From a virus: a DNA stretch of 38,607 nucleotides. The stretch spans positions 1-38,607 of the IMG/VR virus record IMGVR_UViG_3300020439_001354. One strand, 5' to 3'. A program made the translations under genes and the position numbers. This document shows, in pieces, positions 1 to 38,607 of the stretch. Numbering within the stretch: position 1 is the stretch's first letter; every line of letters starts with the position of its first letter. The notes below the pieces were generated by a model. The model searched no databases. It was not told the origin of the DNA and saw nothing but the letters and a program-made list of their open reading frames with translations.

Positions 1-2
1 AT

Positions 3-1475
3 TTAGATTTAGATGGCATTAGTCAAACTGAATCTGAACTAATTAAAAGGTATCGTGATATAGCTATGATGGCAGACGTTGATACAGCGATCGAAGACAT
101 TATTAATGAGGGAATAGCTCAATTGGAAAACGAAAGTCCAGTTGAAATTAACTTAGATAAAGTTGAATTGTCCGCTTCTATTAGAAAAAGTATATCCAGA
201 GAGTTCGAGGAAATAAAAGCTCTCATGTCCATCCAAGATATGGCACAAGACTATTTCAAGAGATGGTACGTAGACGGCAAAATATATTTCCATAAGGTTA
301 TCGATATGGATAACCCTAAAGAGGGGATTAAAGATATAAGATATATTGATCCCAGAAAAATTAGACGTGTTCGAGAAGTTAAGAAGGAAAAGAATGCGTC
401 AGGTGTGCAGTTCGTTAAAGATGTAGAAGAATACTTCATCTATAACGATAAAGGTGTTACTACAAAACCCGGTGCATATGTAGCTCCTGAAAACCAACAG
501 GGCTTAAAAATTGTAAAGGATGCAATTGCATATGCGCCAAGCGGTTTGGTAGATCATGATAAGAAAATTGCACTTTCTTATCTACACAAAGCCATTAGGC
601 CTGCAAACCAACTTCGTATGATGGAGAACGCAGTAGTCATTTATAGGATTACAAGGGCTCCTGAAAGACGTATTTTTTATGTGGATGTTGGTAACTTGCC
701 AAAGATGAAGGCAGAACAATATCTAAAAGACATTATGGACAGGTATAGAAATAAACTTGTTTATGATGCTAACACAGGAGAGATACGTGATGATAAAAAG
801 TTTATGTCTATGTTGGAAGACTTCTGGTTACCTAGAAGGGAAGGCGGGACAGGAACTAACATTGATACATTGCCAGCAGGACAAAACCTAGGGCAGATTG
901 AAGATGTACAATATTTTCAACAAAAATTGTATCAAGCGTTAAACATTCCGATGTCACGTTTAGAACAACAGGCTGGACTTAACTTTGGTAGGGCAGCTGA
1001 GATAAACAGAGACGAGATGAAGTTCACAAAGTTTATCGATAAACTAAGAAGAAAATTCTCAGTTCTGTTTATGGATTTACTCAAATCTCAGCTTTTACTA
1101 AAGAATGTTATTACTATGGAAGATTGGGATAACATTAAAGATGATATCTTTTTTGAGTTTGCTACTGATGCATACTACACAGAATCTAAAGAACAAGAGA
1201 TTTTGAGAAGTAGAGTAGAAGTATTAAACGGATTATCCGCATATATAGGAACATTTTTTAGTAAGCGCTGGATACAGAAAAATGTATTGAGCCTTACTGA
1301 TGAAGAAATTGAGGCAATAGAAACAGACTTGTTAAAAGAACCTCAGTTACAAAGACAGTATCAATGGAGTCCTCTTACTGCTGTTGAACAACAATCAGAT
1401 GGCGGTGGAGGGGATATAAATAATGGTATACCTGGTGAAGGAAACCCGGTACCAGGACCTGAAGAAGGAGCATAA
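3..1475 (+). CDS. 20: Portal vertex protein gp20, 5'-truncated by window edge
   Basis: This is the T4-type portal protein, the dodecameric ring at the unique head vertex through which DNA is packaged and to which the tail docks. An ATG lies at 66, but the frame is open and portal-like from base 3 upstream of it, reading into the conserved RYRDIAMM-ADVDTAIEDI stretch. The true start is therefore before the window and the ATG at 66 is internal. About 490 residues are visible, against roughly 520 in T4. The portal-family blocks around RIFYVDVGNLPKMKAEQYL and the Gly-rich loop PRREGGTGTNIDTLPAG are clear. The C-terminus is Gly/Pro/Glu-rich. It heads the head operon and is followed after one base by a small acidic prohead-core-like gene. 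Family assignment is firm; only the N-terminus is missing. Confidence 0.95.
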   Translation, partial: LDLDGISQTESELIKRYRDIAMMADVDTAIEDIINEGIAQLENESPVEINLDKVELSASIRKSISREFEEIKALMSIQDMAQDYFKRWYVDGKIYFHKVIDMDNPKEGIKDIRYIDPRKIRRVREVKKEKNASGVQFVKDVEEYFIYNDKGVTTKPGAYVAPENQQGLKIVKDAIAYAPSGLVDHDKKIALSYLHKAIRPANQLRMMENAVVIYRITRAPERRIFYVDVGNLPKMKAEQYLKDIMDRYRNKLVYDANTGEIRDDKKFMSMLEDFWLPRREGGTGTNIDTLPAGQNLGQIEDVQYFQQKLYQALNIPMSRLEQQAGLNFGRAAEINRDEMKFTKFIDKLRRKFSVLFMDLLKSQLLLKNVITMEDWDNIKDDIFFEFATDAYYTESKEQEILRSRVEVLNGLSAYIGTFFSKRWIQKNVLSLTDEEIEAIETDLLKEPQLQRQYQWSPLTAVEQQSDGGGGDINNGIPGEGNPVPGPEEGA

Positions 1476-1476
1476 T

Positions 1477-1800
1477 ATGGCAGAAGAACAAAACGACGTA
1501 ACAGTAAATGATCTAGTAGATAATATTATCGCTGGACAAAATGCTGATGCACAAGATCAGTTCAACGCTCTAATGCAACAACGCACTGGCGAGGCATTAG
1601 ATAATTTGAAACAACAGCAGGCAGCTTCTACATTTGGTAATCAAATTGCTGGCAAAGAAGGTGCTGATATAGGTGAGTTTGAGAAAATGGGACTTGTCCC
1701 TGATCAAGAGCCTGTAGGTGACAGTCTCGAGGACGCAGTCGTCGACGTTGACACAGAAACCGGAGTGCCAGTAGACAAACAAGATAACGAGGAAAACTAA
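1477..1800 (+). CDS. Small acidic prohead core protein (gp67-like by position)
   Basis: A 107-residue acidic protein starting MAEEQNDVTVNDLVDN. I chose the ATG at 1477, although the frame is open further upstream, because GAAGGAG sits about 6 bases before it and the upstream portion would lie inside the portal gene. In T4 the gene directly after 20 is 67, a small acidic component of the prohead core, and position, charge and size agree with that role. It is rich in Gln, Asp and Glu with no recognisable catalytic motif, and its middle looks helical. The gene ends in TAATG, so its stop shares a base with the next start, suggesting translational coupling. The gp67 assignment rests on synteny and composition rather than recognised sequence identity. 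Confidence 0.6.
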   Translation: MAEEQNDVTVNDLVDNIIAGQNADAQDQFNALMQQRTGEALDNLKQQQAASTFGNQIAGKEGADIGEFEKMGLVPDQEPVGDSLEDAVVDVDTETGVPVDKQDNEEN

Positions 1801-2105
1801 TGAAAACTTTCAAGCAATTTAGAGAAGGTGTTGAAAACGTAACTGAAGCTCCTGTAGATGGAGTTGCAAAAGGATCACTTCCAAAAGATGATCATATGTG
1901 TGCAACTAAAATTTTCCACAAGGAGTGGAACGAAGGAACACCTATTTTTGGAGAACACGCTGAACCTGATGAACAAGGTAACGTGTCTTGGTATAAAGTA
2001 ATGTTCGAACATGGTATCGAACAAGTTGAAGTGGATGACCCTAATGTTGAGGTACTTGAAGAAGGATCTCACGGATCACATAAAAAAGCTAAAAAATCAT
2101 ACTAA
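1800..2105 (+). CDS. Conserved head-region hypothetical protein (gp68 position)
   Basis: A 101-residue protein beginning MKTFKQFREGVENV. Proteins opening with an M(K/L)TFKxF motif are common among T4-like marine phage head and core proteins. The middle (roughly residues 30-75) contains CATKIFHKEWNEG and a VSWYKVMFEHGIEQVEV stretch that looks like a compact beta domain. The tail is basic (HKKAKKSY). It is translationally coupled to the upstream acidic gene and occupies the slot of T4 gene 68, a prohead core protein. I cannot show homology to gp68, so function is left as a probable minor head or core component. Confidence 0.5.
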   Translation: MKTFKQFREGVENVTEAPVDGVAKGSLPKDDHMCATKIFHKEWNEGTPIFGEHAEPDEQGNVSWYKVMFEHGIEQVEVDDPNVEVLEEGSHGSHKKAKKSY

Positions 2106-2124
2106 TTTTTAAAGGAAAACCAAA

Positions 2125-2550
2125 ATGGCAGTAACAGTAAACAATCTCAAATTAACGCAAGTCCAAGGCGTGGTGAGTGTTAGGGGTACTGCTGCTACAG
2201 GGACAATCGACTTAGATGTAACACTAAAGAAATCTACCGAGACAGCTAGCAGCCCAACAGTAAATATTAAAGGATTACATTGGACACTATCAAGCGGCGC
2301 TAGTGCTAAGGTGCAACGTAACTCCGTTGTACTTTATGAATTAGCAGAAAATGGTAGTTTAGATATGTACGGTTTTAACGATAACTCTGAGAACACATCA
2401 GACATCGAGGTAGTAATCGCCGGCGGTGATGGTGGTACTGTTATTTTAGATTTAGCTAAAGTAGCAGGATTTGGTTCTCAACAACACCAGGATGCACCAT
2501 TAGACACTAATGATGCAGGTAATGTATATAACGGAGGTAGCTTAGGATAA
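2125..2550 (+). CDS. Putative virion structural protein, beta-rich
   Basis: A 141-residue protein, MAVTVNNLKLTQVQGVV at its start, preceded by AAAGGAAAACC as ribosome-binding site. It is almost entirely predicted beta-strand, with Thr/Ser/Val/Gly-rich segments and a central block around LHWTLSSGASAKVQRN and SLDMYGFNDNSENTSDIEV. There are no cysteines and no catalytic motif. This looks like a small surface or decoration domain. It sits between prohead core genes and the prohead protease, so an accessory head protein is the natural inference. T4 has no equivalent at this position. Its stop overlaps the gp21 start by one base (TAATG). Confidence 0.55.
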   Translation: MAVTVNNLKLTQVQGVVSVRGTAATGTIDLDVTLKKSTETASSPTVNIKGLHWTLSSGASAKVQRNSVVLYELAENGSLDMYGFNDNSENTSDIEVVIAGGDGGTVILDLAKVAGFGSQQHQDAPLDTNDAGNVYNGGSLG

Positions 2551-3209
2551 TGAGACTAATTAAAGAATTTAATGAGGAAATACGATACCTCACAGAAGAG
2601 AGTAAGGACCCTAAGAAACCTAATGTATATATTGAAGGTGTATTTTTACAATCAGATTTAAAAAACAAGAACGGCAGGATATATCCTAAAGAAGTCATGC
2701 AGAGAGAAGTCAACAGATATGTTGAAGAAGCAGTCAAGACTAAAAGAGCGTACGGTGAATTAGGACACCCGGACGGTCCAACAGTTAATTTAGACAGAGT
2801 TTCCCACATGATTACAAGTCTTAAAGAAGACGGCTCTAATTATATTGGTAGAGCTAAGATAATGGATACCCCAATGGGCCGTATTGTTAAGGAACTTATT
2901 AGCGAAGGTGCTCAACTAGGCGTAAGCTCTAGAGGATTAGGTTCGTTAAAAGAGAAGGGTGGCATAAATGAAGTACAAGATGACTTCATGTTAGCAACTG
3001 CAGCAGATATTGTTGCGGATCCTTCGGCTCCGGATGCCTTTGTACAAGGAATTATGGAGGGTAAAGAATGGGTTTTTGTTAACGGAAGATGGACTGAACA
3101 GGACATAGAAGAGGCACAGAGCGTTATTAAACGTGCTAGTAGCCAAGAGCTAGAAGAGGCAAAGATGTCTCAATTTAGCAAATTCCTGTCTAAACTGTCT
3201 GAAATTTAA
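2550..3209 (+). CDS. 21: Prohead core scaffolding protein and protease gp21
   Basis: The T4-type prohead serine protease, which cleaves scaffold and capsid proteins after LxE/IxE sequences during head maturation. The family signatures are all visible: an N-terminal strand with GVFLQSDLKNKNGRIYPKEVM, the catalytic-His block GELGHPDGPTVNLDRVSH (about residues 69-86), and the catalytic-Ser block LGVSSRGLGS (about residues 122-131), followed by VADPSAPDAFV. Length (219 residues) matches the T4 enzyme. It lies in the canonical position upstream of the scaffold and major capsid genes. Substrate motifs of the expected type are visible in gp23. Confidence 0.93.
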   Translation: MRLIKEFNEEIRYLTEESKDPKKPNVYIEGVFLQSDLKNKNGRIYPKEVMQREVNRYVEEAVKTKRAYGELGHPDGPTVNLDRVSHMITSLKEDGSNYIGRAKIMDTPMGRIVKELISEGAQLGVSSRGLGSLKEKGGINEVQDDFMLATAADIVADPSAPDAFVQGIMEGKEWVFVNGRWTEQDIEEAQSVIKRASSQELEEAKMSQFSKFLSKLSEI

Positions 3210-3219
3210 CAGAAAACTG

Positions 3220-3233
3220 TATAAATATAAATA
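3220..3233 (+). promoter_or_regulatory. Tandem overlapping late promoters for gp22
   Basis: Two exact copies of the T4 late-promoter octamer TATAAATA overlap at 3220-3227 and 3226-3233. They lie in the gap after gp21 and about 55 bases before the gp22 start. No -35 hexamer is needed for gp55-type promoters. Just downstream, an AT-only inverted repeat (3247-3252 with 3256-3261) would lie in the transcript leader. Confidence 0.8.
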
Positions 3234-3285
3234 ATATTGATGTTTTATTATTTAAAATAATCCTAATAAACAAAAGGAGAGAAAA

Positions 3286-4593
3286 ATGGGAGTAGAATCC
3301 AAAATCAGAGAACTTCTAGAAGGCAAACAAATTGCTGAAGAAGTTATAGATGAAGTTGCTGGTAATCAGCAGCCGACGTCTTCTGCGGATGCACATCGTC
3401 CATTAGATAAAAAGCAAGGTGATGCTACCCCTCCCCTACAAGGCAGTTCAAATCCTAACCCAGAACAACAAGACCTAAGTGGTACTAACAACCCTGAAGG
3501 TGGATTAACAAGCGAAGTAGGAAAGGCAGCATCAGCAAAAGCTGGCTCAGCCCCACGTCCACAAAACAGTGGTGCTGGACAGGCTCCTAACTACACAGAC
3601 GGTACAGACCCAAGTAGCGTTGTTAATCAATCATCTTCTAAAGGTAATGTACACCAAGAAGAAGACGAAGTTGAGTTGGAAGACGAACAAGAAGTTTTAG
3701 ATGAAGTCGAAGAGACTGAAGAAGAAGCTATCGTTGAAGACGAATACGTTGACGAAGGTCTTGAAGAGTTAGAAGAAGGAGAGGAGGAGTCCGAAGAAGT
3801 AGTAGCTGAAGAAACTGAGGAAGAAGTAGAAACTGAAGACGAAGTGGAAGCAGAAACACTATTCGAGGATGACATTGCTAATTTATTTGAAGATGAAGAG
3901 CATCTTTCCGAAGAATTTAAAACAAAAGCAGCCTCACTTTTTGAGTCTGTTGTTGTTGCTAGAGTAAATCAACAAGTAGAGATCATTGAGAACGAACTTG
4001 TTGAGGAAGCTAGCAAAGCTTTTGATGAAGCTAAAGAAAATCTCGTTGAAAATGTCGACAAGTATCTGTCATACGTGACTGAGCAGTGGATGAAGGAAAA
4101 CGAGCTTGCTATTGAAAATGGTTTAAGAAATGAAATCACTGAGTCCTTTATTAAAGGGATGAAAGACGTTTTCGTTGAACATTATATTGACGTTCCAGAT
4201 GAGAAAGTTGATGTATTGGCTAACCAACAGCAAGAAATTGACGAACTAAAATCTAAGTTAGACGAAGAAATTGGTAAGTCAGTAGCGATCAGCGAAGAAA
4301 AAGAGCAACTGCAAAAAGAGAAAGTATTCTCTTCCGTGGTTGGCGATCTAGCTGAGACAGAGGTTGAAAAGTTTGCTACTCTAGTCAATGATGTAACATT
4401 CGGAGACGAAGAGGAGTACGCTCAGAAACTAAACGTTATTAAGGAAAATTATTTTCCTAAAGCGAAAGCGGAAACTTCTGGCGATAAGCTAGATGATAGC
4501 GTTGACCAAGGAGCCTTAGTTGAAAATACTGTTATGGCTAGATATGCCGAAAGCATTTCTAAAGCAGCTAAATTCGACAAGGTTAAAAGTTAA
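3286..4593 (+). CDS. 22: Prohead core scaffold protein gp22
   Basis: Main scaffold of the prohead core, around which the capsid shell assembles and which gp21 later digests. Identification rests on position between 21 and 23 and on architecture. There is a short N-terminal helix; a Pro/Ser/Asn/Gln-rich low-complexity linker (about residues 25-120); an extremely acidic Glu/Asp run (about 122-200); and a long helical, coiled-coil-prone C-terminal half with the block SLFESVVVARVNQQVEIIENEL that marks gp22 homologues. At 435 residues it is much longer than T4 gp22 (about 270), the excess being the linker and acidic stretch. The ribosome-binding site is AAAGGAG, and the gene has its own late promoters. 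Confidence 0.9.
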   Translation: MGVESKIRELLEGKQIAEEVIDEVAGNQQPTSSADAHRPLDKKQGDATPPLQGSSNPNPEQQDLSGTNNPEGGLTSEVGKAASAKAGSAPRPQNSGAGQAPNYTDGTDPSSVVNQSSSKGNVHQEEDEVELEDEQEVLDEVEETEEEAIVEDEYVDEGLEELEEGEEESEEVVAEETEEEVETEDEVEAETLFEDDIANLFEDEEHLSEEFKTKAASLFESVVVARVNQQVEIIENELVEEASKAFDEAKENLVENVDKYLSYVTEQWMKENELAIENGLRNEITESFIKGMKDVFVEHYIDVPDEKVDVLANQQQEIDELKSKLDEEIGKSVAISEEKEQLQKEKVFSSVVGDLAETEVEKFATLVNDVTFGDEEEYAQKLNVIKENYFPKAKAETSGDKLDDSVDQGALVENTVMARYAESISKAAKFDKVKS

Positions 4594-4599
4594 TTTTTT

Positions 4600-4607
4600 T
4601 ATAAATA
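4600..4607 (+). promoter_or_regulatory. Late promoter for major capsid gene
   Basis: An exact TATAAATA octamer directly after the gp22 stop, about 46 bases before the gp23 ATG. The leader contains a small inverted repeat (GTTAT at 4613-4617 with ATAAC at 4625-4629) and then AAAGGAG before the start. A dedicated strong late promoter for the capsid gene matches T4 organisation. Confidence 0.82.
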
Positions 4608-4652
4608 ATTAGGTTATTAAACATATAACAAACGTAAATAAAGGAGCAACTA

Positions 4653-5918
4653 ATGTATCTTTCAGAAGAACTACAGAAAAAGTGGCAACCAGTTCTAGAG
4701 CATCCTGAACTTGATGATATCAAGGATCCTTATAGAAAGGCTGTTACTACCGTGGTACTCGAAAACCAGGAAAAAGCTCTCCGTGAGGAGAAGGAAGCCC
4801 TTTTCGAAGCTACACACGCAAACCAAACTGGTTCTAACATTGATAACTATGATCCTATTTTAATTTCGTTAGTTAGACGTGCGTTGCCAAACTTAATGGC
4901 ATATGACGTATGTGGTGTACAACCTATGTCTGGACCAACTGGTCTTATCTTCGCAATGAAGTCACACTTCACTTCACAAAGTGGAACTGAGGCATTATTC
5001 AACGAAGCAGACACAGACTTCTCAGGCGCAGGTACACACGCTGGATCTAACCCAGTAGACGGTACTTATACAACAGGTACTGGCGTAAGCACATCTACTG
5101 CAGAAGGATTTGGTGATTCAACTACACTTAACGAAATGGCTTTCTCTATTGAGAAAACAACTGTTACTGCTAAATCAAGAGCATTGAAAGCAGAATACAC
5201 AGTTGAACTTGCTCAAGACTTGAAAGCGGTTCATGGTTTAGATGCGGAATCAGAACTCAGCAACATTCTTTCTCAAGAAATTTTGGCTGAGATTAACCGT
5301 GAGGTTATTAGAACGATTTATAAAGTCGCAAAGACTGGATCTGCAAGCACAGCAACTGCTGGAACATTCGACTTAGACGTCGATAGTAACGGTAGATGGT
5401 CGGTAGAAAGATTCAAGGGTCTTCTCTTTAACATTGAGAGAGACGCTAACGTAATTGCACAAGACACAAGGCGTGGTAAAGGTAACTTCATCATCTGTTC
5501 ATCAGATGTTGCAAGTGCTTTAGCGATGGCTGGTGTTCTTGATTACGCCCCAGCATTATCAACTAACTTGAATGTTGATGACACAGGTAATACATTCGCT
5601 GGTGTGTTAAACGGCCGTTACAGAGTCTACATTGACCCTTATTCAGCAAACACAGGAGCTGCTAGCCAGTTCTACGTTGTTGGATATAAAGGTACTAGCC
5701 CATATGACGCTGGTATTTTCTACTGTCCATACGTTCCACTACAAATGGTAAGGGCTATTGACCCAAGCACATTCCAACCTAAAATTGGTTTCAAAACTAG
5801 GTATGGCATGATTGCTAACCCGTTTGTAATGCAAGCGGACGGTACAACTGATGCTGACACATTCACAGCAGACAGAAACCAATACTACAGATCAGTTAAA
5901 GTTACAAACTTAATGTAA
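4653..5918 (+). CDS. 23: Major capsid protein gp23
   Basis: The HK97-fold major head protein of T4-like phages. The N-terminal delta domain ends in an expected gp21 cleavage site, ALFE|A between residues 52 and 53 (LxE rule). After it come the well-conserved blocks NYDPILISLVRRALPNLMAYD and QPMSGPTGLIFAMKSHF. The middle has LKAEYTVELAQDLKAVHGLD, and the C-terminus reads IGFKTRYGMIANPFV. The 421 residues are shorter than T4 gp23 (521), as usual for marine relatives. The gene is flanked by its own late promoter and a strong terminator, a one-gene high-expression unit. Confidence 0.97.
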   Translation: MYLSEELQKKWQPVLEHPELDDIKDPYRKAVTTVVLENQEKALREEKEALFEATHANQTGSNIDNYDPILISLVRRALPNLMAYDVCGVQPMSGPTGLIFAMKSHFTSQSGTEALFNEADTDFSGAGTHAGSNPVDGTYTTGTGVSTSTAEGFGDSTTLNEMAFSIEKTTVTAKSRALKAEYTVELAQDLKAVHGLDAESELSNILSQEILAEINREVIRTIYKVAKTGSASTATAGTFDLDVDSNGRWSVERFKGLLFNIERDANVIAQDTRRGKGNFIICSSDVASALAMAGVLDYAPALSTNLNVDDTGNTFAGVLNGRYRVYIDPYSANTGAASQFYVVGYKGTSPYDAGIFYCPYVPLQMVRAIDPSTFQPKIGFKTRYGMIANPFVMQADGTTDADTFTADRNQYYRSVKVTNLM

Positions 5919-5937
5919 TTAGATCTTTTTTTATTGT

Positions 5938-5966
5938 AAAGGGGGCTAGATTTAGCCCCCTTTTTT
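5938..5966 (+). terminator. Rho-independent terminator after gp23
   Basis: A perfect 8-bp GC-rich stem (GGGGGCTA at 5941-5948 with TAGCCCCC at 5953-5960) with loop GATT. It is extended by AAA/TTT and followed by a six-T run. It lies 20 bases after the gp23 stop. Confidence 0.95.
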
Positions 5967-5984
5967 GCCTAGGATATAATATAA

Positions 5985-6146
5985 ATGAAAAACTTATATA
6001 TCATACCACTTGTACTTTTAGGAGTATTACTAGCAACAGGATGTGCGGGTAGAATTTATTTAGATGCTACTTTGCCTAATGATAAGGACGTTGACATCCG
6101 TATAACTACTAATACAGAACCTAAAGAGTACATTGTCGAAAAGTAA
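5985..6146 (+). CDS. Small predicted lipoprotein, 53 residues
   Basis: A 53-residue frame opening MKNLYIIPLVLLGVLLATGC. It has a short basic N-terminus, a hydrophobic segment (about residues 4-18) and a lipobox ending in Cys20, followed by a small polar domain with beta-prone IYLDATL and VDIRITTN. The design is that of a secreted lipid-anchored protein of the periplasm or outer membrane. The upstream sequence contains AGGA at a long spacing and a TATAAATG element (5980-5987) one base off the late-promoter octamer, so late expression is possible. Candidates are an Rz1-like spanin subunit or a superinfection-exclusion lipoprotein. Neither can be decided, and there is no adjacent inner-membrane spanin gene. 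Confidence 0.6.
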   Translation: MKNLYIIPLVLLGVLLATGCAGRIYLDATLPNDKDVDIRITTNTEPKEYIVEK

Positions 6147-6165
6147 CAGTTAGTCTGTTTCTTTT
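6139..6165. terminator. Bidirectional terminator between convergent genes
   Basis: AAAAG-T-AACAG (6139-6149) pairs with CTGTT-T-CTTTT (6155-6165) around loop TTAGT, a two-part 5+5 bp stem with one T/T mismatch. The T-rich right arm serves the + strand lipoprotein gene and the A-rich left arm the minus-strand gene. It overlaps the stop codons of both. Confidence 0.6.
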
Positions 6166-6389
6166 ACGAAAGCGTTCAGCTCCCTAGCTACTGCTATTAC
6201 TTCCTTAGCAGTAATAGGTTCTAAACAACTTGTTGGAAAATCTGGATAAGCAACATCTCGTTGTTCCAAACTTCTTTGAACGTTATTGTGATAAGCATCT
6301 AGTTTAAAGCTTCTATTTTGCTCTAAAATACATTGTGCTTGGTTGAGTAAATCGGCTCTAATTTCAAAGCCATTTCTATTATTTGACAT
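6150..6389 (-). CDS. Conserved small phage protein on the minus strand
   Basis: The only minus-strand gene I support. The start is at 6389, giving 79 residues beginning MSNNRNGFEIRADLL. An in-frame ATG lies 13 codons upstream, but the sequence AGGAGAAAAAT directly precedes 6389, and the upstream extension (Thr/Lys/Gln) falls in a CA-repeat leader. The GFEIRADLLNQAQ opening followed by a helical tail ending VIAVARELNAFVKE resembles a family of small marine T4-like phage proteins of unknown function. It converges on the lipoprotein gene and is bounded by a bidirectional terminator. Confidence 0.7.
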   Translation of the reverse strand: MSNNRNGFEIRADLLNQAQCILEQNRSFKLDAYHNNVQRSLEQRDVAYPDFPTSCLEPITAKEVIAVARELNAFVKETD

Positions 6390-6411
6390 ATTTTTCTCCT
6401 GTGTGTGTGTC

Positions 6412-6439
6412 TTGTCCTTTGTGGACAAAATTATTTATT
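6412..6439 (-). promoter_or_regulatory. Possible late promoter and leader hairpin for minus-strand gene
   Basis: On the minus strand AATAAATA (6439-6432) is one base off the late octamer. A 6-bp inverted repeat (TTGTCC 6412-6417 with GGACAA 6423-6428) would lie at the very 5' end of the resulting transcript, about 23 bases before the gene start. Suggestive only. Confidence 0.3.
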
Positions 6440-6458
6440 CCTTTGGTTGTCTACCTAA

Positions 6459-6492
6459 TTGACATCTGGTTAGATAGAAAGTATTATAAATA
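6459..6492 (+). promoter_or_regulatory. Overlapping sigma70-like and late promoters before iscU
   Basis: TTGACA (6459-6464) is followed after exactly 17 bases by TATTAT (6482-6487). The exact late octamer TATAAATA occupies 6485-6492, overlapping the -10. The iscU ATG follows at 6512 with AAGGAGG as ribosome-binding site. Early and late transcription of the iron-sulfur pair could therefore begin from almost the same place. Confidence 0.7.
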
Positions 6493-6511
6493 CTATTGCT
6501 AAGGAGGAAAT

Positions 6512-6979
6512 ATGGCATATTCGAAAGAAGTAGTAAAAAGATTTGAGGAAGTAACAAACAATCCTGCTGCACATGGTGTAGGACGCTTTGATCCTAAAGA
6601 CCCTAATGTAGCTACAGGACTTACAGGCGCCCCAGCGTGTGGCGATGTAATGAAGTTAGATCTAAAATTAAATCCTGATACTGACGTTATTGAAGATGTT
6701 AAATTTAAAACCTATGGCTGTGGTAGTGCTATTGCTAGCTCTAGTATGTTCGTTGAAATGCTAACAGGACTTACAATAGAAGAAGCAAAACAAATAAAAG
6801 ATAAAGACATTGCCACTGCATTGGATTTACCACCAATCAAAATACATTGTTCTGTATTAGCAGAGGATAGTATTAAGAAAGCAATAGAAGATTGGGAAGA
6901 AAAGAAAGCAGGACGTAACTCTACTTGGATGGAAAAAATGGGTGCTAAACCTAGAGAGGGAGAAACTATTGCAAGCTAG
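6512..6979 (+). CDS. iscU: IscU-like iron-sulfur cluster scaffold protein
   Basis: A scaffold on which [2Fe-2S] clusters are built from iron and cysteine-derived sulfur. The match to bacterial IscU is close across the whole fold: GAPACGDVMKL (Cys43, Asp45), FKTYGCGSAIASSS (Cys70) and LPPIKIHCSVLAEDSIKKAI (His112, Cys113). All three cluster cysteines, the Asp that makes clusters labile, and the chaperone-recognition motif LPPVK (here LPPIK, residues 106-110) are kept. It should therefore be functional. No cysteine desulfurase is encoded here, so sulfur must come from the host. An IscA-like carrier follows and overlaps. The strong AAGGAGG site and dual promoter imply good expression. Length 155 residues, with about 20 extra at the C-terminus. 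Confidence 0.93.
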   Translation: MAYSKEVVKRFEEVTNNPAAHGVGRFDPKDPNVATGLTGAPACGDVMKLDLKLNPDTDVIEDVKFKTYGCGSAIASSSMFVEMLTGLTIEEAKQIKDKDIATALDLPPIKIHCSVLAEDSIKKAIEDWEEKKAGRNSTWMEKMGAKPREGETIAS

Positions 6980-7343
6980 TCAATTTGACCCTAACAGTTT
7001 AATTGCTACATCTAGACCACCTTTAGTGGACTTTACAGATGAGGCACTTCAACAAGTTATGGAAAGATTAGAAAAGAATAATTCTAAAGGTATTCACTTT
7101 GGATTGACAGGCGGAGGTTGTGCAGGATTTTCTTATGTTTTTAATTATGCTAATGGACCAGCATCAGAAACTGATATAGAAATTGATTTCGGAAAATTTA
7201 AAGTATGGATGGATGTAATGTCTGAGATGTACTTAGCAGGGACAATTATATCATGGAAAGTGGAAGGACTTAATGAAGGATTTGAATTTATAAATCCTGC
7301 TGAACAATCTGCTTGCGGATGTGGAGTTAGCGTATCGTTTTAG
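6969..7343 (+). CDS. iscA: IscA/HesB-type iron-sulfur carrier protein
   Basis: An A-type carrier that accepts or delivers Fe-S clusters. It has the three diagnostic cysteines, GGGCAGFSYVF (Cys51) and the C-terminal SACGCGVSVSF (Cys116 and Cys118), in the usual spacing, and about 124 residues. I place the start at the TTG at 6969 because GAGGGAG lies 6 bases upstream. A GTG at 6942 is in frame but has no ribosome-binding site. The start overlaps the last codons of the IscU-like gene, indicating coupled translation and a joint role. IscA-like proteins alone are known in cyanophages; being paired with a full IscU is less usual. Confidence 0.88.
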   Translation: MQASQFDPNSLIATSRPPLVDFTDEALQQVMERLEKNNSKGIHFGLTGGGCAGFSYVFNYANGPASETDIEIDFGKFKVWMDVMSEMYLAGTIISWKVEGLNEGFEFINPAEQSACGCGVSVSF

Positions 7344-7352
7344 GAGTATATA

Positions 7353-7508
7353 ATGGCGAGAACGTGGGCGAAAATAACGCACAGAGCAACAAAAAAGGCA
7401 TCATCACAAGGTGTTGGTGGGAGAGGTAGAAGTGTAAAATGTTCTACTTCATCAATGAACAAACATAAAAAGAGAAGTTATAAAAAATACAGAGGACAAG
7501 GTAGATGA
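7353..7508 (+). CDS. Small basic conserved phage protein, 51 residues
   Basis: Opens MARTWAKITHRATKKA and ends with the basic motif KRSYKKYRGQGR. About a third of the residues are Lys or Arg. It follows TAGGAGTATATA as ribosome-binding site, and its stop overlaps the next start (ATGA). Short Arg/Lys-rich proteins with this KRSxKKYRGQGR tail recur in T4-like marine phages upstream of tail genes. Function is unknown; nucleic-acid binding is plausible from charge alone. Confidence 0.7.
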   Translation: MARTWAKITHRATKKASSQGVGGRGRSVKCSTSSMNKHKKRSYKKYRGQGR

Positions 7509-8098
7509 CACTTACAAATATTAACAACATTACGGAAGCTTCATTCACAGCAAATAATCCAGGTGAGTTGGATTATCTAAAACCTAATGGATTTAAATTT
7601 CAAATACATAATATCCCTAATGTTAGTTATTTTTGTCAGGCGGCAAATATACCAGAAATTAATTTGCCCCCAGCAGATCAACCTACACCACTTGTAGATG
7701 TCCCTTTACCAGGTGACAAGTTACAGTTTGGTACGTTGATGATTAGGTTCCTTATACAAGAAGACATGACAAATTATAAGGAACTATATGATTGGTTAAT
7801 TGGGTTAGGGTTTCCAAGTGACCATAAACAGTACGCAAGTTATGGTACTCAACAGGAATATAGATTTCCTGATATAGATCCTAAAAAACAACAAGCATTG
7901 GGACAATTCTCAGATGCTACTTTATTTGTATTGGATTCTAATAATAACCCTATTGTTCAGTTTACATTCAGAGACTTGTTTCCTGTTAGTTTACAGGGGT
8001 TAGACTTTGAGATATATACAGGAAGCACAGAGTATATGACAGGTGTAGGTATGTTTAGGTACAAAGACTACACAATTACAACGGCTTCTGGTATATAA
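7505..8098 (+). CDS. Tail-tube-like structural protein (gp19-type fold)
   Basis: A 197-residue protein. The block NGFKFQIHNIPNVSYFCQAANIPEI and the closing LFPVSLQGLDFEIYTG ... FRYKDYTI correspond in order to T4 gp19 features (an early strand, FxCKATALPA, and the C-terminal LWPTxVGxLxLDW ... FxVTLALDYW). It is therefore probably a tail-tube-fold protein: a second tube protein, or a tube initiator or terminator of the gp54/gp3 sort. The intervening loop (about residues 105-135) is larger than in gp19. It is translationally coupled to the basic protein upstream. The fold call is from pattern matching; the exact tail part is undecided. Confidence 0.65.
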   Translation: MTLTNINNITEASFTANNPGELDYLKPNGFKFQIHNIPNVSYFCQAANIPEINLPPADQPTPLVDVPLPGDKLQFGTLMIRFLIQEDMTNYKELYDWLIGLGFPSDHKQYASYGTQQEYRFPDIDPKKQQALGQFSDATLFVLDSNNNPIVQFTFRDLFPVSLQGLDFEIYTGSTEYMTGVGMFRYKDYTITTASGI

Positions 8099-8103
8099 AC
8101 TAC

Positions 8104-8132
8104 TTGACATTTACTTTACTAGGTCCTATAAT
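8104..8132 (+). promoter_or_regulatory. Consensus sigma70 early promoter for uvsY
   Basis: TTGACA (8104-8109), 17-base spacer, TATAAT (8127-8132), a perfect consensus promoter. The expected transcription start falls at about 8139-8140, immediately before the uvsY ATG at 8141, so the message would be leaderless or nearly so. No Shine-Dalgarno sequence precedes the ATG. Confidence 0.9.
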
Positions 8133-8140
8133 ACTATATT

Positions 8141-8587
8141 ATGAAAATATCACTTGAATATCTACAAGAAGAATGGCAGAAGGATTGTAAGTTAGACGAA
8201 CTTAACTTAGGTGGTGACTCTACGAAACAACCAGAACTCCATGCCAAATATCTTAATTACTTAACAACTTTAAAACTCCAGGCAAGAAAGGCTAAGAGTA
8301 CATTGTTGTCTTTGAGACGTTTGAAGTGGCAATATTATAGAGGTGAATTGGACCAAAGACAACTTAATGAATTGGGTTGGGAACAGTATTTAGGTAATGC
8401 GCCTCTTAACAATCAGATGAATGATTATTTAGACACAGATCCAGATGTAATAAAACAAACAGACAAAGTAGAGTATTTAGACACTTGTTTACTACAATGT
8501 GAAAGTATTCTTAAGGCAGTTGGTAGCAGAGGGTTTGATATTAGAAACGCAATAGAATGGACTAAGTTTACAAATGGATTACTATAA
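8141..8587 (+). CDS. uvsY: Recombination mediator UvsY
   Basis: UvsY loads the UvsX recombinase onto gp32-coated single-stranded DNA in recombination-dependent replication. The protein (148 residues; T4 137) shows the family pattern: an N-terminal LEYLQEEWQKD matching T4 LEDLQEELKKD, a central basic helix KARKAKSTLLSLRRLKWQYYRG, and the C-terminal signature LKAVGSRGFDIRNAIEW (T4 AIKSRGFAIKHIQD). It starts right at the predicted transcript 5' end of a consensus early promoter. The following gene overlaps its end by 14 bases. Confidence 0.9.
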   Translation: MKISLEYLQEEWQKDCKLDELNLGGDSTKQPELHAKYLNYLTTLKLQARKAKSTLLSLRRLKWQYYRGELDQRQLNELGWEQYLGNAPLNNQMNDYLDTDPDVIKQTDKVEYLDTCLLQCESILKAVGSRGFDIRNAIEWTKFTNGLL

Positions 8588-9053
8588 ACCAAGACCTCTA
8601 CCAATGGCAATATTTACAGATAAATTTGCTGTATTAGCAGGACCTCGTTCAGGTTCAACAAAATTACAACACGAATTTCCAGACGCACACATAGGTACAT
8701 TTGATGAGTGGAAAGAAACAAACTTAAGACGTATCGCTGTATTGAGGCAACCTATACATAGATATTTTAGCGTTAAAAGAATGGAAAAACACGCAGAACA
8801 TTTAAAAGCAACAGAATGGTGGGTTCCTAATTACTGTGAACAATTACAAGATGTTAATTTTGAATACATAATGTTTGGAGAATTTTCAGATTATGTAGGA
8901 GATGTAAAAGTAGGAACAACATTAACAACAGGTGTCAATCTTAATGACATGATTGACGATGAAATGATGAGACCAGAAATGGATGCGTATCATAAACTTA
9001 TAACAACAAGACAAAAAATAAGCGTAAAGGATTGGCGTGATCTCTGTAAGTAA
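8574..9053 (+). CDS. Short sulfotransferase-like protein
   Basis: A 159-residue protein with two motifs in the order and spacing of PAPS-dependent sulfotransferases: a 5'-phosphosulfate-binding loop AGPRSGSTKLQ (about residues 22-32) and a 3'-phosphate-binding motif LRQPIHRYFSVKRM (about 57-70). The rest of the usual 250-300 residue domain is missing, so this is a minimal or degenerate version. Substrate cannot be inferred; virion protein or carbohydrate sulfation would be speculative. It lies between uvsY and uvsW and overlaps both (14 and 17 bases), so it travels with the recombination operon. The second Met (residue 11) is an alternative start; neither has a good ribosome-binding site. Confidence 0.6.
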   Translation: MDYYKPRPLPMAIFTDKFAVLAGPRSGSTKLQHEFPDAHIGTFDEWKETNLRRIAVLRQPIHRYFSVKRMEKHAEHLKATEWWVPNYCEQLQDVNFEYIMFGEFSDYVGDVKVGTTLTTGVNLNDMIDDEMMRPEMDAYHKLITTRQKISVKDWRDLCK

Positions 9054-10506
9054 AAAGAACGAAGTACATTTAAAAGTACAAACAGATCCTGGTATTGCTC
9101 AGGAACTATCTGACTTCTTTACATTTGAAGTGCCAGGCGCTCGCTTTATGCCTATGTATAAGAATAGAATGTGGGACGGCAAGGTTAGATTGTTTAGTAT
9201 GTACACCAACGAACTATATGTTGGACTGCTAAAGTATTTAATTGACTTTGCTAATACATTAGAATATGATGTTGATGTAAAAATAGAGGACTTAGGAGAA
9301 GACGTAGACGTTGCAGGGTTTACAAAACTATTGAAGTTACAAAGTGGCGGTAAAGATATACAAATAAGAGATTATCAAATAGATGCTATACGACATGCAC
9401 TAAAAAATACTAGGTCACTTTTATTAAGTCCTACGGCTAGTGGTAAATCATTAATTATTTACAGTTTAATTAGATACCATCAGTCAAGAGGACGCAGGCA
9501 GCTTATAGTAGTACCAACAACTTCATTGGTAGAGCAAATGTATGGAGACTTTCAGGACTACGCAACAGCAGATGAGTGGAAAGCTCCTGAAAACTGTCAT
9601 AGAATATATGGTGGTAAAGAAAAATCTAATGAATATCCTATTACTATTTCTACATGGCAATCTATATACAAGTTTCCTAAAAAATGGTTTGAAAAATTTG
9701 ATGTTATCTATGGTGATGAAGCACACAATTTTAAATCGAAATCATTGACAACATTAATGAATAAATGTACTAATGCTCCTTATAGAATAGGAACAACAGG
9801 AACATTAGACGGAACACAGACACATAAATTAGTATTAGAGGGTGTGTTTGGCCCTGTATATAAAGTAACAACTACCAAGAAGTTAATGGAGGACAAACAA
9901 TTAGCAGATCTAAAAATCGTGTGTTGCACACTAAATTACAGCAAGGACGAAGAGCGCAAGTTTATTACCAAATCCACATATCAGGAGGAGATAGATTGGA
10001 TAGTAACAAATCCAAAGAGAAACGAGATAATAAAAAATCTGACGATAGCTCAGGAAGGTAATACACTTGTTTTATTTCAATACGTAGAGAAACATGGCAA
10101 GGTTTTACATGAAATAATTAGTAAAGCAGTTAAAAAAGGCAGAAAAGTATTCTTTGTTTATGGTGGAACTGATACAGAAGTTAGAGAAGAGATACGTGCA
10201 ATAACTGAGAAAGAAGATGACGCTATAATTATAGCATCATACGGCACATTTTCCACAGGCATAAATATAAGGAACCTACATAATATTGTCTTTGCATCTC
10301 CAACAAAGAGTAGGATAAGAAATCTACAAAGTATAGGTAGAGGACTTAGAAGAGGAGATCAAAAGGTACAATGTAAATTATTTGATATAGGAGATGATTT
10401 ATCCTGGAAGTCCAAGAAAAATTATACATTAAATCACTTAATAGAAAGGGTAAAAATTTATAACGAAGAAGGTTTCGATTATAAGTTAGTAAAAATAGAT
10501 GTCTGA
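9037..10506 (+). CDS. uvsW: DNA/RNA helicase UvsW
   Basis: Superfamily 2 helicase that unwinds R-loops and branched DNA, helping switch T4-type phages from origin- to recombination-driven replication. Visible motifs are the N-terminal UvsW domain (FTFEVPGARFMPMYKNRMWDG), DYQIDAIRHAL, Walker A SPTASGKS (about 131-138), DEAH (about residue 226), GTTGTLDG, and motif VI QSIGRGLRRGD. Length 489 residues, T4 503. The start is the GTG at 9037, with AAAGGA about 5 bases upstream, inside the end of the sulfotransferase-like gene. Confidence 0.95.
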   Translation: MISVSKKNEVHLKVQTDPGIAQELSDFFTFEVPGARFMPMYKNRMWDGKVRLFSMYTNELYVGLLKYLIDFANTLEYDVDVKIEDLGEDVDVAGFTKLLKLQSGGKDIQIRDYQIDAIRHALKNTRSLLLSPTASGKSLIIYSLIRYHQSRGRRQLIVVPTTSLVEQMYGDFQDYATADEWKAPENCHRIYGGKEKSNEYPITISTWQSIYKFPKKWFEKFDVIYGDEAHNFKSKSLTTLMNKCTNAPYRIGTTGTLDGTQTHKLVLEGVFGPVYKVTTTKKLMEDKQLADLKIVCCTLNYSKDEERKFITKSTYQEEIDWIVTNPKRNEIIKNLTIAQEGNTLVLFQYVEKHGKVLHEIISKAVKKGRKVFFVYGGTDTEVREEIRAITEKEDDAIIIASYGTFSTGINIRNLHNIVFASPTKSRIRNLQSIGRGLRRGDQKVQCKLFDIGDDLSWKSKKNYTLNHLIERVKIYNEEGFDYKLVKIDV

Positions 10507-10921
10507 GATAACGGTACTAAAATTAATAGACGGCTCCACGGTTGTGGGAAGAGTAACTCAGGGTGTAGATGTTTACGAAATAGAACACCCTATTGAAATA
10601 GTAAGTCATATGAGTATTACTAGGGGAGTTATAGGAGAACAATTAAGTTTACGTCCGTGGATAGCATTCTCAGACACAGGAGTTTTTACAATAGACAGAA
10701 TTAATGTGTTAGCGATAACAGGTTTAGATCAAAAGTATGAGGCAGGTTACACAAATATAGTAGAGGCCACATATTTAAATGAAAATGTTTATGTCGAAGA
10801 ATTACCTAGAGCGGCAGATTTACCAACAAATGCTGACATGGGTTATGATCCAATGGACGATATAGATTTAGAAACATTAGCAGAATACGCTGACGCACAC
10901 ATAAAGAAAAAGATACATTAG
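10499..10921 (+). CDS. Sm-like (Hfq/LSm-type) phage protein, copy 1
   Basis: A 140-residue protein whose first half matches the small Sm-like fold known from marine phages: ITVLKLIDGSTVVGRV, then VYEIEHPIEIV, with the alternating strand pattern of an LSm barrel. The same layout recurs in the gene at 35528 (IRIIKLTSGEDIIGDV ... MIVIEKPAVILMM), so the two are paralogues. The C-terminal third is acidic. A crystal structure of a cyanophage-like Sm protein exists in the literature, but its target is not known to me. RNA binding is inferred from fold only. The gene overlaps uvsW by 8 bases and precedes the late sigma factor. Confidence 0.6.
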   Translation: MSEITVLKLIDGSTVVGRVTQGVDVYEIEHPIEIVSHMSITRGVIGEQLSLRPWIAFSDTGVFTIDRINVLAITGLDQKYEAGYTNIVEATYLNENVYVEELPRAADLPTNADMGYDPMDDIDLETLAEYADAHIKKKIH

Positions 10922-10930
10922 GAGTATATT

Positions 10931-11518
10931 ATGGCAAAAAGACGTGATCCAAATTCATCACATTATATAAACAATAAGGAATTTCTACAAGCTATGACAG
11001 AGTTTAGAAAAATCCGTATTGAAGCAGAAGATAGTGGAGATGACAGACCGCAAGTACCTAATTATATTGGTGAGTGCTTTGTTAAGATAGCAAATCACTT
11101 GGCATATAAAGCAAACTTTGTAAATTATACATTTAGAGATGAAATGATTCTAGATGGTATTGAAAATTGTCTTACATATATGGACAACTTTGATCCTGAA
11201 AAATCTAACAATCCTTTTGCGTACTTTACACAAATCACATACTATGCTTTCATTAGACGTATCCAGAAAGAGAAACGTCATATGGAAACAAAGTTCAAAT
11301 ACATTCAAAGTTTGGATATAGAGCAACTTCTTGAAGAAGGCGAAGGAAGTACAGAGTATGTTACTTATATGAAAAATATAATTGACCAAGCTCAAGCAGA
11401 CGAGAAGAAGGCTAATGAGGCAAACAAAGGCAAAAAGATGCCTAAGCGTAGGCCAAAATATTTGGATGAAAAAATTAAAGCAGAAGAAGCGGCTGCTAAG
11501 AAAAAACAAAACGGTTAA
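10931..11518 (+). CDS. 55: Late-transcription sigma factor gp55
   Basis: The T4-type sigma-like factor that directs host RNA polymerase to TATAAATA late promoters, coupled to the sliding clamp gp45. The protein (195 residues; T4 185) has HYINNKEFLQAMTEF, a sigma-region-2-like core IGECFVKIANHLAYKANFVNY, and DNFDPEKSNNPFAYFTQITYYAFIRRI, a stretch diagnostic for gp55. The tail is Lys-rich. Six exact TATAAATA sites upstream of genes in this window fit its presence. Ribosome-binding site TAGGAG. The homologous clamp gene is at 29674. Confidence 0.93.
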   Translation: MAKRRDPNSSHYINNKEFLQAMTEFRKIRIEAEDSGDDRPQVPNYIGECFVKIANHLAYKANFVNYTFRDEMILDGIENCLTYMDNFDPEKSNNPFAYFTQITYYAFIRRIQKEKRHMETKFKYIQSLDIEQLLEEGEGSTEYVTYMKNIIDQAQADEKKANEANKGKKMPKRRPKYLDEKIKAEEAAAKKKQNG

Positions 11519-11519
11519 A

Positions 11520-11556
11520 TTGACTCTTGATTATAGCTTCTATAATCATATATAAT
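11520..11556 (+). promoter_or_regulatory. Early promoter region before queE
   Basis: TTGACT (11520-11525) precedes TATAAT (11541-11546) by 15 bases. TTGATT (11527-11532) precedes a second TATAAT (11551-11556) by 18. The second would start transcription at about 11563-11564, right at the queE ATG (11564). No Shine-Dalgarno sequence is present. Confidence 0.65.
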
Positions 11557-11563
11557 ACTCAAC

Positions 11564-12445
11564 ATGGCAAAACTTAGATATAGCGAAGCATTTTATTCAG
11601 TACAAGGTGAAGGAAGATTTGTAGGTGTTCCTAGTATTTTCCTAAGGGTGTTTGGTTGCAACTTTGAATGTAGAGGTTTTGGTCAGGAACGAGGTAAACT
11701 TATTCCTGTAGAAGAAATGCCCTACATGACAGATCCTAGAGCAGATAAAGATAACGAAATAGCATATAAAAGCATCGAGGAACTTCCTGTTACTCCTATA
11801 GGATGTGATAGTTCAGCATCTTGGGCGATGAAATACAAACATTTACAATTAACAAAGACAATAGACGAGGTGTTTGAACATATCGTTAGTTTACTTCCTA
11901 ATGGTAAATTTGATGAGGCAGAAGATATACATCTTGTTATTACAGGTGGTGAACCATTGCTAGGTTGGCAAAGAGTGTGGCCTGAATTATTAGAAATGTG
12001 TAAAGAAGTAGGTTTGAAAAATGTAACTTACGAAACAAATGGTACACAGAATTTACAACAACAATTTATTGATTATCTAAATGGTGATGGTAAAGACTTA
12101 CATATTACATGGTCTACATCTCCTAAATTATCTATTTCAGGCGAGGAACAATTCGACGCACTTATCCCTGAGGCATTATTAGATATGAACAAAGTAAATA
12201 ATAGCTATTTGTATAATAAATTTGTCGTTAGAGACATAGAAGATTTTGAAGAGGTGGATTTATTTGTTGATGAATATAAATCTGCTGGTGTTGTTCTGGA
12301 TTCAGTTTACTGTATGCCAGAAGGCGCAACATTGGAACAGCAATCTTTAACAGAAAAAGATGTTGCTGAAGCTTGTATGAAAACAGGTTACAAGTTTAGT
12401 CCGAGGTTGCATATTACTTTATTCGGGAATGCATGGGGAACATAG
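11564..12445 (+). CDS. queE: QueE-like radical SAM 7-carboxy-7-deazaguanine synthase
   Basis: Predicted to convert 6-carboxytetrahydropterin to 7-carboxy-7-deazaguanine using S-adenosylmethionine and a [4Fe-4S] cluster. Evidence: YSVQGEGRFVGVPSIFLRVFGC matches the QueE N-terminus (substrate-binding SxQGEG), TGGEPLLG is the SAM-binding GGEP, and TYETNGTQ is the next QueE block. The cluster motif is unusual. The canonical CX3CX2C reads C32-NFE-C36-RGF with Phe in place of the third Cys, and the next Cys is C81 in PIGCDSSASW after an insertion. This variant resembles a phage-type QueE subfamily carrying both motifs. At 293 residues it is longer than E. coli QueE (about 220), the insertion being the difference. 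It is first in the 7-deazaguanine cluster. Confidence 0.87.
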   Translation: MAKLRYSEAFYSVQGEGRFVGVPSIFLRVFGCNFECRGFGQERGKLIPVEEMPYMTDPRADKDNEIAYKSIEELPVTPIGCDSSASWAMKYKHLQLTKTIDEVFEHIVSLLPNGKFDEAEDIHLVITGGEPLLGWQRVWPELLEMCKEVGLKNVTYETNGTQNLQQQFIDYLNGDGKDLHITWSTSPKLSISGEEQFDALIPEALLDMNKVNNSYLYNKFVVRDIEDFEEVDLFVDEYKSAGVVLDSVYCMPEGATLEQQSLTEKDVAEACMKTGYKFSPRLHITLFGNAWGT

Positions 12446-12858
12446 ACGTAACTTGGAATACAATAGACGAACAAGTAGAACACATTTGTGATTTGGTAAA
12501 ACAACAAAATATTGACATGATTGTTGGTATTGCAAGAGGAGGACTGGTACCAGCAGTAATGGTATCCAACAGAACAAAGGTTCCTATGCAAAGTTTAGAG
12601 TGGCAAACAAGAGACGGAAACGGAACAGACAGGAAGAAACTTATAGAATTACAACTTGATAAATATAAATGTCTGTTCATAGATGATATATGTGATACAG
12701 GTAAAACAATTTTTGGTATCCGAGAATTATTTCCTGGTGCTAAGTTTGCTGTTTTATTTAACAAAATGGTTGACATGGAGCTTGACTTTGAAGGAGTAAG
12801 ACTCTATAATAATACACAATATCAAATAAAGCAATGGATAAACTTTCCGTGGGAATGA
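12433..12858 (+). CDS. Gpt-like xanthine-guanine phosphoribosyltransferase
   Basis: Converts guanine (or xanthine) plus PRPP to the nucleotide. The sequence follows E. coli Gpt along its length: VTWNTIDEQVEHI (Gpt VTWDMLQIHARKL), IVGIARGGLVPAVMVS (IIAVSRGGLVPGALLA), the PRPP loop LFIDDICDTGKT (residues 81-92), IRELFPGAKFAVLFNK (IREMYPKAHFVTIFAK) and the purine-stacking KQWINFPWE (TWIEQPWD). Length 141, Gpt 152. It starts inside the last codons of queE and is followed by folE. Since a transglycosylase that swaps bases in DNA would release guanine, and FolE consumes GTP, a salvage role inside this cluster is likely (inference). Confidence 0.85.
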   Translation: MGNIDVTWNTIDEQVEHICDLVKQQNIDMIVGIARGGLVPAVMVSNRTKVPMQSLEWQTRDGNGTDRKKLIELQLDKYKCLFIDDICDTGKTIFGIRELFPGAKFAVLFNKMVDMELDFEGVRLYNNTQYQIKQWINFPWE

Positions 12859-12866
12859 ACAGAATG

Positions 12867-12894
12867 TATAAATATAAGGCAACACAAAGGTTGC
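12867..12894 (+). promoter_or_regulatory. Late promoter with leader hairpin before folE
   Basis: Exact TATAAATA at 12867-12874, 62 bases before the folE ATG. A 5-bp stem (GCAAC 12879-12883 with GTTGC 12890-12894) would form at about the transcript 5' end. GGAAGGAG precedes the start codon. Confidence 0.75.
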
Positions 12895-12935
12895 AAATTT
12901 TAAAAACTATATCCGTGTTAGGAAGGAGAAAATAA

Positions 12936-13610
12936 ATGGCTTTTAATAAGACAAAAACTGACCCTGAATTGGGTCTTAAAATTCACGAACACTTAGTCAA
13001 GTGTGGAGTAGAAACCCCCGTAGTAGATAATGGACTTACTCGTACAGAGAAGATTGAGATTATCAAAGATAAATTTACTGACATTATGAATGTTATGGGA
13101 CTAGATTTATCTGATGACAGTCTTATGGACACACCTAATCGTGTCGCTAAGATGTATATTAACGAGATCTTTTGGGGTCTAGATTACGAGGCGTTTCCTA
13201 AATGTACAGCAGTTGAAAACAAAATGGAATATGAAAGTATGGTTGTTGAACGTAACATAAATGTTCAATCCAACTGTGAACATCATTTTGTAGTCATTGA
13301 TGGCGTAGGAACTGTGGCGTACATTCCAAACAAAAAGGTTTTAGGATTAAGTAAACTTAATCGTATAGTAGAATACTTTGCCAAGAGACCACAAATACAA
13401 GAACGTTTGACAGAACAAGTATATTATGCACTACAATACATTCTCGATACAGATAATATTGCAGTAGTTATAGATGCTCAACATTATTGCGTAAAGAGTC
13501 GTGGTGTAGAAGACGTAGGTTCGTCTACTATTACAAGTAAACTAGGTGGAGGGTTCAAAGATGACCCAGCACTTAGAGCAGAGTTTATGAACTTGATTGC
13601 TAGAAAGTAA
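12936..13610 (+). CDS. folE: GTP cyclohydrolase I FolE
   Basis: Converts GTP to dihydroneopterin triphosphate, the first step of both folate and 7-deazaguanine synthesis. Zinc ligands and active site are intact: QSNCEHHFVVIDG (Cys114, His116, His117) and DAQHYCVKSRGVEDVGSSTIT (His183, Cys185, with the conserved SRG and STxT). YIPNKKVLGLSKLNRIVEYFAKRPQIQERL is the usual GTP cyclohydrolase core. Length 224 residues, E. coli 222. Strong ribosome-binding site GGAAGGAG. It has its own late promoter, unlike queE, which has early-type sites. Confidence 0.96.
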   Translation: MAFNKTKTDPELGLKIHEHLVKCGVETPVVDNGLTRTEKIEIIKDKFTDIMNVMGLDLSDDSLMDTPNRVAKMYINEIFWGLDYEAFPKCTAVENKMEYESMVVERNINVQSNCEHHFVVIDGVGTVAYIPNKKVLGLSKLNRIVEYFAKRPQIQERLTEQVYYALQYILDTDNIAVVIDAQHYCVKSRGVEDVGSSTITSKLGGGFKDDPALRAEFMNLIARK

Positions 13611-13628
13611 ATTACAAAATTTTATATT

Positions 13629-14162
13629 ATGGACATTAATAAACCTCATATAGTCGTTGATTTGGAAACATTAAGCACACGCTCTAATGCGTGTATAGTT
13701 TCTATTGGCGCTGTGAGAATAGAAAACTTAGAAATAGTAGATGAGTTTTTTGTGAACGTAGATCCTATGACTTGTAAAGAAGCAGGATTACATATACAAA
13801 AAAGCACAGTAGATTGGTGGGCAGAACAACCAAAAGATATTAGACAGGCGTGGCAAAAAGATCCTGTTCCATTAGATGAGGCATTAGATAAGTTTCAAAA
13901 GTTTTATGGTTGGGATAGTATTCCTATTTGGGGCTATGGTGCCAACTTTGATGTTGTAATATTAGAAAATGCTATGACACTATCAGGTTGGAATGAAAAC
14001 AAAAGTGAAATGGAACGTTACCCCTGGAAATTTTGGGACATTTATTGTTTAAGAACATTAATGAACGTGTTGAATAAAAAGTTACCTAAGGCAAACAATC
14101 ATAATGCTTTAGATGATGCAGTAGCAGAAGCTAATATGCTTATAGAGATATTAAAATCATGA
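13629..14162 (+). CDS. dexA: DnaQ-fold 3'-5' exonuclease, DexA-like
   Basis: A DEDD-family exonuclease of 177 residues. ExoI is VVDLETLSTRSNA (Asp11, Glu13), ExoII is WGYGANFDVVIL (NFD), and ExoIII is NHNALDDAVAEA (HxAxDD). All acidic catalytic residues are kept. It resembles T4 exonuclease A (DexA), here shorter than the T4 protein of about 227. A role in degrading DNA ends or host DNA is likely. Lying inside the 7-deazaguanine cluster between folE and the transglycosylase, it might also act selectively on unmodified DNA, which is only a guess. It ends in ATGA overlap with the transglycosylase gene. Confidence 0.85.
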   Translation: MDINKPHIVVDLETLSTRSNACIVSIGAVRIENLEIVDEFFVNVDPMTCKEAGLHIQKSTVDWWAEQPKDIRQAWQKDPVPLDEALDKFQKFYGWDSIPIWGYGANFDVVILENAMTLSGWNENKSEMERYPWKFWDIYCLRTLMNVLNKKLPKANNHNALDDAVAEANMLIEILKS

Positions 14163-15424
14163 ATAAAAAATTAGAATATGTAGTATCAGGCACAAGTTAT
14201 ATGCGCCTAAGTAATCCACAAATTGCTAATGATGAAACTAATTCAGGTATTGTTAGAACACTGATAGAAAAATTAGTACAGGACAAACATCATCACAAAT
14301 TTAGCATGCTATACAACGGACATACAGAGTCAGGCTTTGGTGAACGATTTAAATCTTACAGAGAATCTATACACCAAGTTCATGTTGACTCAGGTGGTCT
14401 TCAGGTTGTTACACAAGGACTAGATTTAACTGATGAACTAAAAGAAAAAGTATATCGAAACCAGGCACAGTTTGGAGATATCGGTATGTGCTTTGATGAG
14501 ATTCCTGTAATACTTACAGGCGAAAGGTCAGAACGTAATGATGTAAAACAAAGGTTCTTTGACTTTGAAAACTATGAGGAGATGGCAAGAGCTACAGGTA
14601 GAAACATTAAAAGGCAATTAGAAATATTTGATGAGGAAGAAAGTAATTGTAAACCCTTTATTATTCTACAAGGTAATTGTGTTGATACATATCTTCGTTG
14701 GTATGAATGTTTACTATCAGAAATACCTGAACAATGGCATGATAGATTAGGCGGTATTGCAATGGGAGCAGCAGGACTAGGAACAGGTCCATTAGAAGAT
14801 GTAAAAAGAGCTTTTATTGCTAGTGAAATAGAAAAAGTTTGGACACAAGATAAAATGCACTTACACGTCTTAGGAGTAGGAAGTATTAGACGTATGTTGC
14901 CTTATTTGGTATTCACACAGAATGGTTTATACAAAGATGTAGACATATCATATGACTCTACAACACATAGTAGAGCTGTAGAAACAGGTTTATTTTATAT
15001 GGGTACAGGTACAACTAAGTTCTCCAGACAAATGAGTAATTTGTATAGAGAAATGTACGATAATTGCACACAGGAAGTCAATTTAGGTGTAGATCTTGAC
15101 ACATTTTACAAGATGTTGAACACACCTAGTACCAAGGCTAAGGAAGAATGGGGCGACTTACATCAATGGATATATGTAAGAACGGCATTTACACTTATGT
15201 CTATCAAAAACTTCATGTCACATTTAGAAACAATGTTATTGGATAAAGACACCCTAATTAAGTTTACGGGTAAAATGAAACTTGACGGACAGTTCCGTAA
15301 TCTCTATAATGTAAACAATAGACAGGACTTTGACTATTGGGAGAACAATCAATACTTAGGAGGTATGATGAAGTCAATGTCCGTGGCGAAGGAAGCGCCA
15401 ATTAATTTGGAGGAACTATTTTGA
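14159..15424 (+). CDS. dpdA: TGT-like DNA transglycosylase (DpdA family)
   Basis: Predicted to exchange guanine in DNA for a 7-deazaguanine base. The tRNA-guanine transglycosylase active site is recognisable in order: HVDSGGLQVV (Asp77, general acid/base), MCFDEIP (Asp113), IILQGNC, GGIAMGAAGLGTGPLED, GVGSIRRMLP, and VDISYDSTTHSR (Asp266, the nucleophile, matching the FDCVLPTR block of TGT). The TGT zinc site CxCxxC is absent from the C-terminal part, as in phage DpdA proteins that act on DNA rather than tRNA. Length 421 residues. With folE, queE and queD nearby, a DNA-modification role is much more likely than tRNA modification. Base identity (carboxy-, cyano- or a further derivative) cannot be read from sequence. 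Confidence 0.85.
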   Translation: MNKKLEYVVSGTSYMRLSNPQIANDETNSGIVRTLIEKLVQDKHHHKFSMLYNGHTESGFGERFKSYRESIHQVHVDSGGLQVVTQGLDLTDELKEKVYRNQAQFGDIGMCFDEIPVILTGERSERNDVKQRFFDFENYEEMARATGRNIKRQLEIFDEEESNCKPFIILQGNCVDTYLRWYECLLSEIPEQWHDRLGGIAMGAAGLGTGPLEDVKRAFIASEIEKVWTQDKMHLHVLGVGSIRRMLPYLVFTQNGLYKDVDISYDSTTHSRAVETGLFYMGTGTTKFSRQMSNLYREMYDNCTQEVNLGVDLDTFYKMLNTPSTKAKEEWGDLHQWIYVRTAFTLMSIKNFMSHLETMLLDKDTLIKFTGKMKLDGQFRNLYNVNNRQDFDYWENNQYLGGMMKSMSVAKEAPINLEELF

Positions 15425-15981
15425 ATATCTTTATGTTACATGAGAACCAACAGAAATGTGTAGAATCACATTGTGATAAGCACGTTGTTAAGATGGTTAT
15501 TGAATACGCACAATTATTGTCCACAGCACATCGTGTACTAGACGGTGTAATGTACATGGACAAAACTGCTAACGGTAGAAACATTAAACGCTGGCGTATT
15601 GAAGGCGATGAAGTTAAAGAGTGGGGCTTATACAAAGCATCTCACATCAATCATCCATGTGGTATATGGGTAAGGGAAAGTAATGCTAATTATATGTACT
15701 TGCATAACTTGTGGTATAAACTTTGTAAAGAATATACTCATAGGTATGGCAAATTACATTTGACTGAGGCAAAACTTAGAAGCATTCTTTGTAACCCACC
15801 AAAAAATATTCCTTATGCGCCAATGGCAGACGTACATAATATGCCACAAGCAATGCCCGATGATGCAAAAATACCAAATGATGTTGTATCTGCATATCGA
15901 AGGTATTATAATATGTACAAATTGGACTTTGCTAAATATACAAACAGAGAGGAACCACAATGGTTAAGAACAGGTACATAA
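15421..15981 (+). CDS. Conserved phage protein with HCDKHVVKM motif
   Basis: A 186-residue protein starting at TTG 15421 (ribosome-binding site GGAGGAACTATT), overlapping the transglycosylase stop by four bases. Conserved-looking blocks are VESHCDKHVVKMVIEYAQLLSTAHR, SHINHPCGIWVRESNANYMYL, CKEYTHRYGKLH, PPKNIPYAPM and QAMPDDA. They are rich in His, Cys, Asp and Arg, the sort of residues that make a catalytic or metal site. Proteins with this pattern occur in many large phages, but I do not know a demonstrated function. Tight coupling to the transglycosylase suggests involvement in base modification or modified-nucleotide handling (inference). Confidence 0.6.
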   Translation: MNIFMLHENQQKCVESHCDKHVVKMVIEYAQLLSTAHRVLDGVMYMDKTANGRNIKRWRIEGDEVKEWGLYKASHINHPCGIWVRESNANYMYLHNLWYKLCKEYTHRYGKLHLTEAKLRSILCNPPKNIPYAPMADVHNMPQAMPDDAKIPNDVVSAYRRYYNMYKLDFAKYTNREEPQWLRTGT

Positions 15982-16343
15982 AAGTAAAATTTACTAAAGA
16001 GGGTATTCACAAATTCCCAGGAGCAGATAAAGATCCTAAATACGCGACAGGTAACTGGGACGACGTCTCATTTTTAGGATACCCTCACCGTCATATGTTT
16101 TACTTTTATGTAACTCTCGGTGTTACGCATAATGATAGAGACGTGGAGTTCATACAATTTAAGCGTGAACTAGAAAGACTCTTTACTAAGAACGTTTTAC
16201 ATTTAGACTACCAGTCCTGTGAAATGATAGCAGAGAATCTTATAAATTATATTGAAAACAAATATCCTAATCGTGCAGTTCGTGTAGAAGTGTATGAAGA
16301 TGATGAAAACGGGGCTATACTAGATAATGATTTATTTAATTGA
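15960..16343 (+). CDS. QueD/PTPS-like T-fold protein, divergent
   Basis: A 127-residue protein with the strand and helix order of the tunnelling fold used by 6-pyruvoyltetrahydropterin synthase and QueD. It has FLGYPHRHMFYFYVTLGV (His43 and His45 in the place of HGHxY), a charged DVEFIQFKRELERLF in place of IDFxxLK, then DYQSCEMIAENLINYI (matching PTSENLAxxI) and VRVEVYEDDENGAIL (matching VxVxETxxxGAxY). The standard catalytic Cys position is not obvious. It could be a second pterin enzyme, a subunit, or a sensor. A true QueD lies two genes downstream. GAGG precedes the ATG within the end of the previous gene. Confidence 0.55.
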   Translation: MVKNRYIKVKFTKEGIHKFPGADKDPKYATGNWDDVSFLGYPHRHMFYFYVTLGVTHNDRDVEFIQFKRELERLFTKNVLHLDYQSCEMIAENLINYIENKYPNRAVRVEVYEDDENGAILDNDLFN

Positions 16344-17394
16344 TTTAGAATATGTAGAAACTCGTTACACTGCACAATGGAAAACAGAACTACCCCAGGC
16401 AATTGCAGACGCTAACGACACTTCAGTTACAATTATTGAAGGTACACATCAGGAACAAGATGTTTCGTCAGGAACATTCTTAGATTTCTCAGCGACTAAC
16501 ATATACAAAGCAGAACAAGTCCAAAAGATTGCACAACTGTTTAAGAACGGTGATATAAAAGATGGAGACCACTTTGTATTTGCAGATGCCTGGCACCCTG
16601 GTATTATTAATTTAAAATACATGGCAGACTTGCAGAATATTAAAATTACTACACATGGTCTGTGGCACGCAGGTAGTTATGATCCACAGGATTTTTTAGG
16701 TAGGCAAATAGGTGATAAGCCCTGGGTTAGACATTCAGAGTATGCAATGTTTGATGGGTATGATAAAAACTATTTTGCTAGCCAATTTCATATAAGTTTA
16801 TTTGCACAGGAAATGTTTAATGATCCTGATAGCCAGGAGTATTTACAAAAGAAAATTGTAAGAACAGGTTGGCCTTTTGAATATCTACAAAATGTTATTA
16901 GAAATGATACAATAGGTGTTGAAAAGGATAACTTAATATTGTTTCCTCACAGAAACGCACCAGAAAAACAGTTAAAAATATTTGAGGACTTAGCTTTACA
17001 ACTCCCAGAATATGAATTTATTAACTGTGCAGATTATGACTTGAAGAAACAGGACTATCACAAACTGTTAGGACAGGCAAAGATTGTGTTTAGTGCTAAT
17101 CTACAAGAAACATTAGGTATATCATGTTATGAAATACTATTAGCGGGTGGGTATCCACTTGTTCCTAATAGATTATCTTATAGTGAGATGTATCAATCGG
17201 AGTTTTTGTATCCTAGTGAATGGACATTGAGTTATGAAGATTATCAGAGTAACAAACAATATCTAATAGATAGGATACGATATATTATGGAAAACTTTAA
17301 TTCAAATGAATTGAGAAATGCAGCAGAAGAGAACACTGCATCATTAACGCAGCAGTATTTCTCTGCTAGTAACTTATATCAGGAGTTAAAATGA
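16327..17394 (+). CDS. GT-B-type glycosyltransferase
   Basis: A 355-residue protein. The C-terminal half carries a nucleotide-sugar binding domain: NLILFPHRNAPEKQLKIF, then IVFSANLQETLGISCYEILLAGG (the E-x7-E-like donor motif of retaining GT-B enzymes), YPLVPNRLSYSEMY. The N-terminal half has FVFADAWHPGIINLKYM and THGLWHAGSYDPQDFLG, which recur in a glycosyltransferase family of T4-like phages. No signal peptide or membrane helix, so it acts in the cytoplasm. Placed between the T-fold protein and queD with overlaps on both sides, it may decorate the modified base in DNA. Glycosylation of a protein or surface sugar remains possible. Confidence 0.72.
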   Translation: MIYLIDLEYVETRYTAQWKTELPQAIADANDTSVTIIEGTHQEQDVSSGTFLDFSATNIYKAEQVQKIAQLFKNGDIKDGDHFVFADAWHPGIINLKYMADLQNIKITTHGLWHAGSYDPQDFLGRQIGDKPWVRHSEYAMFDGYDKNYFASQFHISLFAQEMFNDPDSQEYLQKKIVRTGWPFEYLQNVIRNDTIGVEKDNLILFPHRNAPEKQLKIFEDLALQLPEYEFINCADYDLKKQDYHKLLGQAKIVFSANLQETLGISCYEILLAGGYPLVPNRLSYSEMYQSEFLYPSEWTLSYEDYQSNKQYLIDRIRYIMENFNSNELRNAAEENTASLTQQYFSASNLYQELK

Positions 17395-17855
17395 ATATGA
17401 AAACATTTAAATATTATTCTACAAAAACTTATGGACACGAAGAAGGTTTGTCTTGTGTATTTAGACAACCTAATGCTACACATAGCCATTGCAGTTTACT
17501 ACATGGTTATTCTTTGTCCTTTAGTTTTGAATTTGCATGCCAAAGTTTAGACGACAAGAATTGGGTTGTAGATTTTGGTGGACTAAAAGAACTAAAACAA
17601 TGGTTGAAGGACAATTTCGACCACAAATTTGCAGTTGCAAAGGATGATCCTGCACTACAAGATTTTCTAGAACTAGAACAAAAAGGACTAGCAGATGTTG
17701 TTGTAATGAATGGTGTAGGTTGTGAAAAGTTTGCAGAACAAGCATTTCACTTTGCCAGTGACTTAGTAAGTAAAAAAACTAATGGCAGATGTTACGCAAC
17801 ACAATGTGAAGTAAGAGAACACGGGGCTAATTCAGCGATATATAGGGCAGTCTAA
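17391..17855 (+). CDS. queD: QueD-like 6-carboxytetrahydropterin synthase
   Basis: Converts dihydroneopterin triphosphate to 6-carboxytetrahydropterin, the step between FolE and QueE. It has TYGHEEGLSCVFRQ (His16, Cys22), HSHCSLLHGYSLSF (zinc-site histidines; the classical HGH reads HGY, with extra histidines at 31 and 33), WVVDFGGLKELKQWL, the catalytic FDHKF (Asp77-His78) and the C-terminal VREHGANSAIY glutamate block. This HGY form looks like a proteobacterial QueD subfamily rather than a broken enzyme. 154 residues. The start is the first of two nearby ATGs, with CAGGAG 6 bases upstream. It ends immediately before gp47, so the modification cluster is joined to the recombination genes. Confidence 0.87.
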   Translation: MNMKTFKYYSTKTYGHEEGLSCVFRQPNATHSHCSLLHGYSLSFSFEFACQSLDDKNWVVDFGGLKELKQWLKDNFDHKFAVAKDDPALQDFLELEQKGLADVVVMNGVGCEKFAEQAFHFASDLVSKKTNGRCYATQCEVREHGANSAIYRAV

Positions 17856-18917
17856 ATGAAAGTTGCCCTAGTAACTGATACGCACTTCGGTGCGAGACAA
17901 GATAATTTACAATTCGATGCTTACTTCGAGCAGTTTTACACAGATTTTTTCTTTCCGTATTTACAAGAACACGGAATAAAAACAATATGTCATTTAGGTG
18001 ATATATTTGACAGGCGTAAGTACATAAACTTCAACACTCTAAAATCCTGTAAAAGATATTTCTTTGGCAAGGCAGCAGAGTTAGGTATTGAAATACATAT
18101 GATACCTGGTAATCATGATACTTACTTTAAAAATACAAATGATGTTAATTCGCCTAATCTATTATTAGGAGAATATGATAATATAACATTATACGAAGAA
18201 CCAACTGAAATAATGTTGGACAGACACAAGGTATTATATTTACCTTGGATTTGTGGAGAAAATTATGACAGGACTATGGCCAAAATTGAAGAGTCAGATG
18301 CAAGAACTGTATTCGGACATTTCGAATTCGCCGGTTATGACATGCTTCCTGGAATGCCTAATCTTCATGGCATGGATCCTAACACTTTTACTGGTTATGA
18401 TCTTGTGGTCTCTGGCCACTTTCACCATCGTCATAGCAGAGGCAATATTACATACATGGGCAACCCTTACGAAATCACTTGGTCTGACTATGGAGACCCT
18501 CGTGGATTCGCCGTATTCGACACGGTTAAAGGAGATTTGGAATATCATGACAACCCGTTTAGAATCTTCCATAAAATTTATTACGACGATTCAACTTTCG
18601 AGGGCGTCAATGATATTAGGAACTTCGATTTTACTACTATCATTGGTGGTGTGGTTAAGCTTATAGTAAATAAAAAATCTGATTACAAACTATTCGACAA
18701 CTTTGTAGATAGATTATATCTTAATAACTTATTAGATTTAAAAATTATTGAGGACTTCTCAGAATTTGAAGATGAGGCATTAGGAGATGATATTAACTTA
18801 GAAGATACGATGACACTTCTAAAAGAATATGTTGATGTAGTTGAAACAGACTTGGATAAACAAAAAATTAAAAATTTATTGCAGACGCTTTATTTAGAAG
18901 CACAAGACACAGTATGA
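17856..18917 (+). CDS. 47: Recombination endonuclease subunit gp47 (Mre11/SbcD-like)
   Basis: Metallophosphoesterase subunit of the gp46/47 nuclease that resects DNA ends for recombination-dependent replication. The phosphoesterase motifs are intact: VTDTHFGARQ, HLGDIFDRRKY, MIPGNHDTYF, VFGHFEF and VVSGHFHHRHSRG. Length 353 residues, T4 339. The start is directly after the queD stop with no gap, and its end overlaps gp46 by ATGA, as in T4 where 47 precedes 46. Confidence 0.96.
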   Translation: MKVALVTDTHFGARQDNLQFDAYFEQFYTDFFFPYLQEHGIKTICHLGDIFDRRKYINFNTLKSCKRYFFGKAAELGIEIHMIPGNHDTYFKNTNDVNSPNLLLGEYDNITLYEEPTEIMLDRHKVLYLPWICGENYDRTMAKIEESDARTVFGHFEFAGYDMLPGMPNLHGMDPNTFTGYDLVVSGHFHHRHSRGNITYMGNPYEITWSDYGDPRGFAVFDTVKGDLEYHDNPFRIFHKIYYDDSTFEGVNDIRNFDFTTIIGGVVKLIVNKKSDYKLFDNFVDRLYLNNLLDLKIIEDFSEFEDEALGDDINLEDTMTLLKEYVDVVETDLDKQKIKNLLQTLYLEAQDTV

Positions 18918-20617
18918 TACATTTTAAAAATATCAGATGGAAAAACTTTCTGTCTACAGGAAATGCTTGGACAGAAATAGACTTCGGAAGATCTCCTAGT
19001 ACACTTATTATAGGTGAGAATGGTAGTGGGAAATCCACTTTGTTAGATGCTTTGACTTATACATTGTTTAACAAACCCTTTAGAAGTGTAACTATACCTC
19101 AACTTGTCAATTCTATTAATGGCAAGAACATGATGGCAGAGATTAACTTTCAAATAGGAAGTAAAAATTATTTGATTAGACGAGGGTTTGGACCGAGAGT
19201 ATTTGAAATTGAAATAGATGGCGAGAAGTTAGATAGCGATGCTAATATTAGAGATATGCAAAAGTATCTTGAGGAAAATATTCTTAAACTAAATTACAAA
19301 TCATTCACACAAATTGTTATGCTAGGAAGTACATCATTTACTCCGTTTATGCAGTTACATTTAGGTGCTCGACGTGAAATTATTGAGGACTTACTAGACA
19401 TTAGCATATTTTCATCTATGAATCAGGTCCTAAAGACTAAGTATGTACAACTTGAAAACCAACAAAGAGTTATTGAAGGTGAAATAGAAGTAGCTAAGCA
19501 GAAAGCAAAAGTTCAAGAGGAATATATACAAACATTAGAGACTGATAAACAAGCGAAAGTCGATGACATTCTTAAACAACTAACGGAAGAAAAAGATGCG
19601 GTCCAGACAAACCAGGAAACGGCAAATGACCTTCATGAGGAGAAGGCGGCGCTTGGTGATGTTTCAAAAACAAAAAGCCAACTCGACAAGTACAGAGACA
19701 GATTCCTCAGACAAATTGAACAACACGAAAAACAACTAGCATTCTTTGAGCACAATGATGAATGTCCTACTTGTCAGCAAGGCATACCACACGAACACAA
19801 GAACGAATTATCCTCAAAGGATAAAGAAAAACTTACAGAAATAAAATCAGCACTAGAAGATTTAGAAACAAAATATGAGGAAGTTTCTATTTTATGTGAT
19901 AAAGTAATTGATATTGATGAAAAGATAATGGATGCCAACAATGAAATTATTACTCATCAGAGAATTGTCCAACGTCTACAGTTAGAGCTTAATGATACTG
20001 AAACAAAAGTAGGTAATATTACAGAAGAAAAGGCAAAGTTAAAGAAACTAGCAAAAACAACTTTGTCTAAAGTAGAACAAAAGACAGAACTTACACAAGA
20101 AGAACATTATTACAATGTTGCCAGAGCTATGTTAAAAGATTCTGGTATAAAAACTAAGATTATTAAGGAATATTTACCTATCATTAATAAATTAGTTAAT
20201 AAATATCTACAGGCTATGGACTTTTTTGTTCAATTTGATTTAGATGAAACATTTAAAGAAACAATTAAGTCTAGACACAGGGATAAATTTAGTTATTCTT
20301 CATTCTCTGAAGGTGAAAAACAAAGAATAGATCTCGCGCTAGTTTTTACATGGCGAACAATTGCTAAAATGAAAAATAGCGCTAGCACAAACATTTTATT
20401 ATTAGATGAGGTGTTTGATAGCTCTTTAGATGTAAACGGTACTGACTATGTTATGTCCTTATTGAATACAATAGGCGAAGATACGAATGTATTTGTTATA
20501 TCTCATAAAGGAGACCAACTGTTTGACAAATTTAGAAGTGTAATTAGATTTGAGAAACGACAAAACTACTCTGTCCTTGAGAATAGGAAAAGAGAAAATG
20601 AAATGGAAACACAATGA
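18914..20617 (+). CDS. 46: Recombination endonuclease subunit gp46 (Rad50/SbcC-like)
   Basis: ABC-type ATPase partner of gp47. Walker A is GENGSGKST (about 34-42), there is a long coiled coil broken by a zinc hook CPTCQQG (about residues 284-290), the ABC signature SFSEGEKQRIDLAL, and Walker B NILLLDEVFDSSLD with the H-loop ISHKG. Length 567 residues, T4 560. The C-terminal ATPase half and hook are complete, so it should be functional. Confidence 0.96.
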   Translation: MIHFKNIRWKNFLSTGNAWTEIDFGRSPSTLIIGENGSGKSTLLDALTYTLFNKPFRSVTIPQLVNSINGKNMMAEINFQIGSKNYLIRRGFGPRVFEIEIDGEKLDSDANIRDMQKYLEENILKLNYKSFTQIVMLGSTSFTPFMQLHLGARREIIEDLLDISIFSSMNQVLKTKYVQLENQQRVIEGEIEVAKQKAKVQEEYIQTLETDKQAKVDDILKQLTEEKDAVQTNQETANDLHEEKAALGDVSKTKSQLDKYRDRFLRQIEQHEKQLAFFEHNDECPTCQQGIPHEHKNELSSKDKEKLTEIKSALEDLETKYEEVSILCDKVIDIDEKIMDANNEIITHQRIVQRLQLELNDTETKVGNITEEKAKLKKLAKTTLSKVEQKTELTQEEHYYNVARAMLKDSGIKTKIIKEYLPIINKLVNKYLQAMDFFVQFDLDETFKETIKSRHRDKFSYSSFSEGEKQRIDLALVFTWRTIAKMKNSASTNILLLDEVFDSSLDVNGTDYVMSLLNTIGEDTNVFVISHKGDQLFDKFRSVIRFEKRQNYSVLENRKRENEMETQ

Positions 20618-20838
20618 TAGAAATTTATGGAAAGACTAGATGTACATTTTGCAATTCAGCAAAAGCATTAGCAGAATCAAAAGGACGTGACTACAAGTAT
20701 TATCTTTTAGACGCGGATTATACAGAAGAGGAGTTTTTTGAAAAATTCCCTGGAGCGAGAACGTTCCCACAGATTGTTGTAGAAGGAAAAGCAATTGGCG
20801 GCTTTAATGAACTACAACAGGTACTTGGTGGCGGTTAA
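20614..20838 (+). CDS. Glutaredoxin
   Basis: A 74-residue thioredoxin-fold protein with active-site CTFC (Cys10-Cys13), the cis-proline loop RTFPQIVVEG and the glutathione-side GGFNEL. T4-like phages use glutaredoxins (NrdC in T4) to reduce ribonucleotide reductase. No reductase gene lies in the window. It could also recycle the peroxiredoxin encoded at 30515. The start overlaps gp46 by ATGA. Confidence 0.9.
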   Translation: MIEIYGKTRCTFCNSAKALAESKGRDYKYYLLDADYTEEEFFEKFPGARTFPQIVVEGKAIGGFNELQQVLGGG

Positions 20839-20850
20839 TTGGAATTCAAT

Positions 20851-21192
20851 ATGGAAACATATAGGCCCTTACCACAGGGTTTAACCATTAAACCATCTAG
20901 AATAGATGGACTAGGACTACATACAGAAAAGTCCTTTGATGCAGGTACAGTATTTGGTGAGACGCACGTTTTAGTACACAGCAGAGACAGACACGAATGG
21001 ATTAGAACACCTCTAGGAGGGTTTATAAATCATAGTGATAATCCTAATTGTTTTATTACAACGGATGCGGGAGACAGAACTTTATACGCAATAAAGCCCA
21101 TTAAAAAAGGCGAAGAGATAACAGTATTTTATAGATTTAAAGGGTACGATGGCATCATAGGTGATACAGGTACTCCAGACGTAGGATGTTAA
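20851..21192 (+). CDS. SET-domain protein, probable lysine methyltransferase
   Basis: A compact SET domain of about 113 residues. The N-terminal GLTIKPSRIDGLGLHTEKSF is the usual SET entry strand. GGFINHSDNPNCF (about residues 57-68) is the RFxNHSxxPNC SAM/pseudoknot motif, and IKPIKKGEEITVFY supplies the GEELTxxY motif. I prefer the ATG at 20851 over the in-frame TTG at 20839 because the SET core begins after it; neither has a strong ribosome-binding site. Similar SET proteins occur in cyanophages. The target is unknown, with a host or virion lysine as likely substrate. It sits just upstream of the peptide deformylase. Confidence 0.82.
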   Translation: METYRPLPQGLTIKPSRIDGLGLHTEKSFDAGTVFGETHVLVHSRDRHEWIRTPLGGFINHSDNPNCFITTDAGDRTLYAIKPIKKGEEITVFYRFKGYDGIIGDTGTPDVGC

Positions 21193-21193
21193 T

Positions 21194-21769
21194 ATGGAAG
21201 AAGCAGTAATAACAGAAACAGAAGCAACAGAGTTAGATGAATTAAAATTAATTGATCCAGACTCAGAAATGTTGAAACGTGCACCTGGTGCATTTGATTT
21301 TGAATTGGACAATGCTGAAGAGTTGAGTGAACAACTTATAGACGCTATGAAAAAACTAGGAGGCGTTGGACTTTCTGCTAATCAAGTAGGAATTGATAAA
21401 TCAGTTTTCGTTATAGGTGATGGCGCAGACTTTACTAAAACATTTTTCAATCCATTGGTTGTAGGTGTTAGTGAAGAAACAGAAGTAATGAAAGAAGGTT
21501 GTTTATCTTTCCCTGGACTATGGTTAATGGTGTCTCGCCCTAAACAAGTTTCCATTAAATATACAGACATCAAAGGTGAAGAAATTATTGAAACTTATGA
21601 GGACGTAACAGCGAGAGTTATATTACACGAATACGACCACATGCTAGGTTTTAATTTTACACAAAGAGTTTCTCGGATCAAATTAGAACGTGCTATCAAA
21701 GCATTCAACAAGAAACTTAAAAAACACCAAAGACACTTAGCTCTACAAGCAGCTAACATAAATAAGTAA
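21194..21769 (+). CDS. def: Peptide deformylase
   Basis: Removes the formyl group from nascent N-terminal methionine. All three motifs are present: GVGLSANQVG (about 57-66), EGCLSFPG (101-108, metal-ligand Cys103) and HEYDHMLG (145-152, HExxH). Length 191 residues, with an N-terminal acidic extension and a basic C-terminal tail not seen in minimal phage deformylases of about 130 residues. Phage deformylases are known in marine T4-like phages, where they probably favour turnover-dependent host proteins. Ribosome-binding site AGGATG; one base separates it from the SET gene. Confidence 0.93.
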   Translation: MEEAVITETEATELDELKLIDPDSEMLKRAPGAFDFELDNAEELSEQLIDAMKKLGGVGLSANQVGIDKSVFVIGDGADFTKTFFNPLVVGVSEETEVMKEGCLSFPGLWLMVSRPKQVSIKYTDIKGEEIIETYEDVTARVILHEYDHMLGFNFTQRVSRIKLERAIKAFNKKLKKHQRHLALQAANINK

Positions 21770-21786
21770 AAGAACAGGAGAACAAC

Positions 21787-22140
21787 ATGGCAGACGATAC
21801 TTTTGATTTCGGTTTCACGGCTGTAGATGAACCAAGTGATAATGTACAGCAGCCTCAACCTGCTCTAAATAATGACGAAGTCCTAGATAAACTTGCACAA
21901 CTAGAAGCAAAGATTATCCAAGCGGACAATTCAAATATGGTGAATGAACATAGGGCTCTTATTGAGTCAGATGTTGCAGGCAAACTTCGCGATGTAGAAG
22001 ATCTTGTACTACCTTTACTATATAATTTACAAAAGAATCCTGAAAAGGAATATATCCATTGGCCAAATAGAACGGCTATTATTGATAAACAAATTGAAAA
22101 AATTAAGGCGGTAACAAGATTTTATGAGCGAGTCAACTAA
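21787..22140 (+). CDS. Conserved T4-like marine phage protein, unknown function
   Basis: A 117-residue acidic, mostly helical protein, MADDTFDFGFTAVDEPSD at its N-terminus. The C-terminal two thirds (DVEDLVLPLLYNLQKNPEKEYIHWPNRTAII onward) is the conserved-looking part, with a heptad-like KLAQLEAKI segment before it. It is preceded by AACAGGAGAACAAC and overlaps the ClpP-like gene by 17 bases. Similar proteins occur in cyanophages. I know no function. Confidence 0.7.
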   Translation: MADDTFDFGFTAVDEPSDNVQQPQPALNNDEVLDKLAQLEAKIIQADNSNMVNEHRALIESDVAGKLRDVEDLVLPLLYNLQKNPEKEYIHWPNRTAIIDKQIEKIKAVTRFYERVN

Positions 22141-22726
22141 ACCAATAAACAATCCACAGCAACAGGGCAACGCTTTTGAACGTCCTGTTGCTAGAATATT
22201 TGATCTGTATCTATCAGGACCGATAGAAACAGCAGAAAAATACCAAGACTGGAACCAAATACTAAGGTCATCAGGTGAAAATGATGTAATAGTATTGCAC
22301 ATCAATAGTAATGGTGGCAATATATTTTCATGTATTCAATTGATGCGTAGTATAAGAGAGTCTCAAGGAACAGTCGTAGCTTCAGTAGAAGGTATGTGTT
22401 TCTCAGCAGCAACTCTCTTATTTCTAGTTTCCGATGTATGTGAAGTAAGCGATCATTCGCATTTCATGTTTCATACATACAGTTCGGGAGCATGGGGAAA
22501 GGGGAACGAACAATTAGAATCAGTTATGGCTGATGATAAATGGGCACGGGCTCTTTTTAAAGACGTATATAAGGACTTTTTATCAGCAGAAGAACTAAAA
22601 GAAATGATGCAAGGCAGAGACTTTTGGTTATCAGCAGATGATGTTACAAAGCGTCTCGAGGCAAGGAATAAGAAAAACGCAAAAGCTAAACCTCGTAAAA
22701 GACTTTTGCAAAAACAAGGAAAGTAA
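22124..22726 (+). CDS. ClpP-like serine protease
   Basis: A ClpP/crotonase-fold protease of 200 residues. It has YLSGPIETA, the oxyanion block HINSNGGNIFS (about 59-69), the nucleophile region VEGMCFSAATLLFL (Ser94), and the catalytic His in FMFHTYSSGAWG (His117). The C-terminus is strongly basic (KKNAKAKPRKRLLQKQ), unlike host ClpP. No Clp ATPase is encoded beside it; it might borrow the host ClpX/ClpA or act alone, perhaps in head maturation or host protein turnover. Confidence 0.85.
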   Translation: MSESTKPINNPQQQGNAFERPVARIFDLYLSGPIETAEKYQDWNQILRSSGENDVIVLHINSNGGNIFSCIQLMRSIRESQGTVVASVEGMCFSAATLLFLVSDVCEVSDHSHFMFHTYSSGAWGKGNEQLESVMADDKWARALFKDVYKDFLSAEELKEMMQGRDFWLSADDVTKRLEARNKKNAKAKPRKRLLQKQGK

Positions 22727-24276
22727 TGAAAAATATATTATGGGTGTTTTTATTCACCACACTATCTACCACGGTAGCAGCTTCTAATCCAGATTATGAT
22801 GTAGAAGAAATAATTGTAGTAGGAGCATACATCGTTGAAGGACGAGCAGATGCAGAATATGATGATAATTTATTGGAATCTATTATGCCTACTAAGAGTT
22901 ATGTTGCAGGAGGACCTGGAGCATTTCAAGGTATCATGTTAAATGGTACAGACACGAAACACACGGCCGTTTATAAAAACGGAGTCCCTGTAAATGATCC
23001 TAGTTCTGGATGGTTTGATTTTGGAACAGAATTAATTTCAGGGCAAAATACAAAACTTATATCAGGACCTAATAGTGTACAATTTGGTAGTGGTTCTATG
23101 GCAGGAGTCGTACTTATTGATGACGATTTATCAATAAGAGAAACTATTATTAAAGGAGCTAATGATAAAGCATACTTCTTTACATCTCTTGAAGGACTTC
23201 AACTGATACATTATAAAGGAACAAACGGTTCTGCTAGGAGTGATAACACAGAAGAAGATTGGTATGAAAATACAACTTTAAAATTTGGTGGTGATGTAAA
23301 TGATTGGATTATTAGAGGTGAATTTACAGATTACACTTATGATTATGATAATTGTTGGACTGAAACACCTAATAATTGTGTACAAGACGGAGAGAAAACT
23401 TTCTTCTCAGCAAGAAACAATAAAGTTACTCTAGGTTATATGGGTAATGAAGCAACACATAACACAGGTTTTGAATTAGACACAGAGAGATTTTATCTTG
23501 ATGCAACAGTTTACGAAGCCTATGGTATGAAAGTAGGAATCACAGGACAGAAAGAAACATACAACGAATTAGATAGAGATATTGGTTCTGTATGGTTTAC
23601 TTGGACAGACGACAGAGGAGTTTCAGTAGGTTTGAGATACGAAGATGACGCAGAGATTATTAGAGTAGGATACGAAAATGATGATGTGAAAGTTTCTGTA
23701 GGTAATAGTTACAGACGTCCTAATCTATATGAGGAAAATGGTGACGATTGGGTAGCAGCTAATCCTAATTTATTACCTGAAGAAGGCATAGGTGCTGAGG
23801 TAACTTGGAATAAATTTTCAGTATTTTATAATGAATTTAGCGAAGGTATTGAATTTGATATGTCAGCATATCAATATGTGAACACAGGATCTTATGATGC
23901 TCATGGTGTTAAATATATGAACCAATGGCTAATGGATACAGGATCTATCTTTTTCTCTACTGTATATACGCAAACAGATAAAATTAGAGTACCTGATTGG
24001 ATGACTAAAATCTCATATTGGACAGCAGGAACTATAGGTGGCATGACTTGGACAGGAGAGATTGCATACATCTCAGAACTTAATAAAGGAAAGGACTTTG
24101 ATGGTAGAGAAATCGACGATGTAGACAACTTTGATATCCGTTGGAGTATAGAACCTGCCCCTAGACATACAGTAATGTTCGCGATAAACGATGTTTTCGA
24201 CAATAATTTTGAGGTTTTACCCGATTATCCAGCAGGAGGACGTGAATTTTCTCTTAGCTACCGCGTAAGTTATTGA
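22726..24276 (+). CDS. TonB-dependent outer-membrane receptor
   Basis: A 516-residue outer-membrane beta-barrel receptor. A Sec signal peptide (residues 1-19, hydrophobic VFLFTTL then TTVAA and cleavage before Ser20) is followed by a TonB box VEEIIVVGA (26-34). Next comes a plug domain with VYKNGVPVNDPS and KLISGPNSVQFGSGSMAGVV, the hallmark (R/S)GPxSxxYGSxxxGGV motif. A barrel of alternating aromatic strands ends in SLSYRVSY, with the terminal aromatic residue needed for barrel insertion. It is shorter than most receptors (about 600-900), perhaps a reduced barrel. Its start overlaps the ClpP-like stop by one base with ribosome-binding site AAGGAAAG, so it is integrated in a phage operon. The ligand is unknown; iron-siderophore, vitamin B12 or a receptor-swap role are candidates. 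Confidence 0.85.
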   Translation: MKNILWVFLFTTLSTTVAASNPDYDVEEIIVVGAYIVEGRADAEYDDNLLESIMPTKSYVAGGPGAFQGIMLNGTDTKHTAVYKNGVPVNDPSSGWFDFGTELISGQNTKLISGPNSVQFGSGSMAGVVLIDDDLSIRETIIKGANDKAYFFTSLEGLQLIHYKGTNGSARSDNTEEDWYENTTLKFGGDVNDWIIRGEFTDYTYDYDNCWTETPNNCVQDGEKTFFSARNNKVTLGYMGNEATHNTGFELDTERFYLDATVYEAYGMKVGITGQKETYNELDRDIGSVWFTWTDDRGVSVGLRYEDDAEIIRVGYENDDVKVSVGNSYRRPNLYEENGDDWVAANPNLLPEEGIGAEVTWNKFSVFYNEFSEGIEFDMSAYQYVNTGSYDAHGVKYMNQWLMDTGSIFFSTVYTQTDKIRVPDWMTKISYWTAGTIGGMTWTGEIAYISELNKGKDFDGREIDDVDNFDIRWSIEPAPRHTVMFAINDVFDNNFEVLPDYPAGGREFSLSYRVSY

Positions 24277-24317
24277 AATAAATAAAGAAAAGATTTCAAA
24301 AGATTAGCATAAAGTGC

Positions 24318-24346
24318 TTGACTTTAGCTTCTATAGGTGCTATCAT
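24318..24346 (+). promoter_or_regulatory. Early promoter for the VWA/CobT-like gene
   Basis: TTGACT (24318-24323), 17-base spacer, TATCAT (24341-24346). The spacer and downstream bases are repeated almost exactly at 26735, upstream of the CobS-like gene. Confidence 0.8.
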
Positions 24347-24365
24347 ATACACATAAACTAAAAAA
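24335..24365 (+). repeat. 31-base direct repeat, copy 1 (promoter core and leader)
   Basis: 31 identical bases with 26752-26782, spanning the -10 region and the first transcribed bases. Including the -35, 45 of 48 bases match. The copies sit before the two partner genes. Confidence 0.9.
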
Positions 24366-24381
24366 GTGAGGAATTTTAGTA

Positions 24382-26706
24382 GTGAATGAGATACAACAAA
24401 AATCAACATTAGCAAAGTTACTGGCAACAGAAGATATTTCTGTTGTACACGATGCTAAAATGCCTACTGCAGCATTTGATGTAAAAGAACGTACATTATA
24501 TTTGCCAGTATTTAAGAAAATGTCTAATGAACTATATGATTTGTTTATTGGACACGAAGTAGGACATGCACATTTTACTCCTGAAGAAGGATGGCATGAC
24601 GCAGTATGTGATACACCTGAACTTAAGCACTTCTACAACATTATAGAAGACGCACGTATTGAACGTAAGGTTAAGGCAAAGTATCCTGGTTTAGCTTCCT
24701 CATTTTACAAAGGTTACAAAGAATTATTCGACAAAGACTTTTTTGGTATTAGAGGTCGTGACGTAAATAGTTTCCCATTCGCAGACAGAATTAACTTACA
24801 CTTCAAATTAGGCCACATGGCAGGTGTAGAGTTCTCAGAAACAGAACAAGTTTTCATAGATCGTATTGCAAAAGCAGAAACTTGGGATGATGTTAAACAA
24901 CTTTCACAAGAACTAGCAGTTACTTCCAAGAAAGAAGCTGAGGAACGTGCTGACGAAGGCAACGATTTACAAGAGATGCTAGATGATCTTCAGAAACAAC
25001 TAGCACAATCTCAAGAATCACAAACAGAAAATCCTGAGGACAATGAGTTGGATTCTTGGGAGCAACGTTACCAAATGGAAAAAGAAGATCGTGAAGAACA
25101 CGAAGACGAAGACGGTAACGTCCCAGAAGATTACGAATTTGATCGTTACAGCGATGAAGTTACTGAAGAAGTTGAAAAGCGTGTTGAAAAGGCAAAAGCA
25201 CAGCGTCAGCAACACGAAGAAGAACAAAAAGATATCGACGACTTACAGGAACAAATTGAGAAAGTCAAAGAAGATTTAGAATTTCACAATCAAGACGGTC
25301 AACATTCTCAAACAGACGCAGCGTTTAGAAAAAACGAAACTCAACTTGTTGATATGGATGCAGCAGAAAGACTATATGTAGACTTAGACGGTCCTACTGG
25401 TCCAGAAGATGTCATTGTCCAAATGGACGATCTATATAATTGGGAAAACTGCGTAACTCGTGAACAATATTACGAACCATACAAGACTACCCCTGAAGAA
25501 CTTAAAAAGTGGGGCTTAGAGATGGGTCGTAAGTATGAGGCAATGAACAGGCCAATCATTAATCAAATGGCTCAACAGTTTGAACTTAGAAAAGCAGCAA
25601 CAGGTTTCAAGAAAGCACGTATTTCTAAAACAGGTAAGTTGAATGAGGACAAATTGTGGGCATACAAACTGACAGAGGACTTGTTCCAACAGACACAGGT
25701 TGTTCCTAACGGTAAGAATCACGGTATAATTATGTACGTTGACTTATCAGGTAGCATGCACTATCATATGAAAGGTACATTAGAACAAGCAATCAACGTT
25801 GGTATGTTCTGTAGAAAAGTTGGTATCCCTTTTGATGTGTATGGTTTTAGCGACAACGGTAAAAGAGAACAATCCCTAGAAGGTAAATTTAAAACTCATG
25901 ACTTTAAAGTAGGACAATTTGTAGATTATGGCAATGTCAAACTTGTCCATATGCTAAGTTCTAAGTCTAAGAAATCACAATGGGATAACGCACTTGCATA
26001 CTTAATGTGCATGATCAAAGGTTACGAGCGTAGTTCATATGATGAATACATCTACATTATGAACGAATACTTTAGACTTTCAGGTACACCACTTAACCAT
26101 TGTTTAGCATACGCTCCTAAAATAGCAGCGCAATTTAAAAAGCAATACAATGTTGAGATACTTTCAACAATATTCTTAACAGATGGTGGTGCAACTGACC
26201 AACTTTCTTTCTTTAAAGAAAGAAAAGACGATTATGTTGAGCGAGAGCGTACATACGGCAAGCAATTGGTTGCACGTATAGGTGCTAGCACAGTAGAAGG
26301 TCCTAGGTTAAAAGGTAGTTATTACAGTAACGAAGCAGAAACTAGATTCCTTGTAGATTACTACAAAAAGGTAACAGGTTCCAGAACATTTAACTTCCAT
26401 ATTGTAGGAGTTAAGCGTAGAGAATTCGAGAATGAGTATCACAGACGTTCAGATAACTATTCTTATGTCCACTTTGAACAATGGTACAAAAATGTACTTA
26501 AAAACAAGTTCGGTCTATTGACAGAGGACTCAGGATGGGATGCAACTATGCTCATCAAAGGACAAAGAGATCTACAGATTGAGGACAAAGAATTAGAAGT
26601 TAAATCCAATAAAAGAGGTGATTTACTTCGAGGATTTAAGAAGTTTAATGGTGATAAGAAAACATCTAGGACTTTTGTTAACCAAATCATAGAGTTAGTA
26701 GCGTAA
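24382..26706 (+). CDS. VWA-domain CobT-like protein with HExxH motif
   Basis: A 774-residue protein. The N-terminus has a metalloprotease-like HEVGHAHF (58-65), then IIEDARIERKVK, typical of CobT-type proteins. The middle (about 180-320) is a highly charged acidic coiled coil. The C-terminal part has a von Willebrand A domain with the MIDAS motif MYVDLSGSM (about residues 450-458) and TIFLTDGGATD. This is the layout of CobT-like partners of MoxR ATPases. In cyanophages it is often annotated as a peptidase or cobaltochelatase subunit; no CobN is here, so cobalt chelation is doubtful. Start is GTG at 24382; GAGG lies about 10 bases upstream. Partner ATPase at 26809. Confidence 0.8.
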   Translation: MNEIQQKSTLAKLLATEDISVVHDAKMPTAAFDVKERTLYLPVFKKMSNELYDLFIGHEVGHAHFTPEEGWHDAVCDTPELKHFYNIIEDARIERKVKAKYPGLASSFYKGYKELFDKDFFGIRGRDVNSFPFADRINLHFKLGHMAGVEFSETEQVFIDRIAKAETWDDVKQLSQELAVTSKKEAEERADEGNDLQEMLDDLQKQLAQSQESQTENPEDNELDSWEQRYQMEKEDREEHEDEDGNVPEDYEFDRYSDEVTEEVEKRVEKAKAQRQQHEEEQKDIDDLQEQIEKVKEDLEFHNQDGQHSQTDAAFRKNETQLVDMDAAERLYVDLDGPTGPEDVIVQMDDLYNWENCVTREQYYEPYKTTPEELKKWGLEMGRKYEAMNRPIINQMAQQFELRKAATGFKKARISKTGKLNEDKLWAYKLTEDLFQQTQVVPNGKNHGIIMYVDLSGSMHYHMKGTLEQAINVGMFCRKVGIPFDVYGFSDNGKREQSLEGKFKTHDFKVGQFVDYGNVKLVHMLSSKSKKSQWDNALAYLMCMIKGYERSSYDEYIYIMNEYFRLSGTPLNHCLAYAPKIAAQFKKQYNVEILSTIFLTDGGATDQLSFFKERKDDYVERERTYGKQLVARIGASTVEGPRLKGSYYSNEAETRFLVDYYKKVTGSRTFNFHIVGVKRREFENEYHRRSDNYSYVHFEQWYKNVLKNKFGLLTEDSGWDATMLIKGQRDLQIEDKELEVKSNKRGDLLRGFKKFNGDKKTSRTFVNQIIELVA

Positions 26707-26734
26707 ATGATTGCAAAAGAATGCAAAAAAAAGG

Positions 26735-26763
26735 TTGACTTTAGGTTCCAAAGGTGCTATCAT
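26735..26763 (+). promoter_or_regulatory. Early promoter for the CobS-like gene
   Basis: TTGACT (26735-26740), 17-base spacer, TATCAT (26758-26763), nearly identical to the promoter at 24318. Confidence 0.8.
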
Positions 26764-26782
26764 ATACACATAAACTAAAAAA
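26752..26782 (+). repeat. 31-base direct repeat, copy 2 (promoter core and leader)
   Basis: Identical to 24335-24365; see that entry. The copy lies 45 bases after the VWA gene stop and gives the ATPase gene its own transcription start. Confidence 0.9.
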
Positions 26783-26808
26783 TTAACTATATTTTGTGAG
26801 GAAATATT

Positions 26809-28005
26809 ATGAAAGCAATTGATAGAGAAAACTTAGTAGCAGCACTTAAAGACTGTGATAACGGTACAGGTGTTTTTACTAGGAAACAAATAATTGAAAC
26901 TGCCCAATCTATTGGTGTTGGTTTCCCAGCCTGGTTAGTAAACAAGCCAGACTATAAAGTAGACAGAGGTGTCTATAACTTGACTGCAATGTTCGGAGGA
27001 ACAGCACAGGCAATTGAACTTCCAAAGGCAGCCCCTAAGGCTCCAATTATGGAGGTACAATCCCAGGCTCCAGCCCCCGAGGTATTGACTCAGGCTATCC
27101 TGAATGTAACCGTTGATAACTTAGTCCCATTCAAAGATGAGACTTATGTTCCATATGGTTTCTTCAAGGACTTGAAAAAAGTTCTAACAAGTTCTATGTT
27201 TTACCCAATATTCATTAGCGGTTTATCTGGTAATGGTAAAACTACAATGGTAGAACAAGTATGTGCGAACCTGAAACGTGAGGCGGTTCGTGTAAATATT
27301 AGTATTGAAACTGATGAAGATGATTTGATCGGTGGCAATACTCTAGTTGACGGTAACGTCGTGTATAGAGAAGGGCCCGTCCTCACAGCGATGAAACGCG
27401 GGGCTGTTCTTATCCTTGATGAAGTAGACAGAGGTTCCAATAAGCTGATGTGCTTACAAGCTATTCTAGAAGGTAAGCCCTACTTCAACAAGAAGACTGG
27501 CGAAACCGTAACTCCTGCTCCCGGCTTTAACATTGTTGCAACAGCCAACACAAAAGGTCGAGGTTCTGATGATGGCAAATTTATTAGCGCCAACATACTC
27601 GACGAGGCATTCCTAGAAAGGTTTGCAATCACCGTGGAGCAGGAGTACCCTACTTTAGCAACCGAGAAGAAGATTGTTCTAAACAAAATGAACAAGGCAA
27701 ATTGTGTAGACGAAGATTTCGCACTGCACTTGGTTACTTGGTCAGATGTAATTCGTAAAACATATTACGAAGGTGCAATTGATGAACTGATCTCAACTCG
27801 TAGGTTAGAGCACATTGTAAACGCATACGCAATGTTTACAGATAAAACTAAGGCAATTGAACTATGTGTCAACAGGTTCGATGAAGATACTAAGGCAGCA
27901 TTTATAGACTTGTATGCCAAAGTTGATCCTAGTGTACAGATTAATGAAGGTGACGATGAGATCCTTGATAACGAAAAAGCGGAGGAAGAACTTGGCGAAG
28001 AATAA
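26809..28005 (+). CDS. MoxR/CobS-like AAA+ ATPase
   Basis: AAA+ ATPase of 398 residues. After an N-terminal DNA-binding-like domain (1-65, VFTRKQIIETAQSIGVGFPAWL) and a Pro/Ala linker come Walker A GLSGNGKT (138-145), ETDEDDLIGGNTLVDG and YREGPVLTAMKRGAVLILDEVDR (Walker B), sensor-1 IVATANTKG and the arginine finger segment EAFLERFAI. This is the CobS/MoxR type, which remodels targets together with a VWA protein, here the gene at 24382. In cyanophages it is called CobS. Ribosome-binding site GAGG, 7 bases before ATG. The tail is acidic. Confidence 0.87.
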   Translation: MKAIDRENLVAALKDCDNGTGVFTRKQIIETAQSIGVGFPAWLVNKPDYKVDRGVYNLTAMFGGTAQAIELPKAAPKAPIMEVQSQAPAPEVLTQAILNVTVDNLVPFKDETYVPYGFFKDLKKVLTSSMFYPIFISGLSGNGKTTMVEQVCANLKREAVRVNISIETDEDDLIGGNTLVDGNVVYREGPVLTAMKRGAVLILDEVDRGSNKLMCLQAILEGKPYFNKKTGETVTPAPGFNIVATANTKGRGSDDGKFISANILDEAFLERFAITVEQEYPTLATEKKIVLNKMNKANCVDEDFALHLVTWSDVIRKTYYEGAIDELISTRRLEHIVNAYAMFTDKTKAIELCVNRFDEDTKAAFIDLYAKVDPSVQINEGDDEILDNEKAEEELGEE

Positions 28006-28300
28006 AATAGACTACAAGTTTAACGAAGGAGCTCTTATTCAAGAGCTCCAGGCGTATATCGACGAAACATATGGTGGTCATTACAGTAGAAATAAATTCC
28101 AATCAACGGAATTTATCAGTGATTGTGGACACGGTATTGGTTTCGCAATAGGAAACATTTTAAAATATGCACAAAGGTATGGCAAAAAAGGTGTTGCCGA
28201 GGACCATAGAAAGGATCTACAAAAGGTTCTACACTATGCAATTATTGCACTAAATGAGCATGATAAAAGTACCGTAAAACACTATTTGGATGAAGACTAA
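27992..28300 (+). CDS. DUF3310-like (SaV-like) small protein
   Basis: About 102 residues. I place the start at TTG 27992, which follows GGAGG by 6 bases. The reading frame is open further upstream, but that part lies within the ATPase gene. The body has ETYGGHYSRNKFQSTEFISD, GFAIGNILKYAQRYGKKG and DLQKVLHYAIIAL, matching the HYxxxxxQxxEFI, GNAxKYxxRxGKK and DLxKAxxYL pattern of the DUF3310 family common in phages, sometimes called nucleotide-kinase-like. Function is unproven. Its stop overlaps the next start by one base. Confidence 0.78.
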   Translation: MAKNKIDYKFNEGALIQELQAYIDETYGGHYSRNKFQSTEFISDCGHGIGFAIGNILKYAQRYGKKGVAEDHRKDLQKVLHYAIIALNEHDKSTVKHYLDED

Positions 28301-29169
28301 TGGACTTTGTAGAAGCCGATTATGTTGAATGTAATGTGGTTAACTACAAATCATGCCATGGTATGGACTCCAACTATCGCAATTTTGATCTAGTATATCG
28401 CCCAGGTATTAATACAATACGTCTGGGCATCTACATGGATGATAGAATGGAAAGGCGTAGAGTGTTTGGTTATGTAAAACAACTGAACGAAATATTTAAA
28501 ATCAACGGTATTGATATTCATATTGAGACTGCTTTTGTAGAGCCTGTTGATATTAAAAACACCTATGATAGTTTAGGAAATATTGAACTAGCATATGATT
28601 TAAAAGATTGGGATCAGTATTCTCCCTTCTATGAGAAAGCTTGGTTAGTAGACAAGTATGAAGTAGATATGATTCACGTCATGTTAGACAGTGAACAAGA
28701 TTGGGAAGTATGTGGTGCCGGTTGGGTATGGAAAGGTGAAGGTATGACTGCAGGATTGACTGCCTGTTATACTAAGAATGATATTGCCACAGTAGATCCT
28801 GAACAAGATACATCTACTGAATATATTTTTGCACATGAAATTGGACACCAACTAGGGTTAGCACATGCAAGAGATGACTCTGGTGAGAAACCAACCTTTA
28901 GTGTAGGACATGGCTTCATGGCATCTGATGGTACAGGAACAATTATGTCTTATGCTAAAAATAGAGTGCCTTATTATTCTAATTGCTGGACAGAGATCAA
29001 TGGTATTAAATATGGTAATTCAGAACACAGAGCAGACATGGCAATCAACGCATCTGCTCCTTCGATATCATTAACGTATGAAAACTATGGTCCCTATAAT
29101 TATCCTGTTATTGATCCTGAGATAGGAGCTAATAACGACAGGTTTATTAACACCGTATTTAGAAATTAA
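28300..29169 (+). CDS. Metzincin-type zinc metalloprotease
   Basis: A 289-residue protein with the full metzincin zinc-binding consensus HEIGHQLGLAH (179-189; HExxHxxGxxH) and a Met-turn motif TIMSYA (about 214-219). The N-terminal 100 residues carry a strand-rich domain (FDLVYRPGINTIRLGIYMDDR) and DMIHVMLDSEQDWEVCGAGWVW, resembling reprolysin-like folds. No signal peptide, so it is either made in the cytoplasm and released on lysis, or carried in the virion. There are six cysteines. It overlaps the DUF3310-like gene by one base and is followed by a late-promoter-driven gene. Confidence 0.85.
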   Translation: MDFVEADYVECNVVNYKSCHGMDSNYRNFDLVYRPGINTIRLGIYMDDRMERRRVFGYVKQLNEIFKINGIDIHIETAFVEPVDIKNTYDSLGNIELAYDLKDWDQYSPFYEKAWLVDKYEVDMIHVMLDSEQDWEVCGAGWVWKGEGMTAGLTACYTKNDIATVDPEQDTSTEYIFAHEIGHQLGLAHARDDSGEKPTFSVGHGFMASDGTGTIMSYAKNRVPYYSNCWTEINGIKYGNSEHRADMAINASAPSISLTYENYGPYNYPVIDPEIGANNDRFINTVFRN

Positions 29170-29182
29170 AAGACAAAATTAT

Positions 29183-29190
29183 TATAAATA
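29183..29190 (+). promoter_or_regulatory. Late promoter before the 29.2 kb gene
   Basis: Exact TATAAATA, 33 bases before the ATG at 29223, with TAGGAG as ribosome-binding site. Confidence 0.78.
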
Positions 29191-29222
29191 AGAGTATAGA
29201 AAAGTTAATTTAGGAGAATTTA

Positions 29223-29597
29223 ATGGCATATTCTAAAACTAGCACATTCGTCAGACCTAATACGAGCACCGCTTGGACATCAGTTAAGGACCATGGCGAA
29301 GGTAGTGACTATTGGGAATGGAGAAGACAATACCAAGCAGACAATGGTATAAGTGTTTCTTTTGATTTATCATCGGACGAACTAACATTAACTGTCACAG
29401 AAACTTGCGCAGATGAGGCAACTTATGATGCGTTCAAAGCAGCAGATGTAGCAGATGGTAGATACAACGCATTAAGAGCTGACTTATCAGCAGCAATGGC
29501 ATCGGCAGGTATTACATTGTCGATATCAGAAAACAACGACGGTACGGTACAAACTTTAATGGAAGCTGCTTCAGTATCACCTGAACTTACTACATAA
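29223..29597 (+). CDS. Late-expressed protein of unknown function
   Basis: A 124-residue protein, MAYSKTSTFVRPNTSTAW at its start. The N-terminal half is strand-rich (SVSFDLSSDELTLTVTETC), the C-terminal half Ala-rich and helical (ALRADLSAAMASAG). One cysteine, no catalytic motif. A late promoter and its isolation as a single gene before the replication module suggest a virion component, but no family is recognised. Confidence 0.65.
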   Translation: MAYSKTSTFVRPNTSTAWTSVKDHGEGSDYWEWRRQYQADNGISVSFDLSSDELTLTVTETCADEATYDAFKAADVADGRYNALRADLSAAMASAGITLSISENNDGTVQTLMEAASVSPELTT

Positions 29598-29614
29598 AAC
29601 GGTACTCTTACCAC

Positions 29615-29643
29615 TTGATTTTTAGTATGAAAGATCCTATAAT
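29615..29643 (+). promoter_or_regulatory. Early promoter for gp45
   Basis: TTGATT (29615-29620), 17-base spacer, TATAAT (29638-29643), with the same GATCC-TATAAT junction as the gp43 promoter at 36292. The ATG follows at 29674 with GGAG upstream. Confidence 0.83.
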
Positions 29644-29673
29644 AGTAGGATAATATTTGGAGAAAATTATATT

Positions 29674-30327
29674 ATGAAACTATCTAAAAACACAATTGAA
29701 GTTCTCAAGAACTTCGCTACTATCAACACCAACATTCTAGTTCGTGAAGGTAGTACACTTTCTACAATTAGCACAGGTAAAAATATATTTGCACGTGCAG
29801 ATATTGAGGAAAGTTTTCCACAAGAATTTGCAGTCTATGATTTGAATAGCCTGCTATCTTTATTAACCGTAATAGAAGATCCTGATGTAGTATTCGAGGA
29901 AGAAAGACTCCTCGTATCTAAAGGCGCTTCTAGATTCGAATATTACTTTGCAGATCCTAACATCATTGTTAGCGCTCCTGATAAAACAATTGAAGTAGAC
30001 AACTTCTTTGAGTTTGAACTTAACAAGGATAACGTTGAAATGATTCTTAAGGCTGCAGGTATTACAGGCGCACCTATGTTATCTATTAAAGGTGATGGTG
30101 AAAATATTAGAGTAGAAGTAGGCGATCCGAATACACCTAAGTCTAACGCATACAGAACAGATGTTGTAACATCAGACGTTACATTTGATGCGAGACTTGC
30201 TATTGAAAACTTCAAGGTTATTCCTGACACTTACAAAGTTATTATCTCTAAAAAGAAATTTATGTATCTTGAAAGTAAGACTGGCCGTAAGTATTGGTTA
30301 GCACTTGAAAGATCCTCAGATATATAG
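29674..30327 (+). CDS. 45: Sliding clamp gp45
   Basis: DNA polymerase processivity clamp, also the mobile enhancer for late transcription with gp55. MKLSKNTIEVLKNFATINTNILV matches the gp45 opening, followed by the PCNA-like two-domain pattern (FPQEFAVYDLNSLLSLL and KFMYLESKTGRKYWLALE). Length 217 residues, T4 228. It precedes the clamp-loader genes, as in T4, with two extra genes inserted between. Confidence 0.95.
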   Translation: MKLSKNTIEVLKNFATINTNILVREGSTLSTISTGKNIFARADIEESFPQEFAVYDLNSLLSLLTVIEDPDVVFEEERLLVSKGASRFEYYFADPNIIVSAPDKTIEVDNFFEFELNKDNVEMILKAAGITGAPMLSIKGDGENIRVEVGDPNTPKSNAYRTDVVTSDVTFDARLAIENFKVIPDTYKVIISKKKFMYLESKTGRKYWLALERSSDI

Positions 30328-30335
30328 GAGTAACT

Positions 30336-30515
30336 ATGGACGAGAGTAAATTAGAAGTAACAATCCGAGAAGCGACTAACGGCTGGATTGTTGAAATTAA
30401 TCTGGATGGCGAGACAGTAGAATACATTTTTACTAGACCCAACCCAGCAATTAATTTAGTTAGAAAAGTAATGAAGGGAGAATTAGATCCTTTCAATTCA
30501 GGGGAGGATGAATAA
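30336..30515 (+). CDS. Small conserved protein between gp45 and gp44
   Basis: A 59-residue acidic protein (MDESKLEVTIREATNGWIVE at the start). The TNGWIVEINLDGETVEYIF region forms a beta-hairpin-like core, followed by a short helix. Ribosome-binding site TAGGAG. The stop shares a base with the peroxiredoxin start. A small protein with an NGW core in this slot is typical of marine T4-like phages; function unknown. Confidence 0.7.
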   Translation: MDESKLEVTIREATNGWIVEINLDGETVEYIFTRPNPAINLVRKVMKGELDPFNSGEDE

Positions 30516-31126
30516 TGGGAGAGCATGTCTTTACAGAAACAGCGCAAATCGCAGATACTATCCCACCCTTTAAACTAATCAAGCAGGTTAAAACAACCTC
30601 AGGCGTATCTAAATTTGTGGACATGGATAACGATGTCCTATTTACAGGTAAAAGAGTAATTATATTTGGATTGCCTGGTGCGTTTACACCTACTTGTTCT
30701 AGTAAACAACTACCAGGGTTTGAAACTCAATATCATTTGTTTAGAAACTTGGGTATTGATGACATCTATTGTATTAGTGTCAACGATACTTTTGTTATGA
30801 ACGAGTGGGCAAAGGATCAAGGATTGGTAAATGTAAAACTTATTCCAGATGGTAGCGCCCAACTTACAATTAAACTTGGTATGGATGTTCGTAAGGACAA
30901 CCTACAGTTTGGTGTTAGGAGTTGGAGATATGCTGCAATCTATGATGATGGCAAACTCGTACAGAGTTTTATTGAAGAAGGGTTTGGTGATAACTTTGAG
31001 GAAGATCCTTATGTTGTTAGTACACCCGAAAATGTGATGGAATGGATTAGAAATAATCCTTTTGAAGGGAAAGATATTAAACTTGATATCTCAGATTCGA
31101 CAGATATTAAGGAAAATATTTCCTAA
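30515..31126 (+). CDS. Peroxiredoxin (Prx5/redoxin type)
   Basis: Thiol peroxidase of 203 residues. The active site IIFGLPGAFTPTCSSKQLPGF carries the peroxidatic Cys61 within PxxxTxxC, and VRSWRYAAIYDDGKL supplies the conserved Arg. Cys86 (DIYCISVND) follows; in Prx5-type enzymes this segment is conserved. The 1-30 region is an extension. It would remove hydrogen peroxide and organic peroxides, and glutaredoxin at 20614 could be the reductant (inference). Its position inside the 45-44-62 replication cassette is unusual compared with T4. Confidence 0.9.
   Translation: MGEHVFTETAQIADTIPPFKLIKQVKTTSGVSKFVDMDNDVLFTGKRVIIFGLPGAFTPTCSSKQLPGFETQYHLFRNLGIDDIYCISVNDTFVMNEWAKDQGLVNVKLIPDGSAQLTIKLGMDVRKDNLQFGVRSWRYAAIYDDGKLVQSFIEEGFGDNFEEDPYVVSTPENVMEWIRNNPFEGKDIKLDISDSTDIKENIS
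31110..31124 (+). terminator. Weak hairpin at the end of the peroxiredoxin gene
   Basis: AGGAAA (31110-31115) pairs with TTTCCT (31119-31124), followed after six bases by TTTTT. Weak AT-rich stem; attenuation is possible. A second inverted repeat (CCAAAAT 31141-31147 with ATTTTGG 31158-31164) lies in the same 81-base gap before gp44. Confidence 0.35.
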
Positions 31127-31207
31127 AACCTTTTTCTGTGCCAAAATTTTTTACGATATTTTGGAGCAAAAAAAGTTGGTTAAATTATATTATGATTAGG
31201 AGTGAGT

Positions 31208-32146
31208 ATGGAACCAGCACAATTTTTATGGGTTGAAAAATATAGGCCCAAGCGTATAGATGATTGTATCCTTCCTGAGGATGTTAAAAAACAATTCAAA
31301 CAGTTTATATCTAAAAAGGAAGCCCCTAACTTATTACTAGCAGGTACTGCTGGGACAGGTAAGACAACGCTCGCGCGTGCTCTCTGTGAGGAGTTAGGAT
31401 GTGACTATATAGTAATCAATGGTAGTGATGAGGGTCGTCAGATCGACACTCTCAGGACCAAGATCAAGCAGTTTGCATCAGCAGTTTCCTTTGAGGGTGC
31501 TACAAAGGTAGTTATACTAGACGAGGCGGACTATATGAATCGTGATAGTGTACAACCAGCACTTAGAGCGTTCATAGAGACGTTCTCAGAGAACTGTAGA
31601 TTCATCTTTACTTGTAACTATGCTAATAGGCTTATAGAGCCCTTACATAGTAGAACTACTGTCATAGACTTTAAGATAGCGCCTAAGGACCGTCCTAAGA
31701 TGGCTAAATTGTTTATGGAACGTATGGCATACATCTTAAATACTGAAGGTGTGACGTACAATGAGAAGGTCCTAGCAGAGCTATTGATGAAATACTTTCC
31801 AGACTACCGTAGGGTTATCAATGAACTCCAGAGATACTCTGTGGCAGGTTCTATAGACGAGGGTATATTAAGTAACTTCCAGGAAATTAACGCTAAGAAC
31901 CTCATAGAGAGCCTTAGAGAGAAGGACTGGAAGAAGATGAGGCAGTGGGTTGCCAATAACGTAGACACTGATCCTCAGGGTGTATTTAGACAAATATACG
32001 ACACATTATTGCCTGAGGTTAAGGGTATTCCACACTTGGTATTGCTCATAGCAGATTATCAGTACAAAGCGGCGTTCGTAGCAGATCAAGAGATCAACCT
32101 TACTGCCTGTTTAACTGAGATTATGGCTAATGTGGAGTTCACATGA
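31208..32146 (+). CDS. 44: Clamp loader large subunit gp44
   Basis: AAA+ subunit that loads gp45. WVEKYRPKRIDDCIL is the usual clamp-loader opening; Walker A is AGTAGTGKTTLA, Walker B VVILDEADYM, and the SRC-like arginine finger is HSRTTVIDFK. About 312 residues, T4 319. I use the ATG at 31208 because AGGAG (31198-31202) lies 5 bases before it; an in-frame GTG at 31202 overlaps that site. Stop and gp62 start overlap as ATGA. Confidence 0.96.
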   Translation: MEPAQFLWVEKYRPKRIDDCILPEDVKKQFKQFISKKEAPNLLLAGTAGTGKTTLARALCEELGCDYIVINGSDEGRQIDTLRTKIKQFASAVSFEGATKVVILDEADYMNRDSVQPALRAFIETFSENCRFIFTCNYANRLIEPLHSRTTVIDFKIAPKDRPKMAKLFMERMAYILNTEGVTYNEKVLAELLMKYFPDYRRVINELQRYSVAGSIDEGILSNFQEINAKNLIESLREKDWKKMRQWVANNVDTDPQGVFRQIYDTLLPEVKGIPHLVLLIADYQYKAAFVADQEINLTACLTEIMANVEFT

Positions 32147-32604
32147 GCGATGGAATACTAGAAGGGTTTGGAGACCCCATTGAGGAGATAAATGAAGAGG
32201 ACTTTCAACAGAAACTGAAAAAGATCTCTCCGTTTGATTTTGCTAACAGCATAAACTTCACAAAAGAAAACCTAATAGTAGATGAGAGAACAGAAAAGGA
32301 ATATAATCCTTTTATTGTAAATCGTGCTATGGGTTTTGGTAAAGATACAGTTATTGCTGGTAACGAAATGAATTCTCGTCCACACTTAGACAACAAAATG
32401 CAATATGATTTTCTCCGTGAGGTTGTGAGAAAGTCTAAGCGCTATAATAAGTGGCTGAAAAATGAAGAAGAGAACATAGAAGCTGTACAAAAGTTCTTTG
32501 GTTACTCTTTTAATAAGGCAAAAGAGGCGTTGTCTATATTAACTGAAACAGATCTTGATCGGATCAAGCTGTACCAAACCACATCAAAAGGTGGGAAGGT
32601 ATAA
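32143..32604 (+). CDS. 62: Clamp loader small subunit gp62
   Basis: Partner of gp44 in the clamp loader. SPFDFANSINFTKENL, EYNPFIVNRAMGFGKDTVIAGNEMNSRPHLDNKMQYDFL and KSKRYNKWLK match the T4 family in order. 153 residues, T4 187. Coupled to gp44 by ATGA. The late promoter for regA overlaps its last codons. Confidence 0.92.
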   Translation: MSDGILEGFGDPIEEINEEDFQQKLKKISPFDFANSINFTKENLIVDERTEKEYNPFIVNRAMGFGKDTVIAGNEMNSRPHLDNKMQYDFLREVVRKSKRYNKWLKNEEENIEAVQKFFGYSFNKAKEALSILTETDLDRIKLYQTTSKGGKV

Positions 32605-32607
32605 ATA
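32600..32607 (+). promoter_or_regulatory. Late promoter before regA
   Basis: Exact TATAAATA, 30 bases upstream of the regA ATG, overlapping the gp62 stop. In T4 regA is mainly early/middle, so a late start here would be a difference. Confidence 0.7.
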
Positions 32608-32637
32608 GTTCAGTAATTATTAACAGGCTATATTGAA

Positions 32638-33057
32638 ATGAATGATCAAGAGAATTTCTTTAATATTGACTTTCCAGGTTATACACCCATCGAAGTCTCA
32701 TTAAAAGATCCCGAAGACTTTTTAAAAGTTAGGGAAACCCTATCTCGAATCGGCGTAGCGTCTAAAAAAGAAAAAGTTCTTTATCAATCATGCCACATCC
32801 TACACAAGAAAGGACGTTACTTTATCGTACACTTCAAAGAACTATTTGCTTTGGATGGTAAGGACGCAGATTTTTTAGAGAATGATTTACAACGTAGAAA
32901 TACTGTTGCTAAACTCTTGTCGGATTGGGGACTGATTGAAGTAAAAGGAGAACTAGGCGAACAGGCTCCGCTCAGTCAGATAAAAATTATATCTTTTAAA
33001 GAGAAAGGTGAATGGAATTTGATTCCGAAGTATAACATTGGAAAGAAGACAAAATAA
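32638..33057 (+). CDS. regA: Translational repressor RegA
   Basis: RNA-binding repressor of early phage messages. The match with T4 RegA is very close: LKDPEDFLKVRETLSRIGVASKKEKVLYQSCHILHKKGRYFIVHFKE, then WGLIEV, IKIISFKEKGEWNLIPKYNIG. 139 residues, T4 122, the difference being an N-terminal extension of about 17. No Shine-Dalgarno precedes the ATG, which might relate to autoregulation. Overlaps the radical SAM gene by 20 bases. Confidence 0.96.
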   Translation: MNDQENFFNIDFPGYTPIEVSLKDPEDFLKVRETLSRIGVASKKEKVLYQSCHILHKKGRYFIVHFKELFALDGKDADFLENDLQRRNTVAKLLSDWGLIEVKGELGEQAPLSQIKIISFKEKGEWNLIPKYNIGKKTK

Positions 33058-34348
33058 AGACTTAGAATACCTAGAACTTATTAAGACAAAACAGGATGCT
33101 ATTGGTCCTGGATTTTGTGTCCTCAAATGGTATCATCAAGAAATGCATCTAGCAGAAGGCATGAACCATTCATGCTATCATTGTCCTCAACATAAAATAC
33201 CTTTGGGATCTGATTTACATAACACACCTTTTAAAGTAGAACAACGAGCGAGAATGTTAAATGGTGAAAGGCCAGAGGAATGTTCTTATTGTTGGAGTGC
33301 AGAAGATTTAGGTTTAGTAAGTGATAGGCAAACATTAGCAGTACAATTTTTCCAAGATGCCAACAATGTGGTAGAAACTGCCGTTGAAGCAGGATTAGAA
33401 TATGTGTATCCAAGATACTTAGAAATATCTTTTACAAATAAATGTCAAATGTCCTGCAGTTATTGTACTCCTGCTAAGTCTAGTATGTGGCAAAAGGAAA
33501 TAGATAAGTTTGGTGAATACGATTTAGAACATGGACCTTCTAAAGCACAGTACAATAGCAGAGATGATATTATAGCAGTAGATGATAATCCTTATATCAC
33601 AAAGTTTTGGAAATGGTTTCCGCAGGCATACAATCATTTATTCGTATTAAGAGTTACAGGTGGGGAGCCGTTATTAGATAAAAACACATATAAACTGCTG
33701 GAGTATGTCAAAGAACACCCGAGAGAAAGGTTAGGTTTCCATGTTAATTCAAACTTAATGGTCACAGAAAAGCGTGTGCAGAGGTACATAGATTTAGTCA
33801 AAGATAATCCTAAGAATAAAACTTATGTAAGTATAGATAATTGGGGCAAAAGAGCTGAGTGGATTAGATTTGGATTAGAAATGCAGCACTTTGAAAAGAA
33901 CTTATACAAAGTATTAGAAGCAGGCCTGAATGTAGGATTGATGGTTACATATTGTCTTTTATCTATACCTCACTTTGAGGATTTTCTAACAAAGGTAGCA
34001 TATCTAAAAAGAAGATATCCTGGGCAGTTGACTATTGATACACCTCATATGGTACAACCAGAACACCTAACGGCGATGATTGCTGATGATTATACAATAA
34101 ATAATATGATATCACAGTTAGACTATATGAAAAATTTTATTGGTGGTGATATGTTTACAATAGGAGAATATAAAAAGTTTGAACGAACTGTAAACTGGAT
34201 TTACAACAATAGATTTAAAGGCGAAGAACTTAAACTACATAGAAAAGACTTTGCTAAATTTGTAACTGAACATGATAAAAGGAGAGGTACTAATTTTTTA
34301 GAAGCCTTCCCTGAATTGAGAGATTTTTATGAGAGCGCACGTTCATAG
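33038..34348 (+). CDS. Twitch-type radical SAM protein
   Basis: A 436-residue radical SAM enzyme with the canonical CX3CX2C as CQMSCSYC (Cys136, 140, 143), LRVTGGEPLLD for SAM, and FHVNSNLMV. The N-terminal 130 residues hold further cysteines in pairs (SCYHC at 45-49 and ECSYC at 81-85), looking like a site for an auxiliary cluster. Radical SAM proteins of this twitch group are widespread in marine phage genomes with unknown substrate. Start is the TTG at 33038, the only in-frame start before the conserved region, without a clear ribosome-binding site. It overlaps regA and the following oxygenase gene. Confidence 0.82.
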   Translation: MERRQNKDLEYLELIKTKQDAIGPGFCVLKWYHQEMHLAEGMNHSCYHCPQHKIPLGSDLHNTPFKVEQRARMLNGERPEECSYCWSAEDLGLVSDRQTLAVQFFQDANNVVETAVEAGLEYVYPRYLEISFTNKCQMSCSYCTPAKSSMWQKEIDKFGEYDLEHGPSKAQYNSRDDIIAVDDNPYITKFWKWFPQAYNHLFVLRVTGGEPLLDKNTYKLLEYVKEHPRERLGFHVNSNLMVTEKRVQRYIDLVKDNPKNKTYVSIDNWGKRAEWIRFGLEMQHFEKNLYKVLEAGLNVGLMVTYCLLSIPHFEDFLTKVAYLKRRYPGQLTIDTPHMVQPEHLTAMIADDYTINNMISQLDYMKNFIGGDMFTIGEYKKFERTVNWIYNNRFKGEELKLHRKDFAKFVTEHDKRRGTNFLEAFPELRDFYESARS

Positions 34349-35015
34349 GATATTTAATCCCACACTAATAGAAATATATGATTTTATGACACCAGAAGAA
34401 TGTGCTCAAATGATTGAAGACATAAAACAATTTGGTACATTAAAAGATGCAGAGGTTGTAGATAGAAATCCAGAAACAGGTGATGACTCAGCTAGTAAAG
34501 TAGATAAAAACGCAAGGTCAAACAGTAACTGCTTTTTGCCTTATAAGAAAAGTTTAATCGCCAGAGAGTTCTTAAAAAAGGCAAGTATGCTTACACAAAT
34601 ACATTGGAGCCAGGCAGAAAATATACAAGCAGTTCATTACAAAGAAGGGGAGTTTTATAAGGCACATCACGATGCGTTCCCTCCTAACAGTTCGAGGCAT
34701 CAAGGACCTGCAGGCGCATGGCAACATGGTAACCGTGTAGCGACCGTGCTACTATATTTAAATAACGTAGAAGAAGGTGGTAGCACATCATTTCCAGAAT
34801 GTAAAAAAACAATTATGCCAGAAGTTGGTAAAGCGGTCGTGTTTAGTAATACATATATAGGAACACAGGTGAAAGACCCCACGTCATTACATTCAGCAGA
34901 CCCTGTTATAAAGGGCGAGAAGTGGGCAGTTAATTTATGGTTTAGAAATAGAGAGGACACAAACCTAAACTATCAATTTTGGTTAAAAGAAAGAGAAAAA
35001 GAACTTGAAAAATAG
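34329..35015 (+). CDS. 2-oxoglutarate/Fe(II) dioxygenase, prolyl 4-hydroxylase-like
   Basis: A P4H-type 2OG oxygenase. Iron ligands are HxD in YKAHHDAF (His113, Asp115) and the distal His188 in SLHSADPV, with the 2OG-binding Lys198 in IKGEKWAVNLWFR. YLNNVEEGGSTSFPE is typical of prolyl hydroxylases. 228 residues, no signal peptide. Such enzymes are common in cyanophages and their target is unknown. It overlaps the radical SAM gene by 20 bases, so the two may act in one pathway (inference). Confidence 0.9.
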   Translation: MRAHVHRIFNPTLIEIYDFMTPEECAQMIEDIKQFGTLKDAEVVDRNPETGDDSASKVDKNARSNSNCFLPYKKSLIAREFLKKASMLTQIHWSQAENIQAVHYKEGEFYKAHHDAFPPNSSRHQGPAGAWQHGNRVATVLLYLNNVEEGGSTSFPECKKTIMPEVGKAVVFSNTYIGTQVKDPTSLHSADPVIKGEKWAVNLWFRNREDTNLNYQFWLKEREKELEK

Positions 35016-35058
35016 TAGAAAAGTATTATATATAGTATATAGGTGCTCAGGTGAGGCC

Positions 35059-35064
35059 TATAAT
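35059..35064 (+). promoter_or_regulatory. Possible promoter -10 before hsp20
   Basis: TATAAT at 35059-35064, preceded by GGCC, 30 bases before the Hsp20 ATG. No -35 hexamer is found 16-18 bases upstream. Treated as possible only. Confidence 0.4.
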
Positions 35065-35093
35065 AAATCTTTGCTAAATTATAGGAGGAATAT

Positions 35094-35507
35094 ATGACAA
35101 TTTACGAAGAAACTTTTGGACGTTTCAGTCCGTTTTCAATTGGATTTGATAGACTATTTCAACAGCTACAAGCGCAGTCTGTTATTAACCAACAAAACTA
35201 TCCACCCTACAATATTGTAAAAGTAGATGACGAAAATTTCGTTATTGAACTTGCTATTGCTGGGTTCGATAAAAAAGAAGTATCCATTGAATTGGAAAAG
35301 AATGTTTTAACAATTCAAGGCGCTTCAGAGGATGATGAGAAGGAGTTCGTACACAAAGGACTTGCTTCTAGATCTTTTACAAGACAATTTACATTGGCAG
35401 ATGATGTGGTTGTCAAAGGTGGTAAACTGGAAAATGGTATTTTAAAGGTAGAACTTGAAAGAGTTATTCCTGAGGAAGACAAACCAGTTAAAATTAAAAT
35501 TTCATAA
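35094..35507 (+). CDS. Small heat shock protein Hsp20
   Basis: Alpha-crystallin-type chaperone, 137 residues. FSPFSIGFDRLFQQLQ is the IbpA-type N-terminus. The alpha-crystallin domain runs from YPPYNIVKVDDENFVIELAIAGF to NGILKVELERVIPEE, with GASEDDEKEFVHKGLASRSFTRQF and the A-x-x-x-N-G-(I/V)-L motif (GKLENGILKV). The C-terminal IKI matches the IxI/V anchor. Common in cyanophages. Strong ribosome-binding site TAGGAGG. Confidence 0.95.
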   Translation: MTIYEETFGRFSPFSIGFDRLFQQLQAQSVINQQNYPPYNIVKVDDENFVIELAIAGFDKKEVSIELEKNVLTIQGASEDDEKEFVHKGLASRSFTRQFTLADDVVVKGGKLENGILKVELERVIPEEDKPVKIKIS

Positions 35508-35527
35508 TTAATAAAAGCGAGGGAGCA

Positions 35528-35887
35528 ATGTCAAACATTAGAATTATTAAACTTACTTCTGGAGAAGACATCATTGGTGATGTTAAAGAGCAGGAATTAG
35601 ATGGCAATACTATGATTGTAATTGAAAAGCCTGCGGTTATATTAATGATGCCTAAAACAGATGCACAAGGTGAAGAAGAATTCGGTGTAGGGCTTGCTCC
35701 TTATGCCCCTTTTGCTAAAGGATATGCAGTTCCTATTTTTGCTAATCATGTGGTATCATTATACGAACCCGAGACACAATTACTAAACGCGTACAACCAA
35801 CGTTTTGGTTCCGGATTGGTTCAGCCTGACTTTATAAATAAAAAGGTATTAAAAGAAGTAAAAGAAGGTAACTTAATTAAAAAATAA
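35528..35887 (+). CDS. Sm-like phage protein, copy 2
   Basis: A 119-residue protein. IRIIKLTSGEDIIGDVKEQE, MIVIEKPAVILMM and VPIFANHVVSLYEPETQLLNAYNQRFGSG are the full pattern of the phage Sm-like family. Paralogue of 10499, better conserved than that copy (EPxxxLLxxYNQxFGSG at its C-terminus). Function unknown, RNA binding inferred. Overlaps the nuclease gene by one base. Confidence 0.72.
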   Translation: MSNIRIIKLTSGEDIIGDVKEQELDGNTMIVIEKPAVILMMPKTDAQGEEEFGVGLAPYAPFAKGYAVPIFANHVVSLYEPETQLLNAYNQRFGSGLVQPDFINKKVLKEVKEGNLIKK

Positions 35888-36288
35888 TGTACGAATATAG
35901 ATGTAAAATAGTAAAGGTAGTAGATGGAGACACAGTAGATGTGGATATCGACCTCGGATTTGGTGTATGGCTCAAGAAACAAAGAGTTAGATTATATGGT
36001 ATCGACACACCGGAAAGTAGAACCCGTGATAAAGTCGAAAAACGATACGGACTTATGGCGAAGGAATATCTCAAAGAAAAACTTGGAGATGGTGCTATAC
36101 TCAAAACAAGGCTTGATGGTAAGGGCAAGTATGGCAGGATCCTTGGTGAGTTTTTATTGTTAGACGGAACCAGATACAGTATTAATGATTTATTGGTAGA
36201 AAATCATCATGCTGTTCCCTATTTTGGGAAATCCAAAGAAGAAATCGCAGACTTACATATAAGAAATCGAACCTTTTTTGATAAATAA
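35887..36288 (+). CDS. Staphylococcal-nuclease-like (thermonuclease) protein
   Basis: A 133-residue SNase-fold nuclease. Motifs are KVVDGDTVDVDIDLGFG (calcium/acidic site), VRLYGIDTPESR (active Arg35, Glu43) and GKYGRILGEF (second catalytic Arg). No signal peptide, so it acts inside the cell, possibly on host DNA or RNA. It lies just upstream of the DNA polymerase promoter. Confidence 0.9.
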   Translation: MYEYRCKIVKVVDGDTVDVDIDLGFGVWLKKQRVRLYGIDTPESRTRDKVEKRYGLMAKEYLKEKLGDGAILKTRLDGKGKYGRILGEFLLLDGTRYSINDLLVENHHAVPYFGKSKEEIADLHIRNRTFFDK

Positions 36289-36291
36289 TAC

Positions 36292-36320
36292 TTGACTTTA
36301 GGTTCGTAAGATCCTATAAT
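36292..36320 (+). promoter_or_regulatory. Early promoter for DNA polymerase gp43
   Basis: TTGACT (36292-36297), 17-base spacer, TATAAT (36315-36320). The spacer starts TTAGGTTC as at 26735 and ends GATCC as at 29615. Confidence 0.87.
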
Positions 36321-36348
36321 GTACAATAATTAGAATGGTGTTTATATT

Positions 36349-38607
36349 ATGAACTTTTATACTTACGCACGTCATTATGGTGACAAAGTCCTCGTTCGAG
36401 GCATCAAGAATGGTAAACGATTTGTTTCAAGAGAACAATTTCGTCCCACTTTATTTGTTAAGGCAAATCAACCCTCAAAATATAAATCCATTTATGGTGA
36501 CAATCTACAACCTATTCAATTCGAAGGCAACAAAGCTGCTAATGAATTCTTTGATAACTACAAAGACGTAGCTAACTATCCTATTTACGGACAAAACTAC
36601 TATGCGTATCAATACATCACAGAAAAATATCCTGGTGAGGTAGCATGGGACAAAAAACATATTTCAATATGGTCCATGGATATAGAAACAACAGCAGACG
36701 CAGGTTTTCCTAATGTAGATAATCCTACTGAACAGATGTTGGTTATTACTATGCAGGATAACTACACTAAAAAGATAAAAACATTTGGTTTACATAGCTG
36801 GGAGCCTGGAGAGGAAACAAAACATTTAGATGTAGATTATGTTCAATGTAAAGATGAATATACTCTACTTAAAACTTTCTTAGAGTGGTGGCAGGAAAAC
36901 TGTCCCGATGTTATTACAGGTTGGAACTCAGCATTGTTTGATATTCCTTACTTGTTGGCTAGAACAGAACGTATATTAGGAGATGGAGAACATAAAAAGT
37001 TTTCTCCCTTTGGACTTGTAAACAAGCGTCCTATTAGATTCCAAACTAGGGAGATGACGGCGTATGAGATTACAGGTGTTGCACAACTAGATTATTTGGA
37101 CTTGTACAAGAAGTTTACTTATGTTACTCGTGAGTCCTACAAACTAGACTTTATTGCAGAAACAGAACTTGGTGAGAAAAAACTTGAATCAGGTTATGAA
37201 ACATTCAAAGAGTTTTATGATAATGACTGGAATAGATTTGTAGATTATAATATCATTGATACAGTTCTTATTGATAAACTTGAGGACAAGATGAAACTTA
37301 TTGAACTTGCCCTTACAATGGCATACGATGCTAAATGTAATTACAATGATGTTTATTCAGCAGTAAGAACCTGGGACAGTATTCTTTACAATCATCTATG
37401 GGATAAAAATATTGTTATACACCAAGGTGGTGGACGTAAGGAAAGGCAAATCGAAGGTGCCTTTGTACAGGAACCTGTTCCAGGTGGGTATGATTGGGTA
37501 TCATCATTCGATGCTACAAGTCTATATCCTAGTATTATTATGCAATACAACATGAGTCCTGAGACTATTGTTCCTGGATTCAAGTATGATGTAACTGTTG
37601 ATGACCTACTAGATAGATACAAACTAGACAAACTTAAGGAGAAAAACTATGCCATGGCAGCTAATGGTGTATGTTTCTCACGCGAACAAAAAGGTTTGTT
37701 TCCTGAGATAGTACAAAAGTTCTTTGATGATAGATTGAGATACAAGGGACTGATGCAGGAGGCACAACGTAAGTATCAAGAAACAGGTGCCAAGGCATAT
37801 CAGAATGAGGTTAGTAAATATAATAACTTCCAGATGGCTCGTAAGATTCAATTAAACAGTTTATATGGTGCGTTGGCAAATCAATACTTTAGATTCTATG
37901 ATGATAGGATTGCTGAAGGTATTACAATGTCAGGTCAATTAATTATCCGTGATACAGCTAAAGCACTTGATGTGTTTATGAATAAGGTATGTGGAACCGA
38001 GGACAAAGTTTACTCGTTCTATTCAGATACAGATTCCTGTTATGTAACATTACAAGATATGGTTACAAACTTTTTTGCTGACAAACCTAAGGATAAGGTA
38101 CTTGACTTACTAGATAAAATAGGTACTGACAAAATAGAACCTGCTATTGATAATGCTATGGTTAGATTGGCAAACTACACAAATGCCTTTGAGAAAAAGA
38201 TAGTATTCAAACGTGAAGTAATCGCGGACAAAGGTGTATGGGTTGCTAAAAAACGTTATGCACTTAATGTATTAGATGATGAAGGACTACGTCTTACAAA
38301 ACCTAAACTAAAAATTATGGGACTAGAAATAGTTAGAAGTTCAACTCCTCAGGTTGTTAGGGAGGCTCTACGTGAGGCTGTTCGTTTGGTATTGACTAGT
38401 GATGAGAAAACTTTACAAGAATATATCGAGAACGTAAAGGATAACTTCAACAAACAAAGTGCTGAGGAAGTTGCTTTCCCTAGAGGGTGTAACAACATAG
38501 AAAAATATAAAACAAGTAATGGCATCTATGCTAAGGGTACTCCTATTCACGTTCGAGGTGCCTTATTATACAATACACATCTAAATAAACGTGAACTAGG
38601 CTACAAG
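36349..38607 (+). CDS. 43: DNA polymerase gp43, 3'-truncated by window edge
   Basis: Family B replicative polymerase with proofreading. The frame is open for 753 codons from ATG 36349 to the last base, with no stop. Motifs visible are ExoI SMDIETTAD (about 108-116), ExoII GWNSALFDIPYL, ExoIII YNIIDTVLIDKL, motif A SFDATSLYPSIIMQYNMSPE (about residue 388), motif B KIQLNSLYGALANQ (about 505), and motif C FYSDTDSC (about 557). Catalytic acids are intact. Full length would be near 830-900 residues judging by T4 (898), so the thumb end is missing. It has its own early promoter. Confidence 0.97.
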   Translation, partial: MNFYTYARHYGDKVLVRGIKNGKRFVSREQFRPTLFVKANQPSKYKSIYGDNLQPIQFEGNKAANEFFDNYKDVANYPIYGQNYYAYQYITEKYPGEVAWDKKHISIWSMDIETTADAGFPNVDNPTEQMLVITMQDNYTKKIKTFGLHSWEPGEETKHLDVDYVQCKDEYTLLKTFLEWWQENCPDVITGWNSALFDIPYLLARTERILGDGEHKKFSPFGLVNKRPIRFQTREMTAYEITGVAQLDYLDLYKKFTYVTRESYKLDFIAETELGEKKLESGYETFKEFYDNDWNRFVDYNIIDTVLIDKLEDKMKLIELALTMAYDAKCNYNDVYSAVRTWDSILYNHLWDKNIVIHQGGGRKERQIEGAFVQEPVPGGYDWVSSFDATSLYPSIIMQYNMSPETIVPGFKYDVTVDDLLDRYKLDKLKEKNYAMAANGVCFSREQKGLFPEIVQKFFDDRLRYKGLMQEAQRKYQETGAKAYQNEVSKYNNFQMARKIQLNSLYGALANQYFRFYDDRIAEGITMSGQLIIRDTAKALDVFMNKVCGTEDKVYSFYSDTDSCYVTLQDMVTNFFADKPKDKVLDLLDKIGTDKIEPAIDNAMVRLANYTNAFEKKIVFKREVIADKGVWVAKKRYALNVLDDEGLRLTKPKLKIMGLEIVRSSTPQVVREALREAVRLVLTSDEKTLQEYIENVKDNFNKQSAEEVAFPRGCNNIEKYKTSNGIYAKGTPIHVRGALLYNTHLNKRELGYK

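Follow-up and report, generated by a model that had tools for sequence, protein, structure and literature searches.

A compact BtuB-like receptor gene carried by uncultured T4-like phages

Phages often bind nutrient receptors and rarely bring their own. A TonB-dependent receptor gene set among the genes of a T4-like phage raises the question of what its product would carry, and what the phage might gain from it. The stretch of DNA analysed (the window) is a virus record of 38,607 bases that contains T4-like portal, scaffold and major head genes, together with gp46, clamp-loader and CobS-like genes (PHROG). The receptor gene, the elements of its product and the neighbouring genes are located as follows.

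22726..24276, + strand: BtuB-like TonB-dependent receptor gene, 516 aa (ORF, Pfam Plug, AF2 model, B12-transporter matches)
22726..22785, + strand: probable signal peptide, residues 1-20 (translation read by eye)
22801..22827, + strand: TonB box VEEIIVVGA, residues 26-34 (translation; family conservation)
22831..23124, + strand: plug domain, residues 36-133 (Pfam Plug at residues 49-128; plug strands in model)
23140..24270, + strand: predicted 22-strand barrel, residues 139-515 (DSSP on AF2 model)
23242..23259, + strand: acidic loop DNTEED, residues 173-178, a possible calcium/corrinoid site (conservation; BtuB 193/195 alignment)
23338..23379, + strand: a further conserved loop, YDYDNC...C, residues 205-218, in which two Cys are invariant (family conservation)
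22124..22726, + strand: ClpP-like protease gene, upstream neighbour (Pfam CLP_protease, phrog_1827)
24382..26706, + strand: phrog_459 'peptidase' gene, downstream neighbour, to which we attach the label 'CobT-like' (PHROG; no Pfam/NCBIfam match)
26809..28005, + strand: CobS-like AAA ATPase gene (phrog_249; NCBIfam CobS 76 bits, below the cut-off of 558.55)

The receptor ORF is intact and starts with ATG. It overlaps the ClpP-like ORF by a single base, as a preliminary description of the sequence had stated. The TonB box, the plug motif SGPNSVQFGSGSMAGV and the aromatic C-terminus LSYRVSY that it listed are all found in the translation. Pfam Plug scores 28.4 bits against a gathering score of 23.9 and matches 12/12 family members at E<=1, a threshold at which the Pfam barrel model matches none of the 12. 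The window receptor has no PHROG match at E<=0.001. Its sole match at E<=0.001 among 50,697 phage records is btuB on a Salmonella whole-genome contig included in the collection; two further family members have none there at E<=0.01, nor does a third, more divergent one at 0.001. The ORF, the Plug match, the predicted fold and the sister phages described below all bear out the earlier claim of a phage-encoded TonB-dependent receptor in a phage operon, and membership of the TonB-dependent transporter class is near certain.

The first AF2 model, based upon 12 alignment rows, has 22 strands and a poorly resolved plug (pLDDT 60.3), and its structural matches are likewise headed by BtuB. It was replaced by a second model from 32 rows (pLDDT 82.3, pTM 0.83), in which DSSP assigns the plug strands and 22 barrel strands. 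The predicted fold has both barrel and plug, so the concern that one might be missing falls away. The barrel is short, as was noticed earlier, with about 378 residues after the plug (139-516) in place of the 385 first estimated; it is modelled as compact but complete. In a structural comparison with 998 PDB chains the best 15 of the 50 entries listed are B12 transporters. Escherichia coli BtuB matches with Z 33.8-36.2 (450-486 residues aligned, 2.5-2.8 Å, approximately 20% identity) and B. thetaiotaomicron BtuB with Z 31.9-33.1. Below these among the 50 entries come other receptors, such as those for siderophores and haem, starting at Z 31.1; differences within 1 Z are treated as ties, and by that measure the lowest-ranked B12 row (31.9) cannot be separated from the first of the others. 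In BFVD the sole match at E<=0.001 is a SusC from an uncultured marine phage (805 aa, 11% identity).

Comparison of sequences points the same way. A profile built from 12 rows (A1) matches ten PDB sequences at E<=1, all of them B12 transporters. The window sequence alone finds no B12 transporter in the PDB at this threshold, its single match (0.27) being unrelated. The family HMM scores E. coli BtuB at 60.8 bits, compared with 10.5 for CirA, 2.4 for FhuA and 1.3 for FepA. Two NCBIfam BtuB models match 9/12 and 8/12 family members, and two haem-type models match 3/12 each, in every case below the cut-off; those of the BtuB equivalogs TIGR01779 and NF007926 are missed by far (40.7 versus 599.7 and 45.2 versus 836 bits, respectively). 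The bacterial relatives are similar in this respect. For all ten that were scanned the best NCBIfam match is a BtuB model, and nine miss the equivalog cut-off. Descent of the phage receptor from the B12 (BtuB) lineage is thus strongly indicated.

The bacterial relatives provide a further indication of the substrate, in their upstream regions. They were taken from every genome listed with a match at E<=1e-12 (profile A1) or E<=1e-13 (profile A3), giving 38 distinct genomes; G020 and G021, with matches below these cut-offs, were left out. In 36/38 (3/3, 18/20 and 15/15) the gene is preceded, on its own strand, by a cobalamin-type riboswitch, one of which (L237) barely passes at 32.1 versus 31.5 bits. 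Some of the bacterial genomes searched have up to 62 plug-domain matches. As a control, 20 other receptors in 14 of the genomes were examined, and a riboswitch was found at one (L251). The contrast gives a Fisher p of 4e-12, a generous figure since the genomes are related. For the phage receptor loci, types A to F (defined below), 0/24 sources have a riboswitch at the Rfam gathering score, the matches being tRNAs only; several of these sources are near-duplicates. A cobalamin riboswitch upstream of BtuB is common, not universal. From this comparison we infer that the phage gene may escape repression by the vitamin. Two bacterial BtuB-like receptors, L221 (G500) and L222 (G415), differ from the other 36 in that the upstream riboswitch match is absent. 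In two 1.2-Mb genomes (L095, L096) a B12-type receptor lies behind an AdoCbl-II riboswitch and adjoins the rRNA operon.

BtuB contains a cage of five aspartates that holds two calcium sites next to the B12 pocket, according to PMC7360065. In 61 distinct family proteins of the phages N174, E176 and D178 (acidic loop) and Y207, D208, C210 and C218 are all invariant. We take the calcium-ligand positions of BtuB to be 179, 193, 195, 230 and 241. At BtuB positions 193, 195, 229 and 230 all 32 phage rows have E, D, Y and D; L080, L072 and L073, relatives under riboswitch control, show the same set, with either E or D at 193. CirA, FhuA and FepA are without the full set, with D at 230 in CirA and FepA. 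All phage rows have Ser at 179, and 241 is variable, so that two of these calcium positions are not conserved, and in a second alignment, of the 61 distinct phage proteins, the Y-D pair of BtuB is two residues out of register. The conserved acidic loops are consistent with a retained ligand site, short of proof. Taken with the model and the riboswitches of the bacterial relatives, the sequence comparisons make B12 the likely cargo of the phage receptor.

A shared fold or ancestor leaves the cargo unfixed, and barrels of BtuB's class switch cargo. The protein might therefore be a transporter of the same kind whose BtuB-derived barrel has moved to a siderophore, haem, cobalt or copper complex. 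The low identity to BtuB (just ~20% in the structural alignment), the three of 12 family members that match haem-receptor models and the loss of positions 179 and 241 all speak for this. It is nevertheless unlikely: B12 transporters hold the first rank by sequence and by structure, a B12 riboswitch accompanies 36/38 of the nearest bacterial genes, and the acidic loops do not vary. Within the uptake role proposed earlier, for iron or B12, B12 now ranks ahead of iron.

The gene is not confined to the window. Viral contigs scanned with the single sequence yielded 16 receptor loci and with the 12-row profile 37; with 32 rows in the profile, 248 of 274 stretches were confirmed as relatives. The neighbourhoods were tallied for 80 of the 248, with near-identical contigs counted separately. 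A matching ORF is present in 80/80 loci (418-553 aa, some truncated at contig ends). In type A (28/80) a ClpP-like gene lies just upstream or one small gene off, and mostly a phrog_459 gene downstream. The receptor precedes gp47 in type B (4/80), a gene labelled SGNH by eye in type C (12/80) and c27/c23 in type E (4/80). Type D (29/80) has a helicase gene immediately downstream, the closest phage matches of which are annotated as DNA helicase, and type F comprises 3/80. The median gap to the preceding gene is -1 base, and it is <80 bases in 71/77, with the start placed at the earliest start codon, which shortens the gaps. Many uncultured T4-like phages hold an intact, compact BtuB-like receptor gene, and these form a conserved phage receptor family that is named in none of the libraries searched here.

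Loci were also chosen by their neighbours, so that the receptor itself plays no part in the choice. The ClpP-like protein as query gave 8 loci, all with the receptor. The phrog_459 protein gave 9, and the receptor is found in all seven that extend far enough upstream (L101 and L102 do not). Pooled, it is present in 15/15 assessable loci on 12 contigs (3 of these common to both sets), where the two queries retrieve mainly close relatives. Sister phages thus have the gene at the same place, one of the checks proposed at the outset. Cyanophage S-WAM2 has the order gp46 - peptidase - cobS without a receptor. HTVC008M keeps the peptidase-CobS pair and has three hypothetical genes at the receptor position; the 380-aa protein that precedes its peptidase is not barrel-like by eye. 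Since the loci found through neighbours have the receptor and these two phages are without it, the gene looks to have been gained and kept in the lineage of the window.

A different use of the same barrel would be receptor replacement, in which it displaces or masks the host receptor as a defence against superinfection or bacteriocins, with transport lost or secondary. BtuB-type receptors serve phages and colicins as receptors, a BtuB-colicin structure is among the structural matches, and in one lineage the gene is fixed at a single locus. A mask alone needs neither a TonB box (E28 is present in 61/61 distinct family proteins and V31 in 58/61) nor invariant loops on the pocket side, however, and the gene is found in six neighbourhoods; we regard replacement as improbable. 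A receptor shed on debris or progeny as a decoy that soaks up phages or bacteriocins is very unlikely and has nothing in its favour here: the gene lies among replication genes (gp46/gp47, clamp loader) and not virion genes, and transporter features are retained.

A tree was calculated for 32 phage rows (types D, E and F absent) and 12 bacterial rows, for which the program warns of long branches. The phage and bacterial rows are split at 100/100, and types B and C are nested within A. The simplest reading of these sequences is that there was a single capture, with later movement among phages. Values of dN/dS are 0.11-0.60 (129 pairs with dS under 1.5), the highest at high dS, indicating purifying selection; for the window and its close relative L018 the value is 0.39, on 20 changes. 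Bacterial contamination or an assembly artefact is scarcely credible, because, although the viral sequences are contigs from metagenomes and false joins are suspected in two bacterial MAG contigs (L064, L065), a matching ORF occurs in every locus tallied within recurrent phage-like neighbourhoods, the tree separates phage from bacterial rows, and a scan of genome contigs gave 82 candidate stretches with no relative confirmed. A chimera in particular, for which absence from sister genomes would be the sign, is unlikely because a 98%-identical gene shares its neighbourhood on a second contig (L002/L018).

The search for the bacterial donor, which had also been proposed, yielded no close candidate either in the genome-contig scan or in the five genome samples searched by profile. 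Relatives at the cut-off, all distant, were found in 8/385, 7/398 and 12/196 genomes with profile A1, and in 7/369 and 17/385 with A3; the sets are samples of larger groups and partly overlap. The nearest relatives of the major head protein are in phages of OM43 and SAR11, and those of the DNA polymerase in cyanophages.

The possible users of imported B12 were sought in the phages themselves. A ribonucleotide reductase (RNR) large subunit is present in 8/20 phage records. The two RNRs scanned pass the NrdE/NrdA alpha-subunit cut-offs and miss that of B12-dependent NrdJ, and four phage RNRs keep a Tyr-Tyr pair (by eye) that we take to be meaningful for class I. A phage B12-dependent RNR was consequently rejected as a consumer. 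The RNR regions of L064 and L065, which lie near the phages' own in sequence, look like false joins by eye, phage-like RNR pieces being joined with the start of a galactokinase-like sequence and with that of a bacterial RNR.

Matches to a B12-binding domain occur in 5/20 phage records, above the Pfam cut-off in two; the window has none. A gene for a radical SAM protein of the B12-binding type lies immediately downstream of the receptor in L148 (the contig of L039), L153 and L156; in L030, L033/L034 and L047 it is 4-5 kb away in that direction. The B12-binding domain falls below the Pfam cut-off in all three of these proteins scanned, and two (c50) have no relative among GenBank phages at 1e-5. 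The default guess is that host enzymes such as methionine synthase use the vitamin. The adjacent CobT-like and CobS genes were considered as proof of a B12 function, and this was ruled out by S-WAM2 and HTVC008M, where the peptidase-CobS pair occurs in the same order without a receptor. A TonB C-terminal domain and a BtuF-type protein were found in 0/16 phage records, many fragmentary; the host must therefore provide the remaining uptake machinery. A small secreted-looking protein (cluster c22, ~143-199 aa) often has its gene between those for the ClpP-like protein and the receptor, for example at L034:9537-9977 with equivalents in L153 and L156. By eye it shows the motif DTSDVIAGIIFGG.LGSE. 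One member is without a Pfam match, and the protein could be a receptor partner.

Taken together, the gene probably encodes a TonB-dependent transporter of the BtuB lineage that imports corrinoids during infection, free of riboswitch control. The receptor would be expressed from the operon of phage replication genes, exported, and folded into a 22-strand barrel in the outer membrane. The host TonB system would power it through the conserved TonB box. Corrinoids, its presumed substrates, would be taken in and carried further by the inner importer of the host. Because the bacterial relatives lie behind cobalamin riboswitches and none was found at the phage copies, uptake could persist after the host has shut down the receptor of its own. 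The vitamin would then feed host enzymes and, in some phages, perhaps their own radical SAM protein of the B12-binding type. This suggests that the phages keep a scarce vitamin entering infected cells. More tentatively, it is possible that a large phage clade captured, shortened and de-riboswitched a B12 receptor, that some of the corrinoid goes to a phage radical SAM enzyme, and that such phages act directly in the aquatic B12 economy.

Other genes of the window deserve mention. It contains QueE-like (11564-12445), GTP cyclohydrolase (12936-13610) and QueD-like (17391-17855) genes, which suggest synthesis of 7-deazaguanine, perhaps for DNA modification; by eye, the phrog_10773 protein (14159-15424) resembles DpdA-type tRNA-ribosyltransferases. 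At 28300-29169 lies the gene of a reprolysin-like (M12) metallopeptidase (Pfam) bearing the motif HEIGHQLGLAH; it is present in the window and L018, and absent from the other sister loci clustered. An ORF of 53 aa (5985-6146) that follows the major head gene has no PHROG match and, by eye, a lipoprotein-like start, LLATGC. Phage lipoproteins of such kind may exclude superinfection.

B12 is limiting in parts of the ocean, according to PMC13079714. A conserved B12-type receptor in several T4-like phage neighbourhoods would link phage replication to a limiting vitamin. If this is correct, the debated cobalamin genes of phages gain a testable meaning, and infection is predicted to rewire vitamin traffic.

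A narrow search of full-text literature, largely outside subscription papers and exclusive of preprints, returned no account of a phage-encoded BtuB; the nearest precedent there is the SusC-like receptor of marine megaphage Mar_Mega_1 and LR745206, proposed for carbohydrate uptake (PMC9723777). That too is a TonB-dependent receptor encoded by a phage, but of SusC type and not BtuB-like. Phage cobS is described in PMC9301287, PMC11705849 and PMC13079714 as an auxiliary metabolic gene of possible help with cobalamin, and a role in its synthesis is proposed and termed speculative. The window has a CobS-like gene two genes downstream of the receptor, whereas the receptor itself is a transporter. 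The B12 transporters BtuB1/BtuB3 of B. thetaiotaomicron (8blw, 8bmx, 8p97, 8p98), which rank next after E. coli BtuB, differ in that their structures are complexes with surface lipoproteins. The closest known system is E. coli BtuB (PDB 2gsk, 1nqh), the top profile and structural match, which shares the TonB box, the plug and the 22-strand barrel. It is longer (614 aa versus 516 aa) and some 20% identical, and the phage receptor differs from it in having no detected riboswitch and in scoring below the equivalog cut-off. The phage receptor belongs to a transporter class already known, in a setting that is unusual.
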